Below, in pieces: positions 1 to 53,462 of a DNA stretch of 53,462 nucleotides. The position numbers were made by a program, and so were the translations under genes. The stretch is from an uncultured Litoreibacter sp. (GTDB lineage Bacteria; Pseudomonadota; Alphaproteobacteria; Rhodobacterales; Rhodobacteraceae), in NCBI GenBank assembly GCA_938030665.1, contig CALHHY010000013.1, forward strand, positions 1 to 53,462, read 5' to 3'. Each line of letters begins with the position of its first letter. Position 1 is the first letter of the stretch. Below the pieces are notes generated by a model. That model was not told the DNA's origin. It did no database searches and saw only the letters and a list, made by a program, of their open reading frames with translations.

Positions 1-116
1 TTGGGGCCGACCACGGTGACAATCTCGCCCGGGTTCACAGCCATATCGACGTCCCACACAGCGGCGGCGCGGCCATAGCGCACGCCAAGCCCAGTTGCCT
101 CGATCAGGGCGCTCAT
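1..116 (-). CDS. znuC: ZnuC, zinc ABC transporter ATPase (N-terminal fragment, cut by window edge)
   Basis: Only the first 38 or so codons are inside the window. They read as the start of an ABC ATPase: a beta strand with a GLGVRYG A-loop-type segment, then NPGEIVTVVGP leading into a Walker A motif that runs off the left edge. The ATG lies inside the last codons of zur (ATGA overlap), so the two are translationally coupled. The assignment to zinc rests on the neighbours, zur just upstream in the same operon and znuA divergent, because the fragment itself is generic for ABC ATPases. The remaining permease gene (znuB) would be expected further left. Confidence 0.8.
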   Translation of the reverse strand, partial: MSALIEATGLGVRYGRAAAVWDVDMAVNPGEIVTVVGP

Positions 117-580
117 GGGGCTTTGCAGGAGGGGCAAATCCCCTCCGCCTCGAAAACGGCGGTCTTGATTTCGAACCCGGCTTCAGCGGCGGCGCGGCCC
201 AACTGGCCTCTGTCTGGGTCGGCGGGGGCCTCTGCCACCGCGTCGCAATCGGTGCAGATCATGAACGCAGGATCATGCGCCGTACCGGGGTGGGAGCAGG
301 CGACATAGGCGTTCAGCTTCGCGATCTTATGGGCAAAGCCGTGGCGGACCAGAAAGTCCAGCGCCCGGTAGGCCACCGGCGGCGCTGACCCCAACCCGTC
401 CGCATCCAGCCGCGCCAGCACGTCATAGGCCCCCATGGCCTTATGCTCGCGCAACAGGATTTCGAGCGTCCGCCGCCGGACCGGGGTGAACTGCGCTTTC
501 GCGGCGGCGCAATGCGCTTCGGCGGCGCTGATCGCGTCCGCTACGCAGGCGCTGTGATCATGGGGGTCAAAACCGGGCAT
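113..580 (-). CDS. zur: Zur, Fur-family zinc uptake repressor
   Basis: This 155-residue protein has the Fur-family length and layout. An N-terminal winged helix (about residues 30-90, including FTPVRRRTLEILLREHKAMG and VAYRALDFLVRHGFAHKI) is followed by a dimerisation and metal-binding half. Two CxxC pairs (ICTDC and ICPSC near the C-terminus) form the structural zinc site, and histidines occur in the CSHPGTAHD segment. The family represses zinc uptake genes when zinc is plentiful. Its position between znuC and a divergent znuA, with a palindromic Zur-type box just upstream of its own start, supports Zur over Fur, PerR or Irr and implies autoregulation. Confidence 0.93.
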   Translation of the reverse strand: MPGFDPHDHSACVADAISAAEAHCAAAKAQFTPVRRRTLEILLREHKAMGAYDVLARLDADGLGSAPPVAYRALDFLVRHGFAHKIAKLNAYVACSHPGTAHDPAFMICTDCDAVAEAPADPDRGQLGRAAAEAGFEIKTAVFEAEGICPSCKAP

Positions 581-603
581 TGCGACCTCATTTAAAGTTT
601 GTT

Positions 604-620
604 ATGTTATAACGTAACAT
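604..620. promoter_or_regulatory. Zur box between zur and znuA
   Basis: The 17-base inverted repeat ATGTTA-N5-TAACAT sits in the 83-base gap between the divergent zur and znuA starts. It resembles the AT-rich palindromes bound by Zur in proteobacteria (GTTATAnnATAAC core). One site can repress both directions, giving zinc-dependent control of the whole uptake system. Confidence 0.85.
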
Positions 621-663
621 GTATCCGGGCGCCAGCCCTTTCAGCATCAGGAGCCCGCCCGCC

Positions 664-1725
664 ATGCTTAAACGAACCGCCCTCTGTCTAACAGTAGCCC
701 TTCCCGCCCCGGCCTTCGCGTTGGAGGTGGCGGCGGATATCGCGCCCATCCACTCGCTCGTGGTGCAGGTGATGCAAGGCACGGGGACGCCGACGTTGCT
801 GATTGACCCCAGTGCTGACCCCCATACCGCCTCGCTGAGGCCGTCGGATGCCAAGGCGCTGGAGCAGGCGGAGGTCGTGTTTACGCTGGGGGAGGAACTG
901 ACCCCTTGGCTGCCCCGTATTGTGGAAACGCTGGCCCCGAACGCCAAATCCGTCAGCCTGCTGGAGCATGCGGCAGTGTTAATCGAATTTGACGAACCAC
1001 ATGACCACGGGGCGCATGACGACCACGATGCGCATGGCGAACATGACGACCACGACGCGCATGCGGATCACGCGGACCATGCAGATCATGAAAAGCATGC
1101 GGATCATGATGACCATCACGCCGAACATAAAGATGAGGAACACGCCGACCACGATGAGCACGGCCACGAGGACCACGCCGAACATGTCGGGGAGGAGGCG
1201 CATTACCTTGACCCGCATGCCTGGCTGGACCTTAGGAATGCCGATGCCTGGGTGACCAAGATCGCCCAGACCCTGATCGCCGCTGACCCCGAGAATGCCA
1301 AAACCTACAAGCGCAATGCCGCAGCGGCACAGGAACGGATCGCGAAGCTGGAGCAGGAGATGGAAGATATCTTGAGCAGCGCCAACGAAATCAGCTACCT
1401 CGCCTATCATGACGCCTACGGGTATTTTGCCAGCCATTGGGGTTTGGAAAGTGAGGGGTCGCTATCATCAAACGAAGGCGCGCCGCCAAGTGCGGGCGAC
1501 ATGCGCCGGGCGCAGGACCTGATCGCTGACGGTCACGTCACTTGCGTCCTGACGGAGCAGCAATTCCCGGCCAAGGTCACACAAGTGATCGTCGAGGGGA
1601 CGAACCTACCCGTCGTGGAGACAGACCCTCTGGGCGCGCGGCAGGTGGCTGGGGCGGATCTTTATCCCAACTTGATGGCCGCGCTTGCCACGGATGTTGC
1701 AGGTTGCGTGCCTCAGTCGGGTTGA
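664..1725 (+). CDS. znuA: ZnuA, periplasmic zinc-binding protein of the ZnuABC transporter
   Basis: This 353-residue cluster A-I solute-binding protein delivers zinc to the ZnuBC permease. A signal peptide (MLKRTALCLTVALPAPAFA) is followed by the mature start LEVAADIAPIHSLV. A very His/Asp/Glu-rich loop lies at about residues 110-180, with some 22 histidines in about 62 residues, and then come the family motifs HYLDPHAWLD and AYHDAYGYFA. The ATG at 664 was chosen because it opens the signal peptide and follows an AGGAG at about 649-653. The in-frame ATG at 619 overlaps the Zur box and would spoil the signal peptide. The last 13 bases overlap the convergent creA-like gene. Confidence 0.93.
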   Translation: MLKRTALCLTVALPAPAFALEVAADIAPIHSLVVQVMQGTGTPTLLIDPSADPHTASLRPSDAKALEQAEVVFTLGEELTPWLPRIVETLAPNAKSVSLLEHAAVLIEFDEPHDHGAHDDHDAHGEHDDHDAHADHADHADHEKHADHDDHHAEHKDEEHADHDEHGHEDHAEHVGEEAHYLDPHAWLDLRNADAWVTKIAQTLIAADPENAKTYKRNAAAAQERIAKLEQEMEDILSSANEISYLAYHDAYGYFASHWGLESEGSLSSNEGAPPSAGDMRRAQDLIADGHVTCVLTEQQFPAKVTQVIVEGTNLPVVETDPLGARQVAGADLYPNLMAALATDVAGCVPQSG

Positions 1726-2168
1726 TAGAGCGGTACGGTCGAGATCGCCATTTTCGCCGAGCCGCTTTCAAGCTCCCGCGCATGGGCGACATAGATCAGC
1801 GTCTGGTTCGCCTCATCATAGATACGCTTCACGCGCAGCGATTTCAGGATGATCGACCGACGCTCCCGAAACACCTCTTCCCCCGCTTGGCTGCGGCTGA
1901 TCTGCCCCAACGTAATCGGGCCGGTCTGACGGCAGGAAATGGCGGAGTTTGACGGGTCCTCAAACCAGTTGCCATTTGACAGCCGGTCGATAAGCCCGCG
2001 TTCGAAATAGCTGACATGGCAGGTGACGCCGTCAACATCCGGGTCGGGTATGGCCTCGATGATGATGTCATTGCCAAGCCAGTCTACGTCGATCTCGCCG
2101 ACCTGTTCGGCAAGGGCGGGGAGGGCAATAAATGGAATGACCCCGGCTAGGGCTTTCAGGCGGCGCAT
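1713..2168 (-). CDS. creA: CreA family periplasmic protein
   Basis: This 151-residue protein has an N-terminal signal peptide (MRRLKALAGVIPFIALPALA) and then EQVGEIDVDWLGNDIIIEA, which is characteristic of the CreA family. The body keeps conserved cysteines (VTCHVSYFERG and AISCRQTGP). The family is widespread in Proteobacteria and has no firmly established biochemical function. The start at 2168 is preferred because GGAG lies a few bases upstream and the signal peptide begins there; an upstream in-frame ATG would add a poor leader. The gene converges on znuA and shares 13 bases with its 3' end. Confidence 0.88.
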   Translation of the reverse strand: MRRLKALAGVIPFIALPALAEQVGEIDVDWLGNDIIIEAIPDPDVDGVTCHVSYFERGLIDRLSNGNWFEDPSNSAISCRQTGPITLGQISRSQAGEEVFRERRSIILKSLRVKRIYDEANQTLIYVAHARELESGSAKMAISTVPLYQPD

Positions 2169-2253
2169 GGATATCTCCAATAAAGGCATTCGATAGCCAA
2201 CCCGGCCTGCGCAGATAAGGTTCCGATGCGGCAAACCTCCCGACCTTTCCGCG

Positions 2254-2286
2254 TTGCATCAGCGTATGTGAGAACATATGATGAAC
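2254..2286 (+). promoter_or_regulatory. SOS promoter: -35 TTGCAT, -10 TATGAT inside a LexA box
   Basis: TTGCAT (2254-2259), exactly 17 bases, then TATGAT (2277-2282) make a near-consensus sigma-70 promoter. GAAC (2272-2275), 7 bases, GAAC (2283-2286) is a perfect match to the alphaproteobacterial LexA operator (GTTC-N7-GTTC read on the other strand), and its spacer contains the -10 element. LexA bound there would block the promoter. Transcription is expected to start near 2289, which is the ATG of the next gene. Confidence 0.85.
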
Positions 2287-2288
2287 AT

Positions 2289-3524
2289 ATGGCGCAAAGA
2301 ACCCTCAAAGACAGGCTCGCGATTCTCAGCGACGCGGCGAAATACGACGCCTCCTGCGCGTCATCAGGCACGACAAAACGCAATTCTGCCGGCGGAACCG
2401 GGCTGGGGTCGACCGAAGGGTCGGGCATCTGCCACGCCTACGCGCCCGATGGCCGTTGCATCAGCCTGCTGAAGATCCTGATGACGAATTTCTGCATCTA
2501 TGATTGCGCCTATTGCATCAACCGGGTGTCGTCGAATGTGGACCGCGCGCGGTTCTCCGTCGATGAGGTGGTTTGGCTGACGACCGAATTCTACCGCCGC
2601 AACTATATCGAGGGGCTGTTTCTATCATCCGGCATTATCAAAAGCCCCGATGACACGATGGCGGATATGGTGCGCATCGCACGGGAGCTGCGGGTCACCC
2701 ACAACTTTCGCGGCTATATCCACCTCAAAACGATCCCCGATGCTGCCCCCCAGCTGATCGAGGAGGCTGGGCTGCTCGCCGATCGGCTGTCGATCAATGT
2801 GGAGCTGCCGACCGACGCAGGTGTCAAAGCCTACGCCCCAGAGAAGGAGCCTGCTACGATCCGGCAGGCTATGGGGGCCGTGCGGCTGAAACAGGCGGAG
2901 TATCGCGAGAAAACCCATACGGGCAGGCGAAAAGGCAATTTTGCGCCCGCCGGTCAGTCAACGCAGCTTATCGTAGGGGCGGATGGGGCCTCTGACACGA
3001 CGATCTTGAAAAACTCCACCGCGCTATATGCAAGCTACAAGCTGAAACGGGTCTATTATTCCGCCTTCTCGCCGATCCCCGACAGCTCCGCCAACCTGCC
3101 GCTGATCAAGCCGCCCTTGATGCGTGAACACCGGCTTTACCAGGCGGATTGGCTGATGCGGTTCTACGACTTTGCTGCCGACGACCTGACGTCGGAGGCG
3201 GAAGGTGACATGCTGGATCTGGCCATCGACCCGAAACTGAGCTGGGCGCTGAAAAACCGGGGGGTGTTTCCTTTGGATGTCAACCGCGCGGGGCGGGAGA
3301 TGCTGTTGAGGGTGCCGGGTTTCGGCGTCAAAACGGTGAACCGGTTGCTTGCTGCCCGCCGCATCAAGGCGCTGCGCTATGACGACCTGACCCGGCTGGG
3401 GGCGTCGTTGAAAAAGGCGCGCAGCTTTATCACGACGCCCGATTGGTCGCCGGGTGGGTTGACCGATAGCGAGGGGTTGCGCGCCCGGTTTGCCCCGCCG
3501 CCCGAACAGCTGAGCCTGTTTTGA
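2289..3524 (+). CDS. Radical SAM protein of the putative DNA modification/repair family, SOS-controlled
   Basis: This 411-residue protein matches the family annotated as putative DNA modification/repair radical SAM proteins. The 4Fe-4S motif is CIYDCAYC (C69, C73, C76), followed by a radical SAM barrel with GLFLSSGI and a C-terminal helix-hairpin-helix (RVPGFGVKTVNRLL) of the kind that grips DNA backbones. The reaction catalysed is not known to me. The start at 2289 gives MAQRTLKDRL, the usual beginning of the family; there is no Shine-Dalgarno sequence and the predicted transcription start coincides with the ATG. The stop overlaps the next gene start by four bases (TTGA), so the two proteins are coupled. 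The LexA box argues for induction by DNA damage. Confidence 0.9.
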   Translation: MAQRTLKDRLAILSDAAKYDASCASSGTTKRNSAGGTGLGSTEGSGICHAYAPDGRCISLLKILMTNFCIYDCAYCINRVSSNVDRARFSVDEVVWLTTEFYRRNYIEGLFLSSGIIKSPDDTMADMVRIARELRVTHNFRGYIHLKTIPDAAPQLIEEAGLLADRLSINVELPTDAGVKAYAPEKEPATIRQAMGAVRLKQAEYREKTHTGRRKGNFAPAGQSTQLIVGADGASDTTILKNSTALYASYKLKRVYYSAFSPIPDSSANLPLIKPPLMREHRLYQADWLMRFYDFAADDLTSEAEGDMLDLAIDPKLSWALKNRGVFPLDVNRAGREMLLRVPGFGVKTVNRLLAARRIKALRYDDLTRLGASLKKARSFITTPDWSPGGLTDSEGLRARFAPPPEQLSLF

Positions 3525-4972
3525 CCCATCTGGTGACGCTGCCATGGATCGGCACATTCGAGGCCTGGCGCAGCGCGGCGCGCGTTTTGGCCCAGTCAGC
3601 CGTGCCTGGCGCGCAAATCGAATGGCGGTTGGAGGGGGAGAGCGCGGGGCTGTTTGCTCAGACTGGTCCCTTGCCCGAGGGCAACGCGGGCGACCTCCCG
3701 GTGAAGGTGCCCAAGGATTTTCTGACGCTTTGCCGAACGGTTATCAGCCATAGCCACCAGGAACGCTTTGCGCTGGCCTATGATGCGCTCTGTCGGGTGC
3801 AGGACCGGCCCCGCCTTCTTGCCGACCGGACCGATGTGACCGTGGGGCGGCTTCACGAAATGGCCAAGAATGTCCGGCGGGACATGCATAAGATGAAGGC
3901 CTTCGTTCGGTTTCAGGAGGTCGGTGCGCCCGTCGCGGGGCGCCGCCAGTTCGCAGCCTGGTTTGAACCTACCCATCATATTGTCGAGCCGATCACCGGA
4001 TTTTTCGCGCGGCGTTTTGCGGATATGGATTGGGTCATCGCAACCCCGCGCATGACCGTGGCGTTTCGGGACGGTGTAGTTAGCTATGATACCTCCCTCC
4101 GGACCAAACCCGATTTCGAGGACCCGACGGAAGAGCTTTGGCGTACCTATTTCGCCAACATCTTCAACCCGGCGCGGCTTAAGGTGAAGGCCATGAGCTC
4201 GGAGATGCCAAAGAAATACTGGAAGAACTTGCCCGAAGCCGCGCTGATCCCTGACTTGATCGCGGGGGCGGAGGCGCGGGTGCGCGAGATGGCGGTCAAG
4301 GGGCCCTCGATTCCTCCAAGCCGGGCCGCGGCGATTACCAAAAGGCTGCAGGTCGCGAAGGCGCGCGAGATGCCAGAAGGCGGTCTCGACGGGCTGGCCG
4401 CCAGTCTTGAACGCTGGGCGCTATGCCCGATCGGAACGTGCGCGACGCAGGCCGTGCCAGGGGAGGGGCCGACAGACGCGGATGTGATGTTCGTGGGTGA
4501 GCAACCGGGTGACGTCGAGGATTTGAAGGGCCGTGTTTTCTGTGGCCCGGCAGGCCAGATGCTGGACCGCGCCTTCGGCGAGGCGGGGTTGGCGCGGGAG
4601 GCTTATTATCTGACCAACGCGGTCAAGCATTTCAAGTTTCAACCGCGCGGTAGACGCCGGATCCATCAATCGCCCGCCCGCGCCGAAATCGAGGCATGCA
4701 AATGGTGGTTGGAACAGGAATTAGCGTTGATCCGTCCAAAATTGATTGTGGCCATAGGGGCCACCGCGTTGGAGGCGTTGACCGGCATCCGCGCGGGCGT
4801 GCGGAACCGCCGGGGTCAGATAGAGGCCGGATTGGGTGGCGTCCCGGTCTATTCGACCGTGCATCCGTCCTATCTGCTGCGGCTGCCGGAGGGGCGGGAC
4901 CAGGAAGCGGGCTATGCTGGGTTTGTTGCGGATTTGAGGCGGGTGCCCGAGGTGTTGGCGTCGGTTGCTTGA
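3521..4972 (+). CDS. DUF4130 domain fused to a UdgX-type uracil-DNA glycosylase
   Basis: This 483-residue protein has two parts. Residues 1 to about 270 match the SAM/repair-associated DUF4130 domain that accompanies this radical SAM family. Residues of about 290-480 form a family 4-like uracil-DNA glycosylase with GEQPGD (near residue 326), NAVKHFKF and HPSYLLR. The loop RGRRRIH, with its histidine at residue 382, is the signature of UdgX, which in mycobacteria excises uracil and stays covalently bonded to the site through this histidine. It starts at TTG 3521 overlapping the upstream stop. The pair probably acts as one SOS-induced lesion-processing module; the role of DUF4130 is unknown. 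Confidence 0.9.
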   Translation: MTHLVTLPWIGTFEAWRSAARVLAQSAVPGAQIEWRLEGESAGLFAQTGPLPEGNAGDLPVKVPKDFLTLCRTVISHSHQERFALAYDALCRVQDRPRLLADRTDVTVGRLHEMAKNVRRDMHKMKAFVRFQEVGAPVAGRRQFAAWFEPTHHIVEPITGFFARRFADMDWVIATPRMTVAFRDGVVSYDTSLRTKPDFEDPTEELWRTYFANIFNPARLKVKAMSSEMPKKYWKNLPEAALIPDLIAGAEARVREMAVKGPSIPPSRAAAITKRLQVAKAREMPEGGLDGLAASLERWALCPIGTCATQAVPGEGPTDADVMFVGEQPGDVEDLKGRVFCGPAGQMLDRAFGEAGLAREAYYLTNAVKHFKFQPRGRRRIHQSPARAEIEACKWWLEQELALIRPKLIVAIGATALEALTGIRAGVRNRRGQIEAGLGGVPVYSTVHPSYLLRLPEGRDQEAGYAGFVADLRRVPEVLASVA

Positions 4973-4982
4973 TCGGGCGGGT

Positions 4983-5032
4983 GAGGGGGCGTTGCCCCCT
5001 CGGCGCAGCGGCGCCTCACCCCCAGAGTATTG
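4983..5032. repeat. GC-rich dispersed palindromic element at convergent gene ends
   Basis: Two adjacent hairpins, GAGGGGGC-gtt-GCCCCCTC (4983-5001) and GGCGC-agcg-GCGCC (5002-5015), are followed by CCCCCAGAGTATTG. Read on the minus strand this resembles the element at 31271-31310 (ATACTC, a G-run, then GGGGGC and GCCCCC arms). It lies between the convergent ends of the UdgX gene and the dehydrogenase gene, so it may also work as a bidirectional terminator. Confidence 0.6.
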
Positions 5033-5048
5033 TAAAGCAGTGATGAGC

Positions 5049-5975
5049 TTAGGAGAGGGCCTTGCGGACATTTTGGGCCGTCAAGGCGGAGACGCGGATA
5101 TTTGATTCCACTGTCACGCCCGCGATGTGAGGCGTCAGGATGAGGTTTTGCAGGTCCGCGAATTTGGCGGCATCCTGTGCCGTCAGCGGCTCATTGGCGA
5201 AAACATCCAGGGCGGCGCCGCCGATCTTGCCTTGGTTGAGCGCGTCGGCCAGAGCGGCCTCGTCCACCACACCGCCGCGGGCGGCATTGATCAGGATGGC
5301 TGAGGGCTTCATAGCTTCAAACAGTGTCGCGCCTGCCAGATTTCGGGTGCCATCGGTCAAGGGGACATGCAGCGAGATGACATCTGCCGTGGCCGCGAGC
5401 GAAGGCAGGGCCTCATGTCTTTCGGCGCTTTGCCAGATCGCGTCAGCCGCGCCCACAAAAGGGTCCATGGCGGCGATTTTCATGCCCAATGCGCGGCCAA
5501 GCCCTGCGGTCTCCCGTGCGATGGCGCCGTAGCCCACCAGCCCCAGGGTTTTGCCAGCAAGCTCGCAGCCAGACATTTCCTGGCGCGGCCAGTCGCCCGC
5601 AATCATCCGGTCAAAGCCCGCATAGGCGCGGCGCAGCAGGTTGGCGGCCGTGGTGATGACATATTCGGCCACTGACAGGTCGTTGGCGCCGGAGGCCGGG
5701 TGCACCGAGATGCCGCGTGCCTTGCAGGCATCAAGGTCGATATTGTCCAAACCGACGCCGAGGCGACCCACTGCCCGCAGGGACGGGGCGCCTCCCAACA
5801 CCCCGTCTCGCACTTGCGTGCGGTTGCGAACGATGATCGCCTCGGCATCGGCCAGTTCCGCCAGAAGGCGGGGCGTGTCATCCACCAAACCAGGGTCATA
5901 GACGACCCGGTGGTCGCGCCGCAGGTCCTCCACCGCGGCCTCGTCCATGAATTCGCAGATGACGACTTTCTTCAT
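5049..5975 (-). CDS. D-isomer-specific 2-hydroxyacid dehydrogenase, possibly SlcC-like sulfolactate dehydrogenase
   Basis: This 308-residue NAD-dependent dehydrogenase has the family layout. The substrate-binding lobe is split around a Rossmann domain with GLVGYGAIAR (the GxGxxG region). The catalytic residues lie in the usual places: Arg in INAARGGVVDE, Glu in DVFANEPL and His in LTPHIAG. The start at 5975 gives MKKVVICEF; longer frames run into the upstream gene. It is the last gene of an operon, two bases after the sulfopyruvate decarboxylase-like beta subunit, and that context suggests oxidation of sulfolactate to sulfopyruvate. Sequence alone would equally allow another D-hydroxyacid substrate such as phosphoglycerate or hydroxypyruvate. 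Confidence 0.8.
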   Translation of the reverse strand: MKKVVICEFMDEAAVEDLRRDHRVVYDPGLVDDTPRLLAELADAEAIIVRNRTQVRDGVLGGAPSLRAVGRLGVGLDNIDLDACKARGISVHPASGANDLSVAEYVITTAANLLRRAYAGFDRMIAGDWPRQEMSGCELAGKTLGLVGYGAIARETAGLGRALGMKIAAMDPFVGAADAIWQSAERHEALPSLAATADVISLHVPLTDGTRNLAGATLFEAMKPSAILINAARGGVVDEAALADALNQGKIGGAALDVFANEPLTAQDAAKFADLQNLILTPHIAGVTVESNIRVSALTAQNVRKALS

Positions 5976-5977
5976 GT

Positions 5978-6541
5978 TCAGGCGTTCCGCTCTTTGATGG
6001 TTTCCATAAAGCGGTGACGGATGACGACGGGGTCCATCGTGATGACGGGCACCTTGATATTGCCGCTCTCGCATTTGGCCACGATGATGGTCATCTTGTC
6101 GCCAGCAAGCGCGTCTTTAACGGCCTGAACGGTGTCTTCGGCCTTGCAGGTGACGACGTTCTCGCAGCCGCAGGCCTTTGCGACCTCTTCCAGCTTGGTT
6201 TTGCCGCCCGCATAGGTGGGCTGATCGCCGGTTGACCCGTAGGAGCCGTTGTCGATGATCAGCAGCACGTAATTGTCGGCCACGTTATTGGCGATGGTGG
6301 GCAGCGTGCCGAGATTGGTCAGCACCGAGCCGTCGCCATCAACAACCAGCACTTTTTCTTTCTGGGCCAGCGCAAGGCCAAGCCCGATGGAGGAGGCCAG
6401 CCCCATGGTCCCCAGCATGTAGAAGTTCGACGGCTGGTCGTCGATCATGTGCATTTCCTGGCTTGGCAGGCCGATGTTCATGACGGTCAGCGTGCCTTTG
6501 ATGGTCGGCGCAAGCTCGCGCAGGATGTCGGAACGGATCAT
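5978..6541 (-). CDS. Sulfopyruvate decarboxylase-like beta subunit (ComE-type, thiamine diphosphate-binding)
   Basis: This 187-residue protein is the C-terminal, cofactor-binding half of a thiamine diphosphate enzyme. GDGSVLTNLGTLPTIAN followed by LIIDNGSYGSTG is the GDG-to-N motif that holds magnesium and the diphosphate. It needs the alpha subunit encoded one base upstream to complete an active site. Split alpha/beta organisation is typical of sulfopyruvate decarboxylase (sulfopyruvate to sulfoacetaldehyde), whereas phosphonopyruvate decarboxylase is usually a single chain. Phosphonopyruvate nevertheless remains the main alternative substrate. Confidence 0.82.
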   Translation of the reverse strand: MIRSDILRELAPTIKGTLTVMNIGLPSQEMHMIDDQPSNFYMLGTMGLASSIGLGLALAQKEKVLVVDGDGSVLTNLGTLPTIANNVADNYVLLIIDNGSYGSTGDQPTYAGGKTKLEEVAKACGCENVVTCKAEDTVQAVKDALAGDKMTIIVAKCESGNIKVPVITMDPVVIRHRFMETIKERNA

Positions 6542-6542
6542 A

Positions 6543-7040
6543 TCAGTAGCCTCCCCAGAAGGATGCGTCGGTCAGGATGGCGACCGGTTTGTTGCACATG
6601 AAGGTGTATTGGAGAATTTTGTCGAACTCCTCCGCGTCGGCCTGCTTGTGGAAATGGTAGGTCGGGATGTTGAGCTGCGCGAGCAGGGCCTTGGTGTGAA
6701 CGGCCATCTCTGCCTGACAGGCCACAGGCTCTCCCAGCTCGCCGCGGTAGGAGATCAGCATCGGCAGCGGCATGCGGTAATATTGGGTCAGCGTGACCAG
6801 CGTGTTGATGGTCACCCCGATGGCGGTGTTCTGCATGATGATCGAGCTGCGCTTGCCGCCCATGAAAGCGCCCGCGCAAAGCCCCATGCCCTCGTCCTCT
6901 TTGTTGGAGGGTATGTGGTAGATGTCGGGATGCGCTTCGGCTTTCTCGATCACGCCGCCCAGCTGTTTGCACGGGACGGTGGTGATGAACTCGACCTTGT
7001 TGCGCACATAGGCGTCGATGATCTTGTCGTTGATATCCAT
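6543..7040 (-). CDS. Sulfopyruvate decarboxylase-like alpha subunit (ComD-type)
   Basis: This 165-residue protein is the N-terminal pyrimidine-binding domain of a thiamine diphosphate decarboxylase. It carries the segment IPSNKEDEGMGLCAGAFMGG, where the conserved Glu would activate the cofactor, and then IMQNTAIGVTINTL. It is the first gene of the operon, with GGAG close before the ATG at 7040, and is followed after one base by the beta subunit. Together the three genes would convert sulfolactate through sulfopyruvate to sulfoacetaldehyde. The next enzyme, sulfoacetaldehyde acetyltransferase (Xsc), is not in this window. Confidence 0.82.
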   Translation of the reverse strand: MDINDKIIDAYVRNKVEFITTVPCKQLGGVIEKAEAHPDIYHIPSNKEDEGMGLCAGAFMGGKRSSIIMQNTAIGVTINTLVTLTQYYRMPLPMLISYRGELGEPVACQAEMAVHTKALLAQLNIPTYHFHKQADAEEFDKILQYTFMCNKPVAILTDASFWGGY

Positions 7041-7050
7041 GGGGGACTCC

Positions 7051-7095
7051 TTTGACGGCGGTTGATCGTCTCTTGCGTCAAAAGAATATCGATAT
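7051..7095. promoter_or_regulatory. Candidate operators upstream of the decarboxylase operon
   Basis: The gap between the divergent operon and Crp/Fnr gene holds the inverted repeat TTTGACG (7051-7057) with CGTCAAA (7076-7082). The palindrome ATATCGATAT (7086-7095) runs into ATCAA, one good half of the FNR/CRP-type TTGAT-N4-ATCAA site. These are plausible binding sites for the neighbouring regulator, but no site is a full consensus match. Confidence 0.4.
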
Positions 7096-7158
7096 CAAAG
7101 CATAGTTTTTTTACATGAGATAAATTTTTTCTTTACCAAGGAATTTTTTGGGGCTGAC

Positions 7159-7174
7159 TGTCGCGCAGGCGACA
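7159..7174. repeat. Perfect inverted repeat TGTCGC-gcag-GCGACA in the divergent promoter gap
   Basis: Six-base arms with a four-base spacer lie midway between the decarboxylase operon and the Crp/Fnr gene. It could be an operator or a short hairpin in the leader of the regulator gene. I see no known consensus match. Confidence 0.4.
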
Positions 7175-7258
7175 ATTCGCCGATCAATTTCCCGCTATGT
7201 CGGTTCTTGGTAGGGGTAACGAGTTGATTTTTTCTCCCTCACGCGACTTAGTGAGGCC

Positions 7259-7942
7259 ATGCATGTTAGTAAAAATTACCCCGATCTTTTGTCCTGTAGC
7301 CTGTTAGATGGCTGGACCCTTTCTGACAAAACATGCTTCCTCGACCAATGCAGTACCCGACATTTTTCGCGTGACACAAGGTTGCTCAGCCAGGGTGACC
7401 TGTCAGGCGGCATGATGTTGATTGCGCAGGGCGTGGTCGAAGTCAGCTACCACACAGAAGACGGCATTCAGGTCATCATCTCGCATCTGGGGCCGGGCGA
7501 CCAGCTTGGATTGATCGAGGCGTTCTCAGGCAGGCCCTGTGCTGCAAATTGCACCGCTTTTGCTGACAGCACCGTGGTTTTTGCGCCCCTGCCGCTGCTT
7601 GAAGGGGTGAGCCAACAGCCCGCTTTCATTCGCAATTTCGCGGGGCTGATGCACGATCTTTTGATGCGGGAAAATGTGACCAAGGCGGTGGACCAGTTCT
7701 ATACGGCTGAGCAGCGCATTTGCAGCCATCTCAAGCAGATGACCCGGTTTGGGGCGAAGTTCAAACAAAGCCAGGGGTATCTGGCGCAAGCGGCCGGGTG
7801 CTCCCGCCAGTCGGTCAACCGTGAGCTGAAGAAACTGGCAGAGGCGGGGATCATCACCAAGGACCGGTCGGGCATCGAAGTTGTCGATGCGGCAGCGCTG
7901 GACCGGCGTGTGCATGCCTTGGGTGAAATTGCGGCGCAGTAA
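7259..7942 (+). CDS. Crp/Fnr family transcriptional regulator
   Basis: This 227-residue regulator has an N-terminal cyclic-nucleotide-binding-type barrel (about residues 25-140, with LLSQGDLSGGMMLIAQGVVEVSY), a dimerisation helix and a C-terminal winged helix (about 170-215). The recognition helix reads SRQSVNREL, where most CRP proteins have SRETVGR; the usual Glu is Gln, so the DNA target may differ from CRP or FNR sites. It has no FNR-type N-terminal cysteine cluster. It is divergent from the sulfopyruvate decarboxylase-like operon and is the likely local regulator. A CCTCAC/GTGAGG stem (7237-7256) covers the only purine-rich stretch before the ATG. Confidence 0.88.
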   Translation: MHVSKNYPDLLSCSLLDGWTLSDKTCFLDQCSTRHFSRDTRLLSQGDLSGGMMLIAQGVVEVSYHTEDGIQVIISHLGPGDQLGLIEAFSGRPCAANCTAFADSTVVFAPLPLLEGVSQQPAFIRNFAGLMHDLLMRENVTKAVDQFYTAEQRICSHLKQMTRFGAKFKQSQGYLAQAAGCSRQSVNRELKKLAEAGIITKDRSGIEVVDAAALDRRVHALGEIAAQ

Positions 7943-7951
7943 GCCGCGACG

Positions 7952-8818
7952 CTACTCAAGCAGCGCCACGACCTCTTCTAGAAGGCGGTCGGCCACCCGG
8001 CGCTTGGGGGAATCGGCGCGGGTCAGCAGTCCCAGCTCCCGTATTGGGGCGGCGGACAGCTTGTGCTTGCGCAACGCCTGAAAGGCGGGGTCGGGCGCGC
8101 AGATATCGGGGACAACCGACACGCCCAGCCCGTGGCCCACCATGGAGGCGACGGCTTCCAGCGTTTCCATCTCCATCGCGATGCGTACCGTTACGCTTTG
8201 CGCCGTGATCCAGTCATCCGCGATCCGGCCTGCGGCGGCGCGGCGGGTGTGGCGGATATAGGGGTGGGAGGCCAGCATCACCTCGGGCGTGTTTTCCGCC
8301 AGATCGGGGGCGCTGATCAGCACGAAGGGCTCGCGCGCGACGGGTTGCCAGATCAGCGTGCTCCGCCGCGCCGGGGCGGGGCCGAGCAGCGCCATATCCA
8401 GCGCGCCGCGTTCCAGTTGTTCGGCCAGGTCATCAGACAGGCCCGGCACCACCCGAATGCGCAGGCCGGGATACGCCGCCACCAGCCGCTTGACCGCGCG
8501 CGGCACCAGCCCCCGGAGGGTTGAGGGGACGGCGCCCAATGTGATCTCGCCAAACAGCTGCGCGTCGCCGGTCAGATCATCAAGCATGCTGTCATAGGCC
8601 TGCACGATTTCCTGCGCCTTGGGCACCAGGGCCTGACCTAACGGGTTCAGCCGCGGCGCCTTCCGGTCCCGGTCAAACAGGGTGACGCCAAGGCTGTCTT
8701 CCAACCGGCGCATCTGCTGGCCAACGGCGGCTTGGCTGACATGAACCCGGGCGGCGGCCTGCGCAAAGCTGTCGGTCTCGGCCACGGCAATCAGGGAGCG
8801 GAGCAGTGTCAGTGACAT
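7952..8818 (-). CDS. LysR family transcriptional regulator
   Basis: This 288-residue LTTR has an N-terminal helix-turn-helix (residues 1-60, with SFAQAAARVHVSQAAVGQQM and LEDSLGVTLFDRD) and a two-lobed effector domain. It starts 17 bases after the IclR gene on the same strand, so the two regulators are probably transcribed together. Both diverge from the GMC oxidoreductase and TRAP genes, which are the natural targets. The inducer cannot be read from the sequence. Confidence 0.92.
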   Translation of the reverse strand: MSLTLLRSLIAVAETDSFAQAAARVHVSQAAVGQQMRRLEDSLGVTLFDRDRKAPRLNPLGQALVPKAQEIVQAYDSMLDDLTGDAQLFGEITLGAVPSTLRGLVPRAVKRLVAAYPGLRIRVVPGLSDDLAEQLERGALDMALLGPAPARRSTLIWQPVAREPFVLISAPDLAENTPEVMLASHPYIRHTRRAAAGRIADDWITAQSVTVRIAMEMETLEAVASMVGHGLGVSVVPDICAPDPAFQALRKHKLSAAPIRELGLLTRADSPKRRVADRLLEEVVALLE

Positions 8819-8835
8819 CGCTGGCCCCCCGCTGC

Positions 8836-9600
8836 CTAACCGCCGAAAATCGTGTCGGTCAGTTTTTTGGAGGCCGCGACCATCACATCTTTCTGCGCGA
8901 TCGCCTCTTCGATGGTGACGCGCTGTGTGGGGCCGTGAAAGGCCACCGAGGCGCTGTAGCGCCCCGCATTGTCCAGAACCGGCACCGCGATGGCGATCAT
9001 GCCGTCCAGAAATTCCTCCCGGTCCAGCGCGTAGCCCTGTTTGGCAATCTCCGTCAGCTCGCGCAGCAATGCGTCCGGGTCGGTAATCGTGTTACTGGTC
9101 TTGCGCTCCAAGAACATCACATTGACCAACCGGCGGCGCTCGGCCTTGGGCAGGGAGGCGAGGTAGGTCTTGCCTGATGCGGTGCAGTGGAAGGGCACAT
9201 TGGTGCCGACGGGCAGCTCCACACGGAAGGGCCAGTCGGTCTCAACCCGGTCCTGATAAGCCATGCCGCGATCCTCGGGGACCACGAAGTTGACGGTTTC
9301 CTTTACTTTGCCTGCAAGCTCCATCAGTACTTGATGGCGCGTCACATGGCTGGCGGAGCTGTGTACGACGCCCGCCCCCATCATCCGCGCCCGGCGGCCG
9401 GGTCTGAGGCCGCGGCCGCGCTCGTCACGCATCAGGAACCCCTCATCCAGCAATGTGTTGCACAGCCTGTGTGTGGTTTGTTTGGGCAGACCAATCGCGC
9501 GACCTATTTCAGCGGGACTCATGGGGTCAGTCTGCAGGCCGACCGCCTCCAGTATAAGCAATGTCCTGAGATTTGTCGGAATACGCTCCGTCCCGCCCAT
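8836..9600 (-). CDS. IclR family transcriptional regulator
   Basis: This 254-residue protein has an N-terminal winged helix (about residues 10-70, with SPAEIGRAIGLPKQTTHRL) and the IclR effector domain (about 80-250). The effector domain includes FHCTASGKTYLASL and the ligand-pocket stretch GYALDREEFLDGMIAIAVPV. The ATG at 9600 was chosen because GGGAGGA lies a few bases upstream. It diverges from the GMC oxidoreductase gene across a 126-base gap that holds a palindrome, so it probably controls that cluster in response to the transported or oxidised compound. Confidence 0.92.
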   Translation of the reverse strand: MGGTERIPTNLRTLLILEAVGLQTDPMSPAEIGRAIGLPKQTTHRLCNTLLDEGFLMRDERGRGLRPGRRARMMGAGVVHSSASHVTRHQVLMELAGKVKETVNFVVPEDRGMAYQDRVETDWPFRVELPVGTNVPFHCTASGKTYLASLPKAERRRLVNVMFLERKTSNTITDPDALLRELTEIAKQGYALDREEFLDGMIAIAVPVLDNAGRYSASVAFHGPTQRVTIEEAIAQKDVMVAASKKLTDTIFGG

Positions 9601-9674
9601 TTGTGATCCTCCCAAACCAGTCATGAACAATTTTTCGCTTGTGCGACTCTTAGAAGCATGATGCAGTATAAAAA

Positions 9675-9691
9675 CGGGACTTCAAGTCTCG
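9675..9691. promoter_or_regulatory. Candidate IclR operator
   Basis: CGnGACTTnAAGTCnCG is an imperfect 17-base palindrome between the divergent iclR-type and GMC oxidoreductase genes. Its size and place suit an IclR-family operator that could control both directions. A smaller palindrome GCATGATGC lies at 9656-9664. Confidence 0.5.
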
Positions 9692-9726
9692 ATTTTAATA
9701 ATTTCAACACTTTTGGGAGGAAGTGA

Positions 9727-11358
9727 GTGGAATTTGACTTCATCATCGTCGGCGCAGGCTCTGCAGGGTGCGTTCTCGCGAACCGATTGTCAGCCAATGG
9801 CAAATACAAGGTAGCGGTACTTGAGGCCGGAGGTAAAGACACTTACCCGTGGATTCACGTCCCTGTCGGCTATTTTAAGACGATGAGCAATCCGAACACG
9901 GATTGGATGTACAAGACTGAGCCCGATCCCGGCATTAATGGCCGGTCGATCAAATGGCCCCGCGGCAAGGTTCTGGGTGGGTCTTCCTCCATCAACGGGT
10001 TGCTGTATGTACGCGGTCAGGCGCAGGATTATGACGGATGGCGCCAGCTTGGCTGCACCGGCTGGTCCTGGCAGGACGTGGCCCCGCTGTTCAAGCGCTC
10101 CGAGAATTACGAGAATGGCAGCAAAGAGGACGAGCTGCGCGGCGGCGATGGCCCGTTGTCTGTCTCTGACACCACCGTCACCCGCCAATGTGTGGATGAC
10201 TGGCTGACGGCGGCGGTCAATGCAGGCTACAAGCGCGCGGTGGATTATAACGGCGCCGATCAGGAAGGCGTGTCGCTGTTCCAGCTCACCACCCGCAACG
10301 GACGGCGCTGTTCTTCCGCTGTGGCCTATCTCAACCCGGCCAAATCACGCGAAAATCTGACCGTTCTGACGCGCTGCGCGGTTGAAAAGCTGACCTTCGA
10401 GGGCAAGCGCTGCACCGGGCTGATTGCCAATCACAAAGGCCAGCGGGTCACGATGAAAGCCCGTAAAGAAGTCATCCTTTCCGCAGGCGCGCTGGCCAGC
10501 CCGCAAATCCTGATGGTCTCGGGCATTGGCGCGGTTGATGAGCTGAAGCCGCTTGGTATCGACATGGTTCATGACAACAAGGCCGTGGGCAAGAACCTGC
10601 AGGACCATCTGCAGGCCAGGCCAGTCTACAAAACGTCGCTTCCCACCATCAATACAGAGGTGTCCAACCTGATCAAGCAGGCGTTGATCGGGCTGCAATA
10701 TATCGCCACTCGCGGCGGGCCGATGGCCATGGCGGCGAGCTTGGGCACAGGGTTCCTAAAGACGCGCGAAGATCTCGAAGTGCCGGATATTCAGTTCCAC
10801 ATACAGCCGTTTTCCGCAGACAAGATCGACGAAGGGCCGCATAAGTTCTCGGCCTTCACTGCGTCGGTGTTGCAACTGCGCCCCGAAAGCGCAGGCCACC
10901 TGGAACTGGTGTCTGGTGATATGCGCGACTACCCGAAAATACACCCCAACTACCTGGCTACGAAAACCGATTGCGACACAATCGTCGAAGGCGTGCGGAT
11001 CACCCGCCGGATTACCGGGACGGATCCGATCGCGCGGCATGTCATCGAAGAGCATACGCCCGGCCCGAACGTTGGCGACGATTACGACGAGATCCTGCAC
11101 TGGGTCCGCGACACCTCTACGACAATCTACCACCCGACCGGCACCTGCAAAATGGGCGTTGATGACGCCGCCGTCGTCGACCCACGCTTGAAGGTCATCG
11201 GGGTGGAGGGGCTGCGCGTGGCAGACGCTTCCATCATGCCGATCATCGTGTCAGGCAACACCAACGCACCGTCGATCATGATCGGGGAAAAAGCCTCAGA
11301 CCTGATCTTGGAAGATACCGAGGCCGCAGCCTCCGCCAGAGCAACGGAGATGGCCTAA
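9727..11358 (+). CDS. GMC family FAD-dependent oxidoreductase (choline/alcohol dehydrogenase-like)
   Basis: This 543-residue glucose-methanol-choline oxidoreductase opens with the FAD-binding IIVGAGSAGCVLANRLS. It has the GMC signature GKVLGGSSSINGLLYVRG near residue 85 and the second signature GALASPQILMVSGIG. The C-terminal catalytic pair is the His of YHPTGTCKMG and the Asn of SGNTNAPSIMIGEKASDLIL. The start is GTG at 9727, well placed after GGGAGGA at 9715-9721. Family members oxidise primary alcohols or choline; the substrate here is unknown. Clustering with TRAP transporter genes and an IclR regulator suggests it acts on an imported compound. Confidence 0.9.
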   Translation: MEFDFIIVGAGSAGCVLANRLSANGKYKVAVLEAGGKDTYPWIHVPVGYFKTMSNPNTDWMYKTEPDPGINGRSIKWPRGKVLGGSSSINGLLYVRGQAQDYDGWRQLGCTGWSWQDVAPLFKRSENYENGSKEDELRGGDGPLSVSDTTVTRQCVDDWLTAAVNAGYKRAVDYNGADQEGVSLFQLTTRNGRRCSSAVAYLNPAKSRENLTVLTRCAVEKLTFEGKRCTGLIANHKGQRVTMKARKEVILSAGALASPQILMVSGIGAVDELKPLGIDMVHDNKAVGKNLQDHLQARPVYKTSLPTINTEVSNLIKQALIGLQYIATRGGPMAMAASLGTGFLKTREDLEVPDIQFHIQPFSADKIDEGPHKFSAFTASVLQLRPESAGHLELVSGDMRDYPKIHPNYLATKTDCDTIVEGVRITRRITGTDPIARHVIEEHTPGPNVGDDYDEILHWVRDTSTTIYHPTGTCKMGVDDAAVVDPRLKVIGVEGLRVADASIMPIIVSGNTNAPSIMIGEKASDLILEDTEAAASARATEMA

Positions 11359-11362
11359 CCTC

Positions 11363-12028
11363 ATGGAAACAGCAATCGATTTTGGCAAGATCATCATCGC
11401 TGATCTGATCTTGTCCGGTGACAACGCGCTGATCATCGGCATGGCGGCGGCAGGTCTTGCGCCCGAGCTGCGCAAAAAGGCCATTCTTTACGGCATGGTC
11501 ATCGCGGCCGTGCTGCGCATCGTTTTCGCGATCATCGCCACCAAGCTGCTGGGCATCCCGGGCATCTTGTTCTTCGGTTCGCTGCTGCTCTTCTGGGTCT
11601 GCTGGCGCCTGTTCCAGGAAATCCGGGCGGGGATCGACCATCAGGCCGAGGAGGCGCTGGAAACAGCGGATGACCCCGAGGGCGGGTATACCGGCCCGCC
11701 GCGACGCACGATGGCCTCCGCGCTGATCTCGATCACCATCGCAGATGTCTCCATGTCGCTCGACAACGTGCTGGCGGTGGCAGCCATCGCGGATGGTGAC
11801 ACGACCAAGCTGGTCTTTGGTCTGGGCCTCGCTATTGTGCTGATGGCATTCTTCGCGACGCTGATCATGAAACTTTTAACAAAATATCCTTGGATATCTT
11901 GGCTCGGCCTTGCAGTGTTGATCTACGTGGCGTCCGAGATGTTCTACCGCGGGGTATTCGACATCAACCTGGGCGTTGGACCGTATCTAGGTCTCATTGA
12001 GGGGTGGGACCTGAGCAAGGGGCATTGA
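11363..12028 (+). CDS. TerC family integral membrane protein
   Basis: This 221-residue protein has about seven membrane helices and the paired acidic motifs typical of TerC/YjbE proteins: ADLILSGDNALIIG near residue 15 and ADVSMSLDNVLAVA near residue 130. Members of the family are linked to metal ion (for example manganese) export and tellurite resistance. It starts four bases after the GMC gene, so the two are co-transcribed. Its place inside an oxidoreductase and TRAP cluster is unexpected and may mean a metal cofactor or solute role. Confidence 0.88.
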   Translation: METAIDFGKIIIADLILSGDNALIIGMAAAGLAPELRKKAILYGMVIAAVLRIVFAIIATKLLGIPGILFFGSLLLFWVCWRLFQEIRAGIDHQAEEALETADDPEGGYTGPPRRTMASALISITIADVSMSLDNVLAVAAIADGDTTKLVFGLGLAIVLMAFFATLIMKLLTKYPWISWLGLAVLIYVASEMFYRGVFDINLGVGPYLGLIEGWDLSKGH

Positions 12029-12151
12029 ACAACATCACCATTCGCCATGCCGCGGGGAACCGGGGCGGGGTGAAAGCAACAGCCGGGCGATATGCCTTCA
12101 TTGTCCGGCTCACAACTCAGAAGAAGGCTTTGGACCTTAAGGGAGGACCTA

Positions 12152-13252
12152 ATGTTTGACTTGAAAACAATCACGGCGGGTGCGCTCGGCCTGACGCTTA
12201 TGGCGTCTGCTGCAATCGCTGAAACCAAAATCCGCGTACAGTCGGTTATTCCGACCACGGCGGACGAGATCGTCATGCTGACCGATTTCGCAAATGACGT
12301 CGCCGCGCTGACCGACGGCGAAGTGACCATCGAAATTTTGCCAGCTGGCGCAGTTGTCGGCGTGCAGGAAACGCTGGACGCGGTTGACTCCGGCCTGATC
12401 GAGGGCGGTTTCGCCTGGACGCACTACTGGTCCGGCAAGCACCCGGCCGCCATGCTCTTCGGCTCCCCTGTTGCGGGCGCTGGCGTTGGCATGGACAACC
12501 TGGCCTTCATCTCCTGGTTCCTGAATGCCGGCGGCAAAGAGCTGTATGACCAGCTTTGGGACGAGATGGGCGTGAACGTCAAAGGCTTCATGCTGCAGCC
12601 AAACGGCCCAGAAGCTCTGGGTTGGTTCAAAGAGCCGATCGAGACGATGGCTGACTTCCGCAAGTACCGCTTCCGGACGCCTCCTGGCATCCCGGGCCAG
12701 ACCTACAAGGATATCGGCGTTGCGTCGGTCGCCATGGGCGGCGGTGACATCCTGCCCGCGCTGGAAAAAGGCACAATCGATGCGGCTGAATGGTGCTGCC
12801 CGAAGCCTGACTCCGTGTTCGGCTTCCAGAAGGTGCTGAAGCACTACTATCTGCAAGGTCTGCACCAGGTCGTCGTGAATGCTGACATCTACATCAACGG
12901 CGATGTCTATGACAGCCTGACCGCCACGCAGCAGAAAGCGATTGAGGTTGCCGCAAACGCATCCCTGATGAAGTCGCTGGCTTACCGGATCAACGAGAAC
13001 GGCATCGCGCTGGACAAACTGATCAATGAGGACGGCGTCATCCTGCATGACACCCCTGCCGACTACTTCACCGAGTACATGGCAGCAGCCGCCAAGGCGC
13101 TGGAAACCAACGCCGCAGAGAACGAGTTCTTCGCAGAAGTTTGGCAGTCCCAGAAAGACTTCGCCAGAACAGCTATCCCATTCTGGGCCGGTGCGCAGAC
13201 CTCGAACGCCAACCTGGGCCGCGCATACGCTGCCGAGCTGGCAAAGCAATAA
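12152..13252 (+). CDS. TRAP transporter substrate-binding protein DctP
   Basis: This 366-residue periplasmic binding protein has a signal peptide (about residues 1-24, ending AAIAE) and mature KIRVQSVIPTTADEIVM. The conserved TRAP segment is KYRFRTPPGIPGQ, whose Arg normally contacts a carboxylate ligand, and it is followed by IDAAEWCCPKPD in the second lobe. The ATG at 12152 was chosen because GGGAGGA lies directly upstream. The family binds small organic acids; a carboxylated or keto-acid ligand is likely, but I cannot name it. It is followed by two strong hairpins before dctQ, which would keep dctP expression above the membrane subunits. Confidence 0.9.
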   Translation: MFDLKTITAGALGLTLMASAAIAETKIRVQSVIPTTADEIVMLTDFANDVAALTDGEVTIEILPAGAVVGVQETLDAVDSGLIEGGFAWTHYWSGKHPAAMLFGSPVAGAGVGMDNLAFISWFLNAGGKELYDQLWDEMGVNVKGFMLQPNGPEALGWFKEPIETMADFRKYRFRTPPGIPGQTYKDIGVASVAMGGGDILPALEKGTIDAAEWCCPKPDSVFGFQKVLKHYYLQGLHQVVVNADIYINGDVYDSLTATQQKAIEVAANASLMKSLAYRINENGIALDKLINEDGVILHDTPADYFTEYMAAAAKALETNAAENEFFAEVWQSQKDFARTAIPFWAGAQTSNANLGRAYAAELAKQ

Positions 13253-13272
13253 GCTGACGCTCTGATAAGAAT

Positions 13273-13342
13273 GCCCCCCGCATGGCACTGCCCATGCGGG
13301 GGGCGTTTCCAGCCCGCCCGGGGAGGGGCGGGGGGTTTTTTT
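13273..13342 (+). terminator. Tandem hairpins between dctP and dctQ (attenuator/mRNA stabiliser)
   Basis: A 13-base-pair perfect stem GCCCCCCGCATGG / CCATGCGGGGGGC (13273-13304, six-base loop) is followed by a second stem CCCGCCC / GGGCGGG (13313-13332) that ends in seven T (13336-13342). This looks like partial termination inside the TRAP operon, with the first hairpin protecting the dctP message. Confidence 0.75.
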
Positions 13343-13361
13343 GCCCGAAGGGACACCCCAC

Positions 13362-14078
13362 ATGATTAACGAAGATCAGGACAAGATCGACTTCTCGGAA
13401 TACGAGGATGTCGGCGACGAACTTCTGGCGGAAGCCGGCGGTGCCATCAACGGGGCCACGCTGCCCGACGACATGCACCCGACCGCCCGCAGACTTATCT
13501 ACTTCATCGACGGCTTTTCAAACTGGCAGGGGCGGATTGCCTGCCTGCTGGTGGTGCCGATCATCTTTGGCATGTTCTATGAAGTGATCGCGCGCAGCTT
13601 CTTTCTGGCGCCGACGCTCTGGGCCTTTGACGTCTCGCGGATGCTTTACGGCATGTCCTTCATGTTGGGCGCCGCCTACGCGCTGATGCGCGGGCTGCAC
13701 ATCCGGGCGGATTTTTTGTATCGAGGTTTCTCCGAGCGGACACAGGGCCGGGTCGACCTGGCGCTTTACCTCGTCTTCTTCATGCCCTCGATGCTGCTGT
13801 TTCTCTACATTGCCTTCTTCTTCTTCGACAAATCCGTCGGCACGATCATTTCGGCCAATGTGAACCAGTTCATGCTGAACGCAGGAATGGTGACCGAGGA
13901 GACCGTCGGCAACCTGCGTATCCGCAACTTTGAAAGCGCGGGCGACAGCACCTGGGCGCCCTATGTGTGGCCGGTCAAAATCTCGCTGATGCTCGGCATC
14001 TTGTTCCTGTGCATTCAGGGCATCTCTGAAATCTTGAAGAGCTACTACGCGGCCACCCGCGGCAAGTGGCCACTGTAG
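13362..14078 (+). CDS. TRAP transporter small permease DctQ
   Basis: This 238-residue membrane protein has four predicted membrane helices, beginning with IACLLVVPIIFGMFYEVIAR, the typical DctQ opening. It carries an acidic cytoplasmic extension of about 60 residues before the first helix, longer than in most DctQ proteins. The start at 13362 follows GAAGGGA. It forms a complex with DctM, whose gene starts ten bases after the dctQ stop. Confidence 0.9.
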   Translation: MINEDQDKIDFSEYEDVGDELLAEAGGAINGATLPDDMHPTARRLIYFIDGFSNWQGRIACLLVVPIIFGMFYEVIARSFFLAPTLWAFDVSRMLYGMSFMLGAAYALMRGLHIRADFLYRGFSERTQGRVDLALYLVFFMPSMLLFLYIAFFFFDKSVGTIISANVNQFMLNAGMVTEETVGNLRIRNFESAGDSTWAPYVWPVKISLMLGILFLCIQGISEILKSYYAATRGKWPL

Positions 14079-14088
14079 GAACGGGTTG

Positions 14089-15417
14089 ATGGAATTCTCT
14101 AACGAAATAATCGGCCTGCTGATGATCGGGGCCATGCTGTTCGCGATCTTTGTTGGCTTCCCGATCTCCTTCACCCTGATCTTTCTGGGTGTCGTCTTCG
14201 GGGCTTGGGGCTTCGGCTTCAACCTGACCACCACGCTGATGACCTTCCAGTTCTACGGCTCCCAGATGGAACAGACGCTGGCGGCCGTCCCGCTTTTCGT
14301 CTTCATGGGTTTCATGATGGAGAAAGCGGGTCTGATGGAAAGGTTGTTCGCGGCCATCCAGATGATGCTCGCCCGCATGAAGGGCTCGCTGTATATCGCG
14401 GTGCTCTTCGTGTCCGTTGTCTTCGGCGCCGCAACCGGCATCGTGGGCGCGTCGGTGACCATTCTGGGCATCATGGCGGCCAAGACCATGAACCGGTCGG
14501 GCTATGACGTGCGGCTGGCAGCAGGTACCATCACCGCTGGCGGCACCCTGGGCATCCTGATCCCACCCTCGATCATGCTGGTTGTCATGGGGCCGGTGCT
14601 TGAGATCCCGGTGACTGATCTTTTCGCCGCAGCCATCATACCCGGCGTCATGATGGCGGGCCTCTATCTGTTGTACTCTGTCGGGCGCTGCTGGATTAAC
14701 CCCAGCCTTGGGCCACCGCTGCCGGAAGACATGATCGAGCCTGATAAGGGTAAAATCCTCAAGGAGCTGATGCTGGGCTTTGTGCCCCCGACCATCCTGA
14801 TTGCCTTCGCCTTGGGGTCCATCCTGTTCGGTCTGGCCACGCCGACCGAAGGCGCGGGCATGGGGGCGTTCGGCTCCATGCTGCTGGCCATTGGCTACCG
14901 AAAGTTCACCATTGGCGGGTTCTACGACGCGCTGGTCAAGACGCTCGAAATTTCGGTGCTGATCCTGTTCCTGGTGGCGGCGTCAAACTTCTTTGGCGCC
15001 GTGTTCTCCCGCCTCGGGACGCCCACGATGATCACGGAGCTGCTGCTGAGCCTCGACGTCTCCGCCTCCATGGTGGTGATCCTGATCCTGGCGCTGGTTT
15101 TCGTGCTGGGCTGGCCGCTCGAATGGGTGCCGATCGTGCTGATCATCCTGCCGATCCTGACGCCTGTGTTGATCGAGCTTGAGGTCGACATGCTGTGGTT
15201 CGCCATTCTGGTCGCGGTCTGTTTGCAGACGGCCTGGCTCAGTCCGCCGGTGGCGCTATCGGCCTACTTCCTGAAAGGCGTGGTGCCGGAGTGGGACCTG
15301 AAGGACATCTATCTGGGCATGATGCAGTTCATGGTCATCCAGATCTTTGGCCTGTGCATGGTCTTCCTGGTCCCCGGCATCGCCACTTGGCTGCCGCGCA
15401 TCTGGTATGGCGGCTGA
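14089..15417 (+). CDS. TRAP transporter large permease DctM
   Basis: This 442-residue polytopic protein (about 12 helices) belongs to the ion transporter superfamily that drives TRAP uptake with sodium or proton gradients. Characteristic segments are GFPISFTLIFLGV, VFGAATGIVGASV and GTLGILIPPSIMLVVMG. The ATG at 14089, after AGGA at 14077-14080, is preferred to the TTG just before it. It is the last gene of the operon, with a clear terminator 23 bases after the stop. Confidence 0.92.
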   Translation: MEFSNEIIGLLMIGAMLFAIFVGFPISFTLIFLGVVFGAWGFGFNLTTTLMTFQFYGSQMEQTLAAVPLFVFMGFMMEKAGLMERLFAAIQMMLARMKGSLYIAVLFVSVVFGAATGIVGASVTILGIMAAKTMNRSGYDVRLAAGTITAGGTLGILIPPSIMLVVMGPVLEIPVTDLFAAAIIPGVMMAGLYLLYSVGRCWINPSLGPPLPEDMIEPDKGKILKELMLGFVPPTILIAFALGSILFGLATPTEGAGMGAFGSMLLAIGYRKFTIGGFYDALVKTLEISVLILFLVAASNFFGAVFSRLGTPTMITELLLSLDVSASMVVILILALVFVLGWPLEWVPIVLIILPILTPVLIELEVDMLWFAILVAVCLQTAWLSPPVALSAYFLKGVVPEWDLKDIYLGMMQFMVIQIFGLCMVFLVPGIATWLPRIWYGG

Positions 15418-15440
15418 CGCGTCATAGGCTTTGAATTTGG

Positions 15441-15475
15441 AAAACGGCCTGCCTTCGGGCGGGCCGTTTTTCTTT
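15441..15475 (+). terminator. Rho-independent terminator of the TRAP operon
   Basis: A 13-base-pair stem (AAAACGGCCTGCC / GGCGGGCCGTTTT, with one T-G pair) closed by a TTCG tetraloop is followed by TCTTTTT. Confidence 0.9.
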
Positions 15476-15754
15476 TTCCAACCGACGAGCGCAGGGATTG
15501 CTTGTTCACGAATGGTTACCGGCTGCTGCCCCGCTTGCGCCTTATGGGGGCGGGGGATGAACAGGATCGCCCGGTTTGTAATCGCCCGGTCACGCAAGCT
15601 GTGGGGCAGGGCGGCCGCGTCGTATTGCGCGATCACCTGATGGGCGCGCTGCACATTGGCCACGATATCAACGCTCAATTCGTGCGCGAAACCGGTGGTC
15701 ATCAGGTCCGCCCTGTGCCCGTCTTTGCGCCATGCCTGCCGCATGATTGCGGCA
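15476..15754. other. Unassigned stretch between the TRAP operon and the IS remnant
   Basis: No gene is recognised here. A minus-strand frame is open over this region (roughly 15497-15744, with VDIVANVQRAHQVIAQYD near its middle), but it runs on into antisense of dctM and has no clear ribosome site or family match. It may be a decayed gene fragment brought in with the neighbouring insertion sequence. Position and composition fit a scar rather than a functional gene. Confidence 0.4.
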
Positions 15755-15896
15755 TGGCGCGCCGGCTACAATCACCACCGTCCACATGAGAGCCTCGACG
15801 GGCTTACTCCGTGGGCGTATCACCAACGGTCAAGAGAGGACCAAACCCTGAACAGAGCTAGCTGAAAAAGGGCGGACACCAAGGGGAGCAGGTCAC
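15755..15896 (+). pseudogene. Remnant of an IS3-type transposase (OrfB C-terminus)
   Basis: About 37 codons read WRAGYNHHRPHESLDGLTP and then WAYHQRSREDQTLNRAS before a stop. This is the conserved end of an IS3-family OrfB (YNxxRPHxSLxGLTP). Everything upstream of the Trp is missing: the DDE catalytic residues, OrfA and a left end are not found. The trailing GGGGAGCAGGTCA (to about 15896) looks like an IS end whose complement would start TGACCTGCTCCCC, but no second copy lies nearby. It is therefore a dead fragment marking an old insertion. Confidence 0.75.
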
Positions 15897-16013
15897 CCCG
15901 CTGAAGGTGCTGTCATCGCCCGCTGCCTGCGCAAGCGACAGCGCGACGCACATCAGCCTGATTACCAGACGCCGTGTGCAGAGGAGCCGCAGCGACCTAG
16001 GCCAGGGACCAGT
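15897..16013. other. Spacer after the IS remnant
   Basis: This is non-coding sequence between the IS end and the stop of the minus-strand aldolase gene. I see no hairpin with a T-run, promoter or RNA gene. Confidence 0.4.
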
Positions 16014-16793
16014 TCAGCCGTCACCAATGCTGCTTTTGACGTCGGCTGCCAGCGCGTCGGACCCTTTGGCCAGAATGGCAACATCCGTCCCGCAGGCCAC
16101 GAAGGTGAAACCATCGCGCAACAGGTCGGCGGCAAAGCCGGCATCAAGCACCAGCGTGCCTACAGGCATGCCCCGCGCGATCAGCTTGTGTGCGGCGTTC
16201 CAGATCAGTTCCCAAACCTCGGGGTGCATGGGGTTCCCAAGATGGCCGATGTCGGCGGCAATATCGGCAGGGCCAAAGAATATGCCGCTGACACCGTCGA
16301 CGGCGGCAATCTCTTCCGCCTGCTCGATGGCGGCGCGGGTTTCGAGCTGGATGATCACGGTGGTTTCTTGCGCCACGCGGGCGGCATAGTCGCTGACCCG
16401 CCCGAACCGGTTCGCCCGGTGGGAGCCGGCGAAACCGCGTATCCCATCCGGCGGGTAGCGGGTGGCTTGCACCGCGGCGCAAGCTTCGCCGACCGACTGG
16501 ACCCAAGGGAAAACCAGGCCCGGCGCGCCCAGATCAAGCAGGCGTTTGACCAGCACCGGGTCATTGGCCTCAGGGCGGACAAGCGCCGTGGTTTTGGATC
16601 GCTCAAAAGCCTGCAGCTGCCCCAGCACGGAGGCCATATCATTAGGGGAGTGCTCCATATCCAGCACCACCCAGTCAAAATCGGATGCGGCGATGACCTC
16701 TGCCTGAAAACCGCCCAGCAGGCTCACCCAAAGGCCCACCTGCTTTTCTCCTTTGGCGATGGCATGGGTAAACGGGTTGGGTGGCAGGTTCAC
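16014..16793 (-). CDS. HpcH/HpaI family aldolase
   Basis: This 259-residue class II pyruvate aldolase resembles 4-hydroxy-2-oxoheptanedioate aldolase. It keeps the catalytic-base segment FDWVVLDMEHSPND, the pyruvate-binding Arg in TALVRPEANDP, the metal ligand Glu in VIIQLETRAAIEQ and the Asp in GIFFGPADIAADIG. It would cleave a 4-hydroxy-2-oxo acid to pyruvate and an aldehyde. The start is GTG at 16793. It follows the response regulator gene on the same strand after 25 bases, possibly as one operon. The true substrate cannot be told from this family alone. Confidence 0.87.
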   Translation of the reverse strand: MNLPPNPFTHAIAKGEKQVGLWVSLLGGFQAEVIAASDFDWVVLDMEHSPNDMASVLGQLQAFERSKTTALVRPEANDPVLVKRLLDLGAPGLVFPWVQSVGEACAAVQATRYPPDGIRGFAGSHRANRFGRVSDYAARVAQETTVIIQLETRAAIEQAEEIAAVDGVSGIFFGPADIAADIGHLGNPMHPEVWELIWNAAHKLIARGMPVGTLVLDAGFAADLLRDGFTFVACGTDVAILAKGSDALAADVKSSIGDG

Positions 16794-16818
16794 GGGGCAG
16801 GCCCTTTGCGCGTGCGGA

Positions 16819-17436
16819 TCAGAAGACCTGCGCCTGTTTGGCCATCAGCGCCGCCTGGGTGCGGTTGGACACGCCCAGTTTGGCCAGCAGGTTTTTGACA
16901 TGCAGCTTGACGGTCACCTCCTGAATGCCAAGTGCGCGCGCGATTTCCTTGTTGGTCAGCCCGATGCATAGTTGTTCCAACGTTTGCATTTCGCGGCTGG
17001 TGAGGGAGACGAATTCCGGCTTGTCAGACACCGGCAGCTCGGGGTCGGAGAACTCGAACGGAAAATACCGCTCCCCCGACAGGACAAGGTTGATGGCGTT
17101 GATCATCGCGCCGGCGGTCAGCGATTTAGGGATGAACCCGTCCGCCCCGCGGGCCATGGCCCCGTTGGCTGTTTCGCGGTTGGCCACGCCTGACATCAGG
17201 ATGACCTTGGTGGCGGGGTAGGCTTTGCGGGTTTCTTCCAGCCCCTTGAGGCCGTTCATGCCGGGCATGTTGTAGTCAAGGATGATCAGATCAATCCCGT
17301 CCATCCCGGTCATCTGCTTCAGCGCACCGCCAAGATCGCTGGCGGTGAAGGTTGCAAACTCATCCCGCGCGTTAAGATAGGCCGCGATTGTGTCGCGCAC
17401 CAGGTCGTGGTCATCCGCTATCAAGATATTCGGCAT
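16819..17436 (-). CDS. NarL/FixJ family response regulator
   Basis: This 205-residue protein has a receiver domain with acidic residues D8 and D9, phospho-acceptor D54 in LIILDYNMPG, and the conserved Lys in GFIPKSL. A LuxR-type helix-turn-helix follows (about residues 140-200, with SLTSREMQTLEQLCIGLTNK and VTVKLHVKNLLAKLGVSNRT). It diverges from a secreted molybdopterin-fold protein and a hybrid kinase carrying REC and Hpt domains, which is the obvious phosphodonor. Paired TATAGTGGGC repeats in the divergent gap may be its binding sites. Confidence 0.93.
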   Translation of the reverse strand: MPNILIADDHDLVRDTIAAYLNARDEFATFTASDLGGALKQMTGMDGIDLIILDYNMPGMNGLKGLEETRKAYPATKVILMSGVANRETANGAMARGADGFIPKSLTAGAMINAINLVLSGERYFPFEFSDPELPVSDKPEFVSLTSREMQTLEQLCIGLTNKEIARALGIQEVTVKLHVKNLLAKLGVSNRTQAALMAKQAQVF

Positions 17437-17488
17437 ATGCGCATCATTCCCGGCTTATTCCCCAAGGTAAAGCATCTCGTCCTTATAT

Positions 17489-17520
17489 TATAGTGGGCCT
17501 ACCCGTTGGTATAGTGGGCT
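17489..17520. promoter_or_regulatory. Paired direct repeats, candidate response-regulator operator
   Basis: TATAGTGGGCC (17489-17499) and TATAGTGGGCT (17510-17520) are spaced exactly 21 bases start to start, about two turns of the helix, so both face the same side of the DNA. They sit about 53 bases upstream of the response regulator start and 75 upstream of the divergent gene. Confidence 0.55.
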
Positions 17521-17594
17521 ATTCGAATGCGAGGGTCGATTTTTGGTTATGCAGCGCTAATGTATCGCGGGTGTGAAGAGAAAGCAGGTTTACG

Positions 17595-18086
17595 TTGTTT
17601 AGTCAGTTCAACAAATACGCGCCGGCAATTATGGCCGGTTTATTTTTAAGCATTATGCCCGCTCACGGTGAGGATGCGATGGGGTTGCAGCTGGAGGCGA
17701 CCTCGTCGCATTCCGGCCAACAGACTCTGAGCCTTGAAGCGCTTGACGCGCTTCCACAATCGGCATTTGTCACAACGACCATCTGGACCGATGGCGCTGT
17801 TGCGTTTTCAGGGGTGTCCCTCAAGACGCTGCTGGATCATTTCATGGCCAAGGGCGTCGAGGTTGAGCTGGTCGCCTTAAATGACTACGCGATCAAAATC
17901 CCGTTCGAAGAGCTGGAGGACGACATCCCGATCATCGCGACCCGCATGGGCGGCGAAGTGATGTCGGTGCGTGACAAGGGGCCCTTCTGGCTGGTCTACC
18001 CCTATGACAGCGACCCGAAATACCGCAGCGAAGTGGTGTATTCCCGCAGTATTTGGCAGCTAAGCCGCGTCAAGGTCTTGGACTGA
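17595..18086 (+). CDS. Secreted protein with an oxidoreductase molybdopterin-binding-like fold
   Basis: This is a 163-residue protein with a signal peptide (about residues 1-25, ending MPAHG before EDAMG). The mature domain resembles the short sulfite-oxidase-type molybdopterin-binding fold: WTDGAVAFSGVSLKTLLDH, VALNDYAIKIPFEEL and GPFWLVYPYDSDP. It contains no cysteine, so the Cys that ligates molybdenum in sulfite oxidase is absent and an enzymatic role is doubtful. It starts at TTG 17595 after GAAAGCAGG; an in-frame ATG at 17631 would also leave a possible signal peptide. The kinase gene follows after 55 bases. It may be a periplasmic sensing partner of that kinase. Confidence 0.75.
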   Translation: MFSQFNKYAPAIMAGLFLSIMPAHGEDAMGLQLEATSSHSGQQTLSLEALDALPQSAFVTTTIWTDGAVAFSGVSLKTLLDHFMAKGVEVELVALNDYAIKIPFEELEDDIPIIATRMGGEVMSVRDKGPFWLVYPYDSDPKYRSEVVYSRSIWQLSRVKVLD

Positions 18087-18141
18087 CCTCTCCGTCGCGC
18101 CTATGATGGCTCTGCATTAGGCAGGCAAGGTCGATGGCACA

Positions 18142-20685
18142 GTGGAACGTAACAGCTACCGAATAGCGATTGTGACGGCCATGGGGCTTTTGCTGCTGTT
18201 GCTGGTCCTTATGGTCGGCTCCTTGGTGGCGCAGCTACGCAGCCTGTCCTCCGCGCAATCTGACGACATGCAGTGGAGCATCGGACAGCTTGATACGGAG
18301 TTTGCCAATCTCAGCGCGCTGCTATCGCGGCAATTGAGCGATGCCGCGCTACCAGAGGCGCAAATTGCGTTGCGCGCCGATATCGCGTTGAGCCGGCTCA
18401 ATATCTTGAACTCGGGAAGCACGGCCGAGCTGTTCCGCACCAGCGCCGAGGCCCAGCAATATTTTCCCGAATTGGCGACCTATGCCGATAAGGTCATCGC
18501 GATACTGGACGAGCCGGCCGGGTTGACCCGCTCTGCCTTGACGCGCCTGCGGGACGAGACCGAGGCGATCCGCCCCACCATCCGGCAGGTGACCCTGCTT
18601 GGCGTGCGGATCGGTGCAGAAAATTCGGACCTGCGCCGGGCTGAATTTTCGCGGCAACTGGCCCGTACCGGCAGCGCGGCGGTGGCTTTGATCGTTGTGA
18701 TGGGGGGGCTGCTGATCGTGCTCGACCGGTTGCTGCGCCGTGCCGACGAGCGTGACGCCAAGCTGCTGGCATCATCACGGCAGCTTGCCTCTACCATCGG
18801 CGCTTCGCTGGACGCTATCGTCACGGCGGATGGTGAAGGTAAAGTGACCGATTTCAACGACGCGGCAGAGAAGATGTTCGGCTGGACCCGCGCTGAGATC
18901 CTTGGAAAGCCGCTGGACAAGACGATCATTCCCCACCGGATGCGCACGGCCCACAAGCTGGGTATGAGCCGCTACATGCTGAACGGGCAGCGCAAAGTTG
19001 TCGATGGCGGCCGGGTGGAGATGGTGGGTCTGCGCAAATCGGGATTTGAATTCCCGCTTGAGCTGAACATCAACTCGGTGGAGATCGGCGGCGAGACCCG
19101 CTTTGTCGGATATCTGCGCGATATCAGCTTGCGCAAATACACCGAGAAGCAGCTGATAGACGCCCGTGACCGGGCCGAACAGATGGACAAGGCGAAGTCG
19201 AAATTTCTGGCCATCATGAGCCACGAAATGCGCACACCTTTGAACGGCATTCTGGGTATCCTCGACCTGTTGAAGACCACGAAGATAGATGACAAGCAAG
19301 CCCACTATGTCAGGGTTGCGACCGCCTCAAGCGAAATCCTTTTGGAGCAAATCAACGAGGCGCTGGATATCACCCGTATTGAATCGGGCGCTATTCCTTT
19401 GGTCGATCAGGCCTTTGACGCCGAAGACCTGATCGCCTCGCTTGTGGATGTGCTGACGCCGCTCGCAGAAGAAAAGGACCTCGACCTTGCCGCGCATATT
19501 GCCGACAGCGCGACGGGCGAGATGATCGGCGATGGCGGGCGCATCCGGCAGATTTTGACGAACCTGATCGGCAACGCAATCAAGTTCACCGAAACCGGCG
19601 GCATCACCATCTATGCCAGCACCACGGAGGCGAAGGGGTGGTCGCAATTATCCGTGTCAGTCAGCGATACCGGACCCGGTATCCCGCCCGACGAACGCGA
19701 GTTGGTGTTTGAGGATTTTGTTACCCTCAGCCGGGCGGAGGACGGCCGGCAGGTGCGGGGCGACGGGCTTGGCCTGTCCATTTCGCGGCGCATCGCGCGG
19801 CAGATGCAAGGTGACCTGGTGTTTGAGGAGGCCGAGGGCGGCGGCGCAAAATTCACGCTGACCCTTCCCGTGCGCCGCGGCGCGGGCAAGGTCCTGCCCC
19901 TTGCTCCTGATCGTGGCGCTATGGAGGAAATGGACGAGTGTCATGTCCTGGTGGTCGAGGATAACAGCGTCAACCGCCGGGTTCTGGGTGACATGTTGCG
20001 CGGCATGGATCACATCGTGCATGAAGCGATTAACGGGGTCGACTGTCTGGAAAAGGCAAATGGGCGCAAGTTCAACGTCATCTTTATGGATATCAGCATG
20101 CCCATCATGGACGGGATTGAGGCGACGCGCCGCCTTCGCAACGACGGTGGCCTCAATTCGGATACCACCATTATCGGGCTCACCGCCCATGGCCGGGAGG
20201 AATACCGCCTGCTGGCCGAGGACGCCGGGATGAACCGTTTCCAGACCAAGCCCATCCGGCTGGAGGTTTTGCGCAAGTTGCTTGACGGGCCGGATGCGAA
20301 TTCCTCTGAGACTATGAGAGAGGGCATCCAGGAACCTGCGGAGAAGGCGCCCGTCAACAACACCGACGCGCTGCAGGAGCTGGCGGCGGCTTTGGGGGCC
20401 AATCAGGTGCAGCACACCGTTTCGCAATTCTTTGATGAGCTGGAAGGCTTAATGCTGCATTTGCCGACAGGAAACGGCAGCGACCTGGCCGACCATAGCC
20501 ACAAGATGAAAGGTGCGGCCTCGCTGCTGGGGTTCGTCCGTCTGGAACGTAGCCTGACGGAGCTTGAGGTCTCTGCCCGCGCCGGCCTGCACCACGATCG
20601 CGACCAGCTGGCAGACGGGCTGCGGCAGGTCGCAGACCAAGAAAAACGTGCGGCGAAGGACCATCTGACGCGGCTGGTTCAGTAG
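18142..20685 (+). CDS. Hybrid sensor histidine kinase (PAS-HisKA-HATPase-REC-Hpt)
   Basis: This is an 847-residue membrane kinase. TM1 lies near residues 8-30, a helical periplasmic sensor of about 145 residues follows, and TM2 is near 177-197. Next come a PAS domain (about 210-335), HisKA with phospho-accepting H361 in IMSHEMRTPLNG, and HATPase with NLIGNAIKF and DTGPGIP. A REC domain carries D650 in IFMDISMPIMDG and a C-terminal Hpt carries H787 in HSHKMKGAASLLG. All phosphorelay residues are present, so phosphate could pass H361-D650-H787 and then to D54 of the divergent response regulator. The start is GTG 18142, with no in-frame ATG nearby. The signal sensed is unknown. Confidence 0.93.
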   Translation: MERNSYRIAIVTAMGLLLLLLVLMVGSLVAQLRSLSSAQSDDMQWSIGQLDTEFANLSALLSRQLSDAALPEAQIALRADIALSRLNILNSGSTAELFRTSAEAQQYFPELATYADKVIAILDEPAGLTRSALTRLRDETEAIRPTIRQVTLLGVRIGAENSDLRRAEFSRQLARTGSAAVALIVVMGGLLIVLDRLLRRADERDAKLLASSRQLASTIGASLDAIVTADGEGKVTDFNDAAEKMFGWTRAEILGKPLDKTIIPHRMRTAHKLGMSRYMLNGQRKVVDGGRVEMVGLRKSGFEFPLELNINSVEIGGETRFVGYLRDISLRKYTEKQLIDARDRAEQMDKAKSKFLAIMSHEMRTPLNGILGILDLLKTTKIDDKQAHYVRVATASSEILLEQINEALDITRIESGAIPLVDQAFDAEDLIASLVDVLTPLAEEKDLDLAAHIADSATGEMIGDGGRIRQILTNLIGNAIKFTETGGITIYASTTEAKGWSQLSVSVSDTGPGIPPDERELVFEDFVTLSRAEDGRQVRGDGLGLSISRRIARQMQGDLVFEEAEGGGAKFTLTLPVRRGAGKVLPLAPDRGAMEEMDECHVLVVEDNSVNRRVLGDMLRGMDHIVHEAINGVDCLEKANGRKFNVIFMDISMPIMDGIEATRRLRNDGGLNSDTTIIGLTAHGREEYRLLAEDAGMNRFQTKPIRLEVLRKLLDGPDANSSETMREGIQEPAEKAPVNNTDALQELAAALGANQVQHTVSQFFDELEGLMLHLPTGNGSDLADHSHKMKGAASLLGFVRLERSLTELEVSARAGLHHDRDQLADGLRQVADQEKRAAKDHLTRLVQ

Positions 20686-20761
20686 TCTGCTGCCGTGCCA
20701 CGGGATTTCCAGTAAGCTGCCATTAAGGCGTCACAGTTAGACAGCATCGAGGATTTCGGGG

Positions 20762-20780
20762 GTGTTCCAAAAGGGAACAC
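20762..20780 (+). promoter_or_regulatory. Inverted repeat covering the ribosome site of the next small gene
   Basis: GTGTTCC-aaaag-GGAACAC is a perfect seven-base-pair hairpin. It contains the only Shine-Dalgarno-like purines (AAGGGAA) and ends two bases before the ATG at 20783. It could be an operator in DNA or a translation-limiting hairpin in RNA. Confidence 0.55.
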
Positions 20781-20782
20781 AT

Positions 20783-20953
20783 ATGATACTGCTCGCTATC
20801 TTGCGCCGCATTGAGGTTTTTCTTTTTAGCTTTTCGGTCGTGGCCGGGGGCCTGCTGCTGGTTAGTTTGCTATCTGCCGATATGCAAAATGATCTGGCCG
20901 CAACGCGCACAGGCGATGCCGCGCGTCTGGCTGCCTTTGATCGGTGGGACTAA
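20783..20953 (+). CDS. Small single-pass membrane protein of unknown function
   Basis: This is a 56-residue protein with one hydrophobic helix, roughly ILLAILRRIEVFLFSF through GGLLLVSLL, then a short polar tail ending FDRWD. I do not recognise a family. A GTG start at 20762 would add seven residues but would place the start codon in the hairpin. It lies alone between the hybrid kinase and the convergent mipZ. Its codon use resembles its neighbours and a hydrophobic helix is unlikely by chance, but expression is unproven. Confidence 0.5.
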   Translation: MILLAILRRIEVFLFSFSVVAGGLLLVSLLSADMQNDLAATRTGDAARLAAFDRWD

Positions 20954-21011
20954 GCCACCCTCAATTGGATCGACGGGTAAGCGCGCGAATGCCGCATCGT
21001 CCGGCGCGACC

Positions 21012-21824
21012 TTAGAACGTGACCTCGACACCCGGCAATTTGAGTGATTTGACCAGCTCGCGCAGCTCCTGCCGGGCGGCGACATTTGAGATATTGAGGT
21101 TCTTGACCCCGATATCGGCCAGATCAAGCAGGGTCAGGCCGCGCGGGAACAGCTCCCGAAAAATGACCCGTTCCGAAAAACCGGGGGCGACCCGGAAGCC
21201 CACGCGCTTTGCCAGCCCGTCGACGGCGTCGGTGATCTTCTTCTTGTTGTGCATCCGCTGCGTGCCGACCCGGTTGCGCACGACCACCCAGTCAATCGGG
21301 TTCAAACCGGCTTGTGCGCGCAGTTGACGAGCCTGCCAGACCATTTCGGAATAGACCGACGGGCCCAGTACCTTGTGGCTTTCCGGGTCAACCTTGGCCA
21401 GTAGGTCAAAATCTATGAAACTGTCATTGAGAGGCGTGACAAGCGTGTCGGCCAGCGAATGGGCGACCTGGCTCAACCGGGTGTGTGAGCCGGGACAGTC
21501 GATGACGATGAAGTCAAACCGGCCTTCCATCCCCGCCACGGCTTCGCTGAGCCTGCGGTCGTAGATGTTTTCGCCCGGTCCCAGGTCACTGGCGGCAATA
21601 TCGGGCAGCTCGACCACTTCGGGGACGGCGAGGCCCAGCCCCTCCTTATCGGAATAGCGGCGGCGGTTTTCGCAGTAACGGGCAAAGCTGCGTTGGCGCA
21701 GGTCCAGATCAAGCGCCCCAACAGTGAAGCCCATGCGGACAAGCGCGGTCGTGACATGCATACAATTGGTCGACTTGCCTGAGCCGCCCTTTTCGTTCCC
21801 GAAAACGATGATATGCGCCGCCAT
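21012..21824 (-). CDS. mipZ: MipZ, division-plane positioning ATPase
   Basis: This 270-residue ParA/MinD-superfamily ATPase has a deviant Walker A (NEKGGSGKST, residues 9-18), DLDLRQRSFARY, Walker B-type FIVIDCPGSHTRLSQVAHS and the long C-terminal part typical of MipZ. In alphaproteobacteria MipZ binds the chromosome with ParB and inhibits FtsZ assembly away from midcell. GGAGCAGG precedes the ATG. It stands as a single gene here, away from parAB. Confidence 0.93.
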   Translation of the reverse strand: MAAHIIVFGNEKGGSGKSTNCMHVTTALVRMGFTVGALDLDLRQRSFARYCENRRRYSDKEGLGLAVPEVVELPDIAASDLGPGENIYDRRLSEAVAGMEGRFDFIVIDCPGSHTRLSQVAHSLADTLVTPLNDSFIDFDLLAKVDPESHKVLGPSVYSEMVWQARQLRAQAGLNPIDWVVVRNRVGTQRMHNKKKITDAVDGLAKRVGFRVAPGFSERVIFRELFPRGLTLLDLADIGVKNLNISNVAARQELRELVKSLKLPGVEVTF

Positions 21825-21994
21825 TTTGCCTGCTCCTGTCCCTTTGCCCCATTATGGGTGTCCCGTTGCGGGATTTTCCTGCTTATAGGCCTGCGGTTTT
21901 CAGGGGGGAAGCAGAACTGCCCCCGCCGCGACAAGAAATTTGCCGCTGATTCCCTGACGCCACAATCGGTGGCAATAACGCTGGTTAACGGATC

Positions 21995-22020
21995 AAAAAA
22001 GGCGCCCCCGAAGGGACGCC
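21995..22020 (-). terminator. Rho-independent terminator of rplS-rpmE
   Basis: On the minus strand GGCGTCCC-ttcg-GGGGCGCC (one G-T pair) is followed by six T, 28 bases after the rpmE stop. Confidence 0.88.
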
Positions 22021-22048
22021 TTTAATATCGGTCGAAACCTAAATGGCT

Positions 22049-22270
22049 TTAGAAGCCCAGGCCTTCGTACTTGTTTTTGAACTTGGAGACGCGACCGCCA
22101 GTATCCATCAGACGTTGGTTGCCGCCGGTCCATGCCGGGTGGGAGGAGGGGTCGATATCCAGCGAAAGCTGGTCGCCCTCGGCGCCCCAGGTTGATTTCA
22201 TTTGCACCACGGTGCCGTCCGTCATCTTGACGTTGATCATATGGTATTCGGGATGGGTATCTTTTTTCAT
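22049..22270 (-). CDS. rpmE: Ribosomal protein bL31
   Basis: This 73-residue protein begins [19 protein letters not shown] and has the L31 core [13 protein letters not shown]. It lacks the CxxC zinc motif, so it is the zinc-independent form. That form helps spare zinc when uptake is limited, although no Zur box is seen here. It follows rplS by 11 bases and shares its terminator. Confidence 0.95.
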
Positions 22271-22281
22271 GATGCCAACCT

Positions 22282-22668
22282 TTACGCGTCTGCGCCGCTT
22301 TTGAGCGGCTTGTAATTGGTCTGCTCGCTGATACGGGCGGATTTGCCGCGACGCGAACGAAGGTAATACAGCTTGGCGCGGCGCACGCGGCCACGGCGCA
22401 CAACGGTGATGCTGTCAATGTTGGTCGAGTAAAGCGGGAACACGCGTTCTACGCCTTCACCGAAGGAAATCTTGCGCACGTTGAACGAGCCGGCGATGCC
22501 TTTGCCATTGTTGCGCGCGATGCAGACGCCTTCGTAATTCTGTACACGGGTACGCGTACCCTCGGTCACCTTGTAACCGACGCGGATGGTGTCACCCGCC
22601 TTGAAATCCGGGATGTCTTTTCCCAGCTCGGCGATTTGTTCCGCCTCGAGTTGTGCGATCAGGTCCAT
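22282..22668 (-). CDS. rplS: Ribosomal protein bL19
   Basis: This 128-residue protein has the conserved L19 body ([48 protein letters not shown]). It starts at 22668 after AAAGGAG. It is co-transcribed with rpmE. The usual partners rpsP, rimM and trmD are not upstream; instead a 442-base gap leads to the divergent rplO. Confidence 0.95.
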
Positions 22669-23110
22669 CTGAAACGCTCCTTTATCTGATCCCGGTTTGC
22701 CCGGAGAATGTGTCTGCCGTCCCAAGAGCTGCTGGTCTTCTTCCGGGTCCACATATCGTGCCCGCCGCAGGTCAGGTCGTCATTGCTTGTTGGTGCCGCG
22801 CATTCGCTTTTGTGTGCTGCGCCGAAGAAAGCGCGTCAAAAGTCAATAAAATAACGGCGCTGGTCAGTATTCTGATTCCAGATTGGCGCGGTATAGGGGG
22901 GTTTGGGGTATGGATCAAGCCTTATAGGTGCCCGGCGACCAGGCGCGCTTCGTTTAGGGACCGGCCGGAAACGCTGTCAGTCCTCTTGCGCGAGCGCTGA
23001 GTGTCCTCTAAGTGACCCCGGTGGCCCGTTGGGACCATGGAATCAATCAAGAAACGCCGCGTTTGCCCCCTTTCGCTTCATGGGGCAATTCCGGCTCTAG
23101 GAGAAGCGAT
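22669..23110. other. 442-base divergent gap between rplS and rplO
   Basis: No open frame or RNA gene can be supported. It must hold the promoters and leaders of two ribosomal operons, but I could not pick out convincing -35/-10 pairs. The rplO leader ends in CTAGGAGAAGCG, a good ribosome site. It marks the point where the canonical spc operon order (rpmD-rplO) is interrupted. Confidence 0.5.
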
Positions 23111-23578
23111 ATGAAACTGCATGAATTGCGCGACAACCCAGGCGCGACCAAAACCAAGAAACGCGTGGGCCGTGGCCCCGGCTCTGGCAAAGGTAAAATG
23201 GGTGGCCGTGGTATCAAAGGCCAGAAATCCCGCTCCGGTGTGGCGCTGAACGGCTATGAAGGCGGCCAGATGCCGCTTTACATGCGTCTGCCAAAGCGTG
23301 GCTTCAACAAGCCGAACCGCAAGAAGTTTGCCGTCATCAATCTGGGCCTGATCCAGAAGTTCATCGACGCCAAGACGCTGGATGCCAAATCCGAGATCAC
23401 CGAGGACGTGCTGGTTGAGACCGGCGTTGTGCGCCGCAAACTTGACGGCGTGCGCGTGCTGGCCAAAGGCGAGATCACCGCGAAGGTGAAGCTGAACGTC
23501 ACCGGCGCTTCCAAATCGGCCATCGAGGCTGTTGAAAAAGCGGGCGGTTCGCTCACAGTCGCGGCAGCCGCGGAATAA
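23111..23578 (+). CDS. rplO: Ribosomal protein uL15
   Basis: This 155-residue protein begins [14 protein letters not shown], with the glycine- and lysine-rich stretch [20 protein letters not shown] and the L15 segment [16 protein letters not shown]. The start at 23111 follows AGGAGAAGCG. It is the first gene of the distal spc segment here, followed by secY. Confidence 0.96.
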
Positions 23579-23685
23579 TACCTTGTGGGGGGGCAACCCG
23601 CCCCCTACATATACCTGAAGTTTTCCAGCGCCGCGACGGGGAAACCCCGGACGCGGCGCTGTGCTGATACGAGGAAGTCGGACAT

Positions 23686-25046
<1,361 letters not shown>

Positions 25047-25050
<4 letters not shown>

Positions 25051-25691
25051 ATATCATCCTTTTAGGGCCACCGGGTGCCGGCAAAGGCACGCAAGCACGC
25101 AAGCTTGTTGACGAGCGCAACATGATCCAGCTTTCCACGGGCGATATGCTGCGTGAGGCCAAGACATCCGGGACGGAGATGGGCAACAAGGTCGCTGCTG
25201 TCATGGAGCGGGGCGAGCTGGTCACCGACGAGATCGTCATCGGCCTGATTGAGGAAAAGCTGCAGGGCGACCACGCCGGCGGCTTCATCTTTGACGGCTT
25301 CCCACGCACGCTGGCGCAGGCCGATGCCTTGGCGGATTTGCTGAAAAGCCACGGCACCCAGCTGGATACAGTGATCGCGATGGAGGTCAATGACGACGCG
25401 TTGGTCGACCGGATCACCGCTCGCTCCACGTGCGGGAATTGCGGCGAGGTCTATAACGACCACACCAAGCCGCAGCCCGCAGATGGCAAATGCAGCAATT
25501 GCGGCGCCTCCGATTTCAAACGCCGCGCGGATGACAATGAAGCGTCGCTGCGCACCCGGCTGATGGAATACTACAAGAAGACCTCCCCGCTGATCGGCTA
25601 CTACCACGCCAAGGGCCAACTGCAGTGGGTCGCGGGCCTGGGCGAGATTGACGAGGTCGCGGGCGCGATCAGCGCGGTCCTCGACGCCTGA
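25047..25691 (+). CDS. adk: Adenylate kinase
   Basis: This 214-residue enzyme interconverts ATP, ADP and AMP. It has the P-loop [10 protein letters not shown] (residues 7-16), the AMP-binding STGDMLR and DGFPRTLAQ, and the long LID form. The LID carries four cysteines (CGNC and CSNC), which would bind a structural zinc as in many Gram-positive and some alphaproteobacterial enzymes. It is translationally coupled to secY. Confidence 0.96.
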
Positions 25692-25872
25692 TCTGAGCGG
25701 TTAAGGTCGCTGTGGTGCGCGCGATCCAAGCCCCGCACACGCCGCTTGTTTTCATAGCGTCCAAAGCGGGTCTTGACCCCATCCTTAATCAGTCCTAAAC
25801 CGCCCCATCCCGCGAGGGAATCGCGCATTTGCTGATCTGGCCAGACAGCCCCGCGCATGAGTACCTAACCCC

Positions 25873-25901
25873 AAGCCCGTAGGTGAAAATCCTTCGGGCT
25901 T
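25873..25901 (+). promoter_or_regulatory. Leader hairpin upstream of rpsM
   Basis: AAGCCCG-t-AGG / CCT-t-CGGGCTT forms a ten-base-pair stem with one T-T mismatch and a seven-base loop, 57 bases before the rpsM start. There is no T-run, so it is more likely a leader or processing structure than a terminator. The remaining adk-rpsM gap (25692-25957) holds no gene. Confidence 0.5.
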
Positions 25902-25957
25902 ATGTTGTGAAAAAAGGTTCCGGAACTACGGAATCGCGACCAAGAAGGAAGACCACT

Positions 25958-26326
25958 TTGGCTCGTATTGCTGGCGTTAACCTGCCCGACGGAAAGCGCG
26001 TCCCAATCGCTTTGACCTACATCACCGGTATCGGCAACACCTCCGCGAGAGCGATCTGCGAGGCGGTTGGCATTGACCAGACCCGCCGCATGAACGACCT
26101 CAGCGACGCGGAAGTGCTGAAAGTGCGTGAGCATATCGACGAGAATTACACGGTCGAAGGCGACCTGCGCCGCGACACGCAAATGAACATCAAGCGTCTG
26201 ATGGACCTTGGTTGCTACCGCGGCCTGCGCCATCGCCGCAACCTCCCCGTGCGCGGCCAGCGTACCCACACCAACGCGCGTACCCGCAAAGGCCCTGCAA
26301 AGGCCATTGCCGGTAAGAAGAAGTAA
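25958..26326 (+). CDS. rpsM: Ribosomal protein uS13 (TTG start)
   Basis: This 122-residue protein, [20 protein letters not shown] and onward, has the C-terminal [17 protein letters not shown]. The conserved N-terminus demands TTG at 25958 as the start. AAGGAAG at 25945-25951 is well spaced. The upstream extension of the same frame is not part of S13. Confidence 0.95.
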
Positions 26327-26341
26327 GAGGAGGTCTGACCA

Positions 26342-26731
26342 ATGGCACGTGATAAGGTTCGCACGAAGAAGAAGGTCCGCAAGAACATCGCCGCAGGCGT
26401 TGCGCATGTGAACTCCTCTTTCAACAACACCAAAATTCTGATCTCCGACGTTCAGGGCAACGCCATTGCTTGGTCGTCTGCCGGGACAATGGGGTTCAAG
26501 GGCTCTCGCAAGTCCACGCCTTACGCCGCCCAGATGGCTGCGGAAGACGCGGGCAAGAAGGCGCAGGAACATGGCGTGAAAACGCTGGAAGTCGAAGTGC
26601 AGGGCCCCGGTTCGGGCCGTGAGAGCGCGCTGCGCGCCCTTGCTGCCGTCGGGTTCCAGATCTCGTCGATCCGCGACGTGACGCCAATGGCTCATAACGG
26701 CTGCCGCCCGCCAAAGCGCCGCCGCGTTTAA
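26342..26731 (+). CDS. rpsK: Ribosomal protein uS11
   Basis: This 129-residue protein has the typical [18 protein letters not shown] and the C-terminal [26 protein letters not shown] precedes the start and 15 bases separate it from rpsM. Confidence 0.97.
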
Positions 26732-26842
26732 GACGTACAAGTTTGGGGTCAGGGGGCGGCGCATGCCATCCCCTGGCTTTGACATTTCAACCTCGAGTGT
26801 TCCGGGTTTTGGACATGACCCCGAACGAGCATGGAGGCCCTA

Positions 26843-27859
26843 ATGATCCACAAAAATTGGCAAGAGCTGATAAAACCGACCCAGCTGGACGTAAAGCCCG
26901 GCACCGATCCTGCACGCAAGGCAACCGTGATTGCCGAGCCGCTGGAGCGGGGCTTTGGCCTGACCATGGGCAACGCGCTGCGCCGCGTGCTGATGAGTTC
27001 GCTGCAGGGCGCGGCCATCACCAGCGTTCAGATCGACAACGTGCTGCACGAGTTCTCCTCGATCTCGGGCGTGCGCGAAGATGTGACGGATGTGGTGCTG
27101 AACCTTAAAGGTGTGGCCATCCGCATGGAGGTCGAGGGCCCTAAACGCCTGAGCGTCTCGGCTCGTGGCCCGGCGGTTGTGACCGCTGGCGATATTTCCG
27201 ACAGCGCGGGCATTGAGATTCTGAACCGCGACCACGTGATCTGCCACCTTGATGACGGCGCCGAGCTGTTCATGGAGCTGACGGTGAACACCGGCAAGGG
27301 CTACGTCTCTGCCGAGAAGAACAAGCCCGAGGACGCGCCGATTGGCCTGATCCCGATTGATGCGATCTTCTCCCCGGTCAAGAAAGTCAGCTACGACGTC
27401 CAACCCACCCGTGAGGGCCAGGTGCTGGACTATGACAAGCTGACCATGAAGCTGGAAACGGATGGCTCTATCTCGCCTGATGACGCCGTGGCTTACGCTG
27501 CGCGCATCCTGCAGGACCAGCTGGGTATCTTCGTAAACTTTGACGAGCCGGAGTCGGCCCGCGCGCAGGAAGACGAGGACGAGCTGGAGTTCAACCCGCT
27601 GCTGCTGAAGAAAGTGGATGAGCTAGAACTGTCTGTGCGTTCGGCCAACTGCCTGAAAAACGACAACATTGTCTATATCGGTGACTTGATCCAAAAGACC
27701 GAGGCCGAGATGCTGCGCACCCCGAACTTCGGCCGCAAGTCTCTGAACGAGATCAAGGAGGTGCTGTCCGGCATGGGGCTGCACCTTGGCATGGACATCA
27801 TCGACTGGCCGCCAGAAAACATCGAAGACCTGGCCAAAAAATTCGAAGACCAGTTCTAA
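26843..27859 (+). CDS. rpoA: RNA polymerase alpha subunit
   Basis: This 338-residue protein has an N-terminal assembly domain ([18 protein letters not shown]) and a C-terminal domain with helix-hairpin-helix contacts for UP elements and activators ([16 protein letters not shown] and [15 protein letters not shown]). The start at 26843 follows GGAGG. It sits 111 bases after rpsK and 142 before rplQ, wider gaps than usual for this operon. Confidence 0.97.
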
Positions 27860-28001
27860 GAAATCCGGGGTTCGCGCCTCTCGTGCGGACCCCACCAAAT
27901 GCCGGCGCAATGACCGGGAAAACATGGGCAATCCCGCCCCAACAGAGGCCGCGACACGCATCGCTCGCCCGTACAAAGTATAGAAGTGAAGGAACGACCA
28001 A

Positions 28002-28418
28002 ATGCGCCACGCCAGAGGCTACCGCCGCCTGAACCGCACACACGAGCACCGCAAGGCGCTCTTCGTTAACATGTGCGGCTCGCTCATCGAACATGAGCAG
28101 ATCAAAACCACCTTGCCAAAAGCCAAGGAACTGCGCCCGATCATCGAGAAGATGATCACGCTTGCCAAACGCGGCGACTTGCACGCACGCCGTCAGGCCG
28201 CATCGAAGCTGCGCCAGGACAAGGACGTCGCCAAGCTGTTTGACGTGCTGGGCCCCCGCTACAAAGACCGCCAGGGCGGCTATGTGCGCGTGCTGAAAGC
28301 CGGCTTCCGCTACGGCGACATGGCCCCGATGGCCATCATCGAATTTGTGGACCGCGATGTCTCCGCCAAGGGCGCGGCAGACAAGGCCCGCGTTGCCGCA
28401 GAAGAGGCCGCTGAATAA
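28002..28418 (+). CDS. rplQ: Ribosomal protein bL17
   Basis: This 138-residue protein has [20 protein letters not shown] and [20 protein letters not shown], the family signature. It is the last gene of the alpha operon, with a strong terminator 26 bases on. The rpoA-rplQ gap contains a GGGGT...ACCCC hairpin at 27867-27893. Confidence 0.96.
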
Positions 28419-28444
28419 TCGAACCCTTTACCGGTTAAAGTTTC

Positions 28445-28476
28445 AAAAGCCCCGCCCTGATCCGGCGGGGCTTTTT
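28445..28476 (+). terminator. Rho-independent terminator of the ribosomal operon
   Basis: A twelve-base-pair stem AAAAGCCCCGCC / GGCGGGGCTTTT with a seven-base loop ends in five T. Confidence 0.93.
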
Positions 28477-28563
28477 CGTGCTTGAAGCTCGCAGCCCCGT
28501 CGCGGCATTGTTTTCAAGCCGTGATGCCCGCATATGGTAGGCTCAGGTGAAAGGATAAGCCTT

Positions 28564-29949
28564 ATGCGTCTGTTTCTAGCAGCCCTTTGCGCGGCCTCGC
28601 TTCTGGCCGGTGCCGCCCCCGCCCAGCAGATTCCCCAAAGCCAGGCCGAGATTTCGCTAAGTTTCGTTCCGCTCGTCAAACAGGCCGCCCCCGCCGTGGT
28701 CAATATCTTCGCCAACCGCGTCGTGCAGCGCCAGCAGCGGGCCACACCCTTCATGGGCAACCCGTTTTTCGAACAGTTCTTCGATGATTTGCAGCAGATG
28801 CAGCCGCGGGTTCAGAACTCCCTCGGGTCGGGTGTGATCTTGTCTGAGGACGGGATTGTGGTGTCGAACCATCATGTCGTGGGCATGGCGACCGAAATCC
28901 GCGTCGTGCTGAAAGACCGCCGCGAATTTGACGCCCGCGTGCTGCTGGCCGATGAGCAGAGCGATATCGCCATCCTGAAAATCGACAGCGACGAACCATT
29001 GCCCTGGCTGCCCTTCCGCGATTCCAACGAGGTCGAAGTGGGGGAGCTGGCACTGGCCATCGGCAACCCGTTCGGCATTGGGCAAACGGTCAGTTCGGGT
29101 ATCATCTCCGGGCTTGCGCGCTCCGGCGTGGCCACCGGCAATGCCCGCGGTTACTTCCTGCAAACCGATGCGGCGATCAATCCGGGCAACTCCGGCGGCG
29201 CGCTGATCGACGTGGCAGGCCGGTTGATTGGGGTGAATACCCGCATACTGACACGGTCCGGCGGCTCAAACGGGGTGGGTTTCGCCATCCCCTCGAACCT
29301 TGTCGCACAGTTCGTCAAGCAGGCGCGCGCCGGTGAGAACGCCTTCATGCGTCCTTGGGCCGGGCTGAACGGGCAGGCGGTGGACGGCTCCTTGGCGGAG
29401 GGCTTCGGCCTGGCGGTGCCTGAGGGGGTCGTCGTCTCCGCCCTTCATCCTGACAGCCCCTTCGCTGCTGCAGGTTTGCAACCGGGCGACATCGTGCTGA
29501 GCGTTGACGGCCAGCCTGTGAACGCGCCGGCCGAGATGCTGCACCACCTTTCTGTGCGCGGCGTGGGCGAGGAGGCGGAGATTGAATATCTCTCGGATGG
29601 CCAGCTGAACACCACCCGCGTCGCTTTGATTGAGGCACCCGATCAGCCGCCTGCAGATCCGCGTACATTGACGGAAGGCACGTTGGCGGGCCTCTCGATT
29701 GCGACAATAAACCCGCGCCTAATCGCCGAATACGGGCTTCCCAGCAACTTGGAGGGCGTGCTGGTCACCCAGGTGCGCGGCCCCCTGCGCCGGGTCGGTC
29801 TGCGGCCCGGCAACGTCATCACCGCAATCAATGGCAGCCCGGTTGCGGTAAGCGCTGATGTCGACACGCTTAGCCGGTCAGATGATCGCAGCTGGCGCAT
29901 CGACGGCATCCAGCAGGGTCGCAGCTTCACCTACCGCTTTCGGCTCTGA
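28564..29949 (+). CDS. Deg/HtrA family periplasmic serine protease
   Basis: This 461-residue protein has a signal peptide ([20 protein letters not shown]). The trypsin-like domain carries a triad at H104 (SNHHVVG), D134 (SDIAIL) and S210 (NPGNSGGAL). Two PDZ domains follow (about residues 265-355 with [12 protein letters not shown], and 380-455 with [14 protein letters not shown]). It would degrade or refold damaged envelope proteins. The second PDZ ends at the very C-terminus. It starts after AAAGGATAAGCC and its stop overlaps the rarA start (TGATG), a slightly odd coupling of an envelope protease with a replication protein. Confidence 0.93.
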
Positions 29950-31250
29950 TGGCTGACCTTTTCGACAGCGGTTCAGCTCCTGCGCCCGCGAAGATGCAGC
30001 CGCTGGCCGACCGGCTACGCCCGCGGTCGCTGGCAGAGGTCATCGGGCAGGAACAGGTCATCGGCCCCGAAAGCCCGCTTGGCGTAATGCTGGCGAGCGG
30101 CGCGCTCAGCTCTCTGATCTTCTGGGGGCCGCCGGGTGTGGGCAAGACGACCATCGCAAGGCTGCTTGCGGGCGAAAGCGATCTGCATTTCGTTCAGATC
30201 AGCGCGATATTCTCGGGCGTGGCGGAGCTGAAGAAAGTGTTCGAGGCTGCCAAAATCCGCGCCGGAAACGGGCAGGGCACGCTGCTTTTCGTGGACGAGA
30301 TCCACCGGTTCAACAAGGCTCAGCAAGACGGCTTTCTGCCGCATATGGAAGACGGCACGATCCTGCTGGTGGGCGCCACGACCGAAAACCCGTCATTCGA
30401 GCTGAACGCAGCCCTTCTGTCCCGCGCACAGGTGCTGGTGTTGGAGCGGCTCAGCCTCACCGACCTCGAACGCCTTGCGCAACGTGCCGAGAAAGAGCTT
30501 GGGCGCGCGCTACCGCTCTCCGGTGACGCCCGTGCCGCTTTGCTGGAGATGGCCGATGGTGACGGCCGCGCACTGCTGAACCTGATCGAGCAAATCAACG
30601 CGTGGAACAGTGACGCCAAGCTGGACCCCGCTGCCCTGTCCAAACGCCTGATGCGCCGCGCCGCCCAATATGACAAATCAGGTGACGGCCATTACAATCT
30701 GATCTCAGCCCTGCATAAATCGGTGCGCGGCTCTGACCCGGACGCCTCGCTTTATTGGTTCGCGCGGATGCTGACAGGGGGGGAGGACCCGCGTTACCTG
30801 GCCCGCCGCATCACCCGCATGGCGGTGGAGGATATCGGTCTTGCCGACACCAACGCGCACCGGGTCTGCCTTGATGCCTGGGAAACCTACGAACGTCTGG
30901 GCTCGCCCGAGGGGGAGCTTGCTCTGGCTCAAGCGGTCATCTACCTGGCCTTGGCTCCTAAATCCAACGCCGCCTACGTGGCCTACAAGGCGGCGATGAA
31001 GGCAGCCAAGCAGACCGGGTCAGAACCACCACCCAAACACATCCTGAATGCGCCAACCGGGCTGATGAAGGATCAGGGATATGGCGATGGCTACACCTAT
31101 GACCACGATGCCGAAGACGGGTTTTCCGGGCAGAACTACTTCCCGGAAACGATGAAACGCGGCACCTATTACCTGCCTGTCGAACGCGGCTACGAGCGGG
31201 AGCTGAAAAAACGTGTCGACTATTTTGCCAAGCTCCGCGCCAAGCGCTGA
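29949..31250 (+). CDS. rarA: RarA (MgsA), replication-associated recombination AAA+ ATPase
   Basis: This 433-residue relative of clamp-loader and RuvB ATPases has Walker [15 protein letters not shown], Walker [16 protein letters not shown], sensor 1 [12 protein letters not shown] and the conserved C-terminal [13 protein letters not shown]-like segment. It acts at stalled replication forks. ATG 29949 overlaps the protease stop. Confidence 0.95.
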
Positions 31251-31270
31251 CGCGCTCATCACTGCTTGAA

Positions 31271-31346
31271 AAATACTCCGGGGGACGCCGCAGGCGGGGG
31301 CAGCGCCCCCTTAACCAAAACATGATGGGCGGCGAAGCCGCGCCTT
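31271..31346. repeat. Second copy of the GC-rich palindromic element, with an added hairpin
   Basis: AATACTCC, a G-run, GACGCCGCAGGC and then GGGGGCAGCGCCCCC (31272-31310) repeats the plan of 4983-5032 in the opposite orientation. A further GGCGGC-gaa-GCCGCG hairpin follows at about 31329-31345. It lies between rarA and crcB and probably ends rarA transcription. Confidence 0.55.
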
Positions 31347-31396
31347 GCGGTCACGCCCGCTTGACTTACCTGTCGCCAGAGCACAGGTAACCGCCC

Positions 31397-31774
31397 ATGT
31401 TCATGACCACAGTTCAGGTCGCCCTTGGCGGCGCAATCGGGGCCGCATTGCGGTTTCTCACCGGCCATGCGGTGCTCAAAGCCACCGGGCCGGGCTTTCC
31501 GCTTGGCGTGATGAGCGTCAATATTCTGGGCAGCTTTGCCATGGGGCTCTTTGTGGTCTTTGCGGCCAAGACCGCGAACACCCATCTCAACCCCTTCGTG
31601 ATGACAGGCATCCTGGGCGGCTTTACCACATTCTCCGCCTTTTCGCTTGAGGCCGTCACCCTGTTTGAGCGCGGGCAGATGACCGCCGCCGCGCTTTATG
31701 TGGGCGGCTCCGTGATCCTGTCCATTGCGGCGTTGATCGCCGGCGTGACGCTGGCACGGGGAGTTTGGGTATGA
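31397..31774 (+). CDS. crcB: CrcB (Fluc) fluoride ion channel
   Basis: This 125-residue four-helix protein has the family motifs GGAIGAALRF, VNILGSFAMGL and GILGGFTTFSAFSLE. It forms dual-topology dimers that export fluoride. ATG 31397 or 31403 could be the start. Its last codons overlap the rluC start (ATGA). No fluoride riboswitch was recognised upstream. Confidence 0.93.
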   Translation: MFMTTVQVALGGAIGAALRFLTGHAVLKATGPGFPLGVMSVNILGSFAMGLFVVFAAKTANTHLNPFVMTGILGGFTTFSAFSLEAVTLFERGQMTAAALYVGGSVILSIAALIAGVTLARGVWV

Positions 31775-32826
31775 GCCGGGTGCAGAATATCGAAATCCGC
31801 GACGATGAGGCGGAGCAACGGCTGGATCGCTGGTTCCGCCGTCATTTTCCGCATGTCAGCCAAGGCCGGATCGAGAAGATGTGCCGCAAAGGCGAAATAC
31901 GGGTCGATGGCGGGCGGGTGAAGTCCAACACCCGCGTAGCCCCCGGCCAATCCGTGCGGGTCCCGCCGCTGCCGAGTGAAGCGCAGGTCGAGGCGGAGAA
32001 AGCCACGCCTTTCGTCTCCAAATCCGATGCCAAGATGATCCAGGATTGCGTCATCCACATGGATGACGAGGTGATCGTGATCAACAAGCCTGCGGGGCTT
32101 GCTGTACAGGGCGGCTCCAAAACCACGCGCCATGTCGATGGCATGCTGCCGGCCCTGCAATTTGACAAATACGACGCCCCCCGGCTGGTGCATCGGCTCG
32201 ACAAGGACACGTCCGGCGTGTTGGTGCTGGCCCGCACACAGGCATCCGCAAGCCATCTGACCAAGGCCTTCCGCCACCAAGGCACCCGCAAGATTTATTG
32301 GGCGCTGGTCGCAGGCGTGCCCTATCCCAAGATCGGCACCGTGAAATTCGGGCTGGTCAAGGCGCCCGGTCATGGCGCCAAGGGCGAGGGAGAGAAGATG
32401 CATTGCGTCCACCCCCGCGAGGTGGATGCCACCTATGGCGCAAAACGCGCGCAGACCGACTATGCCACGCTTTGCTTTCTGGGCCAGCGCGCCGCTTGGA
32501 TGGCTTTGGTCCCTGTGACGGGCCGCACGCATCAGCTGCGCGCCCATATGGCGGAGATGGGTCATCCCATTGTCGGCGACGGCAAATATGGTGGCTCCGG
32601 TCAGGAGAACATGGGCGACGGCTGGGGCGCTGAGCTGGGGGAAGAGGTCTCCAAGAAGATGCACCTGCATGCCCGCAGCCTGACGATCCAGCATCCCGAC
32701 GGCTCCGAGCTGCATGTCGAGGCGAAGCTGCCGCCGCATATGCAAAAGACATGGGACTATTTCGGCTGGACGGAGCGCGACGTCCCCAATGACCCGTTCG
32801 ACGCGGATGAAGAATGGCAGAGCTGA
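31771..32826 (+). CDS. rluC: RluC-type 23S rRNA pseudouridine synthase
   Basis: This 351-residue protein has an N-terminal S4 RNA-binding domain (about residues 15-75) and a pseudouridine synthase domain with the catalytic Asp in RLVHRLDKDTSGVLVLA, plus PVTGRTHQLRAHMAEMGHPI. RluC modifies three uridines in 23S rRNA in E. coli; specificity here is inferred from the family. The start at 31771 overlaps the crcB stop. Confidence 0.92.
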   Translation: MSRVQNIEIRDDEAEQRLDRWFRRHFPHVSQGRIEKMCRKGEIRVDGGRVKSNTRVAPGQSVRVPPLPSEAQVEAEKATPFVSKSDAKMIQDCVIHMDDEVIVINKPAGLAVQGGSKTTRHVDGMLPALQFDKYDAPRLVHRLDKDTSGVLVLARTQASASHLTKAFRHQGTRKIYWALVAGVPYPKIGTVKFGLVKAPGHGAKGEGEKMHCVHPREVDATYGAKRAQTDYATLCFLGQRAAWMALVPVTGRTHQLRAHMAEMGHPIVGDGKYGGSGQENMGDGWGAELGEEVSKKMHLHARSLTIQHPDGSELHVEAKLPPHMQKTWDYFGWTERDVPNDPFDADEEWQS

Positions 32827-33494
32827 AGCTGGTCGTCTTTGATGTCGACGGCACGCTGATCGACAGCCTGGCCCATATCAAGAGGGCCATGACCAGTGCC
32901 TTTGACGCCTGCGGACACCTGCCACCCGACGGAGCGGCTGTGCGTTCTATCATCGGGCTGTCGCTGCCCGAAGCCATGGCGCGGCTCGACCCGTCGCTGA
33001 ATGACGCGGAACTGCGCGCGGTCGTCGAGGCCTACAAGGACAGTTTCAACCGCTCCGCCACGGCCGATGTGCAGCGCGAAGCGCCGATGTTTGCAGGCGC
33101 CCGCGCCGCGTTGGAGCGACTTAATGCCCACGACGCATTGCTGCTTGGCGTGGCCACCGGAAAATCGCGCCGCGGGCTGGTGCGCATGATGGGCGTGCAT
33201 GCGCTGGAGGGGATGTTTGTGACCACGCAAGTGGCAGACGACCACCCGTCCAAGCCGCACCCCTCCATGCTGGAGCAGTGCCTGTATGACACCGGGGTCA
33301 AGGCCAAGAATGCCATCATCATTGGCGATACCAGCTTTGACATGGAGATGGGGCGCAATGCCGGCTTCGGGACCATCGGAGTCAGGTGGGGATACCACCC
33401 TGATGAGATACTGGCGCCTCATAGCGATGTCATGATTGATGATTTCGCGGCATTGGATCGGGTGGTTGCAGATCTGCTGGAGGCACGCACATGA
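32814..33494 (+). CDS. HAD family hydrolase, phosphoglycolate phosphatase-like
   Basis: This 226-residue HAD phosphatase has the nucleophile motif VFDVDGTLIDS (Asp 9 or so), a helical cap, ATGKSRRGL and the acidic motif IIIGDTSFDMEMGRNAG. It overlaps rluC by 13 bases and the next gene by four. Small phosphate esters such as phosphoglycolate are likely substrates, but HAD specificity cannot be read from sequence alone. Confidence 0.88.
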   Translation: MAELKLVVFDVDGTLIDSLAHIKRAMTSAFDACGHLPPDGAAVRSIIGLSLPEAMARLDPSLNDAELRAVVEAYKDSFNRSATADVQREAPMFAGARAALERLNAHDALLLGVATGKSRRGLVRMMGVHALEGMFVTTQVADDHPSKPHPSMLEQCLYDTGVKAKNAIIIGDTSFDMEMGRNAGFGTIGVRWGYHPDEILAPHSDVMIDDFAALDRVVADLLEART

Positions 33495-34198
33495 GCGAAT
33501 GGGCTGCAAAACGGTTCTGGAAAACGGCGGACGTCGTGGCTGACGGCGATGGCTACGGGGTGACGCTTGATGGCAGGGCGGTCCGCACCCCGGCGAAGGC
33601 CTCCTTGATCCTACCGACGCGCGGCCTCGCCGAAGAGGTCGCACAGGAATGGCAAGCGCAGGAAGAGCTGATCCAGCCTTTGACCATGCCCTTCACGCGC
33701 TCGGCCAATGCGGCGACTGACAAGGTCATGCCGCAGCACAGCGAGGTGGCCGATATGCTGGCGGCCTATGGCGACAGCGATCTGATTTGCTACCGCGCGA
33801 GCCATCCGCAGGGGTTGGTCGAACGCCAGAATGCGGGATGGGACCCGTTGGTCGATTGGTCCGTCACCCACCTCAAAGCGCCCTTGCAGGTCTATGTGGG
33901 CGTTATGCACGCGTCACAGCCGGAGGCGAGCCAGGAAACGCTGGCGCGCCGTACCCATGCGATGACGCCTTTCCAACTGACCGCGTTTCATGACCTCGTG
34001 TCGCTGTCAGGGTCGCTGATCATCGGTTTTGCCGCCGTCGAGGGCCGGAACACGCCAGAGGCGCTATGGGATATCAGCCGAATCGATGAAACTTGGCAGA
34101 TAGATCAATGGGGCGCGGATGACGAGGCGGCGGAGCAGGCGGGGATAAAACGGGCAGCCTTCCTCCATGCATATAGGTTCTATCGCCTTTCTACGTAA
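33491..34198 (+). CDS. ATP12 family F1-ATPase assembly chaperone
   Basis: This 235-residue protein matches the ATP12 family, with RFWKTADV, VTLDGRAVRTPAKASLILP and the C-terminal DETWQIDQWGADDEA segment. In mitochondria ATP12 protects the F1 alpha subunit before assembly; the bacterial homologues are confined mainly to alphaproteobacteria. It is the last gene of an overlapping run that starts at crcB. Confidence 0.92.
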   Translation: MSEWAAKRFWKTADVVADGDGYGVTLDGRAVRTPAKASLILPTRGLAEEVAQEWQAQEELIQPLTMPFTRSANAATDKVMPQHSEVADMLAAYGDSDLICYRASHPQGLVERQNAGWDPLVDWSVTHLKAPLQVYVGVMHASQPEASQETLARRTHAMTPFQLTAFHDLVSLSGSLIIGFAAVEGRNTPEALWDISRIDETWQIDQWGADDEAAEQAGIKRAAFLHAYRFYRLST

Positions 34199-34209
34199 CT
34201 TTTGCGGCC

Positions 34210-34316
34210 TTAAAGGGCGCGTATACTCATAAGGTATAGAAAACCGTTCGGCCCGCACAAAAAATGCAAAACTTTTAATCAAAAATTGAGAATTGTGAGG
34301 ATGAAGCGCCCTTTAA
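34210..34316. repeat. Long-range inverted repeat flanking an AT-rich stretch
   Basis: TTAAAGGGCGC (34210-34220) and GCGCCCTTTAA (34306-34316) are perfect 11-base arms 85 bases apart. They enclose an AT-rich segment between the ATP12 gene and the aapJ promoter. They may act in transcription termination or as regulator half-sites. Confidence 0.45.
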
Positions 34317-34340
34317 TTCCTTGACCTCGCTCGGCAGTTT

Positions 34341-34356
34341 TGGCCTTATCTTTGCC
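34341..34356 (+). promoter_or_regulatory. Sigma-54 (RpoN) promoter of the aap operon
   Basis: TGGCCT-N5-TTGCC has the invariant GG and GC separated by exactly ten bases, as in the -24/-12 consensus TGGCAC-N5-TTGC. It would start transcription about 80 bases before aapJ. This fits nitrogen-regulated control of amino acid uptake. Confidence 0.65.
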
Positions 34357-34408
34357 TATCGGGGGCTTTGTCCTCCTAGAACGCTCTCGGCCCATGGCCG
34401 TGCACAAT

Positions 34409-34427
34409 CCGCCCGGGTGCCGGGCGG
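34409..34427 (+). promoter_or_regulatory. Leader hairpin before aapJ
   Basis: CCGCCCGG-gtg-CCGGGCGG is a perfect eight-base-pair stem just upstream of the aapJ ribosome site (AGGAAGAGG). It has no T-run and is more likely an mRNA-stability element than a terminator. Confidence 0.45.
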
Positions 34428-34447
34428 ACCATCAGGAAGAGGTAAAA

Positions 34448-35467
34448 ATGAAAAAATCACTGTTTCTCGGCGCGCTGACAGTTGCCGGCCTGGCAGCTTC
34501 AGCGGCTGCTGCGGCAACGCTTGACGAGGTCAAGGCACGCGGCAAGCTGAACTGTGGTGTGACAACTGGCTTGGTCGGTTTCGCAGCCCCGGACGCGAAC
34601 GGAAATTGGGAAGGTTTCGACGTTGGTGTCTGTCGCGCTGTTGCGGCTGCCGTGCTGGGTGACCCAACCGCCGTTGAATTCGTTCCAACCACCGGCAAGA
34701 CTCGCTTCACCGCGCTTGCATCGGGCGAGATCGACTTGCTTGCCCGCAACACGACCTGGACGTTCTCCCGCGATGTGGACCTGAAGTTCACCTTCGTTGG
34801 CGTGAACTACTATGACGGTCAGGGCTTCATGGTCCCCAAAGAGCTGGGCGTTTCCTCGGCAACCGAGCTGGACGGCGCAACAGTCTGCATTCAGACCGGC
34901 ACCACGACCGAGCTGAACCTTGCGGACTACTTCCGCTCGAACAACATCAGCTACGAGCCCGTCCCAATCGAGACCAACGCAGAAGCCCAGCAGCAATATC
35001 TTGCTGGCGCCTGTGACGTCTACACCACGGACGCGTCCGGTCTTGCTGCAACGCGTGCAACTTTCGAAGCACCTGACGAGCATGTCCTGCTGCCAGAAAT
35101 CGTTTCCAAAGAGCCTCTGGGCCCATTGGTACGTCATGGCGACAACGAGTGGGGCGACATCGTCCGCTGGACGCTGAACGCGCTGATCACGGCAGAAGAG
35201 CTGGGCGTGACCTCCGCAAACATCGCTGACATGGCATCCGCGGCTGGCAACAACCCGGAAATCAACCGTCTGCTGGGTACCGAAGGTACCTTAGGCGAGA
35301 TGCTGGGTGTCTCCGCTGACTGGGCGAAGAACGCGATCGCTGCTGGCGGCAACTACGGCGAGTTGTTCGAGAAGAACATCGGCGAAGCCACGCCAATCGG
35401 TCTGGCGCGCGGCCTGAACGCGCAGTGGACAGATGGCGGCCTGCTTTACTCGCCTCCGTTCCGCTAA
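34448..35467 (+). CDS. aapJ: AapJ, general L-amino acid ABC transporter binding protein
   Basis: This 339-residue periplasmic binding protein has a signal peptide (MKKSLFLGALTVAGLAASAA). The family 3 body carries RGKLNCGVTTGLVGFAAPD, NWEGFDVGVCRAVAAAV, DLLARNTTWTFSRDV and VCIQTGTTTELN. It binds many L-amino acids for the AapQMP complex. It starts at 34448 after AGGAAGAGG. A strong hairpin after its stop would leave more copies of this protein than of the membrane subunits. Confidence 0.94.
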   Translation: MKKSLFLGALTVAGLAASAAAAATLDEVKARGKLNCGVTTGLVGFAAPDANGNWEGFDVGVCRAVAAAVLGDPTAVEFVPTTGKTRFTALASGEIDLLARNTTWTFSRDVDLKFTFVGVNYYDGQGFMVPKELGVSSATELDGATVCIQTGTTTELNLADYFRSNNISYEPVPIETNAEAQQQYLAGACDVYTTDASGLAATRATFEAPDEHVLLPEIVSKEPLGPLVRHGDNEWGDIVRWTLNALITAEELGVTSANIADMASAAGNNPEINRLLGTEGTLGEMLGVSADWAKNAIAAGGNYGELFEKNIGEATPIGLARGLNAQWTDGGLLYSPPFR

Positions 35468-35479
35468 GAACGAAAACGG

Positions 35480-35508
35480 AAAGGGCGCGGCACAGGCCGC
35501 GCCCTTTT
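35480..35508 (+). terminator. Intercistronic hairpin after aapJ
   Basis: AAAGGGCGCGGC-acag-GCCGCGCCCTTT is a perfect 12-base-pair stem followed by a short T-run. It probably causes partial termination or stabilises the aapJ mRNA. The remaining gap to aapQ also holds CTGCGG-atttc-CCGCAG (35523-35539). Confidence 0.8.
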
Positions 35509-35619
35509 CCTATGGTACGACCGCTGCGGATTTCCCGCAGGAAACAAGACCTGGACGCTGCCACGCGCAACGACGCGGAATTAAATAATAGCGCCAGCCA
35601 ACAACGGGGAACGTCCTAG

Positions 35620-36852
35620 ATGACGACACTCACCGACCCTCCCAGGGAGTCGTTTCGGCTCTCGATGCTGCTAAACGATACGCGGTATCGCTCATTCACC
35701 TTCCAGGGCATCGCGCTCATCCTGCTGATCGCAGCGATTGCCTATCTGGGAAATAACCTTGCCACGAACCTCTCCGCCGCCGGGCTGAATATCAGCTACG
35801 ACTTCCTTGGCGATCCGGCGGGTTACGATATCAACCAGACCCTTATCCCCTATAACAGCCAGTCGCCGCATTTGCAGGCCGCCTGGGTGGGGATCATCAA
35901 CACCCTGCTGGTTGCCGTCCTGGCCTGCGCCACCGCGACCGTATTCGGCGTCATCGCCGGGGTACTGCGCTTGTCAAATAACTGGCTGGTCGCGAAACTA
36001 ATGGCCGTCTACGTCGAGATGTTTCGCAACATCCCGGTTCTGATCTGGATCATCATCATCTTCACGATCATGACCGTGTCGATGCCGGGGCCGCGGGCTT
36101 TCCGGGGGGACAATGCTGAATCCTCCATGCTGTTTGACATGTTCGCCTTCACCAACCGCGGCGTCTACACTCCGGGGCCTGAGCTGACGAACCCGTTATT
36201 TGCGTCCACGGCGCTGAACTGGGTGCTGGTGCTGGCCGTGCTGGTAGGGGCTTTCTTTGGAGCGCGCGCGCTGTCCAAATGGGCGACCGCCAAGCAGAAC
36301 GCGACCGGAATCCGCCCGACGACTTGGTATTGGACGCTTGCCGTCTGGTTCGTGCCCGTGGCGTTGCTGCTGACCTTTATGGGGCTGACCTGGGACATCC
36401 CGGCGCTCAAAGGCTTCAACTTCCAGGGCGGCATCAAGATCGGTGGTCCGCTGATTGCCCTGTGGTTCGCGCTGTCCATCTACACCGGGGCTTTCATCGC
36501 TGAGAACGTGCGCGCTGGTATCCTGGCCGTTTCAAAAGGCCAGACGGAGGCCGCGTCTGCACTGGGTCTGCGCCCCGGTCGGGTGATGAACTTGGTTGTT
36601 TTGCCGCAAGCGTTGCGGGTGATCATCCCGCCGCTGATCTCGCAATATCTCAACATCACCAAGAACTCCTCCCTCGCGATTGCTGTGGGCTATGCCGACA
36701 TCACCGCGACCCTTGGGGGCATCACGCTGAACCAGACAGGTCGAGCGATTGAATGTGTGCTGTTGTTGATGCTGTTCTACCTCGTGATCTCGCTGTCTAT
36801 CTCGGCGGTGATGAACGTCTACAACAACGCCATGAAGCTGAAGGAGCGCTAA
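35620..36852 (+). CDS. aapQ: AapQ, amino acid ABC transporter permease
   Basis: This 410-residue His/Glu/Gln/Arg-type permease has the long N-terminal and central insertions typical of AapQ. Its EAA-type coupling loop reads EAASALGLRPGRVMNLVVLP. The start is ATG 35620. It pairs with AapM to form the channel. Confidence 0.94.
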   Translation: MTTLTDPPRESFRLSMLLNDTRYRSFTFQGIALILLIAAIAYLGNNLATNLSAAGLNISYDFLGDPAGYDINQTLIPYNSQSPHLQAAWVGIINTLLVAVLACATATVFGVIAGVLRLSNNWLVAKLMAVYVEMFRNIPVLIWIIIIFTIMTVSMPGPRAFRGDNAESSMLFDMFAFTNRGVYTPGPELTNPLFASTALNWVLVLAVLVGAFFGARALSKWATAKQNATGIRPTTWYWTLAVWFVPVALLLTFMGLTWDIPALKGFNFQGGIKIGGPLIALWFALSIYTGAFIAENVRAGILAVSKGQTEAASALGLRPGRVMNLVVLPQALRVIIPPLISQYLNITKNSSLAIAVGYADITATLGGITLNQTGRAIECVLLLMLFYLVISLSISAVMNVYNNAMKLKER

Positions 36853-36853
36853 G

Positions 36854-38149
36854 ATGTCTGACATTCATGCACACTCCGTCGCCTTCGTGCGCGACACACA
36901 ACTCCCCCCCGCGCCGCCGCCTGTGGCTGAAACGGGCGTGGTCAAATGGCTGCGGGAGAACCTGTTTGCCAACTGGGCCAACGGCCTGCTGACCATCGCG
37001 GCGCTGTACGTTATCTATCTGGTCGCCAGCGCCACGGTGCCGTGGATTGTCCGTGGCGTCTGGAACACCGATAGCCTGGCGCAATGCCGGGAGGTGCTCG
37101 ACGGCGTGTCCGGCGCCTGCTTCTCGGTCATCTCGGAGCGGTGGAACCAGTTGCTGTTCGGCTTCAAATACCCGTCGGAGCTGTATTGGCGCCCGTCGCT
37201 GGCCTTCGCGATGCTGTTCGTTGCAGCCGCACCGGTGCTGTTCTTTGATCTGCCGCGCAAGTTGCTGATCTTCACGGGGCTCTATCCTTTCATCGCCTTC
37301 TGGCTGATCTGGGGTGGGTCGATCCTGACCCCGATCGTGGCGCTGGCCGGTTTCATCATCGGCTATTTCGTCTATGAGCGCCTCGTCACCGGCAGCTTTG
37401 CTGCCGGGTTCTTTGGCGGGGTCGCGACGGCGTTCGCGATCTGGTTCATTGGTGGCTGGATCATCCCGGATGGTGCAGGGCTGTTGGCGCTGGAGCAGGT
37501 GCCGTCCCGCGACCTTGGCGGATTCATGCTGAACATGATGCTGGGTGTGGTCTGCGTGTCGCTGTCCCTGCCGCTTGGCATCGCACTGGCGCTTGGCCGG
37601 CAGTCGAACCTGCCGCTGATCAAGGGCGTCTGCGTGGTCTTCATTGAGTTCGTGCGCGGCGTGCCGCTGATCACGCTGCTGTTCGTGGCAAACGTAATGC
37701 TGTCCTATTTCTTCCCGCCGGGCTCTGGCGTGGACCTGTTCCTGCGGGTGGTGATCATGATCACTATGTTCTCGGCAGCCTATATCGCCGAGGTGATCCG
37801 GGGTGGTCTCGCCGCCTTGCCGAAGGGGCAGTACGAAGCGGCGGACAGCCTTGGGCTGGACTACCCGCAAGCCATGCGGCTGATCATTCTGCCGCAGGCG
37901 TTGAAGATCTCCATCCCCGGTATCGTCAACATCGCGGTGGGGCTGTTCAAGGATACCACGCTGGTTTCCGTCATCTCGATGTTTGACATCGTCGGCATGA
38001 TCCGCGGGCCGATCCTCGCCTCCACCGAATGGAACGGGGTCTATTGGGAGCTGTTTATGGCCGCCTCCGTCCTGTTCTTCGTCGTGTGCTACGGCATTTC
38101 GCAATACTCGCAATGGCTTGAACGCCGTCTTGCGACCGATCATCGCTAA
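36854..38149 (+). CDS. aapM: AapM, amino acid ABC transporter permease
   Basis: This 431-residue permease has several N-terminal helices beyond the core and a coupling loop [20 protein letters not shown]. It starts two bases after aapQ (GGAG in the end of aapQ serves as its ribosome site) and is followed by aapP after 14 bases. Confidence 0.94.
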
Positions 38150-38163
38150 AGGAGGCCAGGATT

Positions 38164-38928
38164 ATGGCTGAAGCTCAAATGCAGGTATCCGACGAGGTCG
38201 CGATCAGCATCCAGAACATGAACAAGTGGTACGGGACCTTCCACGTCCTGCGCGACATTGATCTGACCGTGTACCGGGGGGAGCGGATCGTTATCTGCGG
38301 GCCGTCCGGCTCCGGCAAGTCGACGCTGATCCGCTGCATCAACGCGCTGGAGGAACACCAGCAAGGCGCGATCACCGTGGATGGCACGTTGCTGTCCTCG
38401 GACCTCAAGAATATCGACAAGATCCGATCAGAGGTTGGCATGTGCTTCCAGCACTTCAACCTGTTCCCGCATCTTTCAATCCTTGAGAATTGTACTCTGG
38501 CCCCGATCTGGGTGCGCAAAACACCCAAGAAGGAAGCCGAAGAGATCGCGATGCATTTCCTTGAGAAGGTGAAAATTCCCGATCAGGCTGATAAATATCC
38601 GGGGCAGCTTTCCGGCGGGCAGCAGCAGCGGGTGGCCATCGCGCGTTCCCTTTGCATGCGGCCGCGCATCATGCTGTTTGACGAGCCGACCTCCGCCCTT
38701 GACCCCGAGATGATCAAGGAGGTGCTCGACACCATGATCGAGCTGGCCGAAGAGGGCATGACCATGCTTTGCGTGACGCACGAGATGGGCTTCGCCCGCC
38801 AGGTGGCGAACCGCGTGATCTTCATGGATGCGGGCCAGATTGTGGAACAGAACGAGCCGGAAGAGTTCTTCAACAACCCGAAATCAGAGCGTACGCAGCT
38901 GTTCCTCAGCCAGATTTTGGGGCACTAA
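38164..38928 (+). CDS. aapP: AapP, amino acid ABC transporter ATPase
   Basis: This 254-residue ATPase has Walker [10 protein letters not shown], signature [15 protein letters not shown], Walker [15 protein letters not shown] and the switch His in [11 protein letters not shown]. It energises AapQM. AGGAGG lies a few bases before the start. Confidence 0.96.
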
Positions 38929-38955
38929 GCGCTAACCTACAGGACTTCAAAAAAG

Positions 38956-38986
38956 CGGCCCCGGTGGAGACACGCGGGGCCGTTTT
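38956..38986 (+). terminator. Terminator of the aap operon
   Basis: CGGCCCCG / CGGGGCCG, an eight-base-pair stem with a twelve-base loop, is followed by four T. It ends just before the stop of the convergent phosphatase gene and may serve both. Confidence 0.8.
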
Positions 38987-38990
38987 GAAT

Positions 38991-39497
38991 TTACAGCAGT
39001 ACTTTCAGGTCGCGCGGGACCACGAAATTCAACAACCGCGCGTCGCCAAATGCGAGCTCTGCCCAGCTGTTGCGCGGCACCTCCGAAATCAGCGTCGAGG
39101 TCGTCGGGAAGGTCGTGAAACGCTCATGCTTGGGGCGGGTCTCGCTGATCAAATCGGCGAAGCTGGCCATGCCGGGATTATGCCCGACGACCATAAGATT
39201 GCCCGGTTTTGCGCCCCGGATCGTGCTCAGCACCGCGTCGGGGGACGCGTGATAGAGACCCTTAATGAAGGTCAGCTCCGGCTTGTCCGCAAACTGCTCC
39301 ATCATAATCTTTGCGGTCATCGCGGCCCGTGTCGCGGTGGAGCTGATCAGGTATTTCGGGACATGGCCGCGATCTGCGAGCCAAGCCCCCATCCGCTCCG
39401 CTCCGGCTTCGCCGCGCGCGTTCAGCGGGCGGTCGTGGTCGTCGAGTTCGAGATTGTCCCAGCTGGACTTCGCATGACGCACAAGGATCAGTTTCAG
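38991..39497 (-). CDS. SixA-like histidine phosphatase, apparent CTG start
   Basis: This 168-residue protein of the histidine phosphatase superfamily has the phospho-accepting LILVRHAKSSWDN and the second His in MVVGHNPGMASF. SixA removes phosphate from histidine phosphotransfer domains in E. coli; the target here is unknown. Homology begins at the KLILVRHAK strand. The only codon that fits is CTG at 39497, which overlaps the upstream stop as CTGA and has GGGAGAGAG close before it. In-frame ATG codons further up would add residues translated from the neighbour in another frame. Confidence 0.85.
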   Translation of the reverse strand: MKLILVRHAKSSWDNLELDDHDRPLNARGEAGAERMGAWLADRGHVPKYLISSTATRAAMTAKIMMEQFADKPELTFIKGLYHASPDAVLSTIRGAKPGNLMVVGHNPGMASFADLISETRPKHERFTTFPTTSTLISEVPRNSWAELAFGDARLLNFVVPRDLKVLL

Positions 39498-40147
39498 CGG
39501 CTCTCTCCCATGAAGATGCGCATGTGATATGCGCTCTGCCCCTCCATCCTTGCATAGCTTTGCGACAGCGGACAAGCCCGCCTGACGCTGCAGCCTTTCG
39601 CCATGTTCTCTGCCCCCGCAGCGCTTGCCAGATGCGCAATGCAGGCGGGGACGTCATAGCCCTCGCCCGTCAGCGCGCGCGGGGTGCAGGCGGTCAGGCA
39701 CGGCTTGGGGCATGTGTCGCAAGGCCGTTCCGCTGGCGGGGCGAGGGCGATGCGTTCCCGCAAGGCGATGGCCCCGCGGTAGGACACCATCAGCCCGGCC
39801 TGGCTATGCACCAGCAGGTTGACCGGGCTTTGCCAGGCCTGTCCGCTTTGCAGCGCCCATGTGAAAAACGGCTTGAACGGTGCGCCGCCGAAGGGAAGCA
39901 GAGCTTGGCCGTCCAACTGCGCGGCCATCTCCGTGATCACCCGGTCTGACCAGCGATCCATCGGATCGGTCTGGCCATCTTGCCATTCCGGGGAGGCGTC
40001 AAAATGCTGCCAGAAGGTAGGCCCTGGCCCAAGTAGGACCAGGGTTTCGCACCAGTCTGGAAGGTGGCTCAAATCTTCGGGGTGAAAGCCGCCAAGGCAA
40101 TCCAGATGCTGCGCGGCGGCCAGCCGCTCTATTTGATCGTAGCTCAC
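39494..40147 (-). CDS. 4Fe-4S ferredoxin-like protein related to epoxyqueuosine reductase QueG
   Basis: This 217-residue protein carries one four-cysteine cluster motif, CDTCPKPCLTACTPRAL, near residue 142 and further cysteines (PACIAH, GCSVRRACPLSQ). The layout recalls the Fe-S part of QueG, but the protein is much shorter and lacks the cobalamin domain, so queuosine synthesis is unlikely. It starts at GTG 40147, overlapping the upstream stop (GTGA), and is coupled to the SixA-like gene below. Function unknown. Confidence 0.75.
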   Translation of the reverse strand: MSYDQIERLAAAQHLDCLGGFHPEDLSHLPDWCETLVLLGPGPTFWQHFDASPEWQDGQTDPMDRWSDRVITEMAAQLDGQALLPFGGAPFKPFFTWALQSGQAWQSPVNLLVHSQAGLMVSYRGAIALRERIALAPPAERPCDTCPKPCLTACTPRALTGEGYDVPACIAHLASAAGAENMAKGCSVRRACPLSQSYARMEGQSAYHMRIFMGESR

Positions 40148-40938
40148 TTCTTGAGAAACGGTAGCGCCATGCTCCAGGCGAATTTCGACGGCCGTTCATC
40201 CTGCCAGCGCAGGCCGATTTTCATGTCGTCATGCCCGTCGGCTGGCTGGGGGATATAGGTGCCAAACATCCGGTCCCAGATCGAGAGCGAAAAGCCGTAA
40301 TTGCTGTCATGCTCCTCCCGGTGAACGGAGTGGTGGACGCGGTGCATATCCGGTGTCACGAACACCCGACGCACGACCGCATCAAGACCCAGAGGCAGCT
40401 TAATATTGGCATGGTTGAACATAGCGGTGCCGTTCAAAATGATCTCGAACAGGACAACCGCAATTGCTGCAGGCCCAAGCAGATAGACCAGCCCGATTTT
40501 CAGGATCATCGACAGCGCAATTTCGACCGGATGGAACCGGATGGCGGTGGTCACGTCGATATCGACATCCGCATGGTGAACCTGATGAAGACGCCACAAC
40601 AGCGGCACCTTATGCGTGATCAGATGCTGCAGCCAGATGGCGAAATCGAGGATCAGGATGGTCGCAATGATCTCCAAACCAAGGGGCCAATCGAGCGCGT
40701 TAAATAGACCCCAGCCGTTGTTTCCTGCATCCATTGCGGCACCAACCGCCAGCAACGGCAAGCCAATTGCCATCGCGTTCAGCATCACTGAGTTCACGAT
40801 GGTGAAGCCCCAATTGGTGCTCCAACGGGCAATGCGGGTCTGGCTGCGTTCGCGGCGCGGCACATAGGTCTCGATCAGGGCCAGCAGAACAAAGAGGCCA
40901 AGAAAGACGCTGAGGCGGATGAGGGTCTCGTTTTCCAT
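40144..40938 (-). CDS. Fatty acid hydroxylase/sterol desaturase superfamily membrane protein
   Basis: This 264-residue membrane protein has the di-iron histidine boxes HLITH, HQVHH and HRVHHSVHREEH, with about four membrane helices. The superfamily hydroxylates lipid chains or carotenoids using oxygen. The ATG at 40938 gives MENETLIRL. It overlaps the Fe-S gene by four bases; the Fe-S protein could pass electrons to it, though this is inference. Confidence 0.87.
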   Translation of the reverse strand: MENETLIRLSVFLGLFVLLALIETYVPRRERSQTRIARWSTNWGFTIVNSVMLNAMAIGLPLLAVGAAMDAGNNGWGLFNALDWPLGLEIIATILILDFAIWLQHLITHKVPLLWRLHQVHHADVDIDVTTAIRFHPVEIALSMILKIGLVYLLGPAAIAVVLFEIILNGTAMFNHANIKLPLGLDAVVRRVFVTPDMHRVHHSVHREEHDSNYGFSLSIWDRMFGTYIPQPADGHDDMKIGLRWQDERPSKFAWSMALPFLKK

Positions 40939-41022
40939 GCTGCGAACATACGCACAGCACAGCACCTTACAAGTGACCTGGTGCCGCAGGGCCGCACATT
41001 TGCGTGACGGAGGGCGCCTTGG

Positions 41023-41886
41023 CTAAAGGCGAATGATCGAGCCCGCGCCGTGTTCGGTAAACAATTCCAGCAGGCAAGCATTGGGCGCGCGGCCGTCAAG
41101 GATCACAACAGCACGGGTCCCGCCGCGTAGCGCGGCAAGCGCGGTCTCGGTTTTGGGGATCATGCCACCGGCGATGGTGCCGTCTGCGGTCATAGCGGCG
41201 ATGTCATCTGCCGAAAGCTCGGTCAGCACATCGCCTGAGGCGCCTTTGACGCCTGACACATCTGTCAGTAGCAAGAGGCGGTCCGCCTTCAGTGCGGCGG
41301 CTACCGCACCGGCTGCCGTATCGCCGTTGATATTGTAGGTTTGCCCGTCCTTGCCGGTGCCAAGGGGGGCCACAACCGGGATCATGCCGGCGTCAAATAG
41401 CTGCCGGATCAGGTCGGTGTTGACCGCGACAGGGTCGCCCACCAGACCCAAGGCCGGGTCGCTTGGGGTGCAGGTGATCATGTTGGCATCCTTGCCAGAT
41501 AGCCCGACCGCGCGCCCGCCTTCCTCGTTAATGGCTTGGACAATGCGTTTGCCGACCTGTCCTGAAAGCACCATCTCCACCACTTTGACGGTGGCCGCAT
41601 CCGTTACCCGTTTGCCGTCCACGAATTCAGAGGTCACGCCCAGCTTTTCGAGCATCTCGTTGATCATCGGCCCGCCGCCATGGACGACGACCGGGTTGAT
41701 GCCCACCTGCCGCATCAAGGTGACGTCTCGGGCAAAGCCGGCCATGCCTTCGTCGCTGCCCATGGCATGGCCGCCCAGCTTGATGACGACTGTCGCCCCT
41801 GTATAGCGCTGCAAGTAGGGCAGGGCCTCTGACAGGGTGCGGGCCGTGGCGATCCAGTCTTGATTCATGGCGGTCTGCTTTTTCAT
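41023..41886 (-). CDS. argB: N-acetylglutamate kinase
   Basis: This 287-residue amino acid kinase has [43 protein letters not shown] and [10 protein letters not shown]. It phosphorylates N-acetylglutamate in arginine synthesis. ATG 41886 or 41868 could be used. It is the usual last member of the engB-argB end of the yidC block, here separated from engB by an SDR gene on the other strand. Confidence 0.95.
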
Positions 41887-42010
41887 GGTAGGTATTCCGG
41901 CGGAGCTTCGCAGGCTTTGTTAGCCTTTGCGCGGCGGGCTGCCAAGATGCGTTGGTTTGGATTGTATTCCGCCGCAGGCCGGTTAGGGTCTGCCGCAAGG
42001 AGGCACCGCC

Positions 42011-42745
42011 ATGGCCGATGATCGCAAGATATTGCTGTTGACAGGGGCGAGCCGCGGGATCGGGCACGCTACAGTGCGTCATTTCAACGCCTTGGGGTGG
42101 CGGGTGTTGACCTGTTCCCGCCAGGCCTTTCCGGAAGAATGTCCCTGGGGCGGCGGGGCGGAAAACCACGTCCAGATTGACCTTGCTGACCCGAAGCGGA
42201 CGATTGAGGCGATTGCTGATATCCGGGGCAGGCTGGATGGCAAGCTGCATGCGCTGGTCAATAATGCAGGTACTTCGCCAAAGGGTGAGGGGGGAGCGCG
42301 GCTGAATACGCTTGATACGGACCTGCGGACTTGGGGGCATGTGTTTCATGTCAACTTCTTCGCCTCGGTGGTGTTGGCCCGCGGGCTGAAGGAGGAATTG
42401 GCAGCCGCGAAAGGCTCCGTTGTTAATGTGACGTCCATCGCAGGCAGCAGGGTGCATCCCTTTGCAGGGGCCGCATATGCAACATCAAAAGCGGCGCTGG
42501 CGGCATTGACGCGCGAGATGGCGCATGATTTCGGGCCCTTGGGCGTGCGGGTCAATGCCATCGCGCCAGGCGAGGTTGAAACCGCAATCCTGTCGCCGGG
42601 GACGGAGAAGATCGTCGATCAGTTGCCCATGCGCAGGCTCGGTCAGCCGGAGGAGGTCGCCGCGGCCATCCATTTTCTTTGCTCCGAGGAGTCGAGCTAT
42701 ATTTCAGGCACCGAGATCGAGGTTAACGGCGCGCAGCACGTCTAG
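42011..42745 (+). CDS. Short-chain dehydrogenase/reductase
   Basis: This 244-residue classical SDR has the cofactor motif TGASRGIG (residues 11-18), the NNAGT motif, the Ser in NVTSIAGS, and Y156/K160 in YATSK. CSRQ after strand 2 suggests NADP preference. The substrate is not evident. It lies divergent to argB and convergent with engB, interrupting an otherwise conserved minus-strand block. AAGGAGG sits just before the ATG. Confidence 0.9.
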   Translation: MADDRKILLLTGASRGIGHATVRHFNALGWRVLTCSRQAFPEECPWGGGAENHVQIDLADPKRTIEAIADIRGRLDGKLHALVNNAGTSPKGEGGARLNTLDTDLRTWGHVFHVNFFASVVLARGLKEELAAAKGSVVNVTSIAGSRVHPFAGAAYATSKAALAALTREMAHDFGPLGVRVNAIAPGEVETAILSPGTEKIVDQLPMRRLGQPEEVAAAIHFLCSEESSYISGTEIEVNGAQHV

Positions 42746-42747
42746 CC

Positions 42748-43395
42748 TTATTCCAAATCCGCAATGATGGCGCGCAAAGTGGCGATGCCGTCGCCCTTCT
42801 CGGACGAGGTCATGATGACCTCAGGATATGCTGCGGGGTGTTTCGACAAAGCTGCGCTGACCTGATCCATCAGCTTGTCCCGCACCGCAGATTTGACCTT
42901 GTCGGTTTTCGTTAGGACCACCTGAAAGGTTACCGCCGATTTGTCTAGCAACGTCAGAATTTCCTGATCGACCTGTTTGATACCATGCCGGGAATCGATC
43001 AGCACGAACGCCCGCCGCAGCGTTTGTCGCCCCGATAGATAGGCTTTGAGCAGGCGCTGCCACTTCTCGACAATTGGCAGAGGTGCTTCGGCGAACCCGT
43101 AGCCCGGCAGGTCGACCAGATAGTGCGCATCTTGCAGAGTGAAGAAGTTAATCTCTTGCGTACGGCCGGGCGTGTTGGAGGTCCGGGCGAGCGCTTTGCG
43201 ACCTGTCAGCGCATTGATCAGGCTGGATTTTCCTACATTGGATCGCCCTGCAAAGCAGACCTCCTTGCGATCTGCGGGTGGCAGGCCGGGCATCGCCACG
43301 ACGCCTTTCAGGAAATCGGTCTCGCCCGCGAACAGCTTGCGCCCGCGTTCGATCGCCTCTGGCTCGGGCTCTGGCGCGATGGAGAATGTGAACAT
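42748..43395 (-). CDS. engB: EngB (YihA/YsxC) ribosome biogenesis GTPase
   Basis: This 215-residue GTPase has G1 GRSNVGKSSLINAL, G3 VDLPGYGFAE, G4 LTKTDK and G5 TSSEKGDG. It helps late assembly of the 50S subunit and is generally essential. The start at 43395 gives MFTFSIAPEP; only two bases separate its stop from the convergent SDR gene. Confidence 0.95.
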   Translation of the reverse strand: MFTFSIAPEPEPEAIERGRKLFAGETDFLKGVVAMPGLPPADRKEVCFAGRSNVGKSSLINALTGRKALARTSNTPGRTQEINFFTLQDAHYLVDLPGYGFAEAPLPIVEKWQRLLKAYLSGRQTLRRAFVLIDSRHGIKQVDQEILTLLDKSAVTFQVVLTKTDKVKSAVRDKLMDQVSAALSKHPAAYPEVIMTSSEKGDGIATLRAIIADLE

Positions 43396-43427
43396 GGGGG
43401 TCGCTCCGCAGGGTCTGCGCAAATGCG

Positions 43428-44171
43428 TCAGACGATTTGTATCGTATCGCCACAACTGATCGTGCCGGGTTTGGTCACCACGGCGTAGACACCGAATTCC
43501 TGATGTCCTAGTTGCTTTAACGCGCCCAAGGTATCCGCGTCACGGCGGCCCGTTTCAGGGTTCGCGGCGGTTGCCAGACAGCGGGTAATCTGCTCGCGCA
43601 CCTCAAAGACTGCTTCGCCAATGACGAGAGATTTGCCAACCAAGAAGGCCTCTTCCCAAGCAGGCATGCCGTCCAGCCAAAGATTGGCACGCCATCTCAG
43701 CGGGGAGAGGTCCTGGCCCATGCCCTCGCTAAGCGCGCGGTTGCTGGCGAGATTTGCAATTGCGATTGAGGGAAAATCGGTGTCGGTCATGCCCCGTTCG
43801 CTTACGCGGACAACGGCATTGGATTGCGCGCGGTCGGGCGGCATTAGCGGCTTTACCCAGTCCAACAGCGCTGCACTGTCCCTGTCAGGGTGTACCGTGA
43901 TGTCTGGCCGGTCGGGGTGGCGCAGGGTTATCCGCTCCTGAGCTTCATCAAGGCTTGCATCAATGGCCATCAGGCTGGGCGCTTTCGCCCCGCGCGAGAA
44001 ATTCGCGCAATTTGCCCAGCCACCGCCACGGGCTTTCGCGCCTTCATGTGCTATCGCCCAACTGCGATCCCAAGGCAGTGTTTTACCGGCCTCTACCCGC
44101 ACTGCCTCCAACGCCTCGGCCCCATGAGCCTTGATCGGATGGCGCCAGATCTGGGCAAGCGCTATCTTCAT
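43428..44171 (-). CDS. MOSC domain protein
   Basis: This 247-residue protein has an N-terminal beta-barrel (IWRHPIKAHGAEALEAV) and a C-terminal MOSC domain with the conserved Cys in EQITRCLATAANPETG. MOSC proteins handle sulfur or molybdenum cofactor chemistry. It starts inside the yidC stop (ATGA) and is a regular yidC neighbour in this group. Confidence 0.9.
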   Translation of the reverse strand: MKIALAQIWRHPIKAHGAEALEAVRVEAGKTLPWDRSWAIAHEGAKARGGGWANCANFSRGAKAPSLMAIDASLDEAQERITLRHPDRPDITVHPDRDSAALLDWVKPLMPPDRAQSNAVVRVSERGMTDTDFPSIAIANLASNRALSEGMGQDLSPLRWRANLWLDGMPAWEEAFLVGKSLVIGEAVFEVREQITRCLATAANPETGRRDADTLGALKQLGHQEFGVYAVVTKPGTISCGDTIQIV

Positions 44172-45979
44172 TCTTCCGTTTTCGGCTTCGGTTTGAAGCT
44201 GGCCCGGATGTTGCCAAACAGGTCTGGCTTATAGCCCTGGCTGCGCATGATTGCGTATTGCTGGATGAAGGTGATGACGTTGTTGGCGATCCAGTAGACG
44301 ACCAAACCGCTTGCGAAGCTGCCCAGCATGAACATGAAAACCCAAGGCATCCAGGCAAAGATCATAGCCTGTGTCGGATCAGTGGGCGCCGGGTTCAGCT
44401 TTTGCTGAAGCCACATGGAGACACCAAGGATAAGCGGCAGGACGCCAATAAAGATGAGCGCCATCAACGATCCCGGCTCTGGGGACCCCAAGGGCAGCAG
44501 GCCAAAAAAGTTCATGATTGATGTCGGATCGGGCGCTGAGAGGTCCTGGAACGGGCCGAACCATGGGGCGTGGCGCAGTTCGATAGTGACGAAAATCACT
44601 TTGTAGAGCGAAAAGAAGATCGGGATCTGCAATAAGATTGGCAGGCAGCCCGCGGCCGGATTTACCTTGTTGTCCTTATAGAGCTTCATCATGCCCTGCT
44701 GCATCTTCTGGCGGTCGTCGCCGGCGCTTTCTTTGAGCTTCTCCATTTCGGGCTGGAGCTCTTTCATCTTTGCCATGGAGACGTAGGATTTATAAGCCAG
44801 CGGCAGCAGGATAGCTTTGATCAGAAGGGTCAGAACAATGATGGCCCAACCCATATTGCCAATCAGGGCGTTCAGCCAGTGCAGCACCCGAAAGATCGGC
44901 TTGGTTAGTATCGCAAACCAACCCCAGTCGATGCTCTCGATGAACTTGGTGACACCGTTATCTTGATAGTTGCGAATGGTCTCCCATTCCTTTGCGCCCG
45001 CAAAAAGCATTGTGTTCACTTCCGCCGAAGCGCCGGGCGCAACGGTCAGGGCGTCTTGCCACAGCTCGGTTCGGTAGGTGTTGAAGCCGGGATAGAATTT
45101 CGTGACTGTCGTCGCGGGTTTACCCTGCTCCGGTATCAGCGTGGTCATCCAGTTCTTGTCGGTGAACCCGACCCAGCCATCTTCCGTCAGTTGCACCCGT
45201 TCGGAATCGTTGTCATTTGGCCGGTCTTTGCTAAGGTCGGCGATGTCGTCATAGTCGATCTCGTCAAGGCGCCCATTGGTCAGCCGCACAACCCCCTCAT
45301 GCAAAATGAAAAAGCCGATAACCTCGGGCTCGCCGTGGCGGGCGATATAGGAATAGGGGAACAGCTCAACAGCCTCAGCGCCCGTATTTTCGACCGATTG
45401 CGTGATCGAGAACATGAATTTCTCGTCAATCTCGATATTGCGGCGGAAAATCAGACCGCTGTCGTTGTCCCAACGCAGAGTGACGGGGCTGCCTGGTGAC
45501 AGGACATCGCCGGTCTCTACCGACCAAAGGGTGCTTTTGTCTGGGACCTGGTCTGCAGGAATGTCCCCGGCTGGTACCCAGCCCTGCAGCGCGTAATAGG
45601 CGTTGTCCTTGGTTTCGGGGATCAACAAGGTCACGATGTCGGAGTCCGCCTCAATCGTCTCGTTGTAGGATTTCAGAGAGAGGTCGTCGATGCGCCCCCC
45701 CAGCAAGGTCAACGACCCTGACAGTTCGGGCGAGTCGATCTTGACCCGCGGCGCATCTTCAAGCGCAGTTGCTTCCGCGGTTAGTGGGGCAGTTTGCGGG
45801 GTAGCGCCATCAGCGCGGGGCGGCGCGGTGACGCCTGCACTTTGGACCTGCTCCGAGCTGCCGTTTTGCGCGATTGGGTCCACAACTTGGTCTTCGGGTG
45901 GGAAGATAAAAAACCAAACCATGATGACAAGGAAGCTCAACGCCGTTGCAAGGATGAGGTTCTTGTTCTGGTCGTCCAT
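44168..45979 (-). CDS. yidC: YidC membrane protein insertase
   Basis: This 603-residue protein has an N-terminal helix (LILATALSFLVIMVWFFIF), a large periplasmic beta domain and the C-terminal insertase core of five helices, with PLAYKSYVSMAKMKELQPEM and AAGCLPILLQIPIFFSLYKV. It inserts membrane proteins with or without Sec. The ATG at 45979 is chosen because MDDQNKNLIL is the family start. An EAL gene and ttcA separate it from yidD. Confidence 0.95.
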   Translation of the reverse strand: MDDQNKNLILATALSFLVIMVWFFIFPPEDQVVDPIAQNGSSEQVQSAGVTAPPRADGATPQTAPLTAEATALEDAPRVKIDSPELSGSLTLLGGRIDDLSLKSYNETIEADSDIVTLLIPETKDNAYYALQGWVPAGDIPADQVPDKSTLWSVETGDVLSPGSPVTLRWDNDSGLIFRRNIEIDEKFMFSITQSVENTGAEAVELFPYSYIARHGEPEVIGFFILHEGVVRLTNGRLDEIDYDDIADLSKDRPNDNDSERVQLTEDGWVGFTDKNWMTTLIPEQGKPATTVTKFYPGFNTYRTELWQDALTVAPGASAEVNTMLFAGAKEWETIRNYQDNGVTKFIESIDWGWFAILTKPIFRVLHWLNALIGNMGWAIIVLTLLIKAILLPLAYKSYVSMAKMKELQPEMEKLKESAGDDRQKMQQGMMKLYKDNKVNPAAGCLPILLQIPIFFSLYKVIFVTIELRHAPWFGPFQDLSAPDPTSIMNFFGLLPLGSPEPGSLMALIFIGVLPLILGVSMWLQQKLNPAPTDPTQAMIFAWMPWVFMFMLGSFASGLVVYWIANNVITFIQQYAIMRSQGYKPDLFGNIRASFKPKPKTEE

Positions 45980-46093
45980 TTTGTACGCCACCATTTGCTG
46001 TCTCTGGTGGGCTAGGTTCAATAGGCTGGGGCTTCTGAGGTCAAGCGGTTTTCACGTGATTGAGACGCCGCGTCGCTATAAAAAAAAGGTACT

Positions 46094-47626
46094 TTAGACG
46101 GCCTTCTTGCCGAAGAACGGTGTGATCGACACACTGCTTTGGTGTTCGCTGATCCAACTGGCCGTTTCATCAAAAGGCATCGGGCGTGCGATGACGAAGC
46201 CTTGCAGGTGATTGCAGCCAAGTTGGGACAGAATTGACTGCTCTCCTATATTCTCGACGCCTTCAGCCAAGGTCTCGATTCCGAGGCGTTCACCAAGGCC
46301 GATTATGGCCGCGATCATTCTTTGCTGCTCTGGGTCAGTGTCCGCACTGGCAACGAAGGAGCGGTCGATTTTGATGCGATCAACCGCGAAGCGCCGAATG
46401 TTGGAGAGGGAGGCATGCCCGGTGCCGAAATCATCAAGATCGATTCGGAAGCCTTGAGAACCCAGGGCACGGATGTTGCGGGTGACAATGTCATCGTCAT
46501 GTTCAGAGATGACCGTTTCGAGGATCTCTACCGTCAGGCGTGACGGGTCTACTTCAAAACGGTCAACATCCCATTTGATCCGTTCAACCAGACTTGGGTT
46601 GCGCAGTTCCTGCGTCGCGAAATTGACGGCGACGGAAGGAACATAAAGGCCAGCCTTGTCCCAGGAGACCAGCGCACGAAGCGCGTGATTAAGCGTGACT
46701 TCGCCAAGTTCCTCAAGCTTGTTGGCCGCCTCCAAAGCGGGCAGAAACGCGCTTGGGGGAAGGGTGCCCTTGACGGGATGCTCCCATCGGGCAAGGGCCT
46801 CAAAACCTGTGATCTCACCGGTATCGGTCGAGATTTGCGGCTGAAACCATGGTCTGATCTCACCATTGCGCAGCGCGGCCAGCACTGTTTCGGACGTCGC
46901 CGTATCGATTGGTTTGGCGGTTCTGTAGGAAAACCCACGGATCGCGCGCGGGGCGTTCTGCAATGCTTCATCAAGCGCAGATTTGGCTGCGCCAAGCATT
47001 GCTTCACCGGTGCGTTCCGGCGCGCGCGCATCTATACAAAAACCGGCAGATATGGTCAGATGGACGACGTCATTGTCCAGCTGAATCGGGTCGGAGGCGA
47101 TTTGTTCGAGCCGTTCGCATAGGGTGAGGACCGCACTTGTTTCCGGCGCCCGGACGGAGCTGATCAGCATGGCGAAGCTTCTCATTGATAGGCGCGCAAT
47201 TTCGTCGCCTGAGCGCAACACCGAATTCATCCGATATGCCAGTTCGGTAACCGCTCGCTCAACTGACGCACTGTCCCATTCCTCAGACACCTCGTCTAAG
47301 TTATCGATGGCGATAGCGATGCATGCCGTTTTCTTCACGGTTGCCTCGTCAAGAAGCTCGCGGTCAAGAAGGCGGATCAAGCGATCTTCGTCGCTGATCG
47401 TGGAAGCAAAAAGCGGCGGTAGCCGGCGCTTCCCGCTGATCAGGCTAAATATGACAAGCAAAAAGGGGGTGCCGCCTGCCAAAGCCAACAAAGCGGTGTA
47501 GGCCTCACCGATATAGGCCGCGACTGACCCGATCACCATCGCTGACCAAATGAACCGCATAGTGGGACTGTCAGAGCGCAGCGCCTGACTGGCAATGTTC
47601 TGTCGCAATGTGGTCAGATCGGTCAT
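46094..47626 (-). CDS. Membrane-associated EAL phosphodiesterase with degenerate GGDEF domain
   Basis: This 510-residue protein has two N-terminal helices (about residues 25-63). Next is a GGDEF-like domain (about 80-240) whose active site reads ARLSMRSFAML instead of GGDEF, so cyclase activity is not expected. An EAL domain follows (about 255-495) with E276 in FEALARWEHP, LDDFGTGHASL, KIDRSFV and AEGVE intact. It should hydrolyse cyclic di-GMP. It is inserted between ttcA and yidC. Confidence 0.92.
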   Translation of the reverse strand: MTDLTTLRQNIASQALRSDSPTMRFIWSAMVIGSVAAYIGEAYTALLALAGGTPFLLVIFSLISGKRRLPPLFASTISDEDRLIRLLDRELLDEATVKKTACIAIAIDNLDEVSEEWDSASVERAVTELAYRMNSVLRSGDEIARLSMRSFAMLISSVRAPETSAVLTLCERLEQIASDPIQLDNDVVHLTISAGFCIDARAPERTGEAMLGAAKSALDEALQNAPRAIRGFSYRTAKPIDTATSETVLAALRNGEIRPWFQPQISTDTGEITGFEALARWEHPVKGTLPPSAFLPALEAANKLEELGEVTLNHALRALVSWDKAGLYVPSVAVNFATQELRNPSLVERIKWDVDRFEVDPSRLTVEILETVISEHDDDIVTRNIRALGSQGFRIDLDDFGTGHASLSNIRRFAVDRIKIDRSFVASADTDPEQQRMIAAIIGLGERLGIETLAEGVENIGEQSILSQLGCNHLQGFVIARPMPFDETASWISEHQSSVSITPFFGKKAV

Positions 47627-47680
47627 ATCGCACCTGGTAAACTACCAGCTCACGTCTAATCCGATTTCGCTCAGGATAAG

Positions 47681-48550
47681 TTAATGCGTATCGCCCAGTT
47701 GCGGAGCATTTTCATCTTTTTCAGCATTCCCGGCAACAAGCCCCTGAAAATCAAAGAGCTTCGGGTCAAGAAGATGCGAGGGGCGTGCGTTCATCAGCGC
47801 CCGGAAAATCTTCTGCCGCCGCCCTGGCGCGGCGGCTTCCCAACCATCCAGCAGGGCTTTGATGTTTTGGCGCTGCAATCCGTCCTGAGACCCACATAAA
47901 TCGCAGGGGATGATCGGATAATTCATCGCGGCGGCAAAGCGGGCGCAGTCTTCTTCAGCGATGTACGCAAGCGGGCGGTAGACGAACAGGTCCCCCTCTT
48001 CATTCAGAAGCTTTGGGGGCATCGTTGCCAGCCGTGAGCCGTGGAAGAGATTAAGAAAAAACGTCTCCAGGATGTCGTCGCGGTGATGCCCAAGAACGAC
48101 GGCGGTGCAGCCTTCCTCCCGCGCGATGCGGTAGAGATTGCCGCGTCTCAGCCTTGAGCAAAGCGCGCACATCGTGCGACCCGCGGGCACTTTGTCGACC
48201 ACAATGGAATAGGTATCCTGATATTCGACCCGGTGCGGCACTTTCATGCGATCCAGAAATTCAGGCAGGACGGTCGCCGGGAAATTCGGCTGGCCCTGAT
48301 CAAGGTTGCACGCCAGGATATCGACGGGCAGCAGGCCGCGCCACTGCAGTTCGGTCAGCGCGGCAAGCAGCGTGTAGCTGTCCTTGCCGCCAGACAGGCA
48401 AACCAGCCACTTCGCGCCGCGCTCCACCATGCCAAAATCGTCAATGGCCGCCCGCGTGTCGCGGATGATGCGCTTGCGCAGCTTCTTGAACTCGGTGGTC
48501 GAGGGGGCGCCGTAGAACAGCGGGTGTATGTCGTCGGGCTCATCCAGCAT
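47681..48550 (-). CDS. ttcA: TtcA, tRNA 2-thiocytidine synthetase
   Basis: This 289-residue PP-loop enzyme has [12 protein letters not shown] and the two CxxC pairs [11 protein letters not shown] and [12 protein letters not shown] that hold a 4Fe-4S cluster. It thiolates cytidine 32 of certain tRNAs. Its start lies 50 bases after yidD. Confidence 0.94.
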
Positions 48551-48600
48551 GGCGGCGTTTATAGGCTGGGTGAGATGCTGGGGAAAGCGCGAACTAGTCG

Positions 48601-48837
48601 TTAATCCCGTTTGCGCGGTGGCGGCACGTCATCGATCCCCATGCCGCCCCAGGGGTGACAGCGCAAGACGCGCTTGGCCGCGAGCCAGCTGCCGCGCAGA
48701 GCGCCATGTTTTTCTAAAGCCTGCATCGCGTAGGCGGAGCATGTCGGATCATAGCGGCAGTTAAAGCCCACGTAAGAGCTGAAGGTCTTGCGGTAGAACC
48801 GCACGGGCAGGGAGATGACAAAGGCCAGTGGCGTCAT
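48601..48837 (-). CDS. yidD: YidD membrane protein insertion efficiency factor
   Basis: This 78-residue protein has the family motifs [20 protein letters not shown] and RCHPWGGMG. It sits between rnpA and yidC as in most bacteria. It is translationally coupled to rnpA (ATGA). Confidence 0.95.
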
Positions 48838-49217
48838 GCGTGGACCTTGGCGAGCGCTTTGGACAGATCCTGCTGAAGCAATGCGAAATCCCGCGCGGCT
48901 GTCTCTGTTGCGCGCCCAATCAGCACGTAATCAAAGCCGGGGTGCGCCATTTGGGGGAGCACAAGGCGGGCCACCTCCCGCAGGCGGCGCTTGGCACGGT
49001 TGCGCGCCACCGCATTGCCAACTTTTTTAGAGCAGGTAAAGCCCAGCCGGACCGTCGCAACCTTATCCTGCCTGTCGCGCGCCTGAAGCAGAAAAGCCGG
49101 GCTGCCTGCGCGCTTGGCTCTGGCCGCCCGCAGAAAATCTGCGCGGTTCTTCAGGGTCTCGATCTTGAGGGGCAGCGGTGCGCCGGATGGTAGGCAAACG
49201 GAAACCGCCGGCGGCAT
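48834..49217 (-). CDS. rnpA: Ribonuclease P protein component
   Basis: This 127-residue protein has the RNP motif (VARNRAKRRLREVARL) and the N-terminal LKNRADFLRAARAKR. The ATG at 49217 is chosen; a long open extension upstream is antisense-like sequence over rpmH and not conserved. It binds the P RNA in tRNA 5' processing. Confidence 0.92.
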   Translation of the reverse strand: MPPAVSVCLPSGAPLPLKIETLKNRADFLRAARAKRAGSPAFLLQARDRQDKVATVRLGFTCSKKVGNAVARNRAKRRLREVARLVLPQMAHPGFDYVLIGRATETAARDFALLQQDLSKALAKVHA

Positions 49218-49291
49218 CTGCACGGCCGGAACTTGTTGTCCTGCCTCGCGTGCCACCGGCGGTTTCAAATCATCGCAGAAATCGGAAGCGC

Positions 49292-49429
49292 TTACGCGCT
49301 CAGCGATTTCCGGCCTTTGGCGCGGCGCGCGTTCAGGATTTTGCGGCCAGCTTTGGTTGCCATGCGCGCACGAAACCCGTGGCGGTGCTTGCGAACCAGG
49401 TTCGACGGCTGGAATGTACGTTTGCTCAT
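49292..49429 (-). CDS. rpmH: Ribosomal protein bL34
   Basis: This 45-residue protein starts [19 protein letters not shown] and continues [20 protein letters not shown], ending KSLSA. It is the classic head of the rpmH-rnpA operon, 74 bases before rnpA. GGCTCCC/GGAGGC purines precede its ATG. Confidence 0.97.
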
Positions 49430-49740
49430 CGGGAGCCTCCTTGCGGGTAAGGGCCCTGAATCCCGCGGATTCGATGCCCAATCACATCTCGAACCCGCCT
49501 ATTAGAGGGGCCACGACAGTGCGTCAACGCCCTTAAAGGCCACCGAGCGTCGGTTTCTGCAACATTCGCCATAGAAACGCACAGCATATCGCCGATTTCT
49601 GTACAGAACCCGTCCTTTTAATGCCAATTTCACCGTTCATTTGTCACAGGTCATCAACCCGACGTGATGCAACTACCCCGAAGCGATTGGATTGTGCATG
49701 TACCACTTAAGCAAGTTACACCCGACGAGGATCTCTGACC
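49430..49740. other. 311-base divergent gap between rpmH and the TMEM64 gene
   Basis: This holds the rpmH promoter and the promoter of the plus-strand TMEM64 gene. No DnaA boxes of the TTATCCACA type are seen, so I do not place the replication origin here. No RNA gene or open frame is supported. Confidence 0.5.
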
Positions 49741-50475
49741 GTGACCGACATGACGCAAATGAATGAGAAGTCCGCGCTGCAGCGCCGGCTTCCGATTATT
49801 ATCGTGGGTTTAGCCGCGCTGCTTGGCGCGTTTTTCCTGCGCGACTACCTCAGCTTTGACGCATTGCGGGAGAACCGCGAATCTTTGATCGCTTTTCGCG
49901 ACGAAAATTACATTCTGTCAGTGCTGATCTTCATTGCAGTTTATGTGGTGATCGTGGCCTTTTCGCTGCCCGGTGCTGCTATTGCGACGCTGACCGGCGG
50001 TTTCCTCTTCGCTACCTTCCCGGGCGCACTATATAATGTGACTGCCGCTACCATCGGCGCCCTGGCGATTTTCACCGCCGCGCGGGTCGGGTTTGGCGAT
50101 AAGCTGGCTGACCGGATGGAAACCGGCTCCGGGATCGTGAAGCGCATCAAGGACGGCATTGACGAAAACCAGTGGTCGGTTCTGTTCCTGATCCGCCTTG
50201 TCCCTGCCGTCCCCTTCTTTGTGGCCAATCTTGTGCCTGCGCTGGTGGATGTCCCTTACCGCCGCTTTGTCATCTCGACGTTCCTCGGCATTATCCCCGG
50301 CTCGGTTGTCTATACGTCCGTCGGTGCGGGCCTTGGCGAAGTGTTCGAGCGGGGCGAAACTCCCAACTTGGGCATCATCTTCGAGCCGCATATCCTGCTG
50401 CCGATCCTTGGCCTCTGTGCGCTTGCGGCGCTGCCGATGGTCCTTAAAGCTGTCCGCGGTAAAGAAGGTATCTGA
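49741..50475 (+). CDS. TVP38/TMEM64 family membrane protein
   Basis: This 244-residue protein has about five membrane helices and the family core VAFSLPGAAIATLTGGFLF, LFLIRLVPAVPFFVANLV and TFLGIIPGSVVYTSVGAGLG. The family (related to DedA) is linked to lipid handling or small-ion transport. The start is GTG 49741 after GACGAGGA, or ATG 49750. The oxidoreductase gene begins three bases after its stop, a pairing seen in many bacteria. Confidence 0.9.
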   Translation: MTDMTQMNEKSALQRRLPIIIVGLAALLGAFFLRDYLSFDALRENRESLIAFRDENYILSVLIFIAVYVVIVAFSLPGAAIATLTGGFLFATFPGALYNVTAATIGALAIFTAARVGFGDKLADRMETGSGIVKRIKDGIDENQWSVLFLIRLVPAVPFFVANLVPALVDVPYRRFVISTFLGIIPGSVVYTSVGAGLGEVFERGETPNLGIIFEPHILLPILGLCALAALPMVLKAVRGKEGI

Positions 50476-50478
50476 TCC

Positions 50479-51897
50479 ATGAGTAAGATTGAAACTGATC
50501 TGCTGGTCATTGGGGCCGGCTCCGGAGGGCTGTCTGTGGCTGCTGGTGCGGTGCAGATGGGGGCAAAAGTCGTCCTGCTGGAAGACCATAAAATGGGCGG
50601 CGACTGCCTGAACTATGGCTGTGTCCCCTCCAAGGCGCTGATCGCGGCGGGCAAACAGGCCCACGCCATGCGGCATGGCGCCAAGTTTGGCGTTGCCAAC
50701 GTAGAGCCACAAGTGGATTACGCCGCCGCGAAGGACCACGTGAACAAGGTTATCGCCACCATCGAGCCGCATGACAGCGTCGAACGCTTCGAAGGCCTAG
50801 GTGTCCACGTCATTCAGGAGCGCGGCCGGTTTATCGACGAAAACACCGTGCAGGCAGGTGAACATCAGATTACCGCGCGCCGGGTTGTCATCGCCACCGG
50901 CTCTGCCCCTTTCGTGCCGCCGATCCCGGGGCTCGACAAAGTACCTTACCTGACCAATGAAAGTCTTTGGGATCTGCGCGACCTGCCGGAGCATCTGCTG
51001 GTCGTTGGCGGCGGCCCGATTGGGATCGAAATGGCACAGGCCCACTTGCGGCTTGGCTCCAAGGTGACGGTCATTGAGGGCGCGAAAGCCATGGGTAAGG
51101 ACGACCCGGAGCTCGCAGCCATCGTGCTGGACCGGATGCGCGACGAGGGCATGGTCATCGAAGAAGACGCCATGGCCGAAGAGATCAGCGGCACCGCAGG
51201 CGACATCACGGTCAAGGCCAAGGATGGCCGGGTTTTCAACGGGACCCATATTCTGATTGCCGTGGGCCGGTCGGCAAATGTCGGCGACCTTGGGCTGGAA
51301 GAGGCCAAGATCAAGCATGACCGTGGCGGTATCAAGGTCGATGCAGGGATGCGAACGTCGAACAAGAAGGTCTACGCCATCGGTGACGTTGCGGGCCAGC
51401 TGCAATTTACTCATGTGGCAGGCTATCATGCGGGCGTTGTCATTCGCTCCATCCTGTTTGGGCTACCCTCCAAGGCGAAGCAGGGGCACCTTCCGTGGGC
51501 CACCTATACTGATCCGGAGCTGGCGCAGGTTGGCCTGACCGAGGCACAGGCCCGCAAAAAGCATGTGGGCAAAGTGGAAATTGCCCGGTTCGAATTTCAC
51601 GAAAACGACCGCGCGATTGCCGAGGGCAAAACCACCGGCCTGATCAAGGTGATGGTGGTGGGCGGCAAACCTGTCGGGGCCTCCATTGTGGGGGCATCCG
51701 CCGGCGACCTGATCGGCGTCTGGGCTCTGGCAATCGCCAATAGTCTAAAGATGAGCCAAGTTGCCGGCATGGTTGCGCCTTATCCGACCCTGGGCGAGGT
51801 TAGCAAACGGGCGGCGGGGGCGTATTTCTCCCCTAGACTGTTTGAAAGCCCGATGGTCAAACGGGTCGTGGGTTTGGTACAGCGGTATCTGCCGTAG
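50479..51897 (+). CDS. FAD-dependent disulfide oxidoreductase (mercuric reductase/dihydrolipoamide dehydrogenase-like)
   Basis: This 472-residue flavoprotein has LLVIGAGSGGLSVAAGA (FAD) and the redox pair C43/C48 in GGDCLNYGCVPSK. It also has LLVVGGGPIGIEMAQ (NAD(P)H) and YAIGDVAG. The dimer-interface segment reads APYPTLGEVSKRA, where true dihydrolipoamide dehydrogenases have AHAHPTLSE, so the acid-base His is replaced by Tyr and lipoamide is unlikely as substrate. It also lacks the N-terminal metal-binding domain of MerA. Coupling to the TMEM64 gene suggests a membrane-linked redox role. Confidence 0.88.
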   Translation: MSKIETDLLVIGAGSGGLSVAAGAVQMGAKVVLLEDHKMGGDCLNYGCVPSKALIAAGKQAHAMRHGAKFGVANVEPQVDYAAAKDHVNKVIATIEPHDSVERFEGLGVHVIQERGRFIDENTVQAGEHQITARRVVIATGSAPFVPPIPGLDKVPYLTNESLWDLRDLPEHLLVVGGGPIGIEMAQAHLRLGSKVTVIEGAKAMGKDDPELAAIVLDRMRDEGMVIEEDAMAEEISGTAGDITVKAKDGRVFNGTHILIAVGRSANVGDLGLEEAKIKHDRGGIKVDAGMRTSNKKVYAIGDVAGQLQFTHVAGYHAGVVIRSILFGLPSKAKQGHLPWATYTDPELAQVGLTEAQARKKHVGKVEIARFEFHENDRAIAEGKTTGLIKVMVVGGKPVGASIVGASAGDLIGVWALAIANSLKMSQVAGMVAPYPTLGEVSKRAAGAYFSPRLFESPMVKRVVGLVQRYLP

Positions 51898-51921
51898 TCG
51901 AGGTCAGCGGGGGAGGCACAT

Positions 51922-53313
51922 GTGATACGGTCCCTATCAGGCCGGTTTCTGATCCTGTCCATCATCTTCGTGATGGTGGCAGAAATCCTGATCTTCGTGC
52001 CCTCCATCGCCCGGTTCCGCCAGGACTACCTGTCGACGCGGGTCGAAAAGGCGCAAATCGCTTCTCTGTCGGTACTTGCGGCGGAGCGGTCGCGGATCTC
52101 GCCTGAATTGGCGCAGGAGTTGCTGGACAATGCCGGTGTCTACAATGTGGCGTTGCGCCGCGACGCTGTTAGCCAGTTGGTTCTGTCCTCCCCCGTGCCG
52201 GGACAGGTCACGACGATGGTTGATCTGCGCGACCCAACCGCACTTGAGCTGATCCGGGGGGCGCTAGCGCAATTGGCCAAACCCGGCGAAGGGGTCATCC
52301 GCGTCCTCGGGGCTCCGACTAATGCGGCGGGAAGCATGATCGATGTCACGATGCCGCAAGCCCCGCTGCGCGAGGCGATGGTAGACTACGGCCTGCGTAT
52401 CTTGGCCCTTTCGCTGGTAATTTCGGTCATTTCCGCTCTGCTTCTCTTTTTCGCGGTGCGGCGCTTCATGGTTGCGCCCGTCAAGCGCGTAGTTGAGCAT
52501 ATCGAGGTCTATGCGCAGGCCCCCGAAGACGCCCGGCGCATCATCACCCCGCAGGCCACGATTTCCGAGCTCCGCTCTGCCGAGGACGCGCTGGCCGCCA
52601 TGCAGAAGCAGCTGACCGGCGCGTTGAAGCAAAAGGAAAGACTTGCCCAGCTGGGCGGGGCCGTTGCCAAGATCAGCCACGACCTACGCAACATCCTGAC
52701 CACCGCGACGTTGCTGACCGACCGCATTGAGATGTCAGAGGACCCCGCAGTGAAGCGTACCGCGCCTAAGCTTGTGAACTCGCTCAGCCGGGCGGTCAAC
52801 CTCTGCGAGGGGACGCTGGCTTTTGGTCGCGTGGAGGAGCCGCCGCCAAGCCTTTCCATGGTAGCCCTTGCCGAGCTGGTTGATGACGTGCTTGAGGGCG
52901 AAAAGCTGTCCTCAAATGGCACCGTCGAATTCGCCGACGATGTCGAAACAGGCCTGACCGTTCGCGCCGATAGCGAGCAGCTGTTTCGGGTGCTGGGCAA
53001 CCTTGTCCGCAACGCCCGCCAGGCGATCGAGGCAACTGGAAAGCCGGGATGCATCAAGATTAGCGCGGTCGAAAGCCCTGATAGCTGGAAGATCGCCGTT
53101 TGCGATACGGGGCCGGGCCTGCCCGCAAAGGCGCAAGAGAACCTGTTTATGCCATTCGAGGGCGGGGTGCGTAAAGGTGGCACCGGACTGGGCCTCGTCA
53201 TCGCATCAGAGCTGGTTCGCGGCCATGGAGGAGAGCTGCGGCTTAGTCGCACCGATGCAACCGGCACAGAGTTCATCGTGGACCTGCCAAAACACCCGCT
53301 GGAACTCAGCTAA
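51922..53313 (+). CDS. Orphan sensor histidine kinase
   Basis: This 463-residue kinase has TM1 near residues 8-28, a periplasmic region of about 130 residues, TM2 near 160-180 and a HAMP-like linker. H253 in AKISHDLRNILTTATLL is the phospho-acceptor, and HATPase motifs NLVRNARQAIEATG, DTGPGLP and GGTGLGLVIASELV follow. GTG 51922 follows GGGGGAGGCAC. No response regulator gene is adjacent in the window, so its partner is elsewhere. It lies 24 bases after the oxidoreductase and is probably co-transcribed with it. Confidence 0.92.
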   Translation: MIRSLSGRFLILSIIFVMVAEILIFVPSIARFRQDYLSTRVEKAQIASLSVLAAERSRISPELAQELLDNAGVYNVALRRDAVSQLVLSSPVPGQVTTMVDLRDPTALELIRGALAQLAKPGEGVIRVLGAPTNAAGSMIDVTMPQAPLREAMVDYGLRILALSLVISVISALLLFFAVRRFMVAPVKRVVEHIEVYAQAPEDARRIITPQATISELRSAEDALAAMQKQLTGALKQKERLAQLGGAVAKISHDLRNILTTATLLTDRIEMSEDPAVKRTAPKLVNSLSRAVNLCEGTLAFGRVEEPPPSLSMVALAELVDDVLEGEKLSSNGTVEFADDVETGLTVRADSEQLFRVLGNLVRNARQAIEATGKPGCIKISAVESPDSWKIAVCDTGPGLPAKAQENLFMPFEGGVRKGGTGLGLVIASELVRGHGGELRLSRTDATGTEFIVDLPKHPLELS

Positions 53314-53385
53314 CGAAGCATCGCTTGTTTTTGCTGGGATTGCCCTTGCAATGCACCGGTGCCGGGGTTAGATCATGCGCCACGC

Positions 53386-53462
53386 GGATTGGTAGCTCAG
53401 TTGGATAGAGTACTTGACTACGAATCAAGGGGTCGGGGGTTCGAATCCTCCCCAGTCCGCCA
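53386..53462 (+). tRNA. tRNA-Arg (anticodon ACG)
   Basis: The 77-base cloverleaf has acceptor GGATTGG / CCAGTCC (one T-G pair), an anticodon stem CTTGA / TCAAG enclosing loop CTACGAA (anticodon ACG), a T loop TTCGAAT, discriminator G and an encoded CCA. The window ends exactly at its 3' end. ACG is normally edited to ICG to read CGU, CGC and CGA. Confidence 0.95.

Follow-up and report, generated by a model that had tools for sequence, protein, structure and literature searches.

The two genes described here most plausibly encode an SOS-induced radical SAM/DUF4130 enzyme for DNA lesions that is recruited to the sliding clamp and carries UdgX as an optional uracil-trapping module, a reading to which we assign a probability of about 60%. 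They lie in a window of 53,462 nucleotides, the whole stretch of DNA that was analysed. Among relatives of the pair, the operator and promoter layout and the C-terminal tail of the radical SAM protein are conserved, DUF4130 is a near-constant partner and UdgX is present in some loci and missing from others.

Organization of the operon and its relatives

Gene 1 (Table 1) scored 576.5 bits against TIGR03916 (rSAM_link_UDG), the curated cut-off being 343.5. The open reading frame begins further upstream, at ATG 2226, a start that was ruled out by the alignment, in which the relatives begin at the position of ATG 2289. The protein shows the motif and the barrel fold of the radical SAM superfamily, and the proteins among the matches listed for it are radical SAM enzymes by name. 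Three additional conserved cysteines (C23, C48 and C57) are possible ligands of an auxiliary Fe-S cluster. In profile comparison a helix-hairpin-helix (HhH)-like motif resembled chains of RuvA and ComEA, though weakly (E 0.03-0.11). Gene 2 encodes two domains, DUF4130 (198.1 bits against TIGR03915, cut-off 112.25; 140.2 against the Pfam model, cut-off 27) and UdgX (285.7 bits against TIGR03914, cut-off 189.95). The four-base overlap of the two genes reported in the first-pass annotation is present, with a TTG start at 3521 and the TGA stop of gene 1 at 3522-3524; precisely where gene 2 starts is uncertain, a GTG at 3533 being an alternative.

Table 1. Features of the operon, with positions in the window.
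Feature	Positions	Strand	Basis
-35-like hexamer TTGCAT	2254-2259	+	sequence; TTG placement in relatives
Predicted LexA operator GAAC-N7-GAAC, GAACATATGATGAAC	2272-2286	+	sequence; same box in alphaproteobacterial relatives
-10-like hexamer TATGAT, within the operator spacer	2277-2282	+	sequence; likeness to TATAAT in relatives
Radical SAM gene, TIGR03916, 411 aa	2289-3524	+	profile score, alignment of relatives
Stretch with extra conserved cysteines C23, C48, C57	2355-2459	+	invariant in alignments A1 and A5, nearly so in the 24-row A3
Radical SAM motif CxxxCxxC (C69, C73, C76)	2493-2516	+	invariant in alignments A1, A3 and A5
HhH-like motif LLRVPGFGVKTVNRLLAARR, putatively DNA-binding	3303-3362	+	weak profile matches, conserved VPGxG
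QLSLF, sliding-clamp-type pentapeptide at the exact C-terminus	3507-3521	+	conserved pattern; disordered in model
DUF4130 domain, TIGR03915/PF13566	3521-4243	+	profile scores; borderline RecJ/Cdc45-like model fold
UdgX domain, TIGR03914	4244-4945	+	profile score, alignment
UdgX motif A, GEQPGD	4496-4513	+	sequence, alignment
UdgX R-loop, RRRIH	4652-4666	+	cross-linking His codon at 4664-4666

Proteins scoring above the TIGR03916 cut-off were found in 26 of 149 genomes of a family sample, 18 of 289 of a class sample and 84 of 398 of a phylum sample; the three share members, and the genome of the window is included. The set was enlarged with more named loci from Alphaproteobacteria, the best 80 of 578. 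After removal of duplicates by sequence there were 146 alphaproteobacterial loci, which are mutually related and include the window's own, and 29 non-alphaproteobacterial loci, 28 from genomes within the phylum and one from Caballeronia (L223), which were treated as beta- or gammaproteobacterial. The radical SAM gene also occurs in Phaeobacter inhibens, the partner gene in P. italicus (L097) includes UdgX, and the C. vibrioides control genome gave a match as well. Relatives also occur among IMG/VR contigs (two) and in ten phage-collection records, eight labelled Bacteriophage sp. (human faecal) and two Acinetobacter 'phage'; the Acinetobacter 'phage' record examined has chromosomal-type neighbours.

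A clamp-type tail on the radical SAM protein

The peptide consensus for binding to the sliding clamp is QL[SD]LF, and the gene 1 protein ends exactly in such a sequence. A strict pattern, Q[LM]xL[FLW] within the last 14 residues, was found in 123 of 145 alphaproteobacterial and 21 of 29 non-alphaproteobacterial loci, in G498 and in none of five other loci. As background, it ends 2 of the 3297 remaining complete frames that are 150 aa or longer in these loci (stop-to-stop frames, not all of them genuine genes). A wider penta- or hexapeptide pattern, defined after the tails had been inspected, covers all 145 alphaproteobacterial loci (136 pentapeptides, 9 hexapeptides), 22 of the 29, G498 and two of the five, with 10 hits among the 3297 frames; the seven non-alphaproteobacterial tails outside it are QASLF, QGSLF or QGALF-like. 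The exact QL[SD]LF sequence ends 47 of the 145 proteins and no background frame. These counts leave out L076, which is cut at a contig end, and duplicates.

The tail is disordered in the predicted model (pLDDT <50), so that the protein has what is expected of a sliding-clamp client, a conserved peptide of the QL[SD]LF type within a disordered end of the chain, and from its sequence QLSLF is predicted to dock on the clamp. Such a tail on a radical SAM protein is new here, and a search of open-access full text found no precedent for clamp-linked radical SAM repair enzymes. It indicates the probable place of action of the enzyme, for which binding to DnaN is the direct test.

SOS polymerases carry a clamp-type tail, and the same kind of tail under SOS control would also suit a mutagenesis factor, that is, a pair that alters a base or the polymerase complex for translesion bypass instead of repairing DNA. 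This agrees with the prediction in PMC3765255 that DUF4130 is a mutagenesis-related enzyme. However, no polymerase gene separates or immediately flanks the pair in the window, and we regard this possibility as unlikely.

DUF4130 as a near-constant partner

A DUF4130 gene adjoins the enzyme gene, within about 570 nt, in 178 of 179 loci, the exception being L227. Its model (pLDDT 89) resembles proteins of the RecJ/Cdc45 type at borderline scores: 33 of 50 comparison rows span both halves of such a protein (DHH-DHHA1), and residues 1 to about 201 are aligned, with 169-182 residues at an rmsd of 3.9-5.5 in the top 24 rows. The metal motifs of RecJ/Cdc45 are DxD and DHH, and DUF4130 differs in that neither is found among the conserved columns of 58 DUF4130 sequences. 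A sequence search against the PDB returned nothing useful, and no Pfam relative of DUF4130 stood out from chance-level matches. A RecJ/Cdc45-like fold is thus possible, as a borderline result of model comparison. The radical SAM and DUF4130 families are known mainly by name, with no chemistry for either domain found in a search of open-access full text, and the near-constant partnership together with the possible fold are new leads.

A substrate other than DNA (nucleotides, RNA or a protein), with an incidental SOS link and a clamp-type tail serving some other purpose, appears distinctly improbable. The HhH-like motif, the tail, the SOS control and the frequent fusion of DUF4130 to a domain that binds uracil-DNA are all indications of DNA.

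UdgX as an optional module

The UdgX domain of the window has, besides its profile score, the motif-A Gln and an RRIH loop with the His whose cross-linking role is described in PMC10359453. This His is retained in 132 of 136 UdgX domains and the Gln in 131 of 136, so the chemistry looks intact, judged by sequence, wherever the domain is present. UdgX stands beside DUF4130 in 125 of 144 alphaproteobacterial loci, 12 of 29 non-alphaproteobacterial loci and none of five others, in all 137 of 178 (L057 and L076 were left out, and L065 was counted as positive because its UdgX was found beyond the flank).

The remaining 41 of the 178 loci have the radical SAM and DUF4130 genes and no UdgX. Among 38 genomes searched for it, 25 do not have the fusion, and 23 of these gave no match above the family cut-off; six of the 23 have weaker UDG-like matches of 110-154 bits, probably other UDGs. 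The other two fusion-less genomes (G181 and G407) have a separate UdgX copy. In a tree built by a quick method from 129 DUF4130 domains, presence of UdgX changes at least 14 times, six changes being forced by the starred branches. Together, these absences and changes rule out UdgX as an obligatory partner.

The same evidence bears on the mechanism favoured in the first-pass annotation, in which radical SAM enzyme and UdgX act jointly, the former acting on a lesion marked by UdgX, or on a covalent UdgX-DNA adduct, to repair or release it. The frequent company of UdgX in Alphaproteobacteria and its well-kept cross-linking His are consistent with such a reaction, but it was not borne out as a general mechanism, since so many loci and genomes have the pair and no UdgX above the cut-off and the domain changes state so often on the tree. 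A joint reaction is unlikely as the core function, and this mechanism as a whole strikes us as very doubtful. A radical SAM-DUF4130 core that does without UdgX shows which pair to purify and makes uracil a less promising place to look for the reaction.

A conserved predicted LexA operator on the operon promoter

The perfect GAAC-N7-GAAC box surrounding the -10 element, as claimed in the first-pass annotation, is present, with its 3' end 2 nt upstream of ATG 2289; placing the start of gene 1 there puts the box inside noncoding DNA. Of the promoter with ideal spacing claimed for it, the 17 bases between the -35-like and -10-like hexamers stand, whereas TTGCAT agrees with the consensus at only three of six positions. 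Because our consensus scan of the window required at least four matching -35 positions, it did not include this promoter (2254-2282) among its matches.

By itself the box is an unremarkable pattern. The window contains two where 1.49 would be expected, and 45 of 100 shuffles reach two; the genome as a whole has 56, compared with 99 of the reversed pattern. Conservation across relatives is the reason for which we judge it to be real despite these chance-level counts. Within the 195 bp that span the start of the gene, GAAC-N7-GAAC occurs on either strand in 141 of the 146 alphaproteobacterial loci, a sample that includes the best 80 of 578 named loci, whereas the remainder of the same loci predicts 0.0045 per stretch or 0.66 in all; as controls, the reversed motif occurs in three and the E. 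coli-type motif in one. Three of the five loci without the box (L054, L125 and L158) have a one-mismatch version near the usual position, the genome of L061 has no lexA above the family cut-off, and L057 is a broken gene copy in a 73%-complete genome.

In the non-alphaproteobacterial set, the E. coli-type box CTGT-N8-ACAG was found in 20 of 29 loci, and in 25 when one mismatch was allowed (0.0044 and 0.032 expected per stretch, respectively); neither the GAAC box nor a scrambled CTGT-N8-ACAG control was found in any of the 29. Neither box was seen in five loci outside this count (G498, L224, L225, L226 and L228), and G498 has no lexA above the cut-off. Acinetobacter is said to lack LexA. One genus (G515, G709 and G792) is a true exception, in which lexA has a TTAGTAGTAATACTACTAA box and the operon has neither this nor another recognised SOS box. 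At lexA, G472 and G505 have CTGT-N8-ACAG only with one mismatch. In genus g465 the palindrome TCTCATCCAATGAGA lies upstream of the operon.

The promoter layout is also conserved among the 130 alphaproteobacterial loci with a forward box (11 further loci have it in reverse orientation only). A TTG lies 17-19 nt 5' of the box in 73 of them, compared with 9 at control offsets of 28-30, and in 52 the distance is exactly 18 nt, as in the window. The hexamer inside the box fits TATAAT at four or more positions in 96, and the first in-frame start codon follows the box by 1-7 nt in 109 of all 141 loci. The transcript would therefore be leaderless or nearly so, and LexA would cover both its -10 element and its start point.

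A box arising by chance, with no LexA control of the operon, would fit the window and genome counts taken alone, but conservation in relatives, overlap with the promoter and the E. coli-type box in most non-alphaproteobacterial loci leave this with hardly any credibility. The operon thus has an operator on its promoter that is kept in orthologues and occurs also before lexA, as in alphaproteobacterial LexA regulons, and the LexA control suggested in the first-pass annotation, together with the search upstream of homologues that it proposed, came out in favour. SOS regulation of the operon is strongly supported by this comparison, with LexA itself as the predicted ligand. For a pair of this kind, SOS control has already been published and is not new.

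SOS boxes elsewhere in the genome and a second radical SAM family

We examined 43 of the genome's 56 boxes (30 loci and 13 chosen regions). Boxes lie 22 nt upstream of the first GTG of the lexA frame, 20 nt upstream of the first ATG of the recA frame and 41 nt upstream of a uvrD/pcrA-like gene. Boxes also precede or overlap radC and PdeM (start codon within the box), and one lies 13 nt upstream of an imuA-like frame that scores 27.4 bits, below the cut-off of 150. Many of the remaining boxes have nothing recognisable downstream. The lexA genes of relatives G399, G051 and G054 also carry the box.

A further box lies 12 nt upstream of a different radical SAM gene, of the PA0069 family (494 bits, cut-off 360), whose product also ends in QLSLF. 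Fifty-four class genomes scored above the PA0069 cut-off; 30 loci were taken and 27 parsed (all but L278, L279 and L281). Among the 27, the wider clamp pattern was found in 21, the six other tails including QFSLF and QLSFL-like ones, and the box in 23, within 300-bp stretches for which 0.0092 is expected per stretch.

It is tempting to suppose, as a tentative extension, that the two separate families TIGR03916 and PA0069 form one bacterial class of SOS-induced, clamp-tethered radical SAM DNA-repair enzymes, with DUF4130 as a fixed DNA-holding subunit (a dead RecJ/Cdc45-like domain) and UdgX as an exchangeable uracil trap in the TIGR03916 case; the arrangement of tether, DUF4130 and UdgX would then couple radical base repair directly to the replication fork. 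If the clamp link is true for both families, these would be radical SAM repair enzymes placed at the fork.

Proposed mechanism

We postulate that LexA bound at 2272-2286 would cover the -10 element and start point and block transcription of the operon, and that DNA damage would release it so that both genes are expressed. The radical SAM enzyme, with its putative DNA-binding HhH-like motif, would dock through its free QLSLF tail on the replication sliding clamp and would consequently act, like translesion polymerases, at stalled forks or in the gaps left behind these. DUF4130, the fixed partner and probably a catalytically dead RecJ/Cdc45-like domain, may hold the DNA or the lesion, and the two together could use radical chemistry to convert a damaged base; none of the genes examined identifies the substrate. 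UdgX would be a module added in some lineages as a covalent trap for uracil or AP sites, dispensable for the core reaction.

Comparison with known systems

The closest published system is the two-gene COG1573-COG4277 operon, which PMC8565304 describes as SOS-regulated in Bacteroidetes, citing earlier reports for Verrucomicrobia and Alphaproteobacteria, giving GTTC-N7-GTTC as the alphaproteobacterial LexA motif and suggesting that the operon counters misincorporation due to error-prone polymerases. We take COG4277 to be TIGR03916 and match the two systems, each of two genes with a LexA box, by their descriptions. That system is treated in the same text as UDG repair, whereas in the present one UdgX is optional, DUF4130 near-constant and the radical SAM protein equipped with a clamp-type tail. 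According to PMC3765255, DUF4130 is associated with radical SAM photolyases and UDGs and might modify thymines. The words operon, SOS and DUF4130 are all absent from the main text of PMC10776899, and PMC13384398 and PMC4211646 likewise contained no mention of what was looked for in them.

The UdgX of PDB 6ajo is presumably the Mycobacterium protein. It and related structures align with the UdgX of the window over the GEQPG, RRIH and HPS motifs (E 1.5e-44), but the latter is fused C-terminally to DUF4130 within an SOS operon. Lipoyl synthase has a CX4CX5C cysteine spacing, and the gene 1 protein differs from it in its C-X24-C-X8-C spacing as well as in its HhH-like motif and clamp-type tail. 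A radical SAM protein is listed in other LexA regulons in PMC7739468 and PMC9380542. The PA0069-family/SplB-like radical SAM proteins of SOS regulons resemble TIGR03916, in this genome and in most of the class relatives examined, in both the box and the C-terminal clamp-type motif, although they constitute a separate NCBIfam family.

A second radical SAM gene with an SOS box

The genome of the window also encodes a radical SAM protein of the PA0069 family (L245), whose gene is preceded by an SOS box and which likewise ends in the clamp-type pentapeptide QLSLF. Among the class-level members read, most relatives of this family combine an SOS box with a clamp-type tail. The upstream neighbours of the operon lie in the interval listed with them below.

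L245 and the genes upstream of the operon
Feature	Location	Strand	Remark
L245, PA0069 family	G000:C82:2182-3225	minus	second SOS-box radical SAM gene
Zur-like regulator	within window 113-2234	minus	below cut-offs
ZnuA-like protein	within window 113-2234	plus	long His/Asp-rich stretch
CreA protein	within window 113-2234	minus	

Variant homologues and other upstream elements

The cross-linking histidine is missing from the fused UdgX domains of four homologous loci (L131, L150, L152 and L220). In genome G147 the radical SAM gene (L057/L058), which has no upstream box, is split over two reading frames; either the copy is broken or the assembly is wrong at this point.

In genomes G515, G709 and G792 (L199, L211 and L222), the palindrome TCTCATCCAATGAGA replaces the LexA box upstream of the operon, whereas lexA itself carries a TTAGTAGTAATACTACTAA box. 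At L226 and L228, inspection by eye revealed AAACATATGTTC (Acetoanaerobium locus) and AAACAAATGTTC (faecal contig) upstream of the radical SAM gene, both close to the Gram-positive LexA box.
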